From positions 1 to 59,062 of the forward strand of contig CANJNY010000016.1 in the NCBI GenBank assembly GCA_947475715.1: DNA of 59,062 bases, written 5' to 3'. The position numbers were made by a program, and so were the translations under genes. Below are positions 1 through 59,062 of this stretch, in pieces (positions within the stretch are counted from its first letter, which is position 1; each line of letters opens with the position of its first letter). The notes beneath the pieces were generated by a model that was not told where the DNA came from, ran no database searches, and saw only the letters and a list, made by a program, of their open reading frames with translations. This DNA comes from Prolixibacteraceae bacterium (GTDB lineage: Bacteria > Bacteroidota > Bacteroidia > Bacteroidales > Prolixibacteraceae).

Positions 1-155
1 ACCTCCATTCGCTCGCCCAATATTCGGATCAGCTGAACATCGAGGCTATCGATCTTTTTACGACAGTTTTGAAGGGTATCCTGCTGAGAAAAAACAGTGA
101 AATTAGCACCAAAAAACATAATGGTTAATAGGATTATTCTTTTCATCTTTTTCAT
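1..155 (-). CDS. Exported chorismate mutase, AroQ class (partial, N-terminus only)
   Basis: Only the first 51 codons lie in the window; the gene runs off the left edge. The start at 155 gives a signal peptide (MKKMKRIILL, hydrophobic stretch, then FSQQ). A second ATG at 146 is also possible. Right after the signal comes CRKKIDSLDVQLIRILGERM, which fits helix 1 of AroQ-type chorismate mutase: the active-site Arg of the LRxxID pattern, a D-x-x-L-L pattern and the ERM with its second Arg. Chorismate mutase converts chorismate to prephenate, normally in the cytoplasm, so the export signal is unusual. It begins 34 bases after the preceding lipoprotein gene, so the two may be co-transcribed. The rest of the active site lies outside the window. 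Confidence 0.72.
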   Translation of the reverse strand, partial: MKKMKRIILLTIMFFGANFTVFSQQDTLQNCRKKIDSLDVQLIRILGERME

Positions 156-189
156 TCTTCTTTTATAATGTTAAAAAACCTGGATCTAA

Positions 190-1392
190 CTATAAAGATT
201 TACCAACCAATTTCCATGTATAGTTGGCCCCCTGGGATACAACTCCCCAAAAGTCAAATGAACCGATACTGCGGTCGCCTGCAGCATTGAGCGTAACAGG
301 GCCTGTGATGCCATAATGCCGATCAGCCTCTTCAAGAAATACATCTTTTAGTGTTGTATAGTCAATATTATTCTGCGAAAAAGCCGTTTCACTCTTTGCA
401 ATCACCCACATTGCATCATAGACCGATAAAGTATAGGCATCCGCATCCAATCCTGTTTTGCTTTTAATTGCGGCTGCAACCGGGGCAAGTAATGGATTTG
501 CCTGTTTCGGAAGACCAAAGTTGGGAACAAAAAACCCCGTATTTGCAGCAAATTGTGAGGCTGTAGCATTCGATATTAAGGCATCACTAAAAACTACACC
601 ATCACCCCCATACCAATTGACCGAGGAGAAAACCGGATCCCCTGAGGCTTGTTCAAAAAGGGCGGCACATTCATCAAAGGAGGCTAAATAAACCCCCACC
701 TGAGCAGAATTATTGCCGTTTGAGAAATATTGGATCTTCGCTTTAAGTGCTGCAAGTATTGAGGTAAAGTCGGTCGCATTGGTTGGATAAGGAGTGACTG
801 CATCAATGATCCCGCCCAAATCAGAAAATGCCAAGCCTACCGAATTCTGTAACCCTTTGTTCCCAATATCATCTCTTGCGAGTGTAATCAGCTTTCGAAG
901 CCCGGACTGATACATTGTCTGAGCCATTGCCCTCCCTTCAACCACATCGCCGGGGCAAAAGCGAAACAGAGCATCATCGGCTATCGCTAAAACTGAAGCT
1001 GTACTCCCCTGACTAACAACCAGAATTTTATTGTCATTCGCAAATTTACGGATAGCCCCAAGCTCTGCGCTCGATTGCGGCCCTATCAAAAGATGGATAT
1101 TCTTACCTTGGGCATCTTTGATTGCTGCCTGAGCAAGGAGTGTATCTAATTTTGTGTCGTAGATAAGGGTTGAAAACCTGTAACGAGACCCGGTTTGAAT
1201 CATATAATTATTGATATCAACAATGGCCAGGCTCATAGCTTCCTGTGAAGTGATGCCCAAAGAGGACCAGTTACCTGTAAGTGAAAGAAGTCCACCGATA
1301 GTGATATTTTGGGTATGAGGTATTGTTTCTTTTTTACAACTAATAATGGTAAGGGTAAAAAATAAAAACAGTAGAAAGTAAAATTTTTGCAT
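190..1392 (-). CDS. ABC-type substrate-binding lipoprotein, Leu/Ile/Val-binding (Peripla_BP_6) type
   Basis: Predicted extracytoplasmic solute-binding protein with the type I periplasmic fold used by branched-chain amino acid and amide receptors. The start at 1392 was preferred over the ATG at 1443 because it gives a compact lipoprotein signal (MQKFYFLLFLFF...TIISCKK, lipobox Cys19). The mature part opens with ITIGGLLSLTGNWSSLG, the usual first strand and loop of this family. It also has LLIGPQSSAELGAI and a later DAMWVIAKSE helix. About 400 residues is normal for the family. No ABC permease or ATPase gene is adjacent, so it may work alone as a ligand sensor or with a distant transporter. The ligand cannot be inferred. 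Confidence 0.85.
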   Translation of the reverse strand: MQKFYFLLFLFFTLTIISCKKETIPHTQNITIGGLLSLTGNWSSLGITSQEAMSLAIVDINNYMIQTGSRYRFSTLIYDTKLDTLLAQAAIKDAQGKNIHLLIGPQSSAELGAIRKFANDNKILVVSQGSTASVLAIADDALFRFCPGDVVEGRAMAQTMYQSGLRKLITLARDDIGNKGLQNSVGLAFSDLGGIIDAVTPYPTNATDFTSILAALKAKIQYFSNGNNSAQVGVYLASFDECAALFEQASGDPVFSSVNWYGGDGVVFSDALISNATASQFAANTGFFVPNFGLPKQANPLLAPVAAAIKSKTGLDADAYTLSVYDAMWVIAKSETAFSQNNIDYTTLKDVFLEEADRHYGITGPVTLNAAGDRSIGSFDFWGVVSQGANYTWKLVGKSL

Positions 1393-1567
1393 TTGATTAA
1401 AAAACGTGGATAAAATAATTTCATGTATAAATAGAACCTCCATGATATAAGGATTTAGCCAGATTAATGTTCAATATTATTCTGGAGGAAAGGTTAAATA
1501 CAAGGGTAATTCGAATTAAATAATCTGGCCGATTTCAATTTAAGCGTGGATCGATTTTTTGGAGGTG

Positions 1568-2305
1568 TTATAATTTATTGATTAATGAAGCCTGGCAGGC
1601 AGCTCCGAAGCCGTTGTCGATATTGACTACCGAGACGCCGCTTGAGCAACTGTTAAGCATTGAAAGCAATGCCGAAAGGCCTTGAAAATTTGCACCATAC
1701 CCAATACTGGTAGGCACCCCAATAACCGGTTTATCAACCAGACCACCAACAACGCTGGCAAGAGCCCCTTCCATTCCGGCGACAACAATAATTACGCGGG
1801 CATTGCGGATAAGATCCCATTTATGGAACAGGCGGTGAATTCCTGCCACCCCAACATCATAAACAGTAACTACCTCATTATTAAGAAATCGGGCGGTTTC
1901 AACAGCCTCCTCAGCAACAGGAAGGTCAGAGGTTCCGGCCGAAACAACTACTATATATCCATTTCCGGTAATCTCTTCCTTATGTTTATAACAAATTGTC
2001 CGGGCCAATGAATTATAAACAGCTCCCGGAACAACAGTTTTAACTGCCTCAAACATCTCAGAGGTTGCCCGGGTAGCCAGGATGTCTAATCCATTCTTAA
2101 ACATTCGTTCTACGATTAAGCGTACCTGCTCGGTGGTTTTTCCTGAGGCGTAAATTATTTCGGGAATACCGGTTCGTTTTTGCCGGTCAGTATCGATGGT
2201 TGCAAATCCCATATCTTCGAGACCCGGACTTTTAAGTTGATTTAGCGCTTCCTCAAGCCCAATTTCTCCGAGTTTATATTTTTCAAGGATATCACGAGAA
2301 TCCAT
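1568..2305 (-). CDS. larB: LarB, nickel-pincer cofactor biosynthesis carboxylase/hydrolase
   Basis: LarB carboxylates the pyridinium ring of nicotinic acid adenine dinucleotide and hydrolyses the phosphoanhydride, the first step toward the nickel-pincer nucleotide. The C-terminal half is PurE-like: SAGTSDLPVAEEA, then VVAGMEGALASVVGGLVDKPVIGVPTS with GYGANFQG. The N-terminal part has the small helical region (DILEKYKLGEIGLEEAL) and the GIPEIIYASGKT motif typical of LarB. The start at 2305 (MDSRDILEKY) is used; an ATG at 2341 would overlap larC by 35 bases. It lies one base after the larC stop, so translation is probably coupled. About 245 residues is the usual size. Confidence 0.93.
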   Translation of the reverse strand: MDSRDILEKYKLGEIGLEEALNQLKSPGLEDMGFATIDTDRQKRTGIPEIIYASGKTTEQVRLIVERMFKNGLDILATRATSEMFEAVKTVVPGAVYNSLARTICYKHKEEITGNGYIVVVSAGTSDLPVAEEAVETARFLNNEVVTVYDVGVAGIHRLFHKWDLIRNARVIIVVAGMEGALASVVGGLVDKPVIGVPTSIGYGANFQGLSALLSMLNSCSSGVSVVNIDNGFGAACQASLINKL

Positions 2306-2306
2306 T

Positions 2307-3479
2307 TTAAACTGTTTTATTGATAATTTTCTCAACTTCATTCAGGCTTAGCTCATGCAGTGTGGCCAGTCTCTGAAGGTCATCATACTCAGGTTTGGTA
2401 TGAATTTCTTTACCCTGAAAGAAACTTGATTTAATCCGGATTGTTCCGATTTCGGTTTCCAGTTCCCCATCCTTGCGTTCCAGAACAGTTTTGGTCACGG
2501 GGTATTCCCGTATACCGATTGTAGTACTGTGTTTAAAGATGATGGTTTTTATTTCGGAAAGCAGGTTCTTTTCACAGAGAACAGATAATTTATTTGCCGG
2601 TCGTGACTTTTTCATAAGGATAGGGGTCAGAAAGACATCACTTGAACCGGCTTCAAAAAGTTTCTGAAAAAGATGATCATACCATTCAGGGTTCATATCA
2701 TCAATATTACATTCAGTCATCCAGGCTTCCATGGGTTTTGAACCGGATAATTCAGCCTCGAATTCTGACAAATAAACCCGAAGCACATTCGGGATTTCAG
2801 AAATATCCCGATGACCGATCCCGTAGGCGATTTTTTGAATTGGAAAAGCAATCTGATCAGTAAATTCGTCAGTAATGGCAACCAGAATTGCCGCACCTGT
2901 CGGGGTTGTAGCTTCGTGTTGAACCAGACCGGTCCGAACAGGTACATTTCTTATTATTTCAACAGTTGCGGGTGCAGGAACCGGCATAATACCATGAGCA
3001 CATTTTACGGTACCACCGCCTAGTTGAACAGGAGAAGATATTACTTTGTCCACCTTCAGGTAATCGAGGCAGATAGCTGCTCCCACGATATCTGCGATCG
3101 AATCCAGAGCGCCAACCTCATGAAAATGAACACGTTGCTTATCGATCCGATGTACTTTGGCTTCGGCCTCTGCGATAAGGTCAAAAATACGGATAGAATT
3201 CTTTTTTACATGATCCGAAAGCGAACTCCGATTAATTAATTCTTCAATATGACGAAGGTGACGGTGTTTTTCATTTTCGGGATTTTCAATGATTACCGTA
3301 GCTTTTGTACCCGAGATCCCTCTTCTGCTATCGTTTGATATTTCGAGATGGAATCCTTCAATATTGAGTTTCTGAAGCTCCCGGATAAGGAATTCGGGAT
3401 TCACACCCAGATCAATCATCGCCCCCAGATTCATATCTCCGCTAATGCCTGCAAAACAATCGTAATATAAAATTCGCAT
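2307..3479 (-). CDS. larC: LarC, nickel insertion protein of the nickel-pincer cofactor pathway
   Basis: LarC is the CTP-dependent cyclometallase that inserts nickel into the pincer precursor. Visible family marks are the N-terminal YYDCFAGISGDMNLGAMIDLG, the central HFHEVGALDSIADIVGA, the SSPVQLGGGTVKCAHG stretch, and a C-terminal domain with CNIDDMNPEW. In Lactiplantibacillus plantarum the gene is split into larC1/larC2 by a programmed frameshift; here one uninterrupted 390-codon frame covers both parts. The stop is one base before larB and the start three bases after larE, giving a tight larE-larC-larB operon. Confidence 0.94.
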   Translation of the reverse strand: MRILYYDCFAGISGDMNLGAMIDLGVNPEFLIRELQKLNIEGFHLEISNDSRRGISGTKATVIIENPENEKHRHLRHIEELINRSSLSDHVKKNSIRIFDLIAEAEAKVHRIDKQRVHFHEVGALDSIADIVGAAICLDYLKVDKVISSPVQLGGGTVKCAHGIMPVPAPATVEIIRNVPVRTGLVQHEATTPTGAAILVAITDEFTDQIAFPIQKIAYGIGHRDISEIPNVLRVYLSEFEAELSGSKPMEAWMTECNIDDMNPEWYDHLFQKLFEAGSSDVFLTPILMKKSRPANKLSVLCEKNLLSEIKTIIFKHSTTIGIREYPVTKTVLERKDGELETEIGTIRIKSSFFQGKEIHTKPEYDDLQRLATLHELSLNEVEKIINKTV

Positions 3480-3482
3480 AAT

Positions 3483-4322
3483 TTAAATTTTTCTCAAATC
3501 TGTGAGCTGTATCGCTCTGTTCATTTTACCTGACACCAACCCCTCCTGGTCAATCTCTGTATGTTTAAAACCGATCTTCTTCATTTCGGCATTAATTTTC
3601 TCATGCATGAAATTAAGTTTTTCAATATCGCTGTTCAGAACTTCTATTTTTCCATAATTACCAAAGTGACGAACACGAACATCATCAAAACCCAACTGAT
3701 TAAGCATATCCTCTGCGTGTTCAATTTGCCGGAGCTTATCCAATGTAACCACCTGATTATAAGGTATTCTAGAGCTTAAGCAAGGACTGGCAGGCTTGTT
3801 CCAGTTGGGCAAATTATAATATTGTGCAATCGTACGAACATCCTGCTTCGTTAATTTACAGTCAACAAGAGGGGATTGGACCAGGTTCTCTTTTGCCGCA
3901 TCAATACCGGGACGGTAATCCCCAAGATCATCATAATTGGTTCCGCTCAAAATAATAAAATCAGGAAATTCCTTTGCCAGTATTTGCAAGTCCTTAAACA
4001 AGTGGTCTTTACAAAAGAAACAACGGTTTATAGGATTTTCGCTATACCGTAAATCGCCCAGCTCATTGGTTTTAATTACACGAAGTTGAATATCAAATGT
4101 TTCACAGAACGTTTGAGCGAGCACAAAATCACTGTTTTTGAGACTTTCTGAATTTGAAATTACACCCCAAACCATTTCCCTACCCTGAAATTTCCGCGCC
4201 AGATAGAGTACCAGCGATGAATCGATGCCTCCTGAAAAAGCCACAATGGAACCTTTTCGTAGCCGGAACCATTGCTCAAGCAGGATTAATTTACCAGTTA
4301 TAATTGAGTCCAGGACAATCAT
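3483..4322 (-). CDS. larE: LarE, ATP-dependent sulfur transferase for the nickel-pincer cofactor
   Basis: LarE adenylates the pyridinium dicarboxylate mononucleotide and converts its two carboxylates to thiocarboxylates. The PP-loop SGGIDSS is at residues 30-36. Later motifs include LSGTNYDDLGDYRPG and KPASPCLSSRIPY. Three cysteines stand in conserved-looking positions: Cys101 and Cys104 (NRCFFCKDHLF) and Cys181 (SPCLSSR). Lactiplantibacillus LarE sacrifices a single Cys; LarE proteins with three Cys, such as that of Thermotoga, are reported to hold a 4Fe-4S cluster that carries the transferred sulfur. This one looks like the cluster type, which is an inference. It is the first gene of the larECB operon. 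Confidence 0.93.
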   Translation of the reverse strand: MIVLDSIITGKLILLEQWFRLRKGSIVAFSGGIDSSLVLYLARKFQGREMVWGVISNSESLKNSDFVLAQTFCETFDIQLRVIKTNELGDLRYSENPINRCFFCKDHLFKDLQILAKEFPDFIILSGTNYDDLGDYRPGIDAAKENLVQSPLVDCKLTKQDVRTIAQYYNLPNWNKPASPCLSSRIPYNQVVTLDKLRQIEHAEDMLNQLGFDDVRVRHFGNYGKIEVLNSDIEKLNFMHEKINAEMKKIGFKHTEIDQEGLVSGKMNRAIQLTDLRKI

Positions 4323-4676
4323 CTAATTATAATAAATTATTATAGGTTAAAATAGGAGTTAAAAATCCGATTCTAAAACACCATCCCGATGAACAACCGT
4401 TCCGAATGATATTGCTGTGTAAAACTAAAAATAATTAATGAAGAAATTATCTGTTTTCCCAATATAAGCAACAGTTAGAACGAAAAGAGGTTGTCAAAAA
4501 ATGAGTTTACAAAACAGAGCACAAGAATACTTATCAAAATTATATTATTTATAATCGATTTTAGAATAAATCTGTTTAGATGAATTTGTACAGCTATCGT
4601 AAAATAATTCTAAAAATATAAATACTTTTGCAAGGTAAAGAAATATTGCTTATCCATAACATTAAAGAAAATTGCT
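4323..4676. other. Intergenic region between divergent larE and lipoprotein genes
   Basis: About 350 bases of A/T-rich sequence between two divergent genes. Near its right end is a TACTTTTG element for the rightward gene. I found no convincing minus-strand promoter for larE, no hairpin and no open frame with gene-like features. Confidence 0.5.
4623..4630 (+). promoter_or_regulatory. Putative -7 element (TACTTTTG) of the OB-fold lipoprotein gene
   Basis: TACTTTTG matches the Bacteroidota TAnnTTTG -7 consensus and lies 46 bases before the start codon at 4677. A TTTG occurs upstream but at 34 bases spacing, too far to be a good -33 partner, so only the -7 box is supported. Confidence 0.45.
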
Positions 4677-5381
4677 ATGAAATTAAATACTTTCTTATTT
4701 TTAGCCACTACACTGGTGATGGCTGCATCCTGTGGAACCAAACCAAAACAGAGCGAAAATCTGGCACCCAACGTACACAAAGTGACAACTGAAGAGGTGA
4801 TTCAGTCGAGCAACTACACTTATCTTCGAGTAAAGGAAGATGGCAAAGAGAGCTGGATTGCGATTGCCAGACAGGAAGTTATGGTAGGTCAAACCTATTA
4901 TTTTGAGCCAAGTATCGAGATGGCCAATTTTACAAGTAAGGAGCTTAAAAGAACTTTTCCAACAATTCTTTTCGTAGCCAAATTCAGCAATGCCCCAATC
5001 ATAGCAGCTGAAAAATTTGCGATCTCCGATCCGCCAAAAGGAAAACAAGCTGCAGTTCCCAGGGAGGGGCTTAAAATATCACCTGCTGTTAATGGAATAA
5101 CAATTGGAGATCTTTATGCAAAAAAAGATCTCTATGGTGGTAAAACAGTAAAAATCAAAGGGGAAGTGGTAAAATTCAATGCACAGATAATGGGTAAAAA
5201 CTGGTTTCACATCCAGGATGGCACGAAGAACAACGAGGATTTTGACCTAACCGTTACCAGTGCTGCAGAAGTTAAAGTTGGTGATATCGTAACAATTGAG
5301 GGAGTCGTTGAACTGAAAAAAGATTTCGGAGCGGGCTATTCATATGACGTAATTGTAGAAGAAGCTAAACTGGTTCCTTAA
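4677..5381 (+). CDS. Lipoprotein with C-terminal OB-fold (NrfJ/YdeI-like) domain
   Basis: The N-terminus is a lipoprotein signal (MKLNTFLFL...VMAASCG, Cys19), so the product is probably anchored in the periplasm or outer membrane. Residues about 35-110 form a small domain (TYLRVKEDGKESWIAIA, YYFEPSIEMANFTSKELKRTF). Residues about 140-234 resemble an OB-fold of the kind found with c-type cytochrome or nitrite reductase accessory proteins: GKTVKIKGEVVKFNAQIMG, WFHIQDGT, DLTVTSAAEVKVGDIVTIEGVV. The start matches the signal peptide and the promoter position. A strong terminator follows 29 bases after the stop, so it is a single-gene unit. The exact role is unknown. Confidence 0.8.
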   Translation: MKLNTFLFLATTLVMAASCGTKPKQSENLAPNVHKVTTEEVIQSSNYTYLRVKEDGKESWIAIARQEVMVGQTYYFEPSIEMANFTSKELKRTFPTILFVAKFSNAPIIAAEKFAISDPPKGKQAAVPREGLKISPAVNGITIGDLYAKKDLYGGKTVKIKGEVVKFNAQIMGKNWFHIQDGTKNNEDFDLTVTSAAEVKVGDIVTIEGVVELKKDFGAGYSYDVIVEEAKLVP

Positions 5382-5410
5382 ATTTCTCTAATAAACCAGT
5401 GAACCAAAGA

Positions 5411-5449
5411 AAAGGTCCCTCATCGCAAAACGATGAGGGACCTTTTTGT
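5411..5449 (+). terminator. Rho-independent terminator after the OB-fold lipoprotein gene
   Basis: A 15-bp perfect stem, AAAGGTCCCTCATCG with CGATGAGGGACCTTT, a five-base loop CAAAA, and a T run (5443-5447). It ends transcription of the lipoprotein gene 40 bases before the next start. Confidence 0.92.
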
Positions 5450-5488
5450 TAAAATCTTTTGTATTTTAGTGGGCTATTAGCGTTTTTT

Positions 5489-8428
5489 ATGAAATACACC
5501 CTTCCATTTGAAAAATTATCACAGTCGATTGACGGTGATTTATATAGCGATAAAACGCACCGGATTATCTATTCTACCGACGCCTCTTCATACCGTGAAA
5601 TGCCTCAGGCAGTAGTCATACCCAAAGATAAGCACGATGTTAAAAAAATTCTGGCTTTTGCACGGGAGCATAATACCTCAATAATTCCACGCGGTGCAGG
5701 AACATCGCTTGCAGGCCAGGTTGTGGGAGGTGGCATCGTTGTGGATATTTCGAAATATATGGACCGGATTCTGGAATTCAACAGAGAGGAGCAATGGATT
5801 ACCGTTGAGCCAGGTGTAAATCTTGCCGAATTAAACAACTATCTCAAACCTTATGGATTACAATTTGGTCCGGAAACATCGACGAGTAACCGCTGCCGGC
5901 TGGGTGGCATGCTGGGGAATAACTCCTGTGGTTTACGCTCCCTGATTTATGGAAGTGTCCGCGAACATGTTCTTGAGGTTGAAACATTACTTGCCGATGG
6001 TTCGGAAGCCACATTCGGGCAGCTTACCCTGGAAGACTTTAACGCCAAATGCGACGCAGACCCTGACCTTCTTGAAACGAAGATTTATATGCATATCAGG
6101 CATGTGTTATCAAACAAGACGACAAGAGATAAAATCACAGAGATGTATCCTGAGAAAGCTGTTGTCCGGCGCAATATGGGTTATGCGGTAGATTTTTTAA
6201 TGGAAACTGATCCGTTCACCGGTAATGGAAAACCTTTTAATTTTGCCAAATTACTTGCGGGTTCTGAAGGAACATTGGCATTTACCACAGCCATAAAGTT
6301 AAATCTGATCCCATTGGCTCCACCGATAAAGTGTGTAGTTCCGGCACATTTCGCAACACTAGAGGAAGCTCTTGAAGCCAATATTTTAATTCTGAAGCAT
6401 AAACCATCTGCCATTGAACTGATGGATGATATAATCATGAATTGCACTAAGGAGAGCCTATCGCAACGTGAAAACCGTTTTTTTATCGAAGGTGATCCAC
6501 AGGCTATTTTAATGATTGAATTTGCTGCTCATAGCCGCGAACAGATCGAAGAATCCTATACCGCCATGGTCAAGGAACTTAAAGAAGCGGGAATGGGGTA
6601 CCACTTTCCATTAATTTTTGGTGACGATCAGATAAAAAAAGTGTGGGAACTACGAACTGCCGGCTTAGGTCTGCTATCCAATATCCCCGGAGACAAACGA
6701 AGTACTACGGTAATTGAAGATACTGCAGTTGCTCCCGAGAGACTTCCGGCTTACATCGCAGAGTTTAAATTAATTATGGAAAAGTATGGCCAGCGATGTG
6801 TCTATTATGCCCATATCGCAACAGGAGAGTTGCATCTCAGACCATTACTGAATCTGAAGACAATTGAAGACCAGATAATTTATGCTACTTTGGCTCAGGA
6901 TGTTGCCGCGTTGGTAAAGAAGCACAGAGGCTCACTTTCGGGGGAACATGGAGACGGCAGGCTGCGGGGTTCATTCATTCCGTTTATGTACGGAGAGGAG
7001 ATATATGAATTATTCAAAGAGATCAAGAATACCTGGGATCCCTGCAATGTGTTGAATCCGGGTAAAATAACCGAGGTGCCACCCATTACACAAAACCTCC
7101 GGTTTGAGGTTGCTAACCGCTATCCTGAAATTACGACGACCCTTGATTTCTCCTCAACCTACGGATTTCTGCGAGCCGTTGAACAGTGTAACGGATCGGG
7201 AGATTGCCGTAAATCGGAGCTTATCGGCGGAACGATGTGCCCAACTTATATGGCCACTCGTGATGAAGATAAAACAACCCGGGCCCGGGCCAATATCCTG
7301 AGAGAGTACATTCACCATTCTCCGAAGGATAAACCTCTGATTCAGAAAGAGATTTACAAAGTTCTCGACCTTTGTATTTCGTGCAAGGGATGCAAAGGGG
7401 AATGCCCTTCAAATGTCGATATGGCCAAGATCAAAGCCGAATTTCTTCAGCAGTATCATGATGAAAATGGAACTCCGCTGAGGTCCACTCTTGTTGCCTA
7501 TTTGCCTCGAATGGGAAATTTAGCGATTGCTTTAGCCCCTGTTACTAACTTTATACTGAATCAACGATGGTTTAACCGTCTGATCGGATTTCATCCAAAA
7601 CGAAAAATCCCGGGTTACTCGGTACAGAGTCTGGCCAGTTGGTTTGCCAAAATTCCCAAAATGAACGGAACGAAGGGGAAAGTATATTTGTTTGCCGATG
7701 AATTTACCAATTACCAGGAATCTCACATCGGTATTAAAGCGATCCTGCTTTTAAATCAGCTCGGATATGAAGTTATAATTCCGGAGCACCGTGAAAGTAG
7801 CAGAACGTTGCTTTCGAAGGGTTTTGTCCGGGAAGCGAAGAAAGTAGCAACTGAAAACGTAAATCGGCTAAAGGATCTGATATCATCTGATTCACCGCTG
7901 ATTGGTATCGAACCCTCAACCATACTTACCTTCAGGGACGAATATCCGGAATTGGTAGAATCAACCTTAAAAGAGTCGGCGTTAGAATTGGGCAGAAATG
8001 CCCTGTTGTTTGATGAATTCTTTGTACGCGAAATGGAGAAGGGAAATATATCCACTGAACGGTTTACCCGCGATAAGAAAGCGATCAAGCTGCATACCCA
8101 TTGTCAGCAAAAAGCAATAGCCTCTTCACGCTCAACACTACAGATGCTCTCACTACCTGAGAACTATTCTGTTCAGGAGATCAAATCGGGGTGTTGCGGT
8201 ATGGCCGGATCATTTGGCTATGAACGGGAGCATTATGAACTTTCGATGCAAATTGGCGAAATGGTACTCTTTCCTGAAGTACGCAAAAGTGACAGCACCA
8301 CAACAATTGCAACATCAGGAACCAGTTGCAGACATCAGATTAAAGATGGAACAGGAAAAATTGCGTTACACCCAATTGAGATTATGTATGGCGCCATTAT
8401 AAGTGAAAACAAGCCATTAAGCAATTAA
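5489..8428 (+). CDS. FAD- and Fe-S-containing D-lactate/glycolate-type dehydrogenase
   Basis: A fused flavin and iron-sulfur oxidoreductase of the D-2-hydroxyacid dehydrogenase class, like YdiJ/DLD-type enzymes. The ATG at 5489 is chosen over a TTG at 5459 because family proteins begin close to it. Order of parts: FAD-binding domain of the PCMH type (PRGAGTSLAGQVVGGG), a FAD-oxidase C-terminal domain with SGEHGDGRLRGSFIP, a ferredoxin-like segment with two cysteine clusters (EQCNGSGDC...MCPTY and CISCKGCKGECPSN), and two C-terminal CCG-type motifs (HTHCQQKA and SGCCGMAGSFGYE). It likely passes electrons from a 2-hydroxyacid to the respiratory chain. Its position opposite the larECB operon suggests D-lactate, but substrate cannot be read from sequence. 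Its stop overlaps the convergent methyltransferase gene by four bases. Confidence 0.9.
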   Translation: MKYTLPFEKLSQSIDGDLYSDKTHRIIYSTDASSYREMPQAVVIPKDKHDVKKILAFAREHNTSIIPRGAGTSLAGQVVGGGIVVDISKYMDRILEFNREEQWITVEPGVNLAELNNYLKPYGLQFGPETSTSNRCRLGGMLGNNSCGLRSLIYGSVREHVLEVETLLADGSEATFGQLTLEDFNAKCDADPDLLETKIYMHIRHVLSNKTTRDKITEMYPEKAVVRRNMGYAVDFLMETDPFTGNGKPFNFAKLLAGSEGTLAFTTAIKLNLIPLAPPIKCVVPAHFATLEEALEANILILKHKPSAIELMDDIIMNCTKESLSQRENRFFIEGDPQAILMIEFAAHSREQIEESYTAMVKELKEAGMGYHFPLIFGDDQIKKVWELRTAGLGLLSNIPGDKRSTTVIEDTAVAPERLPAYIAEFKLIMEKYGQRCVYYAHIATGELHLRPLLNLKTIEDQIIYATLAQDVAALVKKHRGSLSGEHGDGRLRGSFIPFMYGEEIYELFKEIKNTWDPCNVLNPGKITEVPPITQNLRFEVANRYPEITTTLDFSSTYGFLRAVEQCNGSGDCRKSELIGGTMCPTYMATRDEDKTTRARANILREYIHHSPKDKPLIQKEIYKVLDLCISCKGCKGECPSNVDMAKIKAEFLQQYHDENGTPLRSTLVAYLPRMGNLAIALAPVTNFILNQRWFNRLIGFHPKRKIPGYSVQSLASWFAKIPKMNGTKGKVYLFADEFTNYQESHIGIKAILLLNQLGYEVIIPEHRESSRTLLSKGFVREAKKVATENVNRLKDLISSDSPLIGIEPSTILTFRDEYPELVESTLKESALELGRNALLFDEFFVREMEKGNISTERFTRDKKAIKLHTHCQQKAIASSRSTLQMLSLPENYSVQEIKSGCCGMAGSFGYEREHYELSMQIGEMVLFPEVRKSDSTTTIATSGTSCRHQIKDGTGKIALHPIEIMYGAIISENKPLSN

Positions 8429-9189
8429 AGTTTCCGTCCGATAAAGATTATTTCCTCGGATGTAAGTTTATACCGGTCGATTTCTTCGGGAGTAAATTCA
8501 TCGATAAAATGAGATTCCTCCACTTCAAATCCAGCACTTTTCAATCTTGAACCGTAATCCATCCCATAAAGACGAAGGTGATCTTTTTGCCAGAATTCAC
8601 GCTCCCTGTCTTTTGGATCAGTAATTGCCGGATCTTCATAAGTCTTCTCCCGATTATAATCAATACAGGACTGAAGTATCGCAAAACCCCCTTTGCGTAA
8701 TACGCGGTATATTTCGCTTAATGCTTTCGCATCATTGTTAACATGCTCCAAAACATGATTGCAGAATATTACATCAAACTCCTCCTTGTCAAAGGTCATC
8801 TCCTCGAGGTTCATTTTTATATCAGCCAGGGGTGATTCCAGATCAATGGTAAGATAATTCAGATTTTTCTGATTTCTGAATAACTTATAAAAAACCTGTT
8901 CAGGAGCGACATGCAACAACCGATATTCTCTTTTAAAAAAATCTGTTTTACGATTTAAATAAAGCCACATCAACCGGTGCCGTTCGAGGGAGAGGCATTT
9001 CGGACATAAAGCATTAGGTCGTGGATGAACACCATAGGGAAGAAAATTGCTGAAATGATGATCACATATCGGGCACTCCACCTTATCTCCATGAAGAAAA
9101 AAAGGCAAAACCTTGGTTCCCAAATGACTAAAACGGATGAGAATTGGCCGGGGAATATATCGGAGTAAAAATTTTATTACTTTTTTCAT
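8425..9189 (-). CDS. SAM-dependent methyltransferase with N-terminal zinc-ribbon-like segment
   Basis: A class I methyltransferase. The N-terminal third has two Cys pairs (CPICDHHF and CPKCLSLERHR) that look like a zinc ribbon. The Rossmann part follows: LLHVAPEQVFYKLF, YLTIDLESPLADIKMNLEEM, FDVIFCNHVLEHVNNDAKALSEIYRVLRKGG. The HVLEHV and RVLRKGG motifs are typical of Methyltransf_11. Similar proteins are common near glycan biosynthesis genes, but nothing adjacent points to a substrate. It converges on the FAD/Fe-S oxidase with a four-base tail overlap. Confidence 0.85.
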   Translation of the reverse strand: MKKVIKFLLRYIPRPILIRFSHLGTKVLPFFLHGDKVECPICDHHFSNFLPYGVHPRPNALCPKCLSLERHRLMWLYLNRKTDFFKREYRLLHVAPEQVFYKLFRNQKNLNYLTIDLESPLADIKMNLEEMTFDKEEFDVIFCNHVLEHVNNDAKALSEIYRVLRKGGFAILQSCIDYNREKTYEDPAITDPKDREREFWQKDHLRLYGMDYGSRLKSAGFEVEESHFIDEFTPEEIDRYKLTSEEIIFIGRKL

Positions 9190-9412
9190 GTCAATTGACT
9201 TACACGTCTTTGAATAGTTTTATTTTTTTTGCCTGCACAAAGATTTAAAAGGCTTTAAAATAAATTTATAGTGTGTCGCTATTAAAAAATATAATCAGTA
9301 GAAATTCGTTACAGCGGAAGGGGTCCCAGGCAGTGGTCATCCTCACGTAAAAATCAGTCAGGAATCTTTCCGTTAAAATACAATTCTCAATTTCTGCGGC
9401 ATACGCTTCATA

Positions 9413-10258
9413 TTAATTCTTATAGATCACCGGGGGTTTATTCAAGGCAACATTGATCAACCAGATACCTGCCACAATGAAAGGGATGCTTAGAATCTGC
9501 CCCATATTGAGGATCATACCGGATTCAAATGTTTCCTGATTCTCCTTGATGAATTCAATTAAGAAACGGGCAAGAAAAATTCCGACAAAGAATACCCCTG
9601 TGAGAAAACCTGTACGATCCTTTAAGTCTTTGGTTTTATAATAAAAATACAAAAGCAAACCGAACGAAATCAGATAGCATAAAGACTCGTAAATCATTGT
9701 AGGATGTTTGGCTACCGTTTCGCTGTTACGGTCGAAGATAAATCCCCACGGAAGGTTTGTAGCTACACCATAAATCTCAGAATTCATCAAATTTCCTGCG
9801 CGAATCATGGCACCAACCAGTGCAATTGGAACAACCAGTCGGTCAAGGGTCCACAAGATTGGACGTTTAGATACCCGGATTGAAAACAGCCAGACAGCGA
9901 GAATAATTCCAAATGCTCCGCCGTGACTGGCAAGCCCCTGGAATCCGACAAATTTATATCCTGTTTCCCCCTTTGCGATAGGGAGAAATATCTCAATCAG
10001 GTGTCTGGAATAATAATCCCATCCATAAAAAAGGACATGACCTAACCTTGCACCCACAATGGTGGCAATGATGACGTAGACAAAAAGTTTTTCAACCAGT
10101 ACGGGATCCGATCCTTCGTATTTAAACATCCGGGTGAGTATAGAGAATCCAAAAAGAAATCCCAGTGCAAACATCAGCCCATACCACCGTACAGAAATGG
10201 GGCCAAGGCTGAATAATTCAGGACTGGCATTCCAGTGAATCGCTAAAAGTGTGTTCAT
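9413..10258 (-). CDS. lgt: Prolipoprotein diacylglyceryl transferase
   Basis: Lgt moves the diacylglyceryl group of phosphatidylglycerol onto the lipobox cysteine of prolipoproteins in the inner membrane. Family marks are FQGLASHGGAFG with the catalytic HGG, GAMIRAGNLMNSEIYG with its Arg and Asn, and HPTMIYESL. About seven membrane segments can be seen. The start at 10258 is used; an in-frame ATG at 10285 would place the start only six bases after the secA stop. It lies 33 bases downstream of secA and is probably co-transcribed with it. It would act on the several lipoproteins encoded in this window. Confidence 0.96.
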   Translation of the reverse strand: MNTLLAIHWNASPELFSLGPISVRWYGLMFALGFLFGFSILTRMFKYEGSDPVLVEKLFVYVIIATIVGARLGHVLFYGWDYYSRHLIEIFLPIAKGETGYKFVGFQGLASHGGAFGIILAVWLFSIRVSKRPILWTLDRLVVPIALVGAMIRAGNLMNSEIYGVATNLPWGFIFDRNSETVAKHPTMIYESLCYLISFGLLLYFYYKTKDLKDRTGFLTGVFFVGIFLARFLIEFIKENQETFESGMILNMGQILSIPFIVAGIWLINVALNKPPVIYKN

Positions 10259-10291
10259 AAAAATGACATTTTGAATGCTTAACAAAAAAGA

Positions 10292-13200
10292 TTATTCCAA
10301 TCCGTGTCCGTGGCAATTTTTGAATTTCTTACCACTTCCGCATGGACAAGGTTCATTACGACCCACCTTAGGAGCTACCCGGATAGGTTGCACATGTTTT
10401 TCTTCGGGTGGTGCATCGGGTGAACTTCCGTTTACATCACTCTTCTCCTCACGATATTTTGAGCGGTCATGGTGATGCTTCGCCACAGGGGCTTCACGCA
10501 CCTGCTCGGCATCCTGAATCGGAATCTGTCCTTTCATGAGGGTCGAAACCACCCCTTTATTCACCCGTTCCATCATTGCCTTAAAGAGGTTGAATGATTC
10601 GAGTTTATAAATCAACAACGGGTCTTTCTGCTCATAGGAAGCATTCTGAACCGAAGTTCTTAATTCGTCGAGTTCCCGCAGATTTTCTTTCCAATGTTCA
10701 TCAATGGTTGCAAGGATCACCTGCTTTTCATACGATTTAACCAGATCCTGCCCATGGGTCTTATAGGCTTTTTCAAGATTTGTTACAATATTAAACAAAC
10801 GTAATCCATCGGTAATTGGGACTACAATATTGTTATAAATATGTGATTTTGTCTCGTAAACATTTTTAATAACCGGCATTGCCTGTTTTGAAATTGCCTG
10901 TGAACGACGCGTAAAATTCTCAATTGCAGCATGGTATATTTTGTTACCAACCTCATCGGGTTTCAATTCGACCAATTCATCCTCGGTTACCGGAGACTCT
11001 AAGGAGAGCGATCGGATCAAATCGAGCTGGAAATCCTCGAATCCATCCCTTCCATTTTGCTGATGTTCTGCCGTTATAGTGTCACTCATGTCGTAGATCA
11101 TATTCAGGATATCGACATCGATACGTTCTCCAAACAGGGCGTGACGCCGTTTTTTATAGATCACCTCCCTCTGAGAGTTCATCACATCATCATATTCGAG
11201 CAGACGTTTACGAATTCCGAAGTTATTCTCCTCAACCTTTTTCTGTGCCCGTTCAATTGCGCTGGTAATCATTGAATGTTGAATTACTTCACCATCCTTC
11301 AACCCTAGTTTATCCATTATCCTGACAATACGGTCAGAAGAGAAGAGCCTCATCAGATCATCTTCGAGCGAAACAAAGAACTGTGAAGAACCGGGGTCTC
11401 CCTGCCGTCCTGAACGTCCGCGCAACTGACGATCGACACGGCGTGATTCATGCCGCTCTGTACCAATAATAGCTAAACCACCTAATTCCCGGGTTTCAGG
11501 AGTCAGCTTAATGTCGGTACCACGACCGGCCATATTGGTTGCTATGGTGACCATTCCAAATTTACCCGCTTCTGCCACAATATCCGCCTCACGTTGATGG
11601 AGTTTTGCATTCAGAACCTGATGTTTGATCCCCCTCATCTGAAGCATACGGCTCAATAATTCTGAAATCTCAACCGAAGTGGTTCCAACAAGCATTGGTT
11701 GCCCCTTTTTATTGAGGGTGACAATCTCGTCGATAATGGCATTATATTTCTCTTTTTTGGTTTTATAAACCTTATCTTCAAAATCCTTACGAACCACCGG
11801 TCTGTTGGTAGGAATTACAACCACCTCCAGTTTGTAGATGTCCCAGAGTTCACCTGCTTCTGTCTCCGCTGTTCCTGTCATCCCTGACAGTTTATGATAC
11901 ATACGGAAATAATTCTGCAGGGTAATTGTTGCAAAAGTCTGTGTCGCATCTTCAATCTTAACCTTCTCCTTTGCTTCGATTGCCTGGTGCAAACCATCCG
12001 AGTAACGCCGTCCCTCCATAATACGACCGGTTTGTTCGTCAACGATCTTTACTTTCCCATCGATCAGCACATATTCGACATCCTTCTCGAACATCGTATA
12101 GGCTTTTAGCAGCTGGTTAACGGTATGGACCCGTTCAGATTTAACCGCAAAATTGGTTAGAAGAACATCCTTTTGTTCCAGACGAACGGCATCGGAAAGA
12201 TCTTTATTATTCTGAATATCGGCAATTTCTGCTCCAACATCAGGAAGCACAAAGAAACCGTTATCCTCATTATCTTTTGACAATATCTCGATTCCATTAT
12301 CGGTTAATTCAATGGAATTCAATTTTTCTTCAATTACAAAATATAACGGATCGGTGGCTACATACATATGCTTATTGTTGTCTTGCATGTAGTAGTTTTC
12401 GATCTTTAGCATCTTCGACTTATTTCCTTCCTCGCTCAGGAATCGGATTAAGGGTTTATGTTTTGGCAACCCTTTATAAGCTCGGAAAAGTGCAAGAGCA
12501 CCTGCTTCTGCCTCATCTTTATTGGACGATCCGATTTTCTTTTTTGCCTCGACAAGATACTGTCCCACAAGATCACGCTGAGCCTTGACTAATCTTTCTA
12601 CCGGAGCCTTAAGTTCATCAAAGAGTTGATTTTCCCCTTTGGGTACCGGACCTGAAATAATTAAAGGTGTTCTGGCATCATCGATCAAAACCGAGTCGAC
12701 CTCATCAACGATACCATAGTGGTGTTTCCGTTGTACCAGATCCTCAGGACTAACGGCCATATTATCACGCAGGTAATCAAATCCAAACTCATTATTTGTA
12801 CCAAAAGTGATATCCGCCTCATAGGCCCTCCTACGTTCGGGTGAATTAGGCTGATGTTTATCGATACAGTCGACAGAAATTCCGTGGAACTGATAAATTG
12901 GCCCCATCCATTCCGAGTCACGTTTGGCCAGGTAATCGTTTACCGTTACAAGATGCACCCCTTTACCTGCCAAAGCATTAAGGAATACAGGCAGCGTTGC
13001 CACAAGGGTTTTTCCTTCACCGGTCCCCATCTCTGAGATCTTTCCGCTATGCAAAACAATACCGCCGATCAGCTGAACATCATAATGACACATATTCCAT
13101 TTCTGAACAGATCCACCGGCAATCCATTCATTTTTATAGACCGCATTATCGCCGTCCATCTCAACAAAATCTTTGGTAACCGACAGATCGCGGTCAAAAT

Positions 13201-13606
13201 CGGTAGCAGTAACAACTATCGTTTCATTTTCCATAAACCGGCGAGCCGTATCTTTTACAATCGCAAAAGCTACCGGAAGTACCTCATTTAATATCTCTTC
13301 TGTTTTTTTAAGGATAAGCTCTTCCAGTTTATCCACCCGGTCATAAAGTTTTTCGCCATCTTCAAGCGGCAGTTCACCACTTTCGGCCTGCTCCTTAAGC
13401 GAAATGATCTCCTCCTCTTCTGCTCTTACATAATCGTAAATTTTCGATCTGAGCAGTGCAGATTCAGCTCTTAACTCGTCATTGGTCAGGGCCGGAAACC
13501 TGAGATATTCCTGCTTAATACGATTTAAGACAGGAGTTAACTCCTTAATATCCTTTTGAGATTTGTTTCCAAAGAAGCTTGATAGTACGGTGTTGAAAAA
13601 TGACAT
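10292..13606 (-). CDS. secA: Preprotein translocase ATPase SecA
   Basis: The SecA motor drives unfolded proteins through SecYEG. The sequence shows the Walker A region [13 protein letters not shown], the Walker B/DEAD-like [20 protein letters not shown], the preprotein cross-linking domain, [10 protein letters not shown] with [22 protein letters not shown] of the second helicase half, and a helical scaffold. The C-terminal zinc finger [17 protein letters not shown] binds SecB or ribosomes. At 1104 residues it has the long form with insertions usual in Bacteroidota. A promoter is visible 43 bases upstream. lgt follows. Confidence 0.98.
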
Positions 13607-13649
13607 TATCTTATCTTGTATGATTAATATCTAAAAAAACATTCAACTA

Positions 13650-13681
13650 CAAAGGTAACTCAAAAGTTGAAAGTACCGAAA
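13650..13681 (-). promoter_or_regulatory. Putative secA promoter
   Basis: On the minus strand TACCTTTG (complement of 13650-13657) matches TAnnTTTG. A TTTC (complement of 13678-13681) sits 20 bases further upstream, close to the TTTG -33 element at the usual spacing. The -7 box is 43 bases before the secA start. Confidence 0.6.
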
Positions 13682-13709
13682 TCTAATAACTAATTGTTAA
13701 TTTAATAAT

Positions 13710-13765
13710 GGTTAATGGGAAGTGGTGAATGGTGAATGGTGAATGATTAATGGTGAATGGGAATT
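13710..13765. repeat. Degenerate heptamer tandem repeat, unit GGTGAAT
   Basis: Eight consecutive seven-base units starting at 13710: GGTTAAT, GGGAAGT, three GGTGAAT in a row, GATTAAT, GGTGAAT, GGGAATT. Every unit begins with G and ends with T. It lies between the ferritin terminator and the secA promoter and encodes nothing obvious. Confidence 0.8.
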
Positions 13766-13773
13766 ATGCCTTT

Positions 13774-13808
13774 AAAAAAAGCAGGCCCTTTAGAACCTGC
13801 TTTTCTTT
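13774..13808 (-). terminator. Rho-independent terminator of the ferritin gene
   Basis: On the minus strand AAAAGCAGG pairs with CCTGCTTTT around a ten-base loop and is followed by a run of seven T. It lies 78 bases after the ferritin stop. Confidence 0.8.
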
Positions 13809-13885
13809 AAAAATTACATCCTGAAATAAAAACTTACTTATGCAGCATAGTCCTCCCTCCAGATATTAAGCATTAACCCTTAAAT

Positions 13886-14401
13886 TCATGCTTTGGCGGG
13901 AAATGGGTTTACGAATACACGTGTTTGCATTTCGCGATCCATCATCAAAAGCCCCTGTCCTTCACCCTTAATTAATGTAAGGTTATTCAGGATTTGACCA
14001 ACATTTGCCTCCTCTTCAACCTGTTCATCAACAAACCATTGCAGAAAGCTTTTGGTTGCATGATCACTCTCCTGAATCGAAACATCCATCAACTTATTAA
14101 TCAAATCGGTTACCATCTGTTCGTGTGAGAGGGTAGTTTCAAATACATCAACAATTCCTGAAAACTCAACCTGGACTTCTGAAAACGGGGCTAATTTAAC
14201 CCGTCCACTTCGTTCATTGACATAATCAAAAAACCGGGTAGCATGGGCCAGTTCTTCCTGATATTGAATTCTCATCCAGTTAGCAAATCCGGACAGTCCG
14301 GCTGCCTGAAAATAGGCAGACATTGACAGATAAAGATAAGCAGATTGAAATTCAGCATTGATTTGCTCATTCAGAGCATCTTCTACAGCTTTTTTTATCA
14401 T
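13886..14401 (-). CDS. Non-haem ferritin (FtnA type)
   Basis: Iron storage protein of the bacterial ferritin family, forming a 24-subunit cage. The start at 14401 gives MIKKAVEDALNEQINAEFQS, the usual family N-terminus; an upstream ATG at 14455 is less likely. Ferroxidase-site residues are visible: Glu17, and Glu50 with His53 in QEELAHATRF, plus a later QWFVDEQVEEE helix. At 171 residues the length is normal. It is a single-gene unit with its own terminator, downstream of isocitrate dehydrogenase. Confidence 0.94.
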   Translation of the reverse strand: MIKKAVEDALNEQINAEFQSAYLYLSMSAYFQAAGLSGFANWMRIQYQEELAHATRFFDYVNERSGRVKLAPFSEVQVEFSGIVDVFETTLSHEQMVTDLINKLMDVSIQESDHATKSFLQWFVDEQVEEEANVGQILNNLTLIKGEGQGLLMMDREMQTRVFVNPFPAKA

Positions 14402-14476
14402 AATCGTGAAATAATAATAGTTTATATCAAATACAAAACGATTAATTCCAGTCAACTATATTTGAATAATAACAGT

Positions 14477-15706
14477 TTAGTTGGCCATACGGCTATTCAT
14501 CAGAATAACCAGCTCATCCATAAACTGTTCTGTGGTACAATAATGTTCAGGTTTCAGATCTGCACCGTAGATTGACAAGGCAAGATCTTTGGTCATTTTT
14601 CCTGATTCCACCGTATCGATACACACATTTTCGAGAAGTAATGAAAAATCAATTAAAGCCTGATTATCATCTAGTTTTCCACGGAATGCGAGTCCACGTG
14701 TCCAGGCATAGATTGATGCAATGGGATTGGTAGATGTTGGACGTCCTTTCTGATGTTCCCTGTAATGGCGGGTAACTGTACCATGAGCTGCTTCTGCCTC
14801 CATTACATCACCGTTAGGAGTCATTAACACTGAGGTCATCAGTCCAAGTGAGCCAAAACCCTGAGCAACAGTATCGGATTGAACATCTCCATCATAATTC
14901 TTGCAAGCCCAGATAAAGTTTCCATTCCATTTCAAGGCAGAGGCTACCATATCATCAATCAGACGATGTTCATAGGTAATTCCTGCCTCCTTAAATTGTT
15001 GCTGATAAACATTTACGAAGATCTCTTCGAAGATATCTTTGAAGAAACCATCATATTTTTTAAGAATAGTATTTTTTGTAGAGAGGTAGAGTGGCCATTT
15101 TTTTGTAAGGGCCATCTTAAAGCAGCTATGTGCAAATCCTCTGATAGACTCTTCGGTATTGTACATCGCCATAGCAACACCCGCGCCATCAAAATGGTAA
15201 ACATCATGAACCTGAGCACCCGAAGCATCATCAGGTGTAAAAGTCATAGTCAGGCTTCCCGGACGGTCAACAACGATATCAGTAGCACGGTACTGATCGC
15301 CAAATGCATGGCGGCCAATCACAATAGGTGCGGTCCATTGCGGAATTAATCTTGGGACATTCTTTACCACAATGGGTTCCCTGAAAATTGTTCCATCCAG
15401 GATATTGCGGATGGTTCCGTTTGGAGATTTATACATCCTCTTTAATCCAAACTCTGTCATACGAGCTTCATCAGGGGTAATTGTAGCACATTTTATACCA
15501 ACCTTGTACTTTTTAATTGCATTGGCTGCATCTACAGTTACCTGATCATCAGTAGCATCACGGTGCTCAATTCCAAGATCATAGTATTTGATATCAATAT
15601 CCAGAAAAGGAAGAATCAGTTGTTCTCTGATCATTTTCCAGATTATTCGGGTCATTTCATCCCCATCGAGTTCCACGACCGGATTTAGTACTTTAATTTT
15701 TTGCAT
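14477..15706 (-). CDS. icd: NADP-dependent isocitrate dehydrogenase, eukaryote-like type II
   Basis: Oxidative decarboxylation of isocitrate to 2-oxoglutarate in the TCA cycle. The sequence is of the homodimeric family shared with mitochondrial [17 protein letters not shown] at the N-terminus, [30 protein letters not shown], and the metal-binding [28 protein letters not shown]. Nearby, [24 protein letters not shown] is the usual C-terminal motif. About 409 residues is normal. A TATTTTTG promoter element lies upstream. The TCA role is established for the family; NADP preference is inferred from the subfamily. Confidence 0.95.
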
Positions 15707-15793
15707 TGAAAAGAATTTATATTAAAAACTACACACTTTCTCAAATTTGTCCAAAAACTGATGAACATTTCAATACCTTGACTAATTATGGTG

Positions 15794-15827
15794 CAAAAAT
15801 AATCACTGTTAATTAATAATGTTCAAA
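15794..15827 (-). promoter_or_regulatory. Putative promoter of isocitrate dehydrogenase
   Basis: On the minus strand TATTTTTG (complement of 15794-15801) is preceded, 22 bases upstream, by TTTG (complement of 15824-15827). The upstream box lies inside the last codons of dnaX. The -7 box is 87 bases before the start codon. Confidence 0.5.
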
Positions 15828-16517
15828 ATCGAGCCCAAATTTCGACTTTAACCCGGCAAGTGAGGGAAATTTGGTCACTAAGAGGTTCCATCGCTCTTCA
15901 TCGGTGTACGGGACATTAGATTGATGGTTGATTTGTTCAGATACAGAAAAATTAATTTCTATCGCGTCATTCTCAAACTGGCGTCTTAAAAAACCAAGTA
16001 ATTTAGGTTTTAAATCAAGGGTTAAACGATTATATTGAAGTTCTGTATCGAGTTCATATTCCACAATCCATTTATCTGCAAGTAGAGGTTCACGCGCACT
16101 CAGGGCAGATTTCAATTGAGGTGCATCGGTAATTCCGGTTACAAAAGTTTTCCAGCTCTCGAGAAGTTCCCCCTGTGAAAACGGTTTTTCTGTAACCGTT
16201 TTCACATATTGTGATCCGGCAGCCTCACCAACAACATTTGAAACCTCTGCCAATGGTTCATCCCTTAGCGCGTCAAGTATCGATGGTGTTGAAAAGGATC
16301 CTCTGGCCATGATCTTTCGAACCGGTGGCCGCTCGATCACAGGATCTGCGGCAACAACTTTTTGGGGAGGCATGACTTGTGAAACCAAAGGTGATTCAAC
16401 CTGAGATACAACCCTGGTTTTTAGGAGATTTGCATTTTTATTGGGATCAATTTCGGCAAATATTGGCAATAGCGATAACGTTGCTAAGGCTTCGTCAATT
16501 GTTTTTTTTTTAACAAT
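15813..16517 (-). CDS. dnaX: DnaX tau-specific C-terminal part, reached by -1 frame change
   Basis: This frame encodes the C-terminal domain of DnaX in Bacteroidota: a Pro/Val-rich linker, then FSQGELLESWKTFV, YELDTELQYNRL, LLGFLRRQFENDAIEI and a terminal LAGLKSKFGLDFE. It is the -1 frame relative to the upstream part and stays open from 16517 to 15813. There is no ATG near its beginning (the first usable codon is a TTG at 16469). The two frames overlap only from 16517 to 16484, and that overlap holds a run of ten A. A slip would join LDELLKKK to TIDEALATL and give a protein of about 610 residues, the normal DnaX length. It is either programmed recoding or a homopolymer sequencing error. Confidence 0.85.
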   Translation of the reverse strand: MVKKKTIDEALATLSLLPIFAEIDPNKNANLLKTRVVSQVESPLVSQVMPPQKVVAADPVIERPPVRKIMARGSFSTPSILDALRDEPLAEVSNVVGEAAGSQYVKTVTEKPFSQGELLESWKTFVTGITDAPQLKSALSAREPLLADKWIVEYELDTELQYNRLTLDLKPKLLGFLRRQFENDAIEINFSVSEQINHQSNVPYTDEERWNLLVTKFPSLAGLKSKFGLDFEHY

Positions 16518-17608
16518 TCATCAAGTTGGTCAATCCGCACCAGCGCTAATTCAACCAAAAATCGTTGATTAGAGGAGGCTTTATATTGAATATCACATTC
16601 AGAAGCGAGCTGAAGGGCACCAATCAGAAAATTAATCGAGCAGGCAGCTGCCTGTTTCTTATATTTTTCGCGAATTTCACCACCCACCTCAAGAAGCTGA
16701 ACGGTAACAGCATCCTTACAGATTAGCAGGTCACGAAAATGTTGTCCAAGCCCCATAATGAAATGGTGAGCATTGAATCCATTATCAAGGATCTCACTAA
16801 AAATCATTAGAGTACCGGGAATATCTCCGGCCAAAAAGCAGTCGGTTAACTTAAAGTAATAGTCGTAGTCGAGTACATTTAAATTTGCAATGGTATCCTT
16901 ATAGGTTACGTTTGCTCCGCAGAAACTGACTACCTGATCGAAGATAGAAAGGGCATCACGCATAGCACCATCGGCTTTCTGAGCGATCACATTAAGGGCC
17001 TCAGGCTCTGCCTTAACGTTCTCTTTCTGAGCAACCTCAAGGAGGTATTTCTCGATATCAGGAATCGTGATTCTGTTAAAATCATAGATCTGACAGCGGG
17101 ATAAGATAGTTGGCAGAATCTTATGCTTTTCGGTTGTTGCAAGGATAAAAATTGCATGTGGCGGTGGTTCTTCCAACGTTTTCAGAAAGGCATTGAAAGC
17201 CGACTGTGACAACATGTGTACCTCATCGATGATATAGACGCTGTATTTCCCGATCTGAGGGGGAATACGAACCTTATCAACCAGCGAACGAATATCATCA
17301 ACCGAATTATTTGAAGCCGCATCAAGTTCATGGATATTATAGGAACGGTTTTCGGTGAACGAGATACACGATTCACAGGTGTTACAGGGCTCTGTATGGC
17401 TATCCAGATTCAGACAGTTGATTGTTTTGGCAAAAATACGGGCAGAGGTCGTTTTGCCGACACCCCTTGGACCGCAAAAAAGATAGGCGTGCGCAAGGTG
17501 ATTGCTCCTGATTGCATTTTTCAATGTCGAAGTGATCGACGGTTGTCCAACCACTGAAGTGAATGTATCGGGGCGATATTTTCGTGCTGAAACTAAATAG
17601 TTTTCCAT
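16484..17608 (-). CDS. dnaX: DNA polymerase III clamp-loader subunit gamma/tau, N-terminal part
   Basis: The AAA+ clamp-loader ATPase. From the ATG at 17608 (MENYLVSARKYRPDTF; an ATG at 17638 is less typical) come Walker A GPRGVGKTTSARIF, a four-Cys zinc module ending EPCNTCESC, Walker B VYIIDEVHML, and the sensor 1 region IFILATTEKHKILPTILSRCQ. Domain III follows, ending ALVRIDQLDELLKKK. The zero frame then reads QLTKP and stops at 16484, giving a 374-residue gamma-like protein. The tau-specific domain continues in the -1 frame. Unlike E. coli, where the slip makes the short form, here the zero frame gives the short form and the slip the long one. Confidence 0.96.
   Translation of the reverse strand: MENYLVSARKYRPDTFTSVVGQPSITSTLKNAIRSNHLAHAYLFCGPRGVGKTTSARIFAKTINCLNLDSHTEPCNTCESCISFTENRSYNIHELDAASNNSVDDIRSLVDKVRIPPQIGKYSVYIIDEVHMLSQSAFNAFLKTLEEPPPHAIFILATTEKHKILPTILSRCQIYDFNRITIPDIEKYLLEVAQKENVKAEPEALNVIAQKADGAMRDALSIFDQVVSFCGANVTYKDTIANLNVLDYDYYFKLTDCFLAGDIPGTLMIFSEILDNGFNAHHFIMGLGQHFRDLLICKDAVTVQLLEVGGEIREKYKKQAAACSINFLIGALQLASECDIQYKASSNQRFLVELALVRIDQLDELLKKKQLTKP
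16502..16511 (-). promoter_or_regulatory. A10 slippery run in dnaX
   Basis: On the coding strand the sequence TTGTT is followed by ten A and then CAATTG. It encodes Lys-Lys-Lys in the zero frame and lies within the 34-base overlap of the two dnaX frames. Thermus dnaX uses a comparable A9 run for transcriptional slippage, and E. coli dnaX uses an A-rich heptamer with a stem-loop. I see no strong stem-loop just downstream, which favours slippage of the polymerase. Confidence 0.7.
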
Positions 17609-17790
17609 AAAACTTAACAAAGCGTATTTGAAAGCCAAATATATTACTTTTTACAAACCTGCCAACCAGAAAACCGAAGAAGTTATCAACGATAAAATTT
17701 ACCGGAATACTTTGGTTCCGAACTTTTCGGGATGATAACTGTTATTGTGTATATTTAGAACTTAAATAATAAACTTTAAAACAGTATAAA

Positions 17791-18342
17791 ATGAAAAAAT
17801 TACTTTTTGTGTGTTGCCTGATGGTAATAGTTATGGGTTCATTTGCCCAGAGTAAAACACTTTATGACTTCAAAGCAAATACCCTGGGAGGTGAGCCCTT
17901 CGATCTTTCAACGTTAAAAGGGAAGAAAGTGCTTGTTGTAAATACTGCTTCAAAATGCGGCTTAACTCCTCAATATGCCACTCTTCAAAAATTATATGAA
18001 ACCTATAAAGATCGTAATTTTGTAATTATCGGCTTTCCTGCCAATAATTTCATGAGCCAGGAACCGGGGACCAATTCAGAAATCAAGGAATTTTGCACCA
18101 AAAATTACGGGGTAACCTTTCCGATGATGTCGAAAATTTCGGTTAAAGGGAGCGACATAGATCCTTTATATAAATGGCTTACATCAAAATCGTTAAATGG
18201 CGTTGTTGATGCGGATGTGCAATGGAATTTTCAGAAATTTATGATCAATGAGCAGGGGCAACTGGTTGATTTCGCCTCTCCAAGAGACAAACCAGATTCT
18301 GAAAAAATTATTAACTGGATCGAGGGGAAGAAAGCAAATTAA
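17791..18342 (+). CDS. Exported glutathione peroxidase-family thiol peroxidase
   Basis: A Cys-type peroxidase of the Gpx family, exported by a signal peptide (MKKLLFVCC...GSFAQ). The peroxidatic Cys56 lies in NTASKCGLTPQY. The FPANNF motif takes the place of the CNQF of many homologues, so Asn stands where the catalytic Gln usually is. The C-terminal WNFQKFMI supplies the Trp and Asn. A second Cys in EIKEFCTKNYG is likely the resolving Cys, so thioredoxin rather than glutathione is the probable reductant. It reduces hydroperoxides in the periplasm. It is a single-gene unit with a terminator. Confidence 0.92.
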   Translation: MKKLLFVCCLMVIVMGSFAQSKTLYDFKANTLGGEPFDLSTLKGKKVLVVNTASKCGLTPQYATLQKLYETYKDRNFVIIGFPANNFMSQEPGTNSEIKEFCTKNYGVTFPMMSKISVKGSDIDPLYKWLTSKSLNGVVDADVQWNFQKFMINEQGQLVDFASPRDKPDSEKIINWIEGKKAN

Positions 18343-18361
18343 AAATCTGTTGATTTTATTT

Positions 18362-18403
18362 CAAGGCCGAAGTTGATATGCAATCATCTTCGGCCTTGCT
18401 TTT
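18362..18403 (+). terminator. Terminator after the peroxidase gene
   Basis: An 11-bp perfect stem, CAAGGCCGAAG with CTTCGGCCTTG, a 15-base loop and a short CTTTT tail. The T run is weak. Confidence 0.75.
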
Positions 18404-18486
18404 ACTGGTATGCCAGTCGAAAACAAACTATTCCCAAATAAAATATATATCTTTAGTAAATTAATTCTATATTTCATTCTAAAGCT

Positions 18487-18855
18487 ATGCGTTTAATAGG
18501 AAATGTAATCTGGTTGATTTGCGGTGGACTACTCACTTGTCTGGGTTACCTTTGGGGCGGATTATTACTATGCCTTACAATCATTGGAATTCCATGGGGA
18601 TTACAGGTTATGAAAATCGGGATAGCCCATTTAGCCCCCTTTGGAAGAAATGTGGTATCAACGGGCAATTCGATTCCTGTGATTTCGTTTGTTTTTAACC
18701 TGATCTGGATAATTTTTGCCGGAATCTGGATTGCTTTGGTCGAGTTACTCTTTGGACTATTGCTATGTATAACCATAATCGGAATTCCTTTTGGTTTACA
18801 GCACTTTAAGCTGATGCGTCTGGCACTTTATCCTTTTGGATATGACCTTAGATAA
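18487..18855 (+). CDS. YccF domain inner-membrane protein
   Basis: A 122-residue membrane protein made of two similar halves: NVIWLICGGLLTCLGYL...TIIGIPWGLQ and NLIWIIFAGIWIALVEL...TIIGIPFGLQ, each followed by a K-x-x-LAPFG or R-LALYPFG motif. This duplicated arrangement is typical of the YccF family, whose function is not known. A TATCTTTAG sequence upstream may be the promoter. Its stop codon abuts the stop of the convergent PAS gene without a gap. Confidence 0.9.
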   Translation: MRLIGNVIWLICGGLLTCLGYLWGGLLLCLTIIGIPWGLQVMKIGIAHLAPFGRNVVSTGNSIPVISFVFNLIWIIFAGIWIALVELLFGLLLCITIIGIPFGLQHFKLMRLALYPFGYDLR

Positions 18856-20697
18856 TCAATACTTTAACCCCTCTCCAAGTCTGGTAAGTAACAGATTGAC
18901 TTCGCCTTTAAGGGAAATCATTTTACGCTCGCGGGTAACGGCAAGTTCGTAGTAGATCTCCATTTCAAGCAGTTTTTGCTTCAAGGCATTTTCGATCCTT
19001 TTCTTTTCGGTGACATCACTGACAAAAGATTGATAGGTGCCATCAGGCATCATTTTTGACTTCATTTCAACCAGAATTGTTTTTCCATCCTTTCGAACCA
19101 GTTCCCGCTCGGTCATAACCGTTTCACCAAGTTGTGCATGAGCAAGCTTAAGCGGTGAATTCTTCAGTGTTTTTTCTGAAAAAAGATCCTTCATATTCAT
19201 GGTTAAGAGCTCTTCTTTGGAAAAACCGGTATATTCGGTCGCCAACGAATTAACGGTAATAAAATTCCCTTCACTATCTCCATGAAAAAAAGCATCACTG
19301 GCTAAATCAAGCAACATCCGATATTTCTCCTCACTAATTCGGATTAACTCTTCTGAATATTTTTGAGCTGTAATATCACGAACAATACCGGTCCAGATTG
19401 AAGCGCCGTTTTCCACCAATCGGGGAGTTGCCTCAACTGAAACCCACCTGAAACCATCGTCTGTAATCACCTTTATTTCGATACAATACGGCAACATTAA
19501 CTGAATGGCAGTGGTATGAGACTGCGTAAACAATTCGAAATAGTCAGGGTGAATATGTAGAAAAATATCCTGGATAATATGATTCAGATTACCCGAATTC
19601 GTTATTCCAAAGAGTTTACAAAAACGATCACTTACAAATTCAAACGAGGTGAACTCATAGATCGATTTATCCTCCTGTGGCTTTTCGACCCTGAGTCTGT
19701 AAAATCCGGCACTCTGATTGGCAACCAGATCGGCATATAACCTCTGGCTTTCGTTAAATGAAAGCTGAGCCTCTTTTCGATCGGTGATATCGATAATAGT
19801 TCCTTTGATTGAAACCGGAACCCCTGATTGATTAATTTCAATGTGGCCCAGGACATGCATCCATCGCTCGAGGCGATCTGACCTGCGAATAATTTTGTAT
19901 TCCACATCAAACATACTCTGCGAATCAACGGATTCGTAAAAGGCCTCCTTCAGTTGTTGGCGCCATTGAGGATGAATGATCTCCATCCAGCCAGATAATG
20001 ATTTATCATATTGATCATCAATGCCAAAAATAAGATTAAGAACTACAGATCCTACCCATACGCCTCTCTCTATATCAATAGAAAAACTGCCGAGATTAGC
20101 GATCATCTGAGTCTCCAATAAAAACCGTTCATTTTCGAGGACTGCCATTTCAGCTTTTTTCCGTTCTGTAATATTTACAGCAGTTATCAGGCAATACTCC
20201 CCATCTTCAGTGAGTGTACCATTTAACTGAACAAACATAGGAACTCCATCCTTTCCCACGAAGGTGATCTCACAATATTCGAAGATATCGTACTTGAAAA
20301 TATTATGAAGAAAATTTCTAAAATAGGATTTAGTATCATCGGAAATAAAGAATCCCAGTCTGCTGTGGATTAAAAGTGAGCGTTCTTTACCAATCATTTT
20401 GGAGGCGCACAGGTTAAGCTGCAGAATCTCCCCTTCTTTATCGAGGGTGAAATAACCGGAGGGTGCAAAATCGTACAAATCGGTAAATTTTCTCCTTGCA
20501 AGTTCCGACTCGATATTTAGCTTTGAAAGTTCTTCATTTTGCAACATCAGCTCAACCTGATGAACCTGTAATTCATGGGTTAGCTGAAGAAAATCGATAT
20601 TTAAATCTTTAGGATCAACCAGATTATATCGGGTGGCCAATTCATCCTCTGCCTTTTGACGAAGTATTTCTGCCGCAGATTTTTTTTTGTTACTCAT
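18856..20697 (-). CDS. Soluble protein with four PAS domains and no output domain
   Basis: The N-terminal 65 residues are coiled-coil-like (ELQVHQVELMLQNEELSKLN). About four PAS domains follow, near residues 70-180, 185-305, 310-445 and 455-575. Each ends with a PAC-type closure such as ITAVNITERKKAE, IIDITDRKEAQ, IVRDITAQKYSE or FVSDVTEKKRIE. The last 30 residues (AVTRERKMISLKGEVNLLL) are the short helix that in many Bacteroidota kinases joins PAS to a histidine kinase. Here the gene stops there, so no kinase, GGDEF or HTH part is present. It may signal by binding a partner, or may be a truncated kinase. No membrane segments are seen. Confidence 0.9.
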   Translation of the reverse strand: MSNKKKSAAEILRQKAEDELATRYNLVDPKDLNIDFLQLTHELQVHQVELMLQNEELSKLNIESELARRKFTDLYDFAPSGYFTLDKEGEILQLNLCASKMIGKERSLLIHSRLGFFISDDTKSYFRNFLHNIFKYDIFEYCEITFVGKDGVPMFVQLNGTLTEDGEYCLITAVNITERKKAEMAVLENERFLLETQMIANLGSFSIDIERGVWVGSVVLNLIFGIDDQYDKSLSGWMEIIHPQWRQQLKEAFYESVDSQSMFDVEYKIIRRSDRLERWMHVLGHIEINQSGVPVSIKGTIIDITDRKEAQLSFNESQRLYADLVANQSAGFYRLRVEKPQEDKSIYEFTSFEFVSDRFCKLFGITNSGNLNHIIQDIFLHIHPDYFELFTQSHTTAIQLMLPYCIEIKVITDDGFRWVSVEATPRLVENGASIWTGIVRDITAQKYSEELIRISEEKYRMLLDLASDAFFHGDSEGNFITVNSLATEYTGFSKEELLTMNMKDLFSEKTLKNSPLKLAHAQLGETVMTERELVRKDGKTILVEMKSKMMPDGTYQSFVSDVTEKKRIENALKQKLLEMEIYYELAVTRERKMISLKGEVNLLLTRLGEGLKY

Positions 20698-21028
20698 CTG
20701 TTTATAATTTGAATTCCTTTGGGGATCTCACAAAATATTTCTGACGTGTATAAGATGCAATATAGCAAAAAAAAACAATTCTTAGGCCATATACCACAAT
20801 TTTTTAACCCTGATTTTTGAATCCTAAAAAAATCAAATTATTAAAACAGGTCAGAGGAAAATCCTTTTCTTGAAAATAATTGATCATGTAATTCGTTAAA
20901 GAACCATAAAATTTAAGTTGAAAAATCCATATTAATCCTAATTGACAAGCGAGTGGGCTTTGGTTATAAAAACATCGTTAATTTTACGCAAAATAATGAA
21001 TGATCCTATTTCTAAAATAACCGATATC
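20698..21028. other. Divergent intergenic region, PAS gene / cinA
   Basis: A/T-rich sequence between divergent genes. A TAATTTTA at 20979-20986 with TTTG at 20959-20962 could be a weak cinA promoter, though the 16-base spacing is short. No hairpin or further gene is seen. Confidence 0.4.
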
Positions 21029-22276
21029 ATGGAGGCAGATTTAATTACAATTGGGGACGAGATTCTGATAGGTCAGATTGTAGATACCAACTCGGCATGG
21101 ATGGCACAACATCTCAATGATGAAGGGATTAATATTCGCCAGATTACAAGCATTTCAGATCAACCTGACCATATTTTTCAAACATTACTTGAATCGGAAA
21201 AAAAAGCATCTATTGTACTGGTCACCGGAGGTTTAGGCCCAACGCGGGACGATCGCACCAAAACAGCAATCTGCGATTTTTTTGAGACTCAGCTGGTGGT
21301 GAATAACAGCGTATTGGATCATGTGATAGAGTTGCTTGCTCCCAGAGGCATCGTTATAAATTCGCTCAATCGTGATCAGGCCCTGGTTCCGGCTTCAGCT
21401 ACCGTGCTGCACAATAAACTGGGTACAGCGCCCGGACTATGGTTTGAAAGGGGAGAGACGATCTTTGTATTTATGCCGGGGGTTCCCTTCGAAATGAAGT
21501 ATCTCATGGAGCACGAAGTAATTCCCAGAATCAAAAATCTTTTCAATACCAACACCATACTTCACCGTACCATACTGACTCAGGGATTGGCTGAATCGGC
21601 TCTTGCAGAAAAAATAGCCTATTGGGAGGACAGTCTGCCTGAATCAATCAAACTTGCCTACCTCCCCAGTCCACAAAGTGTTCGGTTACGGCTCTCTGCG
21701 CGGGGGGATAATGAGAATTACCTCAAAAAACTTCTCGAGGATAAAATCAAGGAATTAACTCAGATTATACCCGATTATATCTTTGGGTATGAAGAGGAAA
21801 CAATGGCAGGGAATATTGGGAGAATTCTTCAGGAAAGAGAATTAACCCTAGCCGTTGCCGAAAGTTGTACCGGAGGTAATATTGCCCATACCATTACGCT
21901 TAATCCGGGAAGTTCGGCCTATTTTAAAGGTGGCATTATTGCCTATTCCAATGAAATAAAAATAAATGTGCTGGGCATCGACCAAAACCTGATTGCAGAC
22001 AAGGGGGCAGTAAGTAAAGAAGTCGTCGAGGCAATGGCCATTAGTGCACGCAAAATGCTGAATAGCAATTATGCGATAGCTACATCCGGCATTGCCGGCC
22101 CCACAGGCGGCACCACAGATAAACCGGTTGGCACAGTCTGGATTGCCCTTGCAGGCCCCGATTCTGTAATTTCAAAACGGTTTAATTTCGCCAATCACCG
22201 TGAACGAAATATTATCCGTTCAAGTCAAACTGCACTCAATATGCTTCGGCTTGAATTATTGAAGAATAATAATTAA
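21029..22276 (+). CDS. cinA: CinA-like protein, nicotinamide-nucleotide amidase
   Basis: A two-domain protein. The N-terminal MoCF/COG1058 domain has ITIGDEILIGQIVDTNSAWMA and VTGGLGPTRDDRT and is linked to ADP-ribose pyrophosphatase activity in homologues. The C-terminal PncC domain has VAESCTGGNIAHTIT, YFKGGIIAYSNEIK and ATSGIAGPTGGT, and deamidates NMN to recycle NAD. The start at 21029 (MEADLITIGDEIL) matches the family; an ATG at 20996 would add 11 residues with no conserved look. The gene heads a three-gene run with an AsmA-like protein 12 bases downstream. Confidence 0.93.
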   Translation: MEADLITIGDEILIGQIVDTNSAWMAQHLNDEGINIRQITSISDQPDHIFQTLLESEKKASIVLVTGGLGPTRDDRTKTAICDFFETQLVVNNSVLDHVIELLAPRGIVINSLNRDQALVPASATVLHNKLGTAPGLWFERGETIFVFMPGVPFEMKYLMEHEVIPRIKNLFNTNTILHRTILTQGLAESALAEKIAYWEDSLPESIKLAYLPSPQSVRLRLSARGDNENYLKKLLEDKIKELTQIIPDYIFGYEEETMAGNIGRILQERELTLAVAESCTGGNIAHTITLNPGSSAYFKGGIIAYSNEIKINVLGIDQNLIADKGAVSKEVVEAMAISARKMLNSNYAIATSGIAGPTGGTTDKPVGTVWIALAGPDSVISKRFNFANHRERNIIRSSQTALNMLRLELLKNNN

Positions 22277-22288
22277 AATTTTATTGGT

Positions 22289-24739
22289 ATGAAAAAAGGA
22301 TTTATCATCGCCACACTAGTTTTAGGATTTCTGGTCATTGTAATGATTACGGTTCCGTTTCTGTTTAAAAATAAGATAACTCAGAAAATCAAGGCAGAAG
22401 CGAATAATTCGATCAATGCCAAAATTGATTTCTCAGGGGTTGAATTATCTCTTTTTCAGAGTTTTCCTCAATTAAATATTGCACTTAAAAACCTCTCGGT
22501 AACCGGAATCAATACCTTCGAACAGACCCGTTTACTTTCGGTAGATCTGCTGTCAACGACAGTTAATCTATCCAGTTTATGGAGCAGTGAGGGATTAACA
22601 ATCACCTCGATAAACCTTCAAAATCCGGCAATTAATCTGGTTGTAAATAAAAGTGGAAAATCCAATTGGGATATTACCAAAACCACCACGGATCAGCCGG
22701 CAAAAAGCTCCTCAAAGGGGACCACAATCAAGCTGAAAAAAATCGGGATCAAGGATGCCAGACTCACCTTTGAGGATGAGACCTCACCCATGCTTTTTTC
22801 ACTTTCTAAAGGTAATTTTGAACTCTCCGGTGCGCTGCAGGGTAATAATAGCACCCTTCAGATTTCGGGAGAGGCTGACAGTGTAAATTTCGAGTATAAC
22901 GGATCACACTATGTTTCAAACATGAAAGTGGGTGTTCAAGGGGGATTACAATCGGATTTCGATAAAATGGCATTCACCTTCCTTCAAAATAAATTAGTAA
23001 TCAATAAATTACCAATTGAACTTCAGGGGATCTTTACTCTGGGTGAAACAGGGAAAGATTTTGATCTGTCATTTAAATCACCAACCTCTTCACTTACCGA
23101 TTTGCTTGGATTTATTCCTGTTCAATATCAAAAAAATCTGAGTGGTGTAGAGACCAAAGGAGAGATCGCTTTCGGCGGTTTTGTGAAGGGAACCTATTCC
23201 GAAACAACAATTCCGGGATTCAATATCGCACTCAGGATCTCAGGGGGGCAAATAAAATACCCCAAATTACCCAAAGAGATAGAGAAAATTGAAGTAAGTG
23301 CAACAATCTCCAAACCTCAAGGTGTTTTTGACCTTACCAAAATTGAACTTGAAAAGTTTAATGCCTCAATTGCGGGAAATCCGATTACGGCAGCACTTTA
23401 TGTTGCAACCCCGGTGAGTGATCCTCTTTTGAGAGGAAACCTGAAAGGGATTATCGACTTTGCATCCCTGAAACAGGCCATTCCGATCGATTCGATAGAT
23501 ATTAAAGGGATTGTTGATGCAACTATCGATTTTAACGGCAAGTACTCGTCTATCGAAAAGGGGCAGTATGAAAATTTTAAAACGGACGGAAAAATCTCTC
23601 TTCAGGATTTTTCGTTTACCTCTAAGAATCTGCCACAAACACTCGAGATTAAGTCAGCAAATATTGGACTGAATCCTAAAATCATTGCCCTAACCAATCT
23701 CACGGGAAAAATGGGAGAGAGTGATTTCACGGCCAATGGCAACCTGACCAATTACTGGGCTTATCTGTTGAAAAATGGCATTTTAACCGGTAATATGTCA
23801 CTTAGATCGGGTTATCTGAATTTCAATCAATTAATGACCAATCCTACAGCCAAGGACTCGGTTACTGCCGGAAAGCCCGTTGAAATTCCTGAAAACCTAA
23901 ATTTAACTATTCAGTCCACGGTCAGTAAAGCACTTTACGAACGGATAAACATCACCAATATTACAGGGAAAGTAACTATTATAGCGCGTCAAATAGTATT
24001 GGATGGACTAAGTATGAATCTGCTCAGTGGAAAAATTCTGGTTTCAGGAGCCTACTCAACACCAAAACAGGGGACACCTGATTTTGATTTCAAACTCGAC
24101 ATTAAGGATTTTGACCTGCCTACAGCCTACCAATCATCAGGAACGATCCGGCACTTTCTACCAATTGCCGGAGAAAGCACAGGAGCATTTAATTCATCAA
24201 TTATGCTTAACGGAAAAATCGGTCCAGGCAATACCCCACAATTCAATACGGTCAATGGCGGAGGTTCAATAACAACAAAGAACATCGAACTAATCGGATC
24301 AAACCTCTTCGGAGAAATCGGAAAATATTTCAGAAAGGACCTGTTTACAAACGTAAAAGTCAACGATTTCCTAACCAATTTTAAGATCGTGGATGGAGGA
24401 TTGAGTATTGCGCCGTTTACAACCAGAATTGCAGGTCAGGATGTTACCATATCGGGAAGACAATCAGCCTCGCTTGCCATGGATTACCGGATTGATTTTA
24501 AGGTTAACAAGGGAGATCTGAGTCCGGAAGTGAATGGTTACATTGGTTTTGTGCCCGGAACAGAAAATATCACCAAACTTCCCATTGGGATAAATCTTGG
24601 AGGTACATTCGACAAGCCGGAAGTAAAATTAGATCTTACAGAGGCTAAAAACCTGGTAGAAAAAGAGTTTAAGAAGAAAGCGGGTTCTGCAATTCAGGAA
24701 ACGATCAAAAAATTTGGCTTGGATAAGCTTTTTAAATAA
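22289..24739 (+). CDS. AsmA-family envelope protein
   Basis: A large protein with one N-terminal membrane anchor (GFIIATLVLGFLVIVMITVPFLF) and a long beta-rich periplasmic part. The opening SINAKIDFSGVELSLFQSFPQLNIALKNLSV and the repeated short strands are typical of AsmA-like proteins. The C-terminal region, with GGSITTKNIELIGSNLF and LDLTEAKNLVEKEFKKKAGSAIQ, matches the AsmA_2-type end. Such proteins form bridge-like grooves and are proposed to move phospholipids between membranes. At 816 residues it is normal for Bacteroidota. It lies between cinA and the esterase gene with short gaps. Confidence 0.88.
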   Translation: MKKGFIIATLVLGFLVIVMITVPFLFKNKITQKIKAEANNSINAKIDFSGVELSLFQSFPQLNIALKNLSVTGINTFEQTRLLSVDLLSTTVNLSSLWSSEGLTITSINLQNPAINLVVNKSGKSNWDITKTTTDQPAKSSSKGTTIKLKKIGIKDARLTFEDETSPMLFSLSKGNFELSGALQGNNSTLQISGEADSVNFEYNGSHYVSNMKVGVQGGLQSDFDKMAFTFLQNKLVINKLPIELQGIFTLGETGKDFDLSFKSPTSSLTDLLGFIPVQYQKNLSGVETKGEIAFGGFVKGTYSETTIPGFNIALRISGGQIKYPKLPKEIEKIEVSATISKPQGVFDLTKIELEKFNASIAGNPITAALYVATPVSDPLLRGNLKGIIDFASLKQAIPIDSIDIKGIVDATIDFNGKYSSIEKGQYENFKTDGKISLQDFSFTSKNLPQTLEIKSANIGLNPKIIALTNLTGKMGESDFTANGNLTNYWAYLLKNGILTGNMSLRSGYLNFNQLMTNPTAKDSVTAGKPVEIPENLNLTIQSTVSKALYERINITNITGKVTIIARQIVLDGLSMNLLSGKILVSGAYSTPKQGTPDFDFKLDIKDFDLPTAYQSSGTIRHFLPIAGESTGAFNSSIMLNGKIGPGNTPQFNTVNGGGSITTKNIELIGSNLFGEIGKYFRKDLFTNVKVNDFLTNFKIVDGGLSIAPFTTRIAGQDVTISGRQSASLAMDYRIDFKVNKGDLSPEVNGYIGFVPGTENITKLPIGINLGGTFDKPEVKLDLTEAKNLVEKEFKKKAGSAIQETIKKFGLDKLFK

Positions 24740-24767
24740 AAACCGAGTATAATACAACCAGACTAAT

Positions 24768-26711
24768 ATGACCCGATTAATCCTTAAAATTCTATTTTTA
24801 TCGCTTAGTATTGCGATTTCATTGCCAGGCAGAGGAGCTGAAACCGATTATTATGGTTTCAAATGTCTCGAATTCAAGTTTGAAGGGCATGATGCCAAAA
24901 TTGTGTTTCCTAGAAACCCGGAGCCTGCACTCCACTGGATTTGGCGGGCACGATTCTGGGGGCACGAACCACAATCAGAAGTTGCCTTACTTGAAAAAGG
25001 GTTTCATGTTGTGTATGTTGATGGTGCAGAATATTGTGGAAATAAGGATGCTGTCGCTTTGTGGAATCATTATTACCATTATCTGACAACTGAATATCAT
25101 CTGAATGTAAAAACTGTTCTTGAGGGGTTCAGCCGCGGAGGGCTCTACATATACAATTGGGGTTCAGAAAATGTGGATAAGGTGGCCTGTATTTATGCGG
25201 ATGCCCCGGTATGTGATATACGAAGCTGGCCGGGAGGAAAATGGAAAGGTGCCGGCTCACCCGACGACTGGAAGGCCCATTTGCTGGCCTATAACGTTAC
25301 CGAAGAAAATGTGAATGACTTCAGGGGAATGCCCATTTACAACGCACGAAAACTCGCGGAGGCACATGTGCCTGCTATTCATGTATGCGGCGCTAAAGAT
25401 GAAACGGTGCCTATGGAGGAGAATACCGATATGCTTGTTAAAACCTACAGGGAAGCAGGTGGCGAAATTAAAGTCATCGTTAAAGAGGGTGGCGGTCACC
25501 ATCCACACAGTCTGAAGGATCCCTCTCCTGTCGTGAGGTTTATCCTCTCTCATACCGCCCCCGAACTTGCTGATCCTCCACCATCGGTTGAATCTAAAAT
25601 GGCTATTAATTTCCGGGGAAATATCGATAATTGCCGGATTAAATTTGAACATGAAAAATTCGGACGAGTAGCCTTTCTTGGCGGATCGATAACCTACAAT
25701 CCCGGGTGGCGGGAATTGGTTTGTGATTATCTCAAACAACGGTTTCCGGAAACTAAATTTGAATTTATCAGTGCAGGAATCCCTTCAACTGGCTCCACCC
25801 CCGGGGCAATGAGAATTGTCCGCGATGTATTATCCAAAGGGAAAATCGATCTGTTGTTCGAAGAAGCAGCGGTTAATGATGCCACAAACGGTATTAACCC
25901 GACAGTTCAAATCCGCGGTATGGAGGGAATCGTCAATCATGCAATACAATCGAATCCTTACATTGATATCGTATTACTCTATTTTGTGGATCAGGATAAA
26001 ATGGCTGACTATAACCGTGGAAAGACACCCCCTGTGATAGCGCAACACGAAAAAGTAGCTGATTACTACGCCATCCCTTCAATAAACCTGGCTAAAGAGG
26101 TCAATGACCGGATACTAAATGGTGAATTTACCTGGCGGGATGATTTCAAAGACCTCCACCCCTCCCCTTTTGGCCAGCAGATCTATTTCAGAACCCTCAA
26201 ACATTTTTTTGAGACATCCTGGAAAGCAACACTCAACAACAAACAAATTGCCAGAATATTACCGGTTAAAACCTTAGATCCCTATTCCTATATCAACGGA
26301 CATTTTAAACCTCTTAAAGCTGCAACCCTAAAATCGGGATGGAAGTTGATCCCGAATTGGATCCCTGATGACAAAGTTTCCACCCGGGAAGGTTTCGTTA
26401 ATGTACCCGTTCTTGAGGCGACTGAACCGGGAGCATTACTGAAACTAAAATTCAAGGGAACGGCAATTGCCCTTTTTATCACCTCAGGACCCGATGCAGG
26501 AATTTTGGAATACAGCATTGACGGGAGCGACTTTAAAAAATCGGATCAATTTACACCCTGGAGTAAACTGCTACACATTCCATGGTTGCACATACTGACT
26601 GATGAACTTTCGCCGGGTAAACATATCCTTTTGTTAAGAGTCTCGACAACCAATAACCCGTTAAGTATTGGTCATGCATGCCGAATTCACCAGTTTGCAG
26701 TTAATAATTAA
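24768..26711 (+). CDS. Secreted bimodular esterase: alpha/beta hydrolase plus SGNH hydrolase
   Basis: A signal peptide (MTRLILKILFLSLSIAISLP) precedes two different hydrolase modules. Residues about 30-265 form an alpha/beta hydrolase with a nucleophile elbow GFSRGG (Ser122), an acid at Asp211 (CGAKDETVP) and His244 or His247 in GGGHHPH. Residues about 300-480 form an SGNH hydrolase: GGSIT (Ser307), VNDATNG (Asn370-Asp371) and DLHPSPFGQ (Asp462/His464). The last 150 residues look like a beta-sandwich (EPGALLKLKFKGTAIALFITSGPDAG). Both triads look complete. Likely substrates are acylated polysaccharides, by analogy with carbohydrate esterases; this is an inference. It follows the AsmA gene by 28 bases. 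Confidence 0.85.
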   Translation: MTRLILKILFLSLSIAISLPGRGAETDYYGFKCLEFKFEGHDAKIVFPRNPEPALHWIWRARFWGHEPQSEVALLEKGFHVVYVDGAEYCGNKDAVALWNHYYHYLTTEYHLNVKTVLEGFSRGGLYIYNWGSENVDKVACIYADAPVCDIRSWPGGKWKGAGSPDDWKAHLLAYNVTEENVNDFRGMPIYNARKLAEAHVPAIHVCGAKDETVPMEENTDMLVKTYREAGGEIKVIVKEGGGHHPHSLKDPSPVVRFILSHTAPELADPPPSVESKMAINFRGNIDNCRIKFEHEKFGRVAFLGGSITYNPGWRELVCDYLKQRFPETKFEFISAGIPSTGSTPGAMRIVRDVLSKGKIDLLFEEAAVNDATNGINPTVQIRGMEGIVNHAIQSNPYIDIVLLYFVDQDKMADYNRGKTPPVIAQHEKVADYYAIPSINLAKEVNDRILNGEFTWRDDFKDLHPSPFGQQIYFRTLKHFFETSWKATLNNKQIARILPVKTLDPYSYINGHFKPLKAATLKSGWKLIPNWIPDDKVSTREGFVNVPVLEATEPGALLKLKFKGTAIALFITSGPDAGILEYSIDGSDFKKSDQFTPWSKLLHIPWLHILTDELSPGKHILLLRVSTTNNPLSIGHACRIHQFAVNN

Positions 26712-26757
26712 GCTCTTCTACCACTGATTTATAATATGGCGATTAAATCAATAATCT

Positions 26758-26765
26758 TATCTTTG
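26758..26765 (+). promoter_or_regulatory. -7 element (TATCTTTG) of the dapB operon
   Basis: TATCTTTG followed by CAC is a perfect match to the Bacteroidota TAnnTTTG element, 44 bases before the dapB start. No clear TTTG lies at the proper upstream spacing. Confidence 0.7.
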
Positions 26766-26809
26766 CACGTCGAATAAAATAAGGACAAATAAATTCTTAA
26801 AAAAGAACT

Positions 26810-27526
26810 ATGAATATTGCGCTTATTGGTTACGGTAAGATGGGGAAAGAGATCGAGCAAATCGCGATTAGCCGCGGGCACGTTATTGTAATGAAGATAG
26901 ATATTCAGAATCAGGGAGATCTTACTGCCGAAAACCTTTCAAAAGCAGATGTTGCCATCGAATTCACCGGTCCGGAAACCGCAGTGAACAACTATATGAA
27001 ATGCTTTGAAGCAGGTATACCGGTTGTAAGTGGTTCAACAGGATGGCTTGAACGTAGAGCCGAAGTTGAAAATGGCTGTCAATCAAAGCAAGGATGTTTT
27101 TTCTATGCCTCGAATTTCAGTCTGGGGGTCAATGTGTTCTTTGCACTGAATAAGTATCTTGCAAAGATGATGAAAGAGTTTCCACAATATGATGTATCCA
27201 TGACAGAAGTTCATCATACTCAAAAGCTGGATGCTCCAAGTGGTACTGCAATCACCATTGCCGAGGATATCCTGGCGTTTAGCGACAAAAAAACAAACTG
27301 GACCATCGAGGCTGATTCAGCAAGTAACGAATTATATATCAAACCGATACGTGAAGGTCAGGTGCCTGGCATTCACACCGTTAAATACGACTCTGAAGTT
27401 GATTATATTGAAATTACCCACAGCGCTTACAGCAGGAAAGGGTTTGCCTTCGGAGCAGTTCTTGCAGCTGAATATAGTGCAGGAAAGCAGGGTATTCTTT
27501 CGATGTCGGATCTACTGAAATTTTAA
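26810..27526 (+). CDS. dapB: 4-hydroxy-tetrahydrodipicolinate reductase
   Basis: DapB reduces 4-hydroxy-tetrahydrodipicolinate in the lysine/diaminopimelate pathway. The N-terminal Rossmann part has ALIGYGKMGKEIE and FTGPETAV; the catalytic region has EVHHTQKLDAPSGTA with the paired His and the Lys; the end has EITHSAYSRKGFAFGAVLAAEY. At 238 residues it is of normal length for Bacteroidota. It is the first gene of an operon and lies 20 bases before lepB. Confidence 0.96.
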   Translation: MNIALIGYGKMGKEIEQIAISRGHVIVMKIDIQNQGDLTAENLSKADVAIEFTGPETAVNNYMKCFEAGIPVVSGSTGWLERRAEVENGCQSKQGCFFYASNFSLGVNVFFALNKYLAKMMKEFPQYDVSMTEVHHTQKLDAPSGTAITIAEDILAFSDKKTNWTIEADSASNELYIKPIREGQVPGIHTVKYDSEVDYIEITHSAYSRKGFAFGAVLAAEYSAGKQGILSMSDLLKF

Positions 27527-27546
27527 CAATACAAAATAAGATACAA

Positions 27547-28884
27547 ATGAATAGTTTATTGGAAAGCAAATGGTTTAAGCTAGGTCTTGTTGGTGGCCTT
27601 TACCTGCTTTGGGTAATTTGGGTAAGTAACTTTTGGTGGCTTATCGGTTTGGTGATCATCTTCGACAGTTATATAACAAAGCGGGTACACTGGGCATTCT
27701 GGAAGAAAAAAAATCCGCCTGAAGGAAAACAAACCAAGGTGGTTGAGTGGATTGACGCGATCATTTTTGCGGTGATTGCTGCAACTTTCATTCGCCTTTT
27801 CTTTATTGAAGCCTACACCATTCCCACCTCCTCAATGGAGAAATCGATGATGGTTGGAGATTATCTTTTTGTGAGTAAGACAGCTTATGGACCAAAAATG
27901 CCCAATACACCCATTTCATTTCCTTTTGTCCATCACACGATGCCACTTTCGAGTACGATGCCTTCATTTTCAACACTAATTCATAATCCTTACCGAAGAA
28001 TTGCAGGAACCGGAAAAGTGAAAAATGACGATGTAGTTGTTTTTAATTTCCCTGAAGGAGATACAGTTGCCATCAATATGCAGGAGAGAAGTTACTATGA
28101 ATTAGTGCGTTCCTATGGCCGGGATCGGGTTTTAGGTGATAAAAGAACCTTCGGAGATATTATTTATCGTCCGGTTGATAAACGTGAAAACTATATCAAA
28201 CGTTGTATTGCCATTGCGGGTGACTCCCTGAAAATTGCAAAAGGGCAGGTATACGTAAATGGAAAACCTCAAAAGGAGATCCCGGGTATTCAGTATAAAT
28301 ATTTAATAACCATTACCGGCACGGCTATTAATGATAATACGCTTGAAAAGCTGGATATCACCAGATCTGAAATTGAAGGATCAGATTCACGTTATATTCT
28401 TTCGCTCACTACTGCCCAGGCAAAAAAAATGGATGACATGAAATTTATTACATCCAAAGAACGGGTAACCTGGCCGGTTGACAGCAACGATCCTGCCATC
28501 TTCCCAAGCGATACGAAGTTCACCTGGAATCTCGATAATTTCGGCCCCATCTGGATTCCGAAAAAAGGGGTAACCATTAATTTAACAGTTGCCAACCTTC
28601 CGATATACAAGCGGATTATAGATGTTTACGAAGAGAATGACCTGAAGGTTAACGGAGATCTCATTTACATTAACGGATCTGTGGCCACTTCCTATACATT
28701 TAAAATGGACTATTTCTGGATGATGGGCGATAACCGCTATAATTCAGCAGATTCGAGGTATTGGGGATTTGTTCCTGAAGATCATGTAGTTGGAAAGGCT
28801 TCATTTGTATGGCTCTCATTGGATAAAAACAAGAGTTTTCTCTCAAAAATCCGTTTTGACCGGTTCTTTATGAGCGTAAAATAG
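27547..28884 (+). CDS. lepB: Signal peptidase I
   Basis: Removes signal peptides from exported proteins at the inner membrane. Two membrane segments at the start (KLGLVGGLYLLWVIWVSNFWW and IIFAVIAATFIRLFF) precede the catalytic Ser in TIPTSSMEKSM and the Lys in YIKRCIAIAGD. The MGDNRYNSADSRYWGFVP motif near the end is conserved in the family. At 445 residues it has the large insertion between catalytic motifs usual in Bacteroidota. Second gene of the dapB operon. Confidence 0.96.
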   Translation: MNSLLESKWFKLGLVGGLYLLWVIWVSNFWWLIGLVIIFDSYITKRVHWAFWKKKNPPEGKQTKVVEWIDAIIFAVIAATFIRLFFIEAYTIPTSSMEKSMMVGDYLFVSKTAYGPKMPNTPISFPFVHHTMPLSSTMPSFSTLIHNPYRRIAGTGKVKNDDVVVFNFPEGDTVAINMQERSYYELVRSYGRDRVLGDKRTFGDIIYRPVDKRENYIKRCIAIAGDSLKIAKGQVYVNGKPQKEIPGIQYKYLITITGTAINDNTLEKLDITRSEIEGSDSRYILSLTTAQAKKMDDMKFITSKERVTWPVDSNDPAIFPSDTKFTWNLDNFGPIWIPKKGVTINLTVANLPIYKRIIDVYEENDLKVNGDLIYINGSVATSYTFKMDYFWMMGDNRYNSADSRYWGFVPEDHVVGKASFVWLSLDKNKSFLSKIRFDRFFMSVK

Positions 28885-28913
28885 CAGTACCAATTAAAGA
28901 AGTTCTGTTTTAA

Positions 28914-29423
28914 ATGAAGTTATTAAACCGAATAATTCCCGTTGGGATTTCATTATTGATACTGTTGTCGTGTAGTGTTTCCGGATATATTACTGACCCG
29001 GAAAGCATTCAACGACAAAAGAAAATGCATCAGTATCGTACAGGGGTGAATATCGGCGAAGGTTTTTTAGTTATCGGATCAGCTATTGGAGCCGCTTTTA
29101 CAGGTATCGATTTTTACTCTCAAACTCAAGAGCAATCGTTTCGCAAGTTGAAATTGCAAAATGAATCAAAGGATACACTATTTGTCAATATGATGACCGA
29201 TTATCAATGGAAAGATTCTGCCTATTTTGACATTCGCGATATTGTAATGCCTCCATTTAGGTCGATGAAATTGATTGTCCCGATGGGCATTGCATATAAT
29301 ATCTATTTCAGGAATGAATATGGAGCTCCGGACGATGAAAAAGCCGAGATAAACACATCAGAAACGGGAAGAGTAAGACTTAAACCTGAAAAAGAGAATC
29401 AGGAAAAAGCAGGAATGAACTAA
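28914..29423 (+). CDS. Lipoprotein of unknown function
   Basis: The N-terminus is a lipoprotein signal (MKLLNRIIPVGISLLILLSCS, Cys20). After a hydrophobic stretch (GFLVIGSAIGAAFTGIDFY) there is a compact domain of about 80 residues and a charged tail (KPEKENQEKAGMN). I do not recognise the family. It lies 29 bases after lepB and 12 before the lapA-like gene, so it is probably in the same transcript. Confidence 0.75.
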   Translation: MKLLNRIIPVGISLLILLSCSVSGYITDPESIQRQKKMHQYRTGVNIGEGFLVIGSAIGAAFTGIDFYSQTQEQSFRKLKLQNESKDTLFVNMMTDYQWKDSAYFDIRDIVMPPFRSMKLIVPMGIAYNIYFRNEYGAPDDEKAEINTSETGRVRLKPEKENQEKAGMN

Positions 29424-29435
29424 CAAACAGAGCAA

Positions 29436-29783
29436 ATGCAAAGAGGTTTACTCACAGGAATCATACTTGGTGTGGCCATGGTCATTTTTACACTACAGAA
29501 TGAGGTAAGGGTTCCGGTTAAAATATTTTGGTTTAAGGCCAATGATGTACCATTGGCGCTTATCCTAATGATCTCGATTCTAATTGGAGTCTCAGTAACT
29601 GTCATATTTGCATTTATCGACAATCAAAAGCTTAAAAACAGGATTAAAAGGCTTCAGATTAAATTAAAAGAATTTGAAAATCCCACTTCTGACTCAAAAG
29701 AGATCAGGGAGACAGGCAATTCGGATTCGGACAACGGCCTTATAATCGAGGGAGATCCGGGGCATAAATTCTTCGATTATTAA
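29436..29783 (+). CDS. LapA-domain (DUF1049) inner-membrane protein
   Basis: A small membrane protein with two N-terminal helices (GIILGVAMVIFTLQNEVRVPVKIFWF and LALILMISILIGVSVTVIFAFI), then a coiled coil (NQKLKNRIKRLQIKLKEF) and an acidic tail. The FTLQN...V-K-IFWF pattern and short double-helix layout are typical of the LapA/YciS family, which helps control lipopolysaccharide assembly in enterobacteria. That role in this lineage is an inference. The wbqC-family gene starts directly after its stop codon. Confidence 0.82.
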   Translation: MQRGLLTGIILGVAMVIFTLQNEVRVPVKIFWFKANDVPLALILMISILIGVSVTVIFAFIDNQKLKNRIKRLQIKLKEFENPTSDSKEIRETGNSDSDNGLIIEGDPGHKFFDY

Positions 29784-30440
29784 ATGGACGATCATCAAAA
29801 GAGCTTATTGCTAAGCAGTGCCTACCTTGGACCGGTGCAATATTTTACTAAAATGATCAATTATCCGACTATTTACGTCGAATATTTGGAAAGTTATCTT
29901 AAACAATCCTATCGAAACCGTACAGTTATCCTTGCGGCTAATGGAATATTGCAACTTACACTTCCAATTGTGAATGGACCGCGTGCAAAAGGCCCCCTAA
30001 AGGATCAGCAATTATCGTATGATTATCCATGGCAGCAGATCCACTGGCGTGGAATCTCGTCAGCGTATAATAATTCACCATTCTTCGAATATTATGCCGA
30101 TGATCTTGCGCCGTTCTTTCACGATAAAAAATGGAAATACCTCATCGAGTTCAACCGCGAGATACAAAATGCTATTTTAAAAGCTCTGAATATCAATATC
30201 GGGATTAACTATACTGAAGAATATCTTCCTCCGACTGAAGTTCCCGCATGGATGGATGATTTTCGTTATACCATTGATCCTAAACCGCAAAGGCAAAATG
30301 AGGATCCATCCTTTTTCCCGGAACCTTATGTTCAGGTATTTCAGGATAAATATGGATTTATTCCGAATCTGAGTATTTTAGATCTGCTTTTTAATGAAGG
30401 ACCGGCCACAGTAAGTTATTTAAGGTCGTGTATCAGATAA
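29784..30440 (+). CDS. WbqC-like family protein
   Basis: A 218-residue cytoplasmic protein. The opening LLLSSAYLGPVQYFTKMINYP and the following YVEYLESYLKQSYRNRTVILAANG are characteristic of the WbqC-like family, together with IHWRGISSAYNNSPFFEYYADDL. The family is found in O-antigen clusters and, in Bacteroidota, regularly next to dapB and lepB; its reaction is uncertain, possibly amino-acyl transfer to sugars. Its start directly follows the lapA stop codon, and it is the last gene of the operon. Confidence 0.88.
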   Translation: MDDHQKSLLLSSAYLGPVQYFTKMINYPTIYVEYLESYLKQSYRNRTVILAANGILQLTLPIVNGPRAKGPLKDQQLSYDYPWQQIHWRGISSAYNNSPFFEYYADDLAPFFHDKKWKYLIEFNREIQNAILKALNINIGINYTEEYLPPTEVPAWMDDFRYTIDPKPQRQNEDPSFFPEPYVQVFQDKYGFIPNLSILDLLFNEGPATVSYLRSCIR

Positions 30441-30507
30441 ACCAGCTAAGTGATGGTTTGGCTAAGACTGTTAACACCAGCATTTAAAATAATCACAAGT
30501 TAATACT

Positions 30508-31056
30508 TCACAAAACCTGCAGTTTTTCGATGTGAAATTTCTGAATGATCTCTCCGTGATCGAAAGCCAGTTCAGGTAATTCATCCATTGCAAACCAATC
30601 TGCCCTGGAAGCATCATCGCCTCCCACAACCGGAATTGGTTCAGGAACAGACCCGTAAAAAACCGTGGTTACCGTTCGGTGGCGCGGATCACGTCCAACT
30701 GCATCGAATGTAAAAAATTGACTTAAGGATATATTTTGTAATCCGGTCTCTTCAAAAAGCTCTCGTTTACAGGCATTTTTTAACGTCTCGTCCATACCGA
30801 CGAATCCTCCGGGCAGGGCCCATAAACCTTTGAAAGGGTCAAATTTACGTTGAATCAGCAAAATAACTTTCGAATCTATAGTTCCGGCAATCAGAATCGC
30901 ATCTACGGTCATGGCCAGCCTGGGATATTTATAGGAATATATTAATTCATTCTCCTTTTCCCTTTTTTCTGCCTTCTCCTTATCTGAATTTCGCCATACA
31001 ATATATACCACGATGATTATTGCAGTCAGATAGCCAATAATTTCAAGATGTCCCAT
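30508..31056 (-). CDS. Membrane-anchored Nudix hydrolase
   Basis: One N-terminal membrane helix (IIGYLTAIIIVVYIVW) is followed by a charged linker and a Nudix domain. The Nudix box reads GGFVGMDETLKNACKRELFE and continues ETGL, with the REL-x-EE core intact. A PGGFV entry and WALPG motif precede it. Such enzymes hydrolyse nucleoside diphosphate derivatives; the substrate is not deducible, and the anchor is unusual for the family. The ATG at 31056 is preferred over a TTG at 31077. It follows the NlpC/P60 gene by 28 bases. Confidence 0.85.
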   Translation of the reverse strand: MGHLEIIGYLTAIIIVVYIVWRNSDKEKAEKREKENELIYSYKYPRLAMTVDAILIAGTIDSKVILLIQRKFDPFKGLWALPGGFVGMDETLKNACKRELFEETGLQNISLSQFFTFDAVGRDPRHRTVTTVFYGSVPEPIPVVGGDDASRADWFAMDELPELAFDHGEIIQKFHIEKLQVL

Positions 31057-31084
31057 GATACAAGCGCTATTAATCAATTTAGGT

Positions 31085-31504
31085 TCAATCGTTTATAATT
31101 CTCCGCATAAGCCTCATTTGGTGAGTATACCGACCCGTATCAATATTGAATATGCCAAAATGATCAACATTGTCAATTCTGACTTTTCCTGAGCAATGGA
31201 TAATTTTGTGTTTTTCCCAAATGATGCCCACATGAATAATTGCCCCCTCTTCATTATCAAAGAATGCCAGATCACCCGGAGATGCCTCTTCAACAAAACT
31301 AAGATTACTTCCTACCAGAGTCTGTTGCACCGCTTCACGGGGGATCGTAAGGCCTGCCATTTTATATAATATTTGAGCAAAGCCGGAACCATCTATCCCA
31401 AAGGGAGACCTTCCTCCCCAAAGATAAGGAGAATTGAAATATTTAAGGGCATTTTCAATAATTACTTCCCGAACACCTCTGAAATTCGAAGAATCACTCA
31501 TCAT
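31085..31504 (-). CDS. NlpC/P60 domain protein lacking the catalytic cysteine
   Basis: A 139-residue NlpC/P60 module. The first motif reads PYLWGGRSPFGIDGSGFAQ. In active family members the residue at Gly39 is the nucleophilic Cys (IDCSGF). The codon is GGT where TGT would give Cys. His91 (IIHVGIIW) and His103 (IIHCSG) are in place, and Cys104 stands where Ala is common. The N-terminal SH3-like domains usual in Bacteroidota homologues are absent and there is no signal peptide. The protein is therefore probably not a working peptidoglycan endopeptidase. It may be a binding module or a decaying gene. It begins 12 bases after the upstream barrel-like gene. Confidence 0.82.
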   Translation of the reverse strand: MMSDSSNFRGVREVIIENALKYFNSPYLWGGRSPFGIDGSGFAQILYKMAGLTIPREAVQQTLVGSNLSFVEEASPGDLAFFDNEEGAIIHVGIIWEKHKIIHCSGKVRIDNVDHFGIFNIDTGRYTHQMRLMRRIIND

Positions 31505-31516
31505 TTTTTATGCAAA

Positions 31517-32035
31517 TTATTTTTTTCGTATTTTACCTATTTCAATACTAAACATCGACATCCAAATTGATTGCCTGGAATTCAAATGTGCCTGAAGATC
31601 GATACCCAGACTTAAGGAGTTTGTCACTAAAATTTTGAATCCAAGTTTTAAAGGCACACCAAAAGTAGAAATTTCTTCAGATATGTTCTTTTTTTCATTT
31701 ACTTTTTTCCCGGAAAGAGTACCTAATCCTCCCTGAAACTGCAGACGAAATATTTTTCCACCATAATATTTCCCCACCATAAAGTCAATCATTTTAAGTC
31801 TTTCGGGATTCATAACCTGAAAAGTACGATAATAATCAACACTATAAATGGTACGCTTCAATGTGACATTAAATTCACCTCCAAAAATAAAAGCTTCATA
31901 TTCCGTTTTACAAGCTCCAAGCTTAGGATTAATTGCGAACCCATCAATCTTAATCTGTGCATTTATCGCATCATTAGTGCACAACATGAATAAAACAACC
32001 ATTATCGATTTACATATCAATCCTTTAGCTTTCAT
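31517..32035 (-). CDS. Secreted or outer-membrane beta-barrel-like protein
   Basis: A signal peptide (MKAKGLICKSIMVVLFMLCTNDAINAQ) precedes about 145 residues with alternating amphipathic strands (AFIFGGEFNVTLKRTIYSVDYYRT, IFRLQFQGGLGTLSG, TFGVPLKLGFKILV, LSLGIDLQAHLN), as in small outer-membrane barrels. No named family is recognised. First gene of a minus-strand run with the NlpC/P60 and Nudix genes. Confidence 0.65.
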   Translation of the reverse strand: MKAKGLICKSIMVVLFMLCTNDAINAQIKIDGFAINPKLGACKTEYEAFIFGGEFNVTLKRTIYSVDYYRTFQVMNPERLKMIDFMVGKYYGGKIFRLQFQGGLGTLSGKKVNEKKNISEEISTFGVPLKLGFKILVTNSLSLGIDLQAHLNSRQSIWMSMFSIEIGKIRKK

Positions 32036-32107
32036 AATAACAATATTTAGATAATGAATAATAAATACTTATGAAAAGTATTGATCTAAATGATTTGAAA
32101 AAATAAT

Positions 32108-32115
32108 TACTTTTG
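32108..32115 (+). promoter_or_regulatory. Putative -7 element (TACTTTTG) of the PgpH-like gene
   Basis: TACTTTTG matches TAnnTTTG and lies 64 bases before the start codon at 32180. The -33 partner is unclear. Confidence 0.45.
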
Positions 32116-32179
32116 ACGATTATTAAATATACAAAATAGTTTTGTTATTTAGGTATAGAATAATGAGATAAGTATAAAA

Positions 32180-34246
32180 ATGCAAAAGAAAAATTGGTTT
32201 GAATCAGAAAGTTGGCACACGATTTATACAACCTCTATATTTATTTTTACTGCAGTGGTTTTGTTTTTCGCCCTACCTCAGGAGGGTCGTTTCCGCTATG
32301 AATTTCAGAAAGGGAGACCATGGATGCATTCCACACTCATCGCACCGTTTGATTTTGCCATTTTAAAATCAGAAAAGGGCTTAAAAGAGGAGCGCGACTC
32401 ACTGTTAAAGACGTTAATACCCTATTTTATTCTGCACGATTCAATTGAGAAACGACAAATTAAAGAGCTCTCTGCAAAAATCGACGAGATAACCTTCAAG
32501 GAGAATACCGAAATTCTTTACCCCCGGATTGTAAAAAGCAAGGTGTTTACGGTATTCGAAAAAATCTATCATACCGGAATTCTGGAACAGGGCGGAAGTA
32601 ACTCTCCCCCTCTTTCGGCTGGAAGTGAGTTATTAATTGTGCATAATAACCTGGCAAAAAGAATCTCATTTGGTCAATTGTACTCACTTAAGAGTGCCTA
32701 TGCCGAAGCTAACGGTGCCCTTGAAGCCCTTAAAAACAGTGATCCTGACTTAAAACAGATCATTGGAAAATTCCATGCCGAAGATTATTTAGCGGTTAAT
32801 CTGGTGTTTGATTCAGACAAGTCAGAGACAGAAAAGACGAAGTTACTTGAAAATTTATCCACCACATACGGTGTTGTACAGGAGGGTGAACGAATTGTTT
32901 CGCAGGGTGATGTAATCTCTCCACGTACATTTTTGATTCTGGAATCATTAAAATCCGGAGTTGAAAAAAGCCGTGGTGACTTTACAAAATACTATCTCAT
33001 AATCATAGGCAAGGCCCTGTTTGTCAGCATGCTGATGTTAACACTATTCCTGTTTGTTTACAATATTCGTCGAAAATTACTGCGTTCGAAGAGGGATATT
33101 ACCTTTACATTATTCATGATGGTTCTAATGATCCTCTTTTGCCGGATTATAGTATCAACGGGTAACCTTCCGATCTATATTGTACCATTCACTGCTTTGG
33201 CCTTAATTATCCGCACCTTTCTGGATGCCCGACTGGCCATTTTTGTAAACACGATCACTGCACTAATCGTTGGATTCATGGTACCCAACGGATATGAATT
33301 TTTGCTTCTTACCATCCCCGCAGGAAGTATTGCCGTAATCAGTCAGAATAATCTTCAACGGAGAGATCAGCTTATTCTGACTACATTAATCATATTTTTT
33401 GTTTATGCCTTCACCTATATTGGGATATCCCTGATTCAGGAGGCGAATTTAGCCGGAGTCGATTGGGAAATGATGAAATGGTTTCTCATAAACGCCGCAC
33501 TTACCTTAATCACCTATCTGCTGGTTTTTGTAATCGAAAAATCTTTTGGATTTGTTTCGGATGTAACCCTGATTGAATTATCGTATTCGAACCAGAAATT
33601 GCTCCGCAAACTTGCAGAGGAGGCTCCCGGAACTTTTCAGCATTCATTACAGGTTGCCAATCTTGCCGAAGAGGCAATTTTAACCGTTGGAGGAAATCCG
33701 CTATTAGTCAGGGCAGGTGCCTTATATCACGATATTGGCAAACTAATAAACCCCCACTATTTTATTGAGAATCAAAATACGGGAATAAACCCGCATGATC
33801 AGCACACCGTTGAAGAGAGCGCAGCCATTATCATGAATCATGTGAGCAATGGCGTTGAACTTGCAAAGAAACATAAGATACCCGAACAAATTATTGATTT
33901 TATCAGAACGCACCATGGAACTACAGCTACCGGCTATTATTATATTGAATTAAAGAATAAACCGGATCAAAAAATTGATGAAAGCCTATACTCCTATCCG
34001 GGACCATTGCCATCGACACGTGAAACTGCAGTTGTTATGTTGGCCGATAGCCTTGAAGCTGCTTCAAGAAGTCTGGATAAAAAGGATAATATCACCCTGA
34101 AAGAACTTGTTGATACAATCTTTGAGCAAAAGATTAATGCAGGTCAACTCGATGATGTCCCTTTTACTTTCAAGGATATAACTTTACTGAAGAAAATTTT
34201 TCTTGAAAAATTGTTGAATATTTACCATGTAAGAATTACTTACTAA
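32180..34246 (+). CDS. 7TM-HD phosphodiesterase, PgpH-like
   Basis: An N-terminal membrane helix, a long extracytoplasmic 7TMR-HDED domain (residues about 40-270), seven membrane helices (about 275-470) and a cytoplasmic HD domain. The HD motif is ALYHDIGKLINPHYF, with an upstream FQHSLQVANLAE and downstream IRTHHGTT; all metal-binding His/Asp are present. PgpH proteins hydrolyse cyclic di-AMP, so this gene implies c-di-AMP signalling, an inference for this organism. At 688 residues it is of the usual length. The gene appears to stand alone. Confidence 0.9.
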   Translation: MQKKNWFESESWHTIYTTSIFIFTAVVLFFALPQEGRFRYEFQKGRPWMHSTLIAPFDFAILKSEKGLKEERDSLLKTLIPYFILHDSIEKRQIKELSAKIDEITFKENTEILYPRIVKSKVFTVFEKIYHTGILEQGGSNSPPLSAGSELLIVHNNLAKRISFGQLYSLKSAYAEANGALEALKNSDPDLKQIIGKFHAEDYLAVNLVFDSDKSETEKTKLLENLSTTYGVVQEGERIVSQGDVISPRTFLILESLKSGVEKSRGDFTKYYLIIIGKALFVSMLMLTLFLFVYNIRRKLLRSKRDITFTLFMMVLMILFCRIIVSTGNLPIYIVPFTALALIIRTFLDARLAIFVNTITALIVGFMVPNGYEFLLLTIPAGSIAVISQNNLQRRDQLILTTLIIFFVYAFTYIGISLIQEANLAGVDWEMMKWFLINAALTLITYLLVFVIEKSFGFVSDVTLIELSYSNQKLLRKLAEEAPGTFQHSLQVANLAEEAILTVGGNPLLVRAGALYHDIGKLINPHYFIENQNTGINPHDQHTVEESAAIIMNHVSNGVELAKKHKIPEQIIDFIRTHHGTTATGYYYIELKNKPDQKIDESLYSYPGPLPSTRETAVVMLADSLEAASRSLDKKDNITLKELVDTIFEQKINAGQLDDVPFTFKDITLLKKIFLEKLLNIYHVRITY

Positions 34247-34281
34247 AAAAAATTACTGAAACCGGAGGCTGTTTACTTAGA

Positions 34282-34298
34282 TTGGCACAATACTTGTA
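34282..34298 (+). promoter_or_regulatory. Sigma-54-like -24/-12 site upstream of the S41 peptidase gene
   Basis: TTGGCAC, five bases (AATAC), then TTGTA. This follows the YTGGCACGnnnnTTGCW consensus with exact spacing, differing at the G after CAC and in TTGT for TTGC. It ends 104 bases before the start codon at 34403. No TAnnTTTG element competes clearly. Confidence 0.4.
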
Positions 34299-34402
34299 GA
34301 TTTTTTGCGTCAGAAACCGGAACTGCGAATATTAACAATAAGGTTTAAATAAAACAAATCGGTTATAATCTGAAATAAACAGCTAAAAACAGCGCTATAA
34401 GA

Positions 34403-35683
34403 ATGAATAAGAATCTATATTTTGTGTTTCTGCTTGTATTTACAATTGTGGTTAGCTGTAAAAAAGAGATTCAAACAAATCCCCAATCAACGATTGATCC
34501 CAAAGTTAAATTTACTTCCGATACCTTTAACGATTTATATTTCTGGTACGAATCGATGCCGGCGGTTGATCTTACCACATTTAAGACACCCGAAGAATAT
34601 ATCGGTTCAGTAAAATACGCAAAAGACAGATGGAGCTTTACGATGACTTACACTGAATTGCAAAATTTGTTGCTCAATGGGGTAACTACCGGTTGGGGAG
34701 CTCAATTAAGATACATTGCTCTTAATCCACTTCGTGTTTTATCTGTTTATGATAATAGTGCCATGGGTAAAGCCGGTGTTAAACGGGGATGGCAAGTAAA
34801 AGCGATAAATGGCAAATTGGTGGCCCCGATGGCTATTACGGAAGTTAATTCGACACTATCGAATGCGAGTAACTCATTTACCTTTATTGCAAATGACGGA
34901 ACAGAATCCACTCTTACATTGTCAAAAGGTGCCATAGTTATTAATTCTGTATTATATTCGAATATATATCCGGTTTCAGGAAAGAAAATCGGCTATCTGG
35001 TATTTAATGAATTTCTCGGGAGTTCAGTTAGAGAGCTCAATAATGTCTTTAATAATTTCTCGGCCGCAGGCATAACCGATTTGGTTGTTGATCTTCGCTA
35101 TAACGGGGGTGGTACACTTGATTGCGCTGATTCACTTGTTGCAATAATTGCAGGTAAACTCAATAAAGATAAAATATACAATTCGCTTAAATACAATAAA
35201 AAGCATACAAATTTAAATTTCACCCAGCTTATTAAACTGAAAAGCAACAGTGTACTGCTGGATAAACTGGTCTTTATTACCTCATCATCTACAGCCTCGG
35301 CAAGCGAATTAGTTATAGCAGGATTAATACCGTATATGAAACTAAAATTAATTGGTTCTGCCACACACGGCAAACCGGTAGGAATGAATATCACCAGTGA
35401 TACCAAACTCAATATTGCAGTGGCACCTATTAGCTTCGAAAATTCTAATTCGCAGGGATATACCGACTATTTCAATGGGATTCCCGCTGATTTCGCAGTT
35501 AACGATAATGCCGGTCAGGATTGGGGAACCCTCACTGATGCCTGTCTGAGCGCCTCACTAAACTATATTTCGACAGGTGCCATAGGATTTGTGCCCAGCC
35601 CAAAAGCGACCAGTATAACTGAGCAAACAGTATATCCGGGAAGTGATACTCCGGTAGAGAATCTTTACCAATTTTTAAAATAA
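34403..35683 (+). CDS. S41-family (C-terminal processing type) peptidase lipoprotein
   Basis: The lipoprotein signal is MNKNLYFVFLLVFTIVVSCKK (Cys19). An N-terminal helical domain (FNDLYFWYESMPAVDL) is followed by a PDZ-like region (SAMGKAGVKRGWQVKAINGK) and the S41 core: IGYLVFNEFLGSSVRELNNVF, LVVDLRYNGGG and the nucleophile region FITSSSTASASELVIAGL, with Ser and the usual G-x-G-x-P (THGKPVG). At 426 residues it resembles the lipoprotein S41 peptidases common in Bacteroidota. It probably acts on envelope or dietary proteins. A sigma-54-like site lies upstream. Confidence 0.92.
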   Translation: MNKNLYFVFLLVFTIVVSCKKEIQTNPQSTIDPKVKFTSDTFNDLYFWYESMPAVDLTTFKTPEEYIGSVKYAKDRWSFTMTYTELQNLLLNGVTTGWGAQLRYIALNPLRVLSVYDNSAMGKAGVKRGWQVKAINGKLVAPMAITEVNSTLSNASNSFTFIANDGTESTLTLSKGAIVINSVLYSNIYPVSGKKIGYLVFNEFLGSSVRELNNVFNNFSAAGITDLVVDLRYNGGGTLDCADSLVAIIAGKLNKDKIYNSLKYNKKHTNLNFTQLIKLKSNSVLLDKLVFITSSSTASASELVIAGLIPYMKLKLIGSATHGKPVGMNITSDTKLNIAVAPISFENSNSQGYTDYFNGIPADFAVNDNAGQDWGTLTDACLSASLNYISTGAIGFVPSPKATSITEQTVYPGSDTPVENLYQFLK

Positions 35684-35732
35684 TAATTCAATCAAATTTA
35701 CTATTTTTCTAACCTAAAAGTAGCTACAGGAA

Positions 35733-36941
35733 ATGAATATGAAAAAATTTGGAAATGGATTGATCACAACTCTCCTTCTTGGGTTTAGTTGTACCACATT
35801 ATATGGAGGAAATAAAGAGCAAGAGGGTTATAATTTCAAAACGATCAAGGAGATACCGCATACATCAATAAAAAATCAGAATCAGACAGGAACCTGTTGG
35901 TCCTTTGCCGGAATGTCGTTTTTTGAATCGGAAATGTTACGAATGGGCAAACCTGAAGTTGATTTATCTGAAATGTTTCAGGTCAGTCAATGCTATCGGG
36001 ATAAAGCGAAGAAATATGTTCGATTACAAGGCAAACTAAATTTCGGAGCCGGAGGAGAGTTATTTGATGATATCTATGTGATCAATAATTACGGACTGGT
36101 TCCTGAGAGTGTGTTTCCCGGCATAAAATATGGTGGAGACAAACACATGCATTACGAGATGGATGAGGTTTTGCTCAAAATGGTAGAGGGAGTCGTTGAG
36201 AATAAGAATAAAAAACTTTCCCCCGTTTGGGAAGGTGCCGTTGCAAAAACCATTGATGCCTATCTTGGTGATCTTCCCGGGAAATTTGAATATCAGGGAA
36301 AAACCTTTACGCCTAAGACGTTTGCATCCGAATATTGTGGAATAAACGGTAATGAATATGTACAAATTACCTCATTTACGCATCATCCGTTTTATGAATT
36401 ATTTACTCTTGAAGTACCGGACAACTGGCTTTGGAGTCAATTTTACAATGTTCCGCTCGATGAGCTTCAGCAGATAGTTGATTATTCGATACAGAACGGC
36501 TATACGGTATTATGGGCAACAGATACCAGCGACAAAGGGTTTGCCACCTCAACAAAAGGGATAGCGGTTGTACCCGACAAAACAGCCAAATGGATGAATG
36601 ATATCGAGCTGGCTAAATGGGATAGTCTGCCTGAAAAGGAAAAAGAGAACTCATTTTACAAATTTGATAAACCGGGAAAAGAGATGCAAATCACTCAGTC
36701 GATCCGGCAGGAAGCCTTTGATGATCTTGAGACCACCGATGATCATGCGATGCACCTGATCGGACTGGCAAAGGATCAAAATGGAACCAGCTACTATAAG
36801 GTTAAAAATTCATGGGGTAACTACAATCAATTTAAGGGGTATTTTTATGCTTCTGAGTCGTATCTGCGTTATAAGACCACGGCAATAATGGTTAATAAAT
36901 CAGCAATACCCGATGCAATCAGGAAAAAACTTAATTTGTAA
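35733..36941 (+). CDS. Exported C1-family aminopeptidase, PepC/bleomycin hydrolase-like
   Basis: A papain-fold cysteine peptidase. The catalytic Cys is in NQNQTGTCWSFAG, the His in DDHAMHLIG and the Asn in VKNSWGNYNQFKGY. A signal peptide (MNMKKFGNGLITTLLLGFSCTTLYGG) shows export; the Cys in it is not in a good lipobox. PepC enzymes trim N-terminal residues from peptides and usually stay in the cytoplasm as hexamers, but exported forms are known in Bacteroidota. It follows the S41 peptidase by 49 bases. Confidence 0.92.
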   Translation: MNMKKFGNGLITTLLLGFSCTTLYGGNKEQEGYNFKTIKEIPHTSIKNQNQTGTCWSFAGMSFFESEMLRMGKPEVDLSEMFQVSQCYRDKAKKYVRLQGKLNFGAGGELFDDIYVINNYGLVPESVFPGIKYGGDKHMHYEMDEVLLKMVEGVVENKNKKLSPVWEGAVAKTIDAYLGDLPGKFEYQGKTFTPKTFASEYCGINGNEYVQITSFTHHPFYELFTLEVPDNWLWSQFYNVPLDELQQIVDYSIQNGYTVLWATDTSDKGFATSTKGIAVVPDKTAKWMNDIELAKWDSLPEKEKENSFYKFDKPGKEMQITQSIRQEAFDDLETTDDHAMHLIGLAKDQNGTSYYKVKNSWGNYNQFKGYFYASESYLRYKTTAIMVNKSAIPDAIRKKLNL

Positions 36942-36965
36942 TTGTTTTTTAACCGAAATTTTATC

Positions 36966-36973
36966 TACTTTTG
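36966..36973 (+). promoter_or_regulatory. -7 element (TACTTTTG) of rplS
   Basis: TACTTTTG followed by CGG matches TAnnTTTG and lies 88 bases before the rplS start. A T-rich stretch at 36945-36950 precedes it but no exact TTTG is at the correct spacing. Confidence 0.6.
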
Positions 36974-37061
36974 CGGCCAGTTCCGTACGCAATCTCTGAC
37001 AGCAAACAAATAGACACTGTGAATATTGCGTTCGTTAAAAATATCGTAAAAATCAATCAAG

Positions 37062-37412
37062 ATGGATCTGATTAAAATTGCAGAAAATGCTTTTTTAGGT
37101 GAACAAAAAGTATTCCCAACATTTCACGCCGGCGACATGATAACAGTTAGTTACAAGATTGTCGAGGGTGTTAAGGAAAGAATTCAGAATTACAAGGGTA
37201 CCGTAATTCAGATTAAAGGGACCGGAACAACCAAGACATTCACCGTTCGCAAGATGTCAGGAAATATTGGTGTAGAGAGAATTTTCCCTTTCTTTTCTCC
37301 ATTTATTGATGGCATTGAGGTAAACCGTATGGGACGTGTACGTCGTGCACGTTTGTTCTATCTTCGCGAATTGACAGGCAAGAAAGCCCGTATCAAAGAA
37401 AAAAGATTCTAA
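37062..37412 (+). CDS. rplS: 50S ribosomal protein L19
   Basis: A 116-residue ribosomal protein at the 30S-50S interface. Motifs are [49 protein letters not shown] and the basic C-terminus [20 protein letters not shown]. Length and motifs are normal. It is transcribed alone, with a promoter and a strong terminator, and not next to trmD or rimM as in many other phyla. Confidence 0.98.
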
Positions 37413-37426
37413 GAACAACAACTTTA

Positions 37427-37459
37427 AAAGGGTTCCTCCACAAGGAACCCTTTTTTTTT
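37427..37459 (+). terminator. Rho-independent terminator of rplS
   Basis: A 10-bp stem AAAGGGTTCC with GGAACCCTTT, a seven-base loop and nine consecutive T. Confidence 0.93.
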
Positions 37460-37479
37460 CTAATTTTAAAGAAAATTAG

Positions 37480-38412
37480 ATGTTCTCTATGACCTTCCTA
37501 TCCAAAGAAAAGCTGTTCACAAAACGCTCGTTTATTGACTACTCGCTTATCTCGCTTGGCTCATTCATCATGGCCGCAGGATTTGTGTTTTTTATTACTC
37601 CTCATAAAATTGTTCCCGGTGGCATCTATGGCCTGGGGATTATTGTACACTACCTTACAAAAGGGATGAGTTTATGGCCCGAAGGGTTCCCTATCGGCAT
37701 ATTTAACATATTGGTAAATATCCCATTAACCTATTTTGGAATAAAACTTCTTGGCCGTCGGTTTGGAACAAAGACCATTTACGGTTTTATCTCCTCTTCC
37801 ATATTTATGGATGGGATAACCTGGATGCGGGAAGTTGGTGATGCTCCGCTTGTGACAGATGTATTACTCTCGTGCATCTTTGGCGGAGTACTTACCGGGA
37901 TAGGGCTTGGATTAATCTTTAAGGCCAGAGCCACTTCAGGCGGCAGCGATATCATTGCCATGGTAATTACCCGGTATACCCGAATTCCGATCGGTCAAAT
38001 GTTGATCTGGGTCGATTCAGCCATCGTATTGGTTGCACTGGCAGCGTTTAAGGACTGGCAAATTCCGCTGTATAGTATGATTGTAATTTATATTACCGGC
38101 CGGGCAGTTGACCTAATCCTCGAAGGAGCCAATTATAATAAAGCCTTAATCATTATCTCCGATAAACATGAAGATATCCGCGACAAAATAATAAATGATC
38201 TTGCCCGGGGTGGAACTTATCTTAAAGGGGTGGGGATGTTCACAAATACCGAAAAAAACATTATCTTCACAGTAGTAAGCCGGCGGGAGGTTGCCATTCT
38301 GGAAGAGCATATCAACAAAATTGATCCGCAGGCATTTATCACCATAATGGATGCCAGTGAGATTCTTGGAGAGGGATTTCAATCACTGAAACACAAAATT
38401 GAATATCATTAA
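37480..38412 (+). CDS. YitT-family membrane protein (DUF161 with DUF2179)
   Basis: An inner-membrane protein with about five or six N-terminal helices (FIDYSLISLGSFIMAAGFVFFI, HKIVPGGIYGLGIIVHYL, SGGSDIIAMVI) and a C-terminal soluble DUF2179 domain of about 80 residues (ALIIISDKHEDIRDKIINDLARGGTYLKGVGMF). The HKIVPGGIYGLG and GGSDI motifs are characteristic. Function is unknown, perhaps transport. A second ATG at 37489 is possible. Confidence 0.9.
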   Translation: MFSMTFLSKEKLFTKRSFIDYSLISLGSFIMAAGFVFFITPHKIVPGGIYGLGIIVHYLTKGMSLWPEGFPIGIFNILVNIPLTYFGIKLLGRRFGTKTIYGFISSSIFMDGITWMREVGDAPLVTDVLLSCIFGGVLTGIGLGLIFKARATSGGSDIIAMVITRYTRIPIGQMLIWVDSAIVLVALAAFKDWQIPLYSMIVIYITGRAVDLILEGANYNKALIIISDKHEDIRDKIINDLARGGTYLKGVGMFTNTEKNIIFTVVSRREVAILEEHINKIDPQAFITIMDASEILGEGFQSLKHKIEYH

Positions 38413-38438
38413 TTCTCCTTTTTACTGAAATTTTAATC

Positions 38439-40730
38439 ATGAAGCAGGTTCTTTGCCTCTTTTTATCGATTATTTATATTACAGCATCTCAGGGATATGG
38501 ACAAAAAGTGGGGTTAGTCCTGAGTGGTGGCGGGGCCAAAGGACTTGCCCACATAGGGGTCATCAAGGCTCTTGAGGAGAATAATATTCCAATCGATTAT
38601 ATTACCGGAACCTCAATGGGTGCAATCATCGGTGGGCTGTATGCCGCCGGGTATTCAACCGATGAGATGGAGACACTTTTTAAATCGGAAGATTTCAAAC
38701 ATTGGTCAACGGGAATAATTCCGACAAAGTATAACTATTTCTTTAAGAAACTCGATGAAAATCCTTCCTTTATCGATTTAAGCTTTAACCGAAAGGCGGA
38801 TAAAATGCAACTCGCATTGCCTACTAATCTGATTCCATCAGGACAAATGGATTTCGGTTTTATGGAGCTGTTTAGCCCTGCCAATGCAGTAGCCGAAAAT
38901 AACTTCGACCATCTTTTTGTCCCCTTCCGGTGCGTGGCAACAGACATATACCGGGGCGAGCCTGTAATATTCCGGTCGGGCGATCTGGGGTCAGCTATCA
39001 GGGCATCAATGACCTTTCCATTCTATTTTAAGCCGATCGAAATTGACAGCGTATTACTTTTCGACGGTGGATTAGTTAATAATTTCCCGGTCGATGTAAT
39101 GCTTCAGGATTTCCATCCGGATTTCATCATTGGAAGTGTTGTTGGCCTTAAAAATAATAAACCTCATAAGGATGACATAAAGCTTCAAATTGAAAATATG
39201 ATGGTCCGGAAAACGAACTTAACGGTTCCTGATAGCATAGGAATTACGATTAAGTCTCCGGTTGAACACATCGCTCTGCTCGATTTTGAAAGACTTGACG
39301 AGATTGAAAAGGTGGGCTATACATCGGCGATGGCACAAATTAAGACCATAAAATCGCGTGTGCACAGAAGGTTCGATCTGGAGAATCTCACCAGGCAGCG
39401 CGAAGAATACAGAAGCAAGAGCCCAACTTTGAAATTCAACAATATCCAGGTTTCCGGAGTTGATGATTCTCAAAGGCACTACATCATCCAATCGATCAGA
39501 CACAAATCCAAAACGTTTAATCTGGAGGAGTTAAGAGAGGAATATTTCAAAATTCTTGCAGATGATAAAATACATACGCTATTACCTTCAGCCGATTACA
39601 ATAAAGATACCAGACTTTATGATCTGCAGCTTAAGGCAGAACAAAAAAAACCGGTGGCCGTTGGCCTGGGCGGCTATTTTTCCCTGTCGGATGTGAATCA
39701 GGGATATATTGGTTTCGACTATCGGATGTTCAATAATCTGCCTATTACGATTCAATCCAATATTCATGTTGGAAAATTTTACAGCTCTTTTATGGCCGGT
39801 ACGCGCTTTAACTTTACAAGTAAACAGCCTTTGTCACTCGAAATCTATTTTATAAAGAATCGCACAGACTACTTTTCGGGTTCGACACAATTATTTTTTG
39901 AAAATAAGCAATCACATTACATTATTCGCAATGATGATAATGTTCAGTTGAATATTAGCTTTCCAGCCAAGACAATCTCCAAATGGGAGGTAGGAATAGA
40001 CTTTTTAAATCAGGCTGATGATTATTATCAAACTTTTGATTACACTAAAAATGACACTCCGGACCGGACAACTTTTACTGCCGGGAATGCGCATTTGCGT
40101 TTCGAACTAAAAGCGTTTAATAAAAAGCAATATCCAACCGAAGGAAAGATGTTTAGGTTTGAATCCAGTTATATTTTTGGGACCGAAAAAGAGAATCCCG
40201 GATCGATAAATCTATCCAATTCACGCTACAGCATGAAGCATGACTATCTTAATATGGAACTTAGTTACGAGCGCTATTTTAAAACATTTAAATGGTTAAC
40301 CGTTGGGTTGGCAGCGAATTCAAATTTTTCAAACATGGGGTTTTTCCATAATTACACCTCCTCGATTTTGGCCTCACAAAGCTTCTCTCCCACAATTAAC
40401 AGTACAATCAGATACTTTGATTATCTTCGGTCAAATAATTTTATTGCAGGAGGGGTCAAGGCGATCATTCCGGTTTCTCCATCTGCACACTTAAGATTTG
40501 AAGGTTATTATTTTCAACCATTTAAAGAGATCATGAATGGGGTTAACCATACACCATTTTACACTGATAAACTTTTTACCGCCAAAGCCTATCTGGGAAG
40601 TGGTGGTATAGTGATCCAGACCCCATTGGGGCCGGCAAGTTTGTTGCTTAATTATTACAGTGGAAGTGATCCCAAGTATTATTTACAGGTTAGTTTTGGA
40701 TATTTACTTTATAACAGGGGGAAAAAATAG
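38439..40730 (+). CDS. Patatin-like phospholipase with POTRA and outer-membrane barrel
   Basis: A signal peptide (MKQVLCLFLSIIYITASQGYG) leads to a patatin domain: oxyanion loop SGGGAKGLAHIG, nucleophile GTSMG and the catalytic Asp in DGGLVNNFPVD, all intact. Residues about 325-400 look like one POTRA domain (TLKFNNIQVSGVDDSQRHYI), and the remaining 360 residues are barrel-like strands ending in an aromatic-rich terminus (YYLQVSFGYLLYNRG). This is the PlpD/type Vd-like layout, in which the barrel holds or displays the lipase. The product likely sits in the outer membrane. Confidence 0.92.
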   Translation: MKQVLCLFLSIIYITASQGYGQKVGLVLSGGGAKGLAHIGVIKALEENNIPIDYITGTSMGAIIGGLYAAGYSTDEMETLFKSEDFKHWSTGIIPTKYNYFFKKLDENPSFIDLSFNRKADKMQLALPTNLIPSGQMDFGFMELFSPANAVAENNFDHLFVPFRCVATDIYRGEPVIFRSGDLGSAIRASMTFPFYFKPIEIDSVLLFDGGLVNNFPVDVMLQDFHPDFIIGSVVGLKNNKPHKDDIKLQIENMMVRKTNLTVPDSIGITIKSPVEHIALLDFERLDEIEKVGYTSAMAQIKTIKSRVHRRFDLENLTRQREEYRSKSPTLKFNNIQVSGVDDSQRHYIIQSIRHKSKTFNLEELREEYFKILADDKIHTLLPSADYNKDTRLYDLQLKAEQKKPVAVGLGGYFSLSDVNQGYIGFDYRMFNNLPITIQSNIHVGKFYSSFMAGTRFNFTSKQPLSLEIYFIKNRTDYFSGSTQLFFENKQSHYIIRNDDNVQLNISFPAKTISKWEVGIDFLNQADDYYQTFDYTKNDTPDRTTFTAGNAHLRFELKAFNKKQYPTEGKMFRFESSYIFGTEKENPGSINLSNSRYSMKHDYLNMELSYERYFKTFKWLTVGLAANSNFSNMGFFHNYTSSILASQSFSPTINSTIRYFDYLRSNNFIAGGVKAIIPVSPSAHLRFEGYYFQPFKEIMNGVNHTPFYTDKLFTAKAYLGSGGIVIQTPLGPASLLLNYYSGSDPKYYLQVSFGYLLYNRGKK

Positions 40731-40803
40731 AAAACGATCCAAATCAACAATATTAAAACATAAGCCATCCAACTATTCAACAGACTTATAATTACTCAAA
40801 CCG

Positions 40804-41706
40804 ATGACCTATTTGCAGGAATTAAATGAAAAATTTGCTATTGCGGAAAGTTTAGCTTTTATAAAGCAATCCAACGATTTTACTTATATAACTGTTTCAA
40901 ATCAATTTGCAGACGCAAAGATCTGTTTACATGGTGCTCAGATCATTAGTTACCGGCCAGCCGATCAACATGAGATGTTATGGTTAAGCCCAATGAGCAA
41001 ATATGAGCAAGGAAAAGCCATACGTGGGGGAATACCGGTCTGCTTTCCCTGGTTTGGTCCTCATAAAAAAGATGAAGCAAAACCTCAGCATGGCTTTGCC
41101 CGGCTCATGAATTGGCAGGTAGCTCAAACTGCTGTTTTGCCAAATGGAGAATCCTTTATCAGAATGGAACTTTATTCATCCACAGAGACAAAGAGTTATT
41201 GGCCCTATGATTTTATTGCAGAGATGATCTTCACGATTGGAAAAATCCTAACCGTTTCATTGAAAATCACAAATACCTCCCGAATTCAGTTTGATTATTC
41301 CTGCGCCTTACACTCCTATTTCAACATATCGGTCATCGAGGATATCTCCATAATTGGGCTACAAGGTTCACGATATTACAAACATGATCAACCAGGCGAT
41401 TTTATACAAGAAAGTTCAAAGCTCAAGATCGGGCAGGTTGAAGACCGCCATTATTACAGTACTAATTCGACCTGTATCCTTTCCGATCCGAAATTTAAAC
41501 GCAGAATTAGCATTGCCAAAACAGGCAGTCAGGTAACTACCGTCTGGAATCCGGGAAGTGCAAATTGTTTCGGAATGAGCGATATGCCCAATGAAGCCTA
41601 TCGACGATTCGTTTGCATTGAAGCGGTTAATGCTTTTAGTGATACGATCTGCCTTACTCCAGGGAAATCTCATGAAACATCAACCATTATTGGGTTAATT
41701 GAATAA
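40804..41706 (+). CDS. D-hexose-6-phosphate mutarotase (YeaD-like)
   Basis: An aldose 1-epimerase-fold protein of the YeaD group, which interconverts the anomers of glucose 6-phosphate. Motifs: GGIPVCFPWFGPHKKDEAKPQHGFARLMNW with the catalytic His region, the CALHSYFNIS strand and a C-terminal VCIEAVNAF with the catalytic Glu, followed by TPGKSHETS. About 300 residues is normal. A strong terminator lies downstream. Confidence 0.92.
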   Translation: MTYLQELNEKFAIAESLAFIKQSNDFTYITVSNQFADAKICLHGAQIISYRPADQHEMLWLSPMSKYEQGKAIRGGIPVCFPWFGPHKKDEAKPQHGFARLMNWQVAQTAVLPNGESFIRMELYSSTETKSYWPYDFIAEMIFTIGKILTVSLKITNTSRIQFDYSCALHSYFNISVIEDISIIGLQGSRYYKHDQPGDFIQESSKLKIGQVEDRHYYSTNSTCILSDPKFKRRISIAKTGSQVTTVWNPGSANCFGMSDMPNEAYRRFVCIEAVNAFSDTICLTPGKSHETSTIIGLIE

Positions 41707-41760
41707 ACACCGGTCCAGAAATCCAATAAAAAGGGTTTTGAAAAGGGGATCGATAAAGAG

Positions 41761-41808
41761 AGGGTTTGAAAACAGTTTAATTAGGAACTGTTTTCAAACC
41801 CCCTTTTT
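41761..41808. terminator. Strong bidirectional terminator between convergent genes
   Basis: AGGGTTTGAAAACAGTT pairs with AACTGTTTTCAAACCCC (about 17 bp with a wobble-free core) around an eight-base loop, followed by CCTTTTT. It separates the mutarotase gene from the convergent GH20 gene; the left A/G-rich flank gives a weaker tail for the minus strand. Confidence 0.85.
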
Positions 41809-41846
41809 ATGGCAGGATATTTTTGCTTTATATATTGGCAAGGCTA

Positions 41847-43418
41847 TTATTTCCAGGGGACCAATTTTGACTGATAATAATTAATATTCAAAGTTTTTAA
41901 CCTTTCGGCCTGATTTCCAAGTCGAACCTTATATTCATTCCAGTTCCCTGACGTAGAAGATCGCCATGCGAGGTCTGCAATTCCTATAATACGGGGGAAA
42001 ACCATCTGCTCAAGCTCTTTCATGTTTGTGATTGTTTCTGTCCACACAGGAGCTTCAACACCCAGAATGTTCTCTTTTGAAACACCGGGAACAAGGGTCG
42101 CCGGATCCCAGTTATAAGACTTATCCACTTCGATAAAACCGGCCCAGAACAGACCAAGAAGCGAAGTGGAATCATATTTCATATCCAGATAAGCGTTTGC
42201 TGCAGGAGACATCAGTACCTTAGCACCTTGCTTAACCCCTAAAGCGGCATTTTCTCCCTTTGCCCAATATTGGACGCAAGAATTTGGTCTGAGGGTTGAA
42301 AGGGCAATCTCATCCCAGCCGATAACCTTTTTACCAAGTTTACCCACAATTTCCTGAACGCGGTTTACAAAGGGGATATAATCTTCAAGTTTTGTAACAT
42401 GAGATTCATCACCACCAATATGGAGATAAGGGCCGGGAGTAATTGCAGCGAGCTCACCAAAGACATCTGAAATAAACTGATAAGTAAGCTCTTTTGAAGT
42501 ACAAAGTGAGGTAAAACCAACCTCGGTACCAGAATAAAGTTCAGTGGCTTTTCCATTGCAATTCAGCTCAGGATACGAGGCAAGACAAGCATTGGTATGA
42601 CCCGGCATATCAATTTCAGGAATGATCAGGATATTGCGCTCAGCCGCATATTTTACGATATCGGAATATTGCTCCTGGGTATAGAATCCCCCCTTTTCGC
42701 CACCCACCTGTGAACTACCACCAATCGAGGTAAGTTTAGGCCATTTTTTGATCTCTATACGCCATCCCTGATCGTCCGAAAGATGGAGGTGCAAAACATT
42801 GAGCTTATAAATAGCGATCAGATCAATATACCGTTTCACATCATTCACCTGAAAAAAATGGCGGGCTACATCGAGCATTGCCCCACGATACGAATACTCG
42901 GGATAATCCCGGATTGTTCCTGCAGGAATCTGCCATGGACCGGCCTGAGGTGATGAGCTCTCAATTTTAGCCGGGAAAAGCTGCCTCAAGGTTTGAATCC
43001 CATTAAAAAGTCCGGCGGGCTTATTGGCAGTAAGATTGATTAAGCCCCCCTTGATAGATATCTGATAACCCTCGTCGCCTAACTTATTATCTTTCGAACC
43101 TATCGACAAATAAATATTTCCGGCACTCTGTTTTTCAGCAGAGGTTTTAACAGCCATTCCAAAACCGGTTGCAGGGCTTAATTTCCCGGCAAGGTACGTC
43201 CCTATATGTTTAAGTTCCGTACGCTGATCCGAAATAATAATAGTGCTTTTTGTTGTTAACGTAAAATTCCCTGCTGCTGAAATAACCGAAACCGGCTTTG
43301 GAATTAAACTTAACCCTGAAAGATCAGAGGAAGCCAAAGCGGTTGATACCAGTTGAAAAAAAATAAATCCTGTAACCAGAATTAATTTAAAAGCCTTTTT
43401 TTGAGTAATTAGATTCAT
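41847..43418 (-). CDS. Secreted beta-N-acetylhexosaminidase, GH20
   Basis: Removes terminal N-acetylhexosamine from glycans or chitin-type oligomers. A signal peptide (FKLILVTGFIFFQLVSTALAS) precedes a GH20b domain (residues about 35-170) and the TIM-barrel GH20 domain: YRGAMLDVARHFF, LHLHLSDDQGWRIEIKKWP, IPEIDMPGHTNACLA and the catalytic pair Asp337-Glu338 in HIGGDESH. At 523 residues it is of normal length. It probably acts outside the cytoplasm. Confidence 0.96.
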   Translation of the reverse strand: MNLITQKKAFKLILVTGFIFFQLVSTALASSDLSGLSLIPKPVSVISAAGNFTLTTKSTIIISDQRTELKHIGTYLAGKLSPATGFGMAVKTSAEKQSAGNIYLSIGSKDNKLGDEGYQISIKGGLINLTANKPAGLFNGIQTLRQLFPAKIESSSPQAGPWQIPAGTIRDYPEYSYRGAMLDVARHFFQVNDVKRYIDLIAIYKLNVLHLHLSDDQGWRIEIKKWPKLTSIGGSSQVGGEKGGFYTQEQYSDIVKYAAERNILIIPEIDMPGHTNACLASYPELNCNGKATELYSGTEVGFTSLCTSKELTYQFISDVFGELAAITPGPYLHIGGDESHVTKLEDYIPFVNRVQEIVGKLGKKVIGWDEIALSTLRPNSCVQYWAKGENAALGVKQGAKVLMSPAANAYLDMKYDSTSLLGLFWAGFIEVDKSYNWDPATLVPGVSKENILGVEAPVWTETITNMKELEQMVFPRIIGIADLAWRSSTSGNWNEYKVRLGNQAERLKTLNINYYQSKLVPWK

Positions 43419-43535
43419 ATATATAGTTTGTTTTAAAATTACACTTACCTCACCATCGATTTTCAGGGAACATAATAAGCTGAATGATTTTCATCATACC
43501 ATCAGCAATCAATTTCGGGTGATAAAAGTATTTAT

Positions 43536-46010
43536 TTAAACCGATATCTGCTTCGTATAGACCAGATAATTCAGTACACATTTCAATTCTGCATAATTTG
43601 CAAGATCGCCAAGCCCGGCTTTGGCCGTGCCAAGATTCATTGTATTATTTTTCAAAAACCACTGCGAGATTAAAGCCACTTTCTGTTTACTGACCAATCT
43701 GTTAATATCCAGCTCACCGGTTCCGATATAATGTGCAAGGTGTCCTTCAATAGTTGAAATAGCCATGCTTCGCTGGTAAGCGATCTGAGCTACCGATTTG
43801 CCTTCCTTAAAAGAATCAAAAGATACAAGCTTGGTATCAATTTTAGAAACCTTGGTCTCCTCTTCAGGTTCCGCATCAAAACGTGCCTCACCAATTTCCA
43901 TTTTATTTTGAATCCGGTATTCAAGAATTATAGGCACGATCTCCTTCCCGAATTGAGCCACCTTTTTCGCTCCTAAACCTTTAATCCTTTTTAACTCCGA
44001 AAGTGTAGATGGCAGGTGGGTAATCAATTCAAGAAGCGTCTTTTGCGGCAAAATCAGATAACTGTCAACATTCAACTCGTCAGCCTTGTCGCCTCGCCAG
44101 GCTTTAAGCGCCTTATACAAATCAGGGTGAGGCATTAAACCGTCGGAGGATGCAATGGCACTCTTGAACTTTGGTTTTGTTGTAGCAGGTTCAATAGCCG
44201 ATTTAGCCCGGATCTCCATATAATTCTTTACCGAAAATCCAGCTTTGCAACCATTCAGGCAGGCCAGTTTCAACTGAACATCATCACTTAATTTAGTGAT
44301 TGCATCATTAACTGACTTTCTGACCGTCTTATTATCAATTTCAATATCGAGGTTTTTCAACCTTTCCGGAACAATTTTATTGAGTTTCTCCCAAAAATAA
44401 GGAGTTGCTTTTTGAACTCTCTCCTGTAAAGGAATATTCTCCTCTACATTTTTATTCTCCGCAAGCAGGTGCTCAAGTTGTAATTTAAATTTCTCTGATA
44501 CCTCAAGGAGTTGATTCCTTAATTCCAAATTCATCTTCAAAAGGCTATCCCACAAGATCGTATCAATGCTCTCACGATGCTCAACCATTAATTTGGCACA
44601 ATACACACTGCGGCGTGCCAAGGGTTGAAAATCAACAAGCTCGAACAACAAAAGTCGCTGAAAAATGAGTCTTGATTCTTCCAGGAGTTCATGACCGGGA
44701 GGATTTTCATGAATATCATCGTTAAAATCCGAAATTCTCGAATCACTTTTCAAAGAATGATTTGAAATCGGGGTACTGAGGACCATACCCTCAAAGGTCT
44801 TGCAACGGCTGAGTGCAACATAAACCTGACCATGAGCAAAGGCAGCCTTGGCATCGATGATCGCCTTTTCAAAAGTCAATCCCTGGCTCTTATGAATAGT
44901 AATGGCCCATGCCAGTTTTAAAGGAATCTGACTAAAAACACCCAGTATTGACTCCTTAATCTCTTTGGTTTGATCGTCTATGGTGTATTTTGAATTCTGC
45001 CATTCCAATTTCCCGACAACAATATCATCTTCGTCACCCGGACACCGGACTGAAACCGAATCTTTGTCTACACTGATCAACGTCCCGATCTTTCCATTAT
45101 AGAAAAGCTTTTCCCGGGAAATATCATTTTTAACAAACATCACCTGGGCTCCAACTTTTAGCTTAAGTTCAAAATCGGTGGGGTACGAATATTCAGGAAA
45201 TTCACCCTCAATGGTTGCTTTAAATTCATGAACTTTGGCAGACAATCGGGCTAATTTTGAACTATTTAACTCTTGTGCCTGGTAATTATGAGTAGTAAGT
45301 GTGATATAACCATCCCCATCTTTGGTGACAAAACCGGGCAAATATCTCTTATTCAACTCATCAAGTGTTTGCTGATCAGCTTTATTATCCCTGATCTTAT
45401 TCAACAGATTAATAAATAGTTCATCGCGTTGCCGGAAAATATGGGTTAACTCAATGCTAATATAGTCAGTAAGCGTTAAGGCTTTACTGCTAAAAAAATA
45501 TACTGTATCATAATGTACTTTGAGAAGGTTCCACTCTTCATCCTTAACAACGGGTGCCAACTGCTGCATATCTCCGATCATTAAAAGCTGCACCCCTCCA
45601 AAAGGGAGGTTGCGGTCTTTATATCGACGCAGAACGCTGTCGATTCCATCGAGCAAATCGGCTCTCACCATACTGATTTCATCAATCACCAAAAGATCAA
45701 GACTCTTAATAATGGAAATCTTCTCGCGATTAAACTTCTGAAATGAATCGGAGGGACTCCCATTTTCGGTTGGTAAGAAAGGGCCGAAAGGAAGCTGAAA
45801 AAAAGAGTGAATAGTTACACCACCCGCATTGATGGCTGCCACCCCTGTTGGTGCTACAACAACCATACGTTTAGGCGAATTCCGTTTAAGCTGATGGAGA
45901 AATGTGGTTTTGCCTGTTCCTGCTTTCCCTGTGAGAAAGATGTGCTTACCCGTATATTGCACAAAATCAAAAGCTAACTGCAGCTGAACGTTATTTACAA
46001 ATTCTGTCAT
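43536..46010 (-). CDS. Pif1-like DNA helicase with HRDC and C-terminal HTH domains
   Basis: A superfamily 1B helicase. Walker A is GKAGTGKTT (residues 28-36); VVAPTGVAAINAGGVTIHSFFQLP and the Walker B LLVIDEISMV follow, then MIGDMQQLAPVV, HIFRQRD and the ITIHKSQGLTFEKA / VALSRC motifs of the second RecA fold. The C-terminal half holds an HRDC domain (LPQKTLLELITHLPSTLSELKRIKGLGAKKV) and an HTH_40-type domain (GKSVAQIAYQRSMAISTIEGHL). This layout is common in Bacteroidota and suggests unwinding of structured DNA during repair or replication. Confidence 0.92.
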   Translation of the reverse strand: MTEFVNNVQLQLAFDFVQYTGKHIFLTGKAGTGKTTFLHQLKRNSPKRMVVVAPTGVAAINAGGVTIHSFFQLPFGPFLPTENGSPSDSFQKFNREKISIIKSLDLLVIDEISMVRADLLDGIDSVLRRYKDRNLPFGGVQLLMIGDMQQLAPVVKDEEWNLLKVHYDTVYFFSSKALTLTDYISIELTHIFRQRDELFINLLNKIRDNKADQQTLDELNKRYLPGFVTKDGDGYITLTTHNYQAQELNSSKLARLSAKVHEFKATIEGEFPEYSYPTDFELKLKVGAQVMFVKNDISREKLFYNGKIGTLISVDKDSVSVRCPGDEDDIVVGKLEWQNSKYTIDDQTKEIKESILGVFSQIPLKLAWAITIHKSQGLTFEKAIIDAKAAFAHGQVYVALSRCKTFEGMVLSTPISNHSLKSDSRISDFNDDIHENPPGHELLEESRLIFQRLLLFELVDFQPLARRSVYCAKLMVEHRESIDTILWDSLLKMNLELRNQLLEVSEKFKLQLEHLLAENKNVEENIPLQERVQKATPYFWEKLNKIVPERLKNLDIEIDNKTVRKSVNDAITKLSDDVQLKLACLNGCKAGFSVKNYMEIRAKSAIEPATTKPKFKSAIASSDGLMPHPDLYKALKAWRGDKADELNVDSYLILPQKTLLELITHLPSTLSELKRIKGLGAKKVAQFGKEIVPIILEYRIQNKMEIGEARFDAEPEEETKVSKIDTKLVSFDSFKEGKSVAQIAYQRSMAISTIEGHLAHYIGTGELDINRLVSKQKVALISQWFLKNNTMNLGTAKAGLGDLANYAELKCVLNYLVYTKQISV

Positions 46011-46124
46011 CTCCTCACGCTGATATTTTTGATAAAGTTACCAAAATTTCAAATAACAAGTAACAGGAATCATGGATACAAACAAGATTTTGATAACTCG
46101 GGTGAAAATTGAATTTACAAATGC

Positions 46125-46192
46125 GACTAAGGTTTCTTTCGAAAAATAAGGTTTGGAAATCAAAAACCTTATTTTTAATTTCCAAACCTTAG
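46125..46192. repeat. Cluster of inverted TAAGGTTT repeats forming two alternative hairpins
   Basis: Hairpin 1 pairs 46142-46154 with 46164-46176 (13 bp perfect, nine-base loop). Hairpin 2 pairs 46148-46160 with 46178-46190 (13 bp perfect, 17-base loop). They share 46148-46154 and so exclude each other. An outer pair, CTAAGGTTT at 46125-46133 and AAACCTTAG at 46184-46192, adds a third option. On the minus strand, hairpin 2 is followed by TTTTT and could terminate rhaA transcription. It lies between rhaA and the helicase gene. Confidence 0.8.
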
Positions 46193-46291
46193 TAGCATAA
46201 GTGAATACCCACCACTACAAAACCTTATTACCTTATCCCGCTTCTTTTAACTATTTTGCACTTTAAAAATAAATTAAAAAAGCAGTTAAAA

Positions 46292-47557
46292 TTATCGTTT
46301 ACTTAAAATATCCACTTCATATTGCTGTATTTCAGATACATAATCTATGCCAACAGGGACATTGTTATCCAGGCAATATTTATTGTAGACTGCACCAAAC
46401 ATCATCATTTTCATCCCTTCAAGGTAAGCCAGTCTTTCGAAGTTTTTACCGTTCTCCTCATATTCCCTGATCTTATCTGTTGGCTCCAGAAGGGCAAACA
46501 GAAATGCCTGCTGGGCAGCGCGTGTTCCTACCACATAAGCCCCGATTCGGTTTAAACTTCCGTCGAAGAAATCGAGACCGACATTCACACGATCAAGCGC
46601 CTTGCAACGAACAACCTCCTGAGCGATTAAATTGATATCGTCGTTAAACGTAACCACATGATCACTGTCCCATCGCACACCTCGGGAAACATGCAGCATA
46701 AGTTCATCCAGGAAGAGCAGACACGAAGATATTTTATCCCCAACCTGCTCAGTTGGATGGAAATGGCCCATATCGAGACACAACAATTTGTCATTCTTAA
46801 TGGCGTAGCCCATATAGAATTCGTGAGAACCCACAACCATTGCCTCTGAGCCAATTCCGAAAAGTTTACACTCCACAGAATCCTTCAGATATTCTTTGGG
46901 ATATTCGACTGAGAAAATCTCATCAAGGGATTTCTTAAGGATCGCACGATGGCCACCACGATCTACAGGCATGTCTTTTGAACCATCCGGAATCCAGTGA
47001 TTCAGAACACAGGGGGTGCCCAATTGTTTACCCATTTCTGCTCCGATTACCCGGCATCTTTTCACATGATCGATCCAGAAATTACGAATGGTTTCATCTT
47101 TACTCGATAAGGTAAAGCCATCGTCTGCCTTTGGGTGTGAAAAACATGATGCATTAAAGTCGAGTCCTAACCCCTGATCTTTTGCCCAGTCGATCCACCC
47201 CTGAAAATGCTTCAGCTCAATCTGGTCGCGGTCAACCAACTCCCCGCCAAAATCACCATAAATTGCATGCAGGTTCAACCGTTGTTTTCCGGGCAATAAG
47301 GACATTGCCTTTTCAAGGTCCATCTTCATCTCGGTGATTGATCTCGCTTTCCCGGGATAATTACCGGTAACCTGGATTCCTCCTCCTCCTAAGGTTGACT
47401 CAGGAGTTTCAAAACCACCTACATCGTCACTTTGCCAGCAATGTAATGAGATTTTAACACTGTTCATTCCGGAAATCGCCTCGTCAGTATCTACACCGAT
47501 TGAAGCATACTGTTCTTTTGCAAGGGCGTAGGCCCGTTCTACAAATTCTTTGTCCAT
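46292..47557 (-). CDS. rhaA: L-rhamnose isomerase
   Basis: Converts L-rhamnose to L-rhamnulose. Motifs: VKISLHCWQSDDVGGFE, NLHAIYGDFGGE, LDFNASCFSHPKADDGFTLSSKDE, NHWIPDGSKDMPVDRGGHR, LLCLDMGHFHPTEQVGDK and VRWDSDHVVTFNDD, with the His and Asp residues that bind the two metal ions. At 421 residues it is of normal length. Third gene of the rhaT-rhaM-rhaA operon. No rhamnulokinase or aldolase lies in the window. Confidence 0.97.
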   Translation of the reverse strand: MDKEFVERAYALAKEQYASIGVDTDEAISGMNSVKISLHCWQSDDVGGFETPESTLGGGGIQVTGNYPGKARSITEMKMDLEKAMSLLPGKQRLNLHAIYGDFGGELVDRDQIELKHFQGWIDWAKDQGLGLDFNASCFSHPKADDGFTLSSKDETIRNFWIDHVKRCRVIGAEMGKQLGTPCVLNHWIPDGSKDMPVDRGGHRAILKKSLDEIFSVEYPKEYLKDSVECKLFGIGSEAMVVGSHEFYMGYAIKNDKLLCLDMGHFHPTEQVGDKISSCLLFLDELMLHVSRGVRWDSDHVVTFNDDINLIAQEVVRCKALDRVNVGLDFFDGSLNRIGAYVVGTRAAQQAFLFALLEPTDKIREYEENGKNFERLAYLEGMKMMMFGAVYNKYCLDNNVPVGIDYVSEIQQYEVDILSKR

Positions 47558-47590
47558 TCTTATATGTTTTAATTCTTAATTTTGGTATAA

Positions 47591-47632
47591 CTGGCGGCTG
47601 GCAGCTGGCTACTGGCGGCTGGCGGCTGGCAG
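47591..47632. repeat. Degenerate heptamer tandem repeat, unit CTGGCGG
   Basis: Six contiguous seven-base units: CTGGCGG, CTGGCAG, CTGGCTA, CTGGCGG, CTGGCGG, CTGGCAG. It lies in the 103-base gap between rhaM and rhaA, 34 bases upstream of the rhaA start. It is far richer in G+C than its surroundings. Confidence 0.85.
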
Positions 47633-47660
47633 CGCATTCTATAAATGAACTGTTATTGTT

Positions 47661-47975
47661 TTAATTCAGATAAAAAACTTCCTCAAGTGGTGTTATCACC
47701 GGTGAATTATCGGGATTTGTCTCCATAATATCGGCCATATAAGCCCACCATTTTTGAACAATCCGATTATCTCCCAGATCCTGCGACGACTCCTCCCCTG
47801 CCTGCTTCTGAATACCAAAAAGTGTATTTGTTGACTCATCCAGGAATATCGAATAATCAGAGACGCCGGTGGAACGGATCAGTTCAGCCAGTTCAGGCCA
47901 GATTTCGTCATGCCTTTTCCGGTACTCCTCTTTACATCCGGCTTTAAGTTTCATCGTAAAAGCGAAACGTTTCAT
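47661..47975 (-). CDS. rhaM: L-rhamnose mutarotase
   Basis: A 104-residue protein that interconverts the anomers of L-rhamnose. The start MKRFAFTMKLKAGCKEEYRKRHDEIWPEL is typical, with the active-site His and Tyr in EYRKRHDEIW, followed by SDYSIFLDESTNTLFG and KWWAYMADIMETN. It lies eight bases after rhaT in the rha operon. Confidence 0.96.
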   Translation of the reverse strand: MKRFAFTMKLKAGCKEEYRKRHDEIWPELAELIRSTGVSDYSIFLDESTNTLFGIQKQAGEESSQDLGDNRIVQKWWAYMADIMETNPDNSPVITPLEEVFYLN

Positions 47976-47983
47976 TCCAAAAT

Positions 47984-49060
47984 TTATTGAATAGAATTAC
48001 CAATCCCAACAATAACTACAGAAAGCAGAATTACTGAAATCCCAATTACAATAGTCCTGAAAGTTTTCCTGGATACCCCTTTCCATTCCTGGTTATAGAG
48101 CCCCCACATATTGGCTGTTAAAATAATTGTTGACATGTGAAGAATCCAGGAACTCGCGCCGTTTCCTAATTTGCTCTCCCCCATTCCGTAGAAGAAGAAC
48201 TGTAAAAACCATACCGTACCAGCCATCGCTGCAAAGAGGTAGTTATTTGCCAGAGGGGTCTTTTTGTTGGTATAATCACCATACGTATGGTTACGGAAAT
48301 TCAGGATCATCGTCCAGATAAAATTGGTTGTTAATCCACCCCATAGTAAAACTACGAAAGTGACATTATTTTGGTAGAGAAATTCACCATCATTTGGATT
48401 CAGAGCTTTCCAAGCTTCATTGGCAACGATAGCCATCGGTTTTCCAGCCTCTATCCCAAAGTTGAAAAATGAACTTAAGATACCTGAAATAACGGCAATG
48501 ATCAAACCTTTTACCAGGCTGAATTCCTTAACACTTTCTTTGCTCAATTCAGGGGAGATCTCTTTTTCCTTCATCATTCCTGCTCTGCCTGAAATAGCAA
48601 TGCCTGTCAGACAAACGGCAACACCCAGCAGAACCAGCTGTCCGCCAGGATGTGACAACATGTGGATAAACGAAATTTTACCTGCTGTATGAGCGAAAGA
48701 ATAATAGATTGGTGGCACCAATGCCCCGAATGCCGAGCAAAAACCTAATATAACGGAATTGCCCAATGACATTCCCAGATAACGAACACCAAGGCCATAA
48801 GTCAAACCTCCGATACCCCAGATTAAACCCATTAAAAATACGATTGCCAAAACACTCACCGAGGTGGCCTGAATAATTGCGCCAAAACCCGGAACGGTCA
48901 GCCAGGCCGCCAGGGGTGGCATAATCATCCATGAGAAAAGCCCCCCGACAATCCAATAACTTTCCCATGCCCAATCTTTTACCTTTTTAAAAGGCATATA
49001 AAAACTTCCGGAAGCAAAACCTCCGATCGAATGAAAGATAATTCCCAATAAAACTTGCAT
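47984..49060 (-). CDS. rhaT: L-rhamnose/proton symporter
   Basis: A ten-helix inner-membrane transporter of the RhaT family. The opening LLGIIFHSIGGFASGSFYMPFKKVKDWAWESYWIVGG is characteristic, with VRYLGMSLGNSVILGFCSAFGALVPP and FYGMGESKLGNGASSWILHM. At 358 residues it is normal. It heads the operon rhaT-rhaM-rhaA and has a perfect TATCTTTG element upstream. Confidence 0.96.
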   Translation of the reverse strand: MQVLLGIIFHSIGGFASGSFYMPFKKVKDWAWESYWIVGGLFSWMIMPPLAAWLTVPGFGAIIQATSVSVLAIVFLMGLIWGIGGLTYGLGVRYLGMSLGNSVILGFCSAFGALVPPIYYSFAHTAGKISFIHMLSHPGGQLVLLGVAVCLTGIAISGRAGMMKEKEISPELSKESVKEFSLVKGLIIAVISGILSSFFNFGIEAGKPMAIVANEAWKALNPNDGEFLYQNNVTFVVLLWGGLTTNFIWTMILNFRNHTYGDYTNKKTPLANNYLFAAMAGTVWFLQFFFYGMGESKLGNGASSWILHMSTIILTANMWGLYNQEWKGVSRKTFRTIVIGISVILLSVVIVGIGNSIQ

Positions 49061-49111
49061 AATGGTCTTGTTAATTAATTTGGTATAAAAAAATGGTCAA
49101 TTTTGGATATG

Positions 49112-49119
49112 CAAAGATA
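49112..49119 (-). promoter_or_regulatory. -7 element (TATCTTTG) of the rhaTMA operon
   Basis: The complement of 49112-49119 reads TATCTTTG and is followed by CAT, 51 bases before the rhaT start. TTGC (complement of 49138-49141) is 18 bases further upstream and may be the -33 box. A G7 run overlaps it. Confidence 0.65.
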
Positions 49120-49282
49120 GCCGCATGCATAGGGGGGGCAATATACAAAATGATTCATGATTTACCCAAAATGCCAGACAGTTTATAAATTCCATAATGG
49201 GTTTATTTCAAAGCGGTACATTTCTGCTCAATATCTAGCGCTTTACAAAAGATGGGCGATCATGTTATCGGATCAAAAACTA

Positions 49283-49290
49283 TATCTTTG
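49283..49290 (+). promoter_or_regulatory. -7 element (TATCTTTG) of the zinc dehydrogenase gene
   Basis: TATCTTTG matches TAnnTTTG exactly and lies 54 bases before the start at 49345. It is divergent from the rhaT promoter, with about 160 bases between the two boxes, where a shared regulator could bind. Confidence 0.65.
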
Positions 49291-49344
49291 TTCAAAAGAT
49301 CAAAAAAGTTACTTAAAGTCCTTAAATAACAAAATATTATCACC

Positions 49345-50382
49345 ATGAAAGCAATGGTATTAACAGGTATCCGGAAGATGGAGATGCAGGAGTTCCCGAT
49401 GCCTGAAATCAAAAATGAGTACGAAGTATTGATTAAAATGAAGGTGGTCGGTATATGCGGATCTGACGTTCATTATTATTCATTGGGAAAAATAGGGAGC
49501 CAGAAAGTGATCTACCCTTTTCCTGTCGGACATGAAGGGGCAGGTGAAGTAATTCGTGTAGGCAACCGTGTTACAAGGGTAAAGCCAGGAGACAGAATTG
49601 CCATTGAACCTGCAATGCCATGCGGGGTATGCGACCAGTGCCATGATAATCGACCTCATACCTGTCGGAAACTACGATTCCTTGGCTGTCCCGGGCAGGC
49701 AGACGGATGTCTGAGTGAATATATTGTAATGCCTGAAAACAGCTGTTTTAAGATCTCAGATTCAATGAGTTACACCGAAGCAGCAATCAGTGAGCCTTTG
49801 GCCATTGGGGTTTATGCAGTCAATCAATCGATTCCAATGCAGGGAGCGACCATTGGAATCGTTGGGTTCGGACCAATCGGGATGAGTGTTATTTTGCCTG
49901 CCATAGCAAAAGGGGCAGGGAAAGTGTATGTGACCGATTTGGTTGACGAAAGACTAACTATTGCAAAGCGATGTGGCGCGACCTGGACCGGAAATGCAGC
50001 AAAAGGAGATATTGTGGAGCAGATCAAACAGGAGGAGCCCTTGCTGCTTGATGTTATTTTCGAATGTTGCGGAAAACAGGAGGCAATGGATCAGGCAATA
50101 GAACTTCTAAAACCGGGTGGAAAGCTGATGATCATTGGGATTCCGGAGTTCGATCGCTGGAGCTTTAATGTCGATAAACTTCGGCACAAAGAGATTTGCA
50201 TTCAAAATGTACGCCGGCAAAACCATTCGGTCGAAGAGGCCCTTGAACTCATGGAAACACGCAGCGTGAACGTTGATCACATGGCTACCCACCGCTTTTC
50301 TTTTGATCAGACCAAAGCGGGTTTTGACCTGGTCACCGGATACCGTGATGGTGTGATGAAAGCCATGATCGATTTTGACTAA
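49345..50382 (+). CDS. Zinc-dependent medium-chain dehydrogenase, sorbitol/polyol type
   Basis: A medium-chain dehydrogenase. Catalytic zinc ligands are Cys38 (GICGSDVHYY) and His63-Glu64 (GHEGAGEV). Structural zinc is held by Cys93, Cys96, Cys99 and Cys107. The NAD-binding fold shows GIVGFGPIGMSVILPAIAKGA and an Asp (VTDLVDER) favouring NAD. The nearest recognisable group is sorbitol/xylitol dehydrogenase-like, oxidising a polyol or sugar acid. It is divergent from rhaTMA and may act on a related sugar, but the substrate is unknown. Confidence 0.88.
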   Translation: MKAMVLTGIRKMEMQEFPMPEIKNEYEVLIKMKVVGICGSDVHYYSLGKIGSQKVIYPFPVGHEGAGEVIRVGNRVTRVKPGDRIAIEPAMPCGVCDQCHDNRPHTCRKLRFLGCPGQADGCLSEYIVMPENSCFKISDSMSYTEAAISEPLAIGVYAVNQSIPMQGATIGIVGFGPIGMSVILPAIAKGAGKVYVTDLVDERLTIAKRCGATWTGNAAKGDIVEQIKQEEPLLLDVIFECCGKQEAMDQAIELLKPGGKLMIIGIPEFDRWSFNVDKLRHKEICIQNVRRQNHSVEEALELMETRSVNVDHMATHRFSFDQTKAGFDLVTGYRDGVMKAMIDFD

Positions 50383-50413
50383 ATGGGCACAGATTTACCG
50401 CCATTAATACCAG

Positions 50414-50470
50414 AAAAAAAACGCCACTGATTCACCGATTTATCATTAGTTAAATCGGTGAATCAGTGGC
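50414..50470 (-). terminator. Long perfect-stem terminator of the GH172 gene
   Basis: A 20-bp perfect stem, GCCACTGATTCACCGATTTA (50423-50442) with its complement at 50451-50470, and an eight-base loop. On the minus strand it is followed by G and eight T, so it terminates the GH172 gene, whose stop is 26 bases away. The dehydrogenase gene converges on it from the other side. Confidence 0.85.
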
Positions 50471-50496
50471 ATAGCTTAGAAAAAACGGGATCAACG

Positions 50497-51642
50497 TTAA
50501 TTGACTTCCAGCTGATCCTTCGAAGGGAGTGGTAAAAATGGGAGATGAGGTTCGGTCTGATACCAGAAAGATACAGAAGCGACATCATCCTGTAAGGGAA
50601 GGTAACGGCCACCGCTTCTCCAGCCCAAGGCCTGGATAGTCACCTTCAGATCTTTTTCGAAACGGATCGGATCGGTGATATGCCAGCGGTAAAGACCAAA
50701 CCGAAGACTGGGGTGATAGGCTTCATCCGGAAGGATTACCTGATGAAGCCCCGAATATGGGGAACAGAATACGCTATATTTTCCTTTGAAGTCAAAATTA
50801 TAGGAGCCACAGAAATAATCTTCAAGACCGGTACCGCAAATTGTTGGAAAAGCGTCGTCGCCATCCATATAAAATTTGATCTCTCCTTCACCCCACCAGC
50901 CGTTATTTTTGGCTTGCCAGGCAAGATAAGTTCCAACATATTGACCTTTGCCCTTAATATTATCTACAATAGTATAAACCTCTTTATATTTCAAAGGGTT
51001 TGTACGGTTAAATTTCGCATGAAAATAGGAGGCATTATCAGGAACTTCAGTTAAGCAATAATCAACCTGATAGTAAAGACTCATCTTTTTTTCATCGATG
51101 TTCTCCATGGTTATCTTACATTTTTTACGAAAAGGCATCTGCCAGTAGCAATTGAAAGCGCTTCCGGGATTTACGCAAACCGCCAGTGACTGCAGGGGCG
51201 CATACTCTCCCCAACCCATTCCGAAAAAATCACCGACAGGGCATTCTACCGATGGTTCTTTTTCATCGTCCCAGTAAATGCGCAGAATCGAAAACCGCCA
51301 GTTTCCTGTAGGTGTCATCCAGATATGTTCAATCGATCCCTGGCCGTCAATTTCTGCGAGTGTAAAAGTTTGTCCTTTCGCAATTTCAACAAACGGATTT
51401 AGTTTCCAACCTTGTCCAAGATCACGTGCCGCATTTGAGGCAGATCCTTCGCCAACCTTAGCCATTCCCCCTTTACCTCTTTCGCCGGTAAAGTTTTCAG
51501 GGCTGATCGAGCGACTCTTTGCATTTGAGAGCATGTAAAGATTTCCGAGGTTGTTTTGCATCCCATTAAAAGGGACATTTTGACTAAACCCAATGTTTAA
51601 AAACATCGTTAAGATAAAAACTAGAAGAACTGACTTTTTCAT
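50497..51642 (-). CDS. Secreted GH172 (DUF2961) glycoside hydrolase
   Basis: A signal peptide (MKKSVLLVFILTMFLNIGFSQ) precedes a DUF2961 domain with its two jelly-roll halves: GQTFTLAEIDGQGSIEHIWMT, DFFGMGWGEYAPLQSLAV and a core NNGWWGEGEIKFYMDGDDAFPTICGTGLEDYF. The Glu in GEGEIKF and the Glu in GTGLEDYF match the catalytic pair of characterised GH172 enzymes (difructose dianhydride I hydrolase and D-arabinofuranosidases). It probably cleaves a furanoside outside the cytoplasm. About 380 residues is normal. It is near, but not in, the rha operon. Confidence 0.93.
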   Translation of the reverse strand: MKKSVLLVFILTMFLNIGFSQNVPFNGMQNNLGNLYMLSNAKSRSISPENFTGERGKGGMAKVGEGSASNAARDLGQGWKLNPFVEIAKGQTFTLAEIDGQGSIEHIWMTPTGNWRFSILRIYWDDEKEPSVECPVGDFFGMGWGEYAPLQSLAVCVNPGSAFNCYWQMPFRKKCKITMENIDEKKMSLYYQVDYCLTEVPDNASYFHAKFNRTNPLKYKEVYTIVDNIKGKGQYVGTYLAWQAKNNGWWGEGEIKFYMDGDDAFPTICGTGLEDYFCGSYNFDFKGKYSVFCSPYSGLHQVILPDEAYHPSLRFGLYRWHITDPIRFEKDLKVTIQALGWRSGGRYLPLQDDVASVSFWYQTEPHLPFLPLPSKDQLEVN

Positions 51643-51776
51643 TGAAGATGAGTTAGAGATTTAAATTGTTAATACTATTTGGAAATTTGGCCATAAAGTA
51701 ATTAAGAAGGATTAAATGTTGCATCACATTTTTTTCAGGAAGTAAATTTTGATCACCTCCTGAAACTATTGCAAAG

Positions 51777-51784
51777 CAAAAATA
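51777..51784 (-). promoter_or_regulatory. -7 element (TATTTTTG) of the GH172 gene
   Basis: The complement of 51777-51784 reads TATTTTTG and is followed by CTTTG, 134 bases before the GH172 start. The longer leader makes this less sure than other boxes in the window. Confidence 0.4.
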
Positions 51785-51841
51785 GATAAATCTTTGAACC
51801 GAAATTAGGATGAACCGGTTAACAAAAGTAAAAATCGGAAT

Positions 51842-52189
51842 TTACACCAACTTTATCCATACGAATCTCCCTTCGTCGTCGAAGGCGCACTCGGTATAAT
51901 ATTTTTTATCCAGATTTCTGAAGATGTCAACTAAATCATCTTCCGTAATTTTCAAATCTAAAGTATTCATTAAAAGCTCCAGTGTAAATTCATCATTATT
52001 GTGGGGGAAATCCTTATTGAGATTTAGAAGAAAGTTAAACACCTCCTGCTCCATGTTCGTAAGCTCTTCTTTTACAGGAATATCTGCAGACACCTTGATT
52101 TTTTCAGCACGCTTTAACAAGTGAAATAAATCGTGCTCGTCAGAATTGGCAACTTCAATAACAGCTGGTTTTGAATCTAAGTTTTTCAT
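51842..52189 (-). CDS. Hypothetical cytoplasmic protein
   Basis: A 115-residue acidic protein with no signal peptide or membrane segment. It is mostly helical (HDLFHLLKRAEKIKV, MEQEVFNFLLNLNKDF, FTLELLMNTLDLKITEDDLVDIFRNL) and ends in a strand pair (ECAFDDEGRFVWIKLV). I do not recognise the family. The coding bias looks like that of its neighbours. Confidence 0.65.
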   Translation of the reverse strand: MKNLDSKPAVIEVANSDEHDLFHLLKRAEKIKVSADIPVKEELTNMEQEVFNFLLNLNKDFPHNNDEFTLELLMNTLDLKITEDDLVDIFRNLDKKYYTECAFDDEGRFVWIKLV

Positions 52190-52327
52190 GATAATTATAT
52201 TTAGGAAAACACTTTAAATATACGAAATCACGGAGGATATAAATCCTGATATTTACCATAATATGAATAAAAAAAATTAAATTTGTTATGTGATACGCTT
52301 TGATCTCTTATACCTAAATCCATAATA

Positions 52328-52567
52328 ATGAAAATAAAGATTGCCAAAGTTCTTACCCTGTTTTTGATATTTCTGTTTTTAATTGGGACCACCGGTTGTT
52401 CCAAAAAAGAGAATCAGATTTCGGCAACTATTGTAACGGATCTCGATGGCAATATTTATAAGACGGTAAAGATTGGAACACAAACCTGGATGGTTGAGAA
52501 TCTGAAGCCTTCAAAATACAGTATGCCTAAAACCCGCGGTTTTTCTGTTCGATGTGTTAAAGACTAA
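52328..52567 (+). pseudogene. FISUMP-domain lipoprotein with an internal deletion
   Basis: A 79-codon intact frame. A lipoprotein signal (Cys24 in IGTTGCSKKE) is followed by the first strands of a FISUMP domain (DLDGNIYKTVKIGTQTWMVENLKPSKY), and then directly by its last strand, GFSVRCVKD. A full domain has about 150-200 residues between these parts. The intact copy at 57724-58533 begins with the same motif (ENTYKTIVLGTKEWMAENL) and ends with LSVRCVKN. This is most simply a gene that lost its middle in frame. It could still be expressed as a mini-protein. Confidence 0.75.
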
Positions 52568-52664
52568 ATTTACATTACAGAACCAGGCACAGTCCGGTGT
52601 TATTTAAAAAGAACAGGTGTTGGATTTTGTTATAAGTTGAAAGTAATCGTATAGTTTAAAGAAA

Positions 52665-52738
52665 CGGGGTATAGCGCAGTTTGGTAGCGCGCGTCGTTCG
52701 GGACGACGAGGTCGTCGGTTCAAATCCGGCTACCCCGA
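52665..52738 (+). tRNA. tRNA-Pro (anticodon CGG)
   Basis: The cloverleaf can be folded by eye: acceptor CGGGGTA with TACCCCG, D-arm GCGC...GCGC, anticodon stem CGTCG/CGACG with loop TTCGGGA (anticodon CGG) and T-arm GGTTCAAATCC. The discriminator base is A at 52738. The terminal CCA is not encoded: the next bases are CCT. Confidence 0.97.
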
Positions 52739-53165
52739 CCTATTTAATTGTATGTCAATTATTAAAAAATTTCCTGAGCCGATTTGGAACTATTATTCAC
52801 TATCTACACTCTACAAAAATTTAAATCCGATTTAACAGTCCCGCTATCCTTAAACAGCTGCTCTGCTTAATCCCTTGGACACAACTCTTCGAATCAGTTT
52901 ACCTCTCTTACTTACAATAATTGCAATTTGGAGGCTCACAGCAGTTGGTATGATATTTATGGAATGAGTGCTGAAAATGGAGAAAATTTCAGATCCTGCC
53001 TTTCGGGAAAAATTGGTTGTTGGTTAAAAGCAGGTCAGACCAGAACATTTTATTTGGAGCGAAAATAATAATCTGAAGAAATCTTTGCGTTAATCCTGAA
53101 ATCCCCGACGATTAGAAAGTCATTGTTGCATTTTTAGAATACAATAATAACTTTAACCAAAAAAT
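52739..53165. other. Region between tRNA-Pro and the LytTR gene, with a coding remnant
   Basis: About 430 bases without a complete gene. Apart from a start-less coding segment (annotated separately), it is A/T-rich spacer. I see no promoter consensus for the LytTR gene and no attachment-site repeat of the tRNA 3' end. Confidence 0.4.
52871..53068 (+). pseudogene. Coding remnant of an unrecognised protein
   Basis: A 65-codon open stretch with no usable start until an internal ATG at 52964. The reading has a natural protein look (NLEAHSSWYDIYGM, then SCLSGKIGCWLKAGQTRTFY) with several Trp and Cys, and ends LERK and two stop codons. The upstream TAA at 52868 breaks the frame. It looks like the C-terminal end of a lost gene. 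I do not recognise the family. Confidence 0.4.
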
Positions 53166-53927
53166 ATGTACAGTGCCGTTATCATAGACGATGAAGATGA
53201 TGCGATTCAGGTCTTAGCAGAGTTATTAAGTAATTTCACCTCATTCAAATTAAAGATTACAGGAACTGCAAAAAAACTCACTGATGGGATTCAGCTCATA
53301 AAGCAACTAAATCCGGACATCGTATTTCTGGATATCGACATGCCGGGAAAGAACGGGATGGAAATTTACAACTATTTTAGTGAACCCAACTTTAAAATTA
53401 TTTTTGTTACCGCCTATCAGCAATATGCCGTGGAAGCAGTTAACCATGATGCATTTGGTTATTTACTCAAACCCGTTAATTTTTTGGATCTTCAATCCCT
53501 GCTTCAGCGGGCAGTTAAACAATTAAATAAAGAGCAGAAACAATCTGAACTGGAGGACAAGCTCCATGCTTTTTATACTGCAAATATTGAAGGGAAAAAC
53601 ATTATTTTGGATATCGAGAGTGGATTTCTTGTTGAGAACACCCGAAATATTGAGTATTGCTATGCCAATCAGGCTTATTGTGTTGTTGTATTACATACAG
53701 GTAAAGAGATTACGGTATCCAAACCACTCAAGGCACTTCAGGAGCTTCTTCCTGAAAGTCAGTTCTATCGGACACACAAATCTTATTTAGTTAATATATT
53801 TTATATTCGAAAATTTGCTAAAGGAAATGAAAGTTATGTCTTGCTAAAAAACGGGACTAAAATACCCGTCTCAACACGAACAAGCAGTATCATTTCAAAG
53901 GAGATAAAAAACATGCTAATCGATTGA
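53166..53927 (+). CDS. LytTR-family response regulator
   Basis: A receiver domain (residues 1-120) with acidic pair IIDDED, phospho-acceptor Asp56 (FLDIDMPG), a Thr in FVTAYQQYA and Lys in LLKPV. It is followed by a LytTR DNA-binding domain (residues about 150-250: NIEYCYANQAYCVVVLHTGKEITVSKPLKALQELL and FYRTHKSYLVNIFYIRKF). Such regulators bind direct repeats as dimers. The stop codon overlaps the TTG start of the kinase gene, so the pair is translated together. Confidence 0.95.
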   Translation: MYSAVIIDDEDDAIQVLAELLSNFTSFKLKITGTAKKLTDGIQLIKQLNPDIVFLDIDMPGKNGMEIYNYFSEPNFKIIFVTAYQQYAVEAVNHDAFGYLLKPVNFLDLQSLLQRAVKQLNKEQKQSELEDKLHAFYTANIEGKNIILDIESGFLVENTRNIEYCYANQAYCVVVLHTGKEITVSKPLKALQELLPESQFYRTHKSYLVNIFYIRKFAKGNESYVLLKNGTKIPVSTRTSSIISKEIKNMLID

Positions 53928-56900
53928 AAACTATATTAATAACAGAAATAATCTTCCTGTTTCTTCTTTTTCCGTTAGGATTGTTATCTCAAAACAAACC
54001 GTTTATCCACTTTACAGAAGAAGATGGACTGGTAAATAATTCGGTGCGATGTATCACCAAAGATAATAACGGAATTCTTTGGATCGGCACTCAAAATGGT
54101 CTCTCCAAATATGACGGTCATAAATTCCTAAACTTAAGAAAACCGGATGGTCTTCCAGGCAATTGGGTTTGGGCAATTGCTTCGGATCATAAAAAACGGA
54201 TCTATGCAGGGTGTTATATGGATGGGTTGGCTATTCTGGAAAATGATAAGATAATTCAGGTTCTTCATCTTAAATCAAAAAAATCAGACACCTTCCGTCG
54301 ATTTTATTACAGTGAAAAGAATCAGATTCTGGTAATTGGGACTGATTTGGGAATTTATCTGCTAAAAGACACTACATTTTATCAGGTTCCTATCAAATTT
54401 GAGCGGGATGGAAAGGCCAGTGTAATGAATATCGCAGAATCCAACGGAGATATCTACTTTACGCTACATGGTGGATCCGTTGGATTACATAAATTGGTTA
54501 TCAACAAAGATTTCCCCGCGTTATCCTCAACTCAAAAATTAGATGATCAGCAACTTGAAAGATTCTCTTTAACGGTGATGAATGATACTATTTATTCGAA
54601 TACATTAAGAACATATTTTATGCATTCCATAAATAATAGCGCAAAAAATCGAAAATTTGATTTTAAAATCTTAAATTATATTCCCTGGGTATCTTGCCAA
54701 ATAAGTAATCACGAGATTTTAATCGGAGGTTTCAACAGCAATTATTTAACTGGTGGTTTATACACCTATGACTCTAACACAGGAAAAATTGACAAAAGTA
54801 TTTATGACATCGGTAATGTTTCAATAAATGAGATAATTCGTGACTCGGCTGATGGATTTGCCTGGGTTTGCGCAGAAAATGGGTTGTATGCATTGATCAA
54901 TTCTCCCTTTGAGATGTATTCTTTAAATGGAGTAAAAGGATTTTATGATGTAAGTTGTTATAACGACATTTTTTATATACTGGGTAAGGAGGGTGTTTAC
55001 ACGTATGACAAAAAAAGATTTCGTCTTATAATTCCCACCGGTAAAATTAAATCGATTGTATGCCAGAAATTTAAAGAACATATCTATGACAAGTTAAAAT
55101 CAGATTATGTTACAATCACCGGGAATAAGGACGCCACATTTTATTCACTTGGTTTAAAAGATCTGGATGGGATTTATATCGTAACGAATTTAGGCTGTTT
55201 ACGACTAACCGATTTAAAAACATTTATCCCACTTTCTGTCAGGAATTTTATTTTTGATGACCAGGGAGGGTGTTATTATGCGCATGATTTTGCCAGAGTA
55301 ATCTATTATCCATCGCTAATATTTTTAAATCCTCAAATGCCCGGGGAGGAAGCAGGAGGAATTGCCAATGTTATCAGGATCATAAAGGCAAAAGGGATAA
55401 TCTATTTTGCAACCTATTTTACAGGGTTATACGCCATAAAAGATGGTCAGGTTTACCATTTAAACCGTACAAATTCTTCGATGGATAATAATCTGTCTGA
55501 TATCGAGGTAAGTCCATCAGGAGATGTCTGGTGCACAACCGATGACGGCAATCTTTTTAATGTTGATTTTGATGGAAAACTAATTGTCAAAAAGAAGTTA
55601 AATCAGGAAAATTCAGGAATTAAAGGGACAAATTATACATGGTTGAAATTTAACAATGAAAACTTATTCGTGGGGACCAATCAGGGATTAAATATCATTC
55701 CGATAAAAAATCTTAATGCAGAAAATTCTAGCTCTGTTCACTTTTATAATCAGGCAAACGGATATGAATTTACTGCTGCCACCTCACCATTTACCGATAG
55801 TCAGGGGAATGTCTATTTACATACTTCAGAAAAACTTATAAAAATTAATAATACAAGGCTTAACTCACAGTGTAACGAGATAAAATTCAGGAAAATAGAA
55901 CTAAACAATAAAGAGATCGAAATTGAATCGCTGAGCGGATCATTACCCTCCTCGACTGTCAAAATTTCATTGGATTTCCTGATTTTCAACTATCCATCTT
56001 CCAGAAATACAAAATATCAGTATCGGGTAAACGAAGGCAATTGGAATGATGGTCATAATTTAATCTTTGAATCACCCAAAGCCGGATCCTACAGAATTGA
56101 TCTTCAAGCCACAGATCTGGAAACCGGACAAATAGAGCATCAACATATCGGGTTTACCATTGTCTTGCCCATTTGGCAACGATGGTGGTTCATACTCTCG
56201 CTAACAATTTTATTTATATCCATAACTTATTTAATCACCAAACTGAGGATAAAGGGGATCAGGAAGCAGCAAGATGCCAAATACCAATTAAAAAGTCAAA
56301 ATTCGGAATTGCAGATCCGATCGTTACAAGTACAGATGAATCCCCACTTTATCTTTAATTCCCTAAATTCGATTCAGAATTTCATATTATCTCACGATAC
56401 CCGGGGAGCCATTATCTATCTTGGTTCATTGGGATCGATCATCCGAATGAACCTTGAGAATGTTTCAAAGGAGTTTATTTTTATCGAAGATGAAATCGAA
56501 TTTCTGGAGCAATATATCAAGATCGAAAAGATGCGGTTTAAGGATAACTTAAGAATTGAATTAAACAACTCCATTGAAAATCACATGGTTCTTATCCCGC
56601 CCATGCTCATACAGCCAATCATCGAGAATGCCATAAAACATGGGATACGGGAATTAGACAGTGGTGGTAGGATCAACATCGACTTCGGTGTTCATACCGG
56701 AACAATTAATATTACGATAGAAGACAATGGAGTAGGCAGGGGCAATCAGCCGGCTGAAATATTTAAGAAATACCCCAGCAAAGGATTAGGATTGATTGAG
56801 AGGAGGCTCAATTTGCTGAATCAAAAATACAATTCAAATAATTTCTCACTTACAATTATCGATCTTGAAAGCGGTGGACGACCCTGTGGCACTAAAGTAG

Positions 56901-56938
56901 AAATTTGTCTGGGTATTGTTAAGGACTCCAAAGCCTGA
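53924..56938 (+). CDS. LytS-type sensor histidine kinase with beta-propeller sensor
   Basis: The partner of the preceding LytTR regulator. A TTG start at 53924 overlaps the regulator's stop codon by three bases and is needed to include the signal/anchor (ITEIIFLFLLFPLGLLSQ); there is no closer ATG. The extracytoplasmic part (residues about 25-700) has two-component propeller repeats such as NNGILWIGTQNGLSKYDG. A Y_Y_Y-like domain (KYQYRVNEGNWNDG) follows, then one membrane helix (WWFILSLTILFISITYLI), a coiled coil, the phospho-acceptor His in QMNPHFIFNSLNSIQ and HATPase motif QPIIENAIKHGI with EDNGVGRG. At 1004 residues it is of normal size. The signal sensed is unknown; in this group it is often a carbohydrate. 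Confidence 0.93.
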   Translation: MKTILITEIIFLFLLFPLGLLSQNKPFIHFTEEDGLVNNSVRCITKDNNGILWIGTQNGLSKYDGHKFLNLRKPDGLPGNWVWAIASDHKKRIYAGCYMDGLAILENDKIIQVLHLKSKKSDTFRRFYYSEKNQILVIGTDLGIYLLKDTTFYQVPIKFERDGKASVMNIAESNGDIYFTLHGGSVGLHKLVINKDFPALSSTQKLDDQQLERFSLTVMNDTIYSNTLRTYFMHSINNSAKNRKFDFKILNYIPWVSCQISNHEILIGGFNSNYLTGGLYTYDSNTGKIDKSIYDIGNVSINEIIRDSADGFAWVCAENGLYALINSPFEMYSLNGVKGFYDVSCYNDIFYILGKEGVYTYDKKRFRLIIPTGKIKSIVCQKFKEHIYDKLKSDYVTITGNKDATFYSLGLKDLDGIYIVTNLGCLRLTDLKTFIPLSVRNFIFDDQGGCYYAHDFARVIYYPSLIFLNPQMPGEEAGGIANVIRIIKAKGIIYFATYFTGLYAIKDGQVYHLNRTNSSMDNNLSDIEVSPSGDVWCTTDDGNLFNVDFDGKLIVKKKLNQENSGIKGTNYTWLKFNNENLFVGTNQGLNIIPIKNLNAENSSSVHFYNQANGYEFTAATSPFTDSQGNVYLHTSEKLIKINNTRLNSQCNEIKFRKIELNNKEIEIESLSGSLPSSTVKISLDFLIFNYPSSRNTKYQYRVNEGNWNDGHNLIFESPKAGSYRIDLQATDLETGQIEHQHIGFTIVLPIWQRWWFILSLTILFISITYLITKLRIKGIRKQQDAKYQLKSQNSELQIRSLQVQMNPHFIFNSLNSIQNFILSHDTRGAIIYLGSLGSIIRMNLENVSKEFIFIEDEIEFLEQYIKIEKMRFKDNLRIELNNSIENHMVLIPPMLIQPIIENAIKHGIRELDSGGRINIDFGVHTGTINITIEDNGVGRGNQPAEIFKKYPSKGLGLIERRLNLLNQKYNSNNFSLTIIDLESGGRPCGTKVEICLGIVKDSKA

Positions 56939-57185
56939 AAAACTCCCGTTGATGTTGTTGTGGCCCTGTACCCCATCTGCGAAGAATTCTAAAATCACTA
57001 CGTTAAAAAAGTCAGTTTGCTGTAAAGTTGAACATGTGGTATGTTAGCATGAATTAGAAAGAATAAAAACAAAAGCCAGCTGGCTATCCAGGAAGAATAG
57101 CCAAAATATGGTGAATATTATTGAAGTGAAAAAAAACTCGGTATCGAAAGACCCTAAAGACTAAATAACCTAACCCTTTAAAAAT

Positions 57186-57467
57186 ATGGACGACCGGATC
57201 GTGCAAAAGCAAAAATTACTGGAAATATTTAGAGTCCCAACTTTTGCTCCATTATTCAAGCAAAATCCCATTTACTGCATCAATCATTTTGCAGCACAAA
57301 CACCGTATATTTCCTACGCTGATATTCTGAATAATAAATTTATAATCAGGGGAAGTTCTGTTGGGTCCAAGACCACCTCAACGATCAAGAGTGGCACTAT
57401 TATCATTGAATATGAGCACATCGATAAACTTGTTGAAGATGGATGGAGACTTGAGGGACACCTTTGA
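57186..57467 (+). CDS. Small hypothetical protein
   Basis: A 93-residue protein without signal or membrane segments. It has a hydrophobic, aromatic N-terminal half (FAPLFKQNPIYCINHFAAQTPYISYADIL) and a beta-like C-terminal half ending EYEHIDKLVEDGWRLEGHL. I do not recognise the family. It is isolated between the kinase and the FISUMP gene. Confidence 0.5.
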   Translation: MDDRIVQKQKLLEIFRVPTFAPLFKQNPIYCINHFAAQTPYISYADILNNKFIIRGSSVGSKTTSTIKSGTIIIEYEHIDKLVEDGWRLEGHL

Positions 57468-57723
57468 AAAACATTTCTCGAATATATTGTAGCCAAATTC
57501 ATCAAAGTTTACTCCGGAAACAGACAAATCAGGCATGGATGGTCAAACCGTTCCCGTTAGCCTTTCATTATCCAAAAAAAAGCAAACAGAATTTAATTCA
57601 CGTTAAATCGGAAAAATCATACTTTAAGAAAATGAGTTTGTTGATTCTTAAAAGTATCCTCTCCTTTGAGGCAAATTAGAAATCCTATAAATTAAAGAGA
57701 TAAATTTAAAATAAAGATTAGAT

Positions 57724-58533
57724 ATGCCTAAAAAACTTAAACTTCGTTGGATTGTTATACTGACCGTCCTGGTTTTGTTCCTTGAACACAGTTGTGCCAA
57801 CTTTCCCGATCCTGTTATTCCGAAAGATTCAATACCAATAATCACCAATAGCATTAAAGATATTGACGAAAATACATACAAGACTATTGTATTAGGAACG
57901 AAAGAGTGGATGGCAGAAAATTTAAGAGTTACAAAGTATAATACTGGTGCACCAATAAAACTAATAAATACTCCCTCCGAGTGGGCAAAAGCCTATAAAG
58001 ATACAATTGTAGCAAAAATCTCAGGCAATGGACGAGATACAACAGGGTTTTACAATTGGCCCTCTACCGTTGTTGACAATAATGACTTGAAACAAGAATA
58101 TGGAGCCCTATACAACTACTACACTATAAATCAGGATAAATTATGCCCCACAGGATGGCATGTTGCAAGTGATGAGGATTGGCAAGACTTAGTAAATTTT
58201 ATCGGCGGACCAGATTCTAAAGGAGAACTACTGCAAGTGACTGACGCTGCAATTTGGCATTTACCCAACAAGGGAACAAACATAACTAAATTCTCAGCTT
58301 ATCCTGCAGGTGGATATGATGTAAGCGGAGATTTCAAATCCTTTGGAGAGAGCGGCATTTGGTGGTCAAAAAATGCGTATAACATAAAAAAGGAAAAAAA
58401 TGCCACTTTCTGGATTTTGACCGGAGCTATTAATGATCCCAATTCCAAAGCGGTAAAAATAATAGGAAGTACAGTATTAAACGGCACCCTTGATATGGCC
58501 AACGGATTATCGGTTAGGTGCGTCAAGAATTAA
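57724..58533 (+). CDS. FISUMP-domain lipoprotein
   Basis: A putative lipoprotein (LVLFLEHSCANFPD) with a full FISUMP domain (Fibrobacter succinogenes major paralogous domain). The domain starts with DENTYKTIVLGTKEWMAENLRVTKYN, passes through YGALYNYYTI, LCPTGWHVASDEDWQDLVNFIGG and FSAYPAGGYDVSGDFKSFGESGIWWSKN, and ends ANGLSVRCVKN. All standard motifs are present. The domain is related to the C-type-lectin-like fold and is surface exposed; ligands are unknown. Its mini-copy lies at 52328-52567. Confidence 0.92.
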   Translation: MPKKLKLRWIVILTVLVLFLEHSCANFPDPVIPKDSIPIITNSIKDIDENTYKTIVLGTKEWMAENLRVTKYNTGAPIKLINTPSEWAKAYKDTIVAKISGNGRDTTGFYNWPSTVVDNNDLKQEYGALYNYYTINQDKLCPTGWHVASDEDWQDLVNFIGGPDSKGELLQVTDAAIWHLPNKGTNITKFSAYPAGGYDVSGDFKSFGESGIWWSKNAYNIKKEKNATFWILTGAINDPNSKAVKIIGSTVLNGTLDMANGLSVRCVKN

Positions 58534-58596
58534 AGCCTTAAAGAGTACTCTACCATCCTAACAATTACCTTTCAACTTACCTAATTTAATAATTGA

Positions 58597-59062
58597 ATGA
58601 AAAAACAAATTTTATTTTTAGTATTGGTTTTTACATCGACTATATTAACAGCACAAAAGTCCATCGATTTAGGGATCACCGGAGGAGCAGCTATATACTT
58701 CGGCGACATCACAAATGTAAATTATCAAAAGCTTCTAAACCCTGTTGGGGGAATTTACGGTCGTTTTAACTTTAACAAAAGAATTGCAGTAAGATTGCAA
58801 TTGCAATTAGGCAAACTTGGGGCAGAAGGTAAATTCGGGAATAATAAAGTCGGACTGCTTAGCCTAAACGGCAATGATCCAAAAACAAGTCTATACGTTA
58901 GTAATCCCACTAATTATTATTATTTTACCCGGTTAACAGGCGGTTTGGAAGGTTTAATTGAATTCAATTATAAGAACTATCAGACTGGAAGTATTAAAAA
59001 AGAAAATTCTACCCCCTATATAGTAACCGGATTAGGTGTATTTTATTCACCAGGCGCCAATA
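58597..59062 (+). CDS. Outer-membrane beta-barrel protein, DUF6089-like (partial)
   Basis: The gene runs off the right edge; 155 codons are visible. A signal peptide (MKKQILFLVLVFTSTILTAQ) is followed by SIDLGITGGAAIYFGDITN, then NPVGGIYGRFNFNKRIAVRLQLQLGKL and strands typical of a small outer-membrane barrel. The GGAAIYFGD opening resembles DUF6089/PorG-like proteins, some of which belong to type IX secretion. It begins 63 bases after the FISUMP lipoprotein gene. Confidence 0.75.
   Translation, partial: MKKQILFLVLVFTSTILTAQKSIDLGITGGAAIYFGDITNVNYQKLLNPVGGIYGRFNFNKRIAVRLQLQLGKLGAEGKFGNNKVGLLSLNGNDPKTSLYVSNPTNYYYFTRLTGGLEGLIEFNYKNYQTGSIKKENSTPYIVTGLGVFYSPGAN

Follow-up and report, generated by a model that had tools for sequence, protein, structure and literature searches.

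A dnaX gene in two overlapping frames

The stretch of DNA analysed, referred to here as the window, comprises 59,062 nucleotides of a Prolixibacteraceae bacterium (contig CANJNY010000016.1, assembly GCA_947475715.1) and carries on its minus strand a dnaX gene divided between two overlapping reading frames. The zero frame (16484–17608) begins at the ATG at 17606–17608 (MENYLVSARKYRP) and encodes the 374-residue gamma form with domains I–III (AAA+, lid and DNA_pol3_gamma3). This assignment follows from the open reading frame and its matches to NCBIfam NF011531 (713 bits) and to Pfam PF13177, PF22608 and PF12169. PF12169 spans residues 245–371 of the zero-frame protein (P0001), and the zero frame stops where domain III finishes. 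It is the short form lacking the C-terminal domain, as the original prediction, made from the letters of the window, had stated.

At the junction the zero frame reads TTA AAA AAA AAA CAA TTG ACG AAG CCT TAG. The run of ten A (A10; 16502–16511, minus strand), read as TTA AAA AAA AAA C, is the putative slippage site, and relatives carry A9–A11 at this position. Five sense codons separate the run from the TAG at 16484–16486, where gamma ends exactly as predicted. In the third (+1) frame a TGA (16495–16497) follows two codons past the run, a stop absent from the original prediction.

The −1 frame (15813–16517, minus strand) consists of 234 codons and a stop at 15813–15815, and represents the tau-specific C-terminal part according to its open reading frame, its match to the DnaX model and its dN/dS. 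A tandem TGA TGA (16518–16523) closes this frame just upstream of the run, and the A10 run is most likely the only way into it. The two frames share 34 bases (16484–16517). The predicted overlap had this length and rightly included the A10, but the 3' limit given with the prediction, 16519, lay two bases too far. If one extra A were read in the run, tau would have 598 residues (369 + 229), slightly fewer than the approximately 610 first estimated, and the run would lie about 62% of the way through the tau coding sequence (369/598 codons).

The −1 frame matches DnaX model NF011531 only at positions 427–613 of 614 (E 9.7e-14), in agreement with the prediction that it carries the C-terminal domain. 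A C-terminal domain with a predicted KH/DnaA-N-like fold occupies approximately residues 112–234 of this frame (15816–16184, minus strand). Pfam assigned no domain to the tau part of the window, a search of the tau-part profile against solved structures returned a single chance-level match (E 0.15), and VIA-align displayed no tau structure, which excludes nothing. Between genus members, the median dN/dS was 0.175 for the C-terminal part of tau (71 usable pairs) and 0.023 for the last 200 codons of gamma (just six usable pairs), both values being rough because the median dS of about 2 is near saturation. These substitution rates indicate that purifying selection acts on the C-terminal part of tau.

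The gene is surrounded by ordinary chromosomal genes (glutathione peroxidase-like, isocitrate dehydrogenase, ferritin-like, SecA and Lgt). No second dnaX was found in this genome, the next matches scoring at most 37 bits. Eight of the A10 tracts of the genome were read (L001–L008), and the dnaX tract alone interrupts the interior of a long frame; the tract of L002 follows closely on a GTG that may start a reductase-like open reading frame, and the remaining tracts are found downstream of stops or within short frames. The dnaX run also sits inside a perfect inverted repeat, AATTGTT/AACAATT (16497–16518), which is probably a matter of chance because it is absent from relatives such as L010.

Conservation and register of the junction

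Genus, family, order and class are used here as set by the search tool. The nearest named contigs belong to Bacteroidia metagenome genomes in which gamma is 88–94% identical; one is called Mariniphaga sp., and Mariniphaga is a genus of the Prolixibacteraceae, placed by NCBI in the order Marinilabiliales. Among the 18 genus genomes searched, that of the window included, dnaX was found in 16, and the two genomes lacking a match are 64% and 68% complete. The identical frame break occurs in 16/16 genus loci. The tract is A10 in 15 of them, and L013 has TTT followed by A9 with the register unchanged.

At the level of the family, 140 genomes were searched (those of the window and genus included) and 130 had dnaX; all 130 loci were read, 30 from the searches and 100 after fetching. 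A run of A9–A11 is present at the break in 129, the remaining locus (L231) ending at a contig end. These runs comprise 117 A10, nine A11 and three A9. The conservation proposed as a check on the prediction, namely of A9–A11 and of the frame break in close relatives, is thus borne out in the family and genus, respectively. In 121 family loci the tau part has the −1 register, in four the zero register (all A11) and in three the +1 register; it could not be assigned in one. In 125/129 loci the zero frame stops at the junction, and in 128/128 both off-frames stop within eight codons. One observation that had been named as speaking against slippage, a continuous dnaX without the run in relatives, does occur, as in Bacteroides and its kin, but at approximately 70% identity, whereas all 129 readable family loci keep A9–A11.

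In the order, 80 of the 152 matched genomes were read (the matched genomes that follow one another from G140 to G224, one per family, without G179, whose match ends early). A run of A9–A13 occurs at the junction in 34/80 loci, the other 46 having shorter runs or none. Tau lies in the zero frame in 22 of the run loci, in the −1 frame in six and in the +1 frame in four; two have no long frame. The longest junction tract in the order sample, A13, belongs to L240, with tau in the zero frame. L258 and L276 have A10 near the end of gamma and no long frame directly after it in any register; in these two, the tau part may be disrupted or accessed in some other way. Leaving aside the nearest thirteen, 67 named loci were considered, 27 of them with a run of at least nine A; in the 26 for which a long frame could be told, tau lies in the zero, −1 and +1 frames in 20, 4 and 2 cases, and both off-frames stop within four codons in 21.

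Similarly, 14/14 loci from other orders of the class (eight families) carry A9–A11, the zero frame encoding gamma in seven and tau in seven. Outside the class but within the phylum, 34 of 43 matched genomes were read, 15 chosen by score and 19 located among 20 regions fetched mainly for their short frames. The 15 best-scoring loci include one with a run of A9–A11. Among the 20 further regions, of which 12 had been selected for a short frame, 19 were located, and A9–A10 occurs in 11/11 short-frame and 4/8 long-frame loci of these. These A9–A10 loci may be the Chlorobi-type cases already in print.

Long runs are concentrated at the junction far beyond chance: across 94 order and class loci, 52 runs of at least nine A fall in the 16.9 kb around the junction, compared with none in the 34.1 kb upstream of it and five in the 45.1 kb downstream of it. 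On a FastTree phylogeny built from approximately 130 columns, the register changed at least seven times inside the family and at least 23 times across the 174 loci in which a run is present and the register could be assigned. Draft and metagenome assemblies are numerous among these genomes, so errors could underlie some of the tract differences of one base and, with them, some of the counted changes.

Candidate mechanisms of recoding

A dnaX gene split in this manner would require recoding to produce tau. Transcriptional slippage of the Thermus type is probably its main source, a reading held here with good though incomplete confidence. RNA polymerase would slip on the A10 run and yield transcripts with 9, 10, 11, 12 or more A. 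Gamma, ending five codons past the run, would come from those with 10 A (or 10 ± 3), and tau, with its C-terminal domain, directly from those with 11 A (or 8); those with 9 or 12 A would reach the third-frame TGA and give a gamma-like product. What the sequences show directly is the two frames, the stops and the tract with their conservation, the selection on the tau part, the single dnaX match of the genome and the register differences between relatives. We infer the slippage, its transcriptional nature and the product ratio, and take the functions of gamma and tau from what is established for DnaX proteins. The original prediction of programmed slippage producing gamma and tau is supported to this extent as the best explanation. 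The likeness to Thermus that it drew also holds on points beyond the reach of that prediction, as seen in the stops of both off-frames, the conservation in relatives and the lack of a conserved hairpin in the genus.

If RNA polymerase freely adds or drops bases, both non-tau frames are used and both are therefore expected to stop soon. Off-frame stops were counted in 32 of the 34 order run loci, L258 and L276 being left out, and compared with random points upstream (or downstream) in the same genes. Both off-frames stop within four codons in 20/32 loci, against 8.3% in the upstream null (7.6% downstream), and within eight codons in 28/32, against 23% (19% downstream); the binomial p is approximately 2e-14 for each against the upstream null, with families treated as independent. 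The third frame would never be used by −1 ribosomal slippage. In loci outside the family with tau in the −1 frame, its stop falls within three codons in 9/13 against 25% expected (p 0.001), a modest excess of its own that might partly be a consequence of conserved tau residues.

The most substantial rival is −1 programmed ribosomal frameshifting on A_AAA_AAA, in which ribosomes slip on an mRNA with exactly 10 A and tau is the frameshift product. The window has this heptamer in register and lacks A_AAA_AAG, its A10 being followed by C, and the −1 register kept in 121/128 family loci is what ribosomal frameshifting would predict too. A_AAA_AAG stands directly before the stop in 7/129 family loci, and RNA downstream of the junction is slightly more stable than its shuffles in the genus (mean z −0.85, with 2/16 loci below −2, against 0.06 in a control window); both observations count against transcriptional slippage. 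Upstream, where a Shine–Dalgarno-like stimulator might stand, reading by eye showed GAGGAG in some genus loci and GAAGAA or other sequences elsewhere. However, no conserved stem was found downstream in the genus (alifold −0.18 kcal/mol, 16 loci), as the original prediction of no obvious hairpin implied. In addition, ribosomal slippage leaves the +1 registers of relatives and the third-frame stops unexplained, and needs extra assumptions for the zero registers. It is accordingly considered unlikely as the source of tau in the window. Polymerase and ribosome might also both slip on the one run.

That ribosomal frameshifting can evolve at a dnaX junction is seen from the sister family, that of the Labilibacter genome (Marinilabiliaceae in NCBI), where 60 genomes were searched, 56 matched and 30 loci were read. 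Of these, 22 have A9–A10 (one is truncated by a contig end), and A_AAA_AAG immediately precedes the gamma stop in 12 of the 22. The remaining eight (L474, L475, L478, L479, L482, L485, L488 and L489), termed the A6G clade, have no long run and carry A_AAA_AAG directly before the gamma stop. A downstream stem-loop is apparent in this clade, with a mean z of −2.04 and 4/8 loci below −2, against −0.48 and 2/20 in the readable tract loci (L486 and L498, whose downstream regions were truncated, excluded). When the A6G rows were folded together, an 8-bp helix was paired in 95% of cells and showed changes on both sides in 4/8 pairs. The pairs were counted on clean rows, a four-base duplication lying between the slip site and the folding window, outside the stem. 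The covariation score was reached by 0/500 shuffles, and the number of pairs changed on both sides by 28/500. The A6G clade therefore appears to have lost the tract and replaced it with a ribosomal-type signal, the roles of the products being unchanged, and ribosomal frameshifting is likely to make tau there. Because this stem was found, the structure test can be taken as able to detect one.

The other rivals are far less probable. A homopolymer error in an assembly of a truly continuous gene might be suspected, as A10 runs are error-prone and relatives do deviate in length (nine A11 and three A9 of 129). The zero frame nevertheless ends at the junction in 16/16 genus and 125/129 family loci from many assemblies, and the junction stops are themselves conserved. 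The comparison refutes such an error for the lineage, leaving it a negligible probability; another run length would alter the register of the window's contig only. Conservation in the genus and family, taken together with dN/dS, makes both a sequencing error and a dying gene very unlikely, and a pseudogene reading was rejected on the same grounds. At the level of sequence, the split dnaX with its slippery A-tract is thereby confirmed as a real feature. In a further rival, gamma and the C-terminal domain are separate products, the second translated by re-initiation past the gamma stop. This would be compatible with the TTG at 16469, the first candidate start for the −1 frame, 14 bases downstream of that stop. 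Because of this TTG, the prediction that the −1 frame has no start of its own is only nearly right, but the family does not conserve such starts: ATG, GTG or TTG lies within 15 codons of the run in just 36/129 loci, and ATG or GTG in 9/129. The overlap, moreover, holds the A run wherever gamma ends at the junction in family loci, and re-initiation is accordingly regarded as very improbable. Equally improbable is phase variation, by which replication slippage would toggle cells between gamma-only and tau-in-frame states. Tract length does differ between species, but the register is kept in 121/128 family loci, and the tau form of a housekeeping gene such as dnaX would be lost in most cells.

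A tRNA explanation was also considered. Atkins et al. (PMC5009743) describe tRNA-Lys(CUU) as a proposed reason for transcriptional slippage. The genome of the window has both tRNA-Lys(UUU) and tRNA-Lys(CUU), and the latter is present in 4/4 tested family genomes (the window's included) and in 0/3 A6G-type genomes by pattern and ARAGORN. A stricter pattern applied across the order gave tRNA-Lys(CUU) in 13/34 genomes with a run and 24/46 without (p 0.26, no association), and had no match in the family A10 genomes G068 and G136. The idea was dropped as support for transcriptional slippage on account of these results.

Known systems and wider distribution

Split dnaX was reported by Antonov et al. 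(2013; GeneTack dnaX cluster; PMC3711429) for 17 genes from 12 genera, of which nine have 10 A, and transcriptional realignment was the mechanism they proposed. Atkins et al. (2016; PMC5009743) repeat this account and contrast Thermus with E. coli. The window shares with these genes the N- and C-terminal parts in adjacent overlapping frames, a −1 transition at a conserved poly-A (7–10 A in the definition of the kind) and a tau that needs recoding. The kind of gene was thus already known from the two-ORF A10 dnaX of PMC3711429. Three Chlorobi-type species are named there, and the nine A10 genes may include Bacteroidia; that study may also partly cover the wide distribution described here. To it the present comparison adds the family-, order- and class-wide survey, the register flips and the off-frame stops. 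Searches of the open-licence literature for dnaX recoding in Bacteroidetes, Bacteroidales, Bacteroides, Prolixibacteraceae and Flavobacterium gave nothing on the lineage beyond PMC3711429, and a paper on a flavobacterial endosymbiont (PMC3971599) just lists dnaX as present or absent. As far as these searches go, the register flips and the contrast between tract and A6G are undescribed within the open-licence literature.

In Thermus thermophilus, dnaX has A9 and undergoes transcriptional slippage (Larsen et al. 2000, as cited in PMC1088944 and PMC5009743), following the scheme given by Baranov et al. (2005; PMC1088944). Thermus dnaX and the dnaX of the window both carry a homopolymer of at least nine A where gamma and tau part, and in both genes stops close the two non-tau frames. 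They differ in that the zero frame encodes tau in Thermus and gamma in the window, and in that the Thermus run lies seven-eighths of the way through the coding sequence. In E. coli, dnaX uses A_AAA_AAG with an internal Shine–Dalgarno sequence and a stem-loop, and its recoding is ribosomal (PMC5009743, PMC3711429). The window shares with it the gene, the two products and an A-rich slip site, whereas it has no conserved stem, has A10 then C instead of A6G, and reverses the frame roles. The A6G clade of the sister family resembles the E. coli system in both site and stem, again with the frame roles reversed.

A broader model for much of the class Bacteroidia is offered tentatively, as one that falls somewhat short of an even chance. 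The dnaX junction may constitute a frame-indifferent cassette, made up of 9–13 A and stops in both non-tau frames, on which polymerase slippage would be so efficient that the genomic register hardly matters. Insertions or deletions of single A would then swap which product, tau or gamma, is templated, and such changes would repeatedly have been tolerated. Starting from such a cassette, a lineage of the sister family would have moved to A6G and a stem-loop, exchanging transcriptional for ribosomal recoding at the same site of the same gene.

It has long been asked in the study of bacterial replication whether gamma is required and in what proportion to tau. The many dnaX genes whose register flips although the slippery junction persists offer a natural experiment on both points, and the same set of genes offers one on how transcriptional and ribosomal recoding replace each other. 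The added value of the present comparison lies in the wide distribution and register flipping of the slippery dnaX junction. In practical terms, automatic annotation may label split dnaX genes as pseudogenes or as two proteins.

A separate motif was noted among the 33 named loci that lack a run of seven A. In 24 of them, GGGC-N3-GCCC (mostly GGGCGTAGCCC) occurs within 70 bases past the end of gamma. It is absent from nine, namely L083, L091, L092, L098, L108, L118, L127 (cut), L129 (with a two-base loop) and L131. An alifold over 28 rows picked by eye gave just −2.5 kcal/mol. The motif is kept even though the residues encoded by its loop vary, for example in the Bacteroidaceae-type loci L072, L075, L079, L085–L087, L090, L093, L094, L097 and L099.
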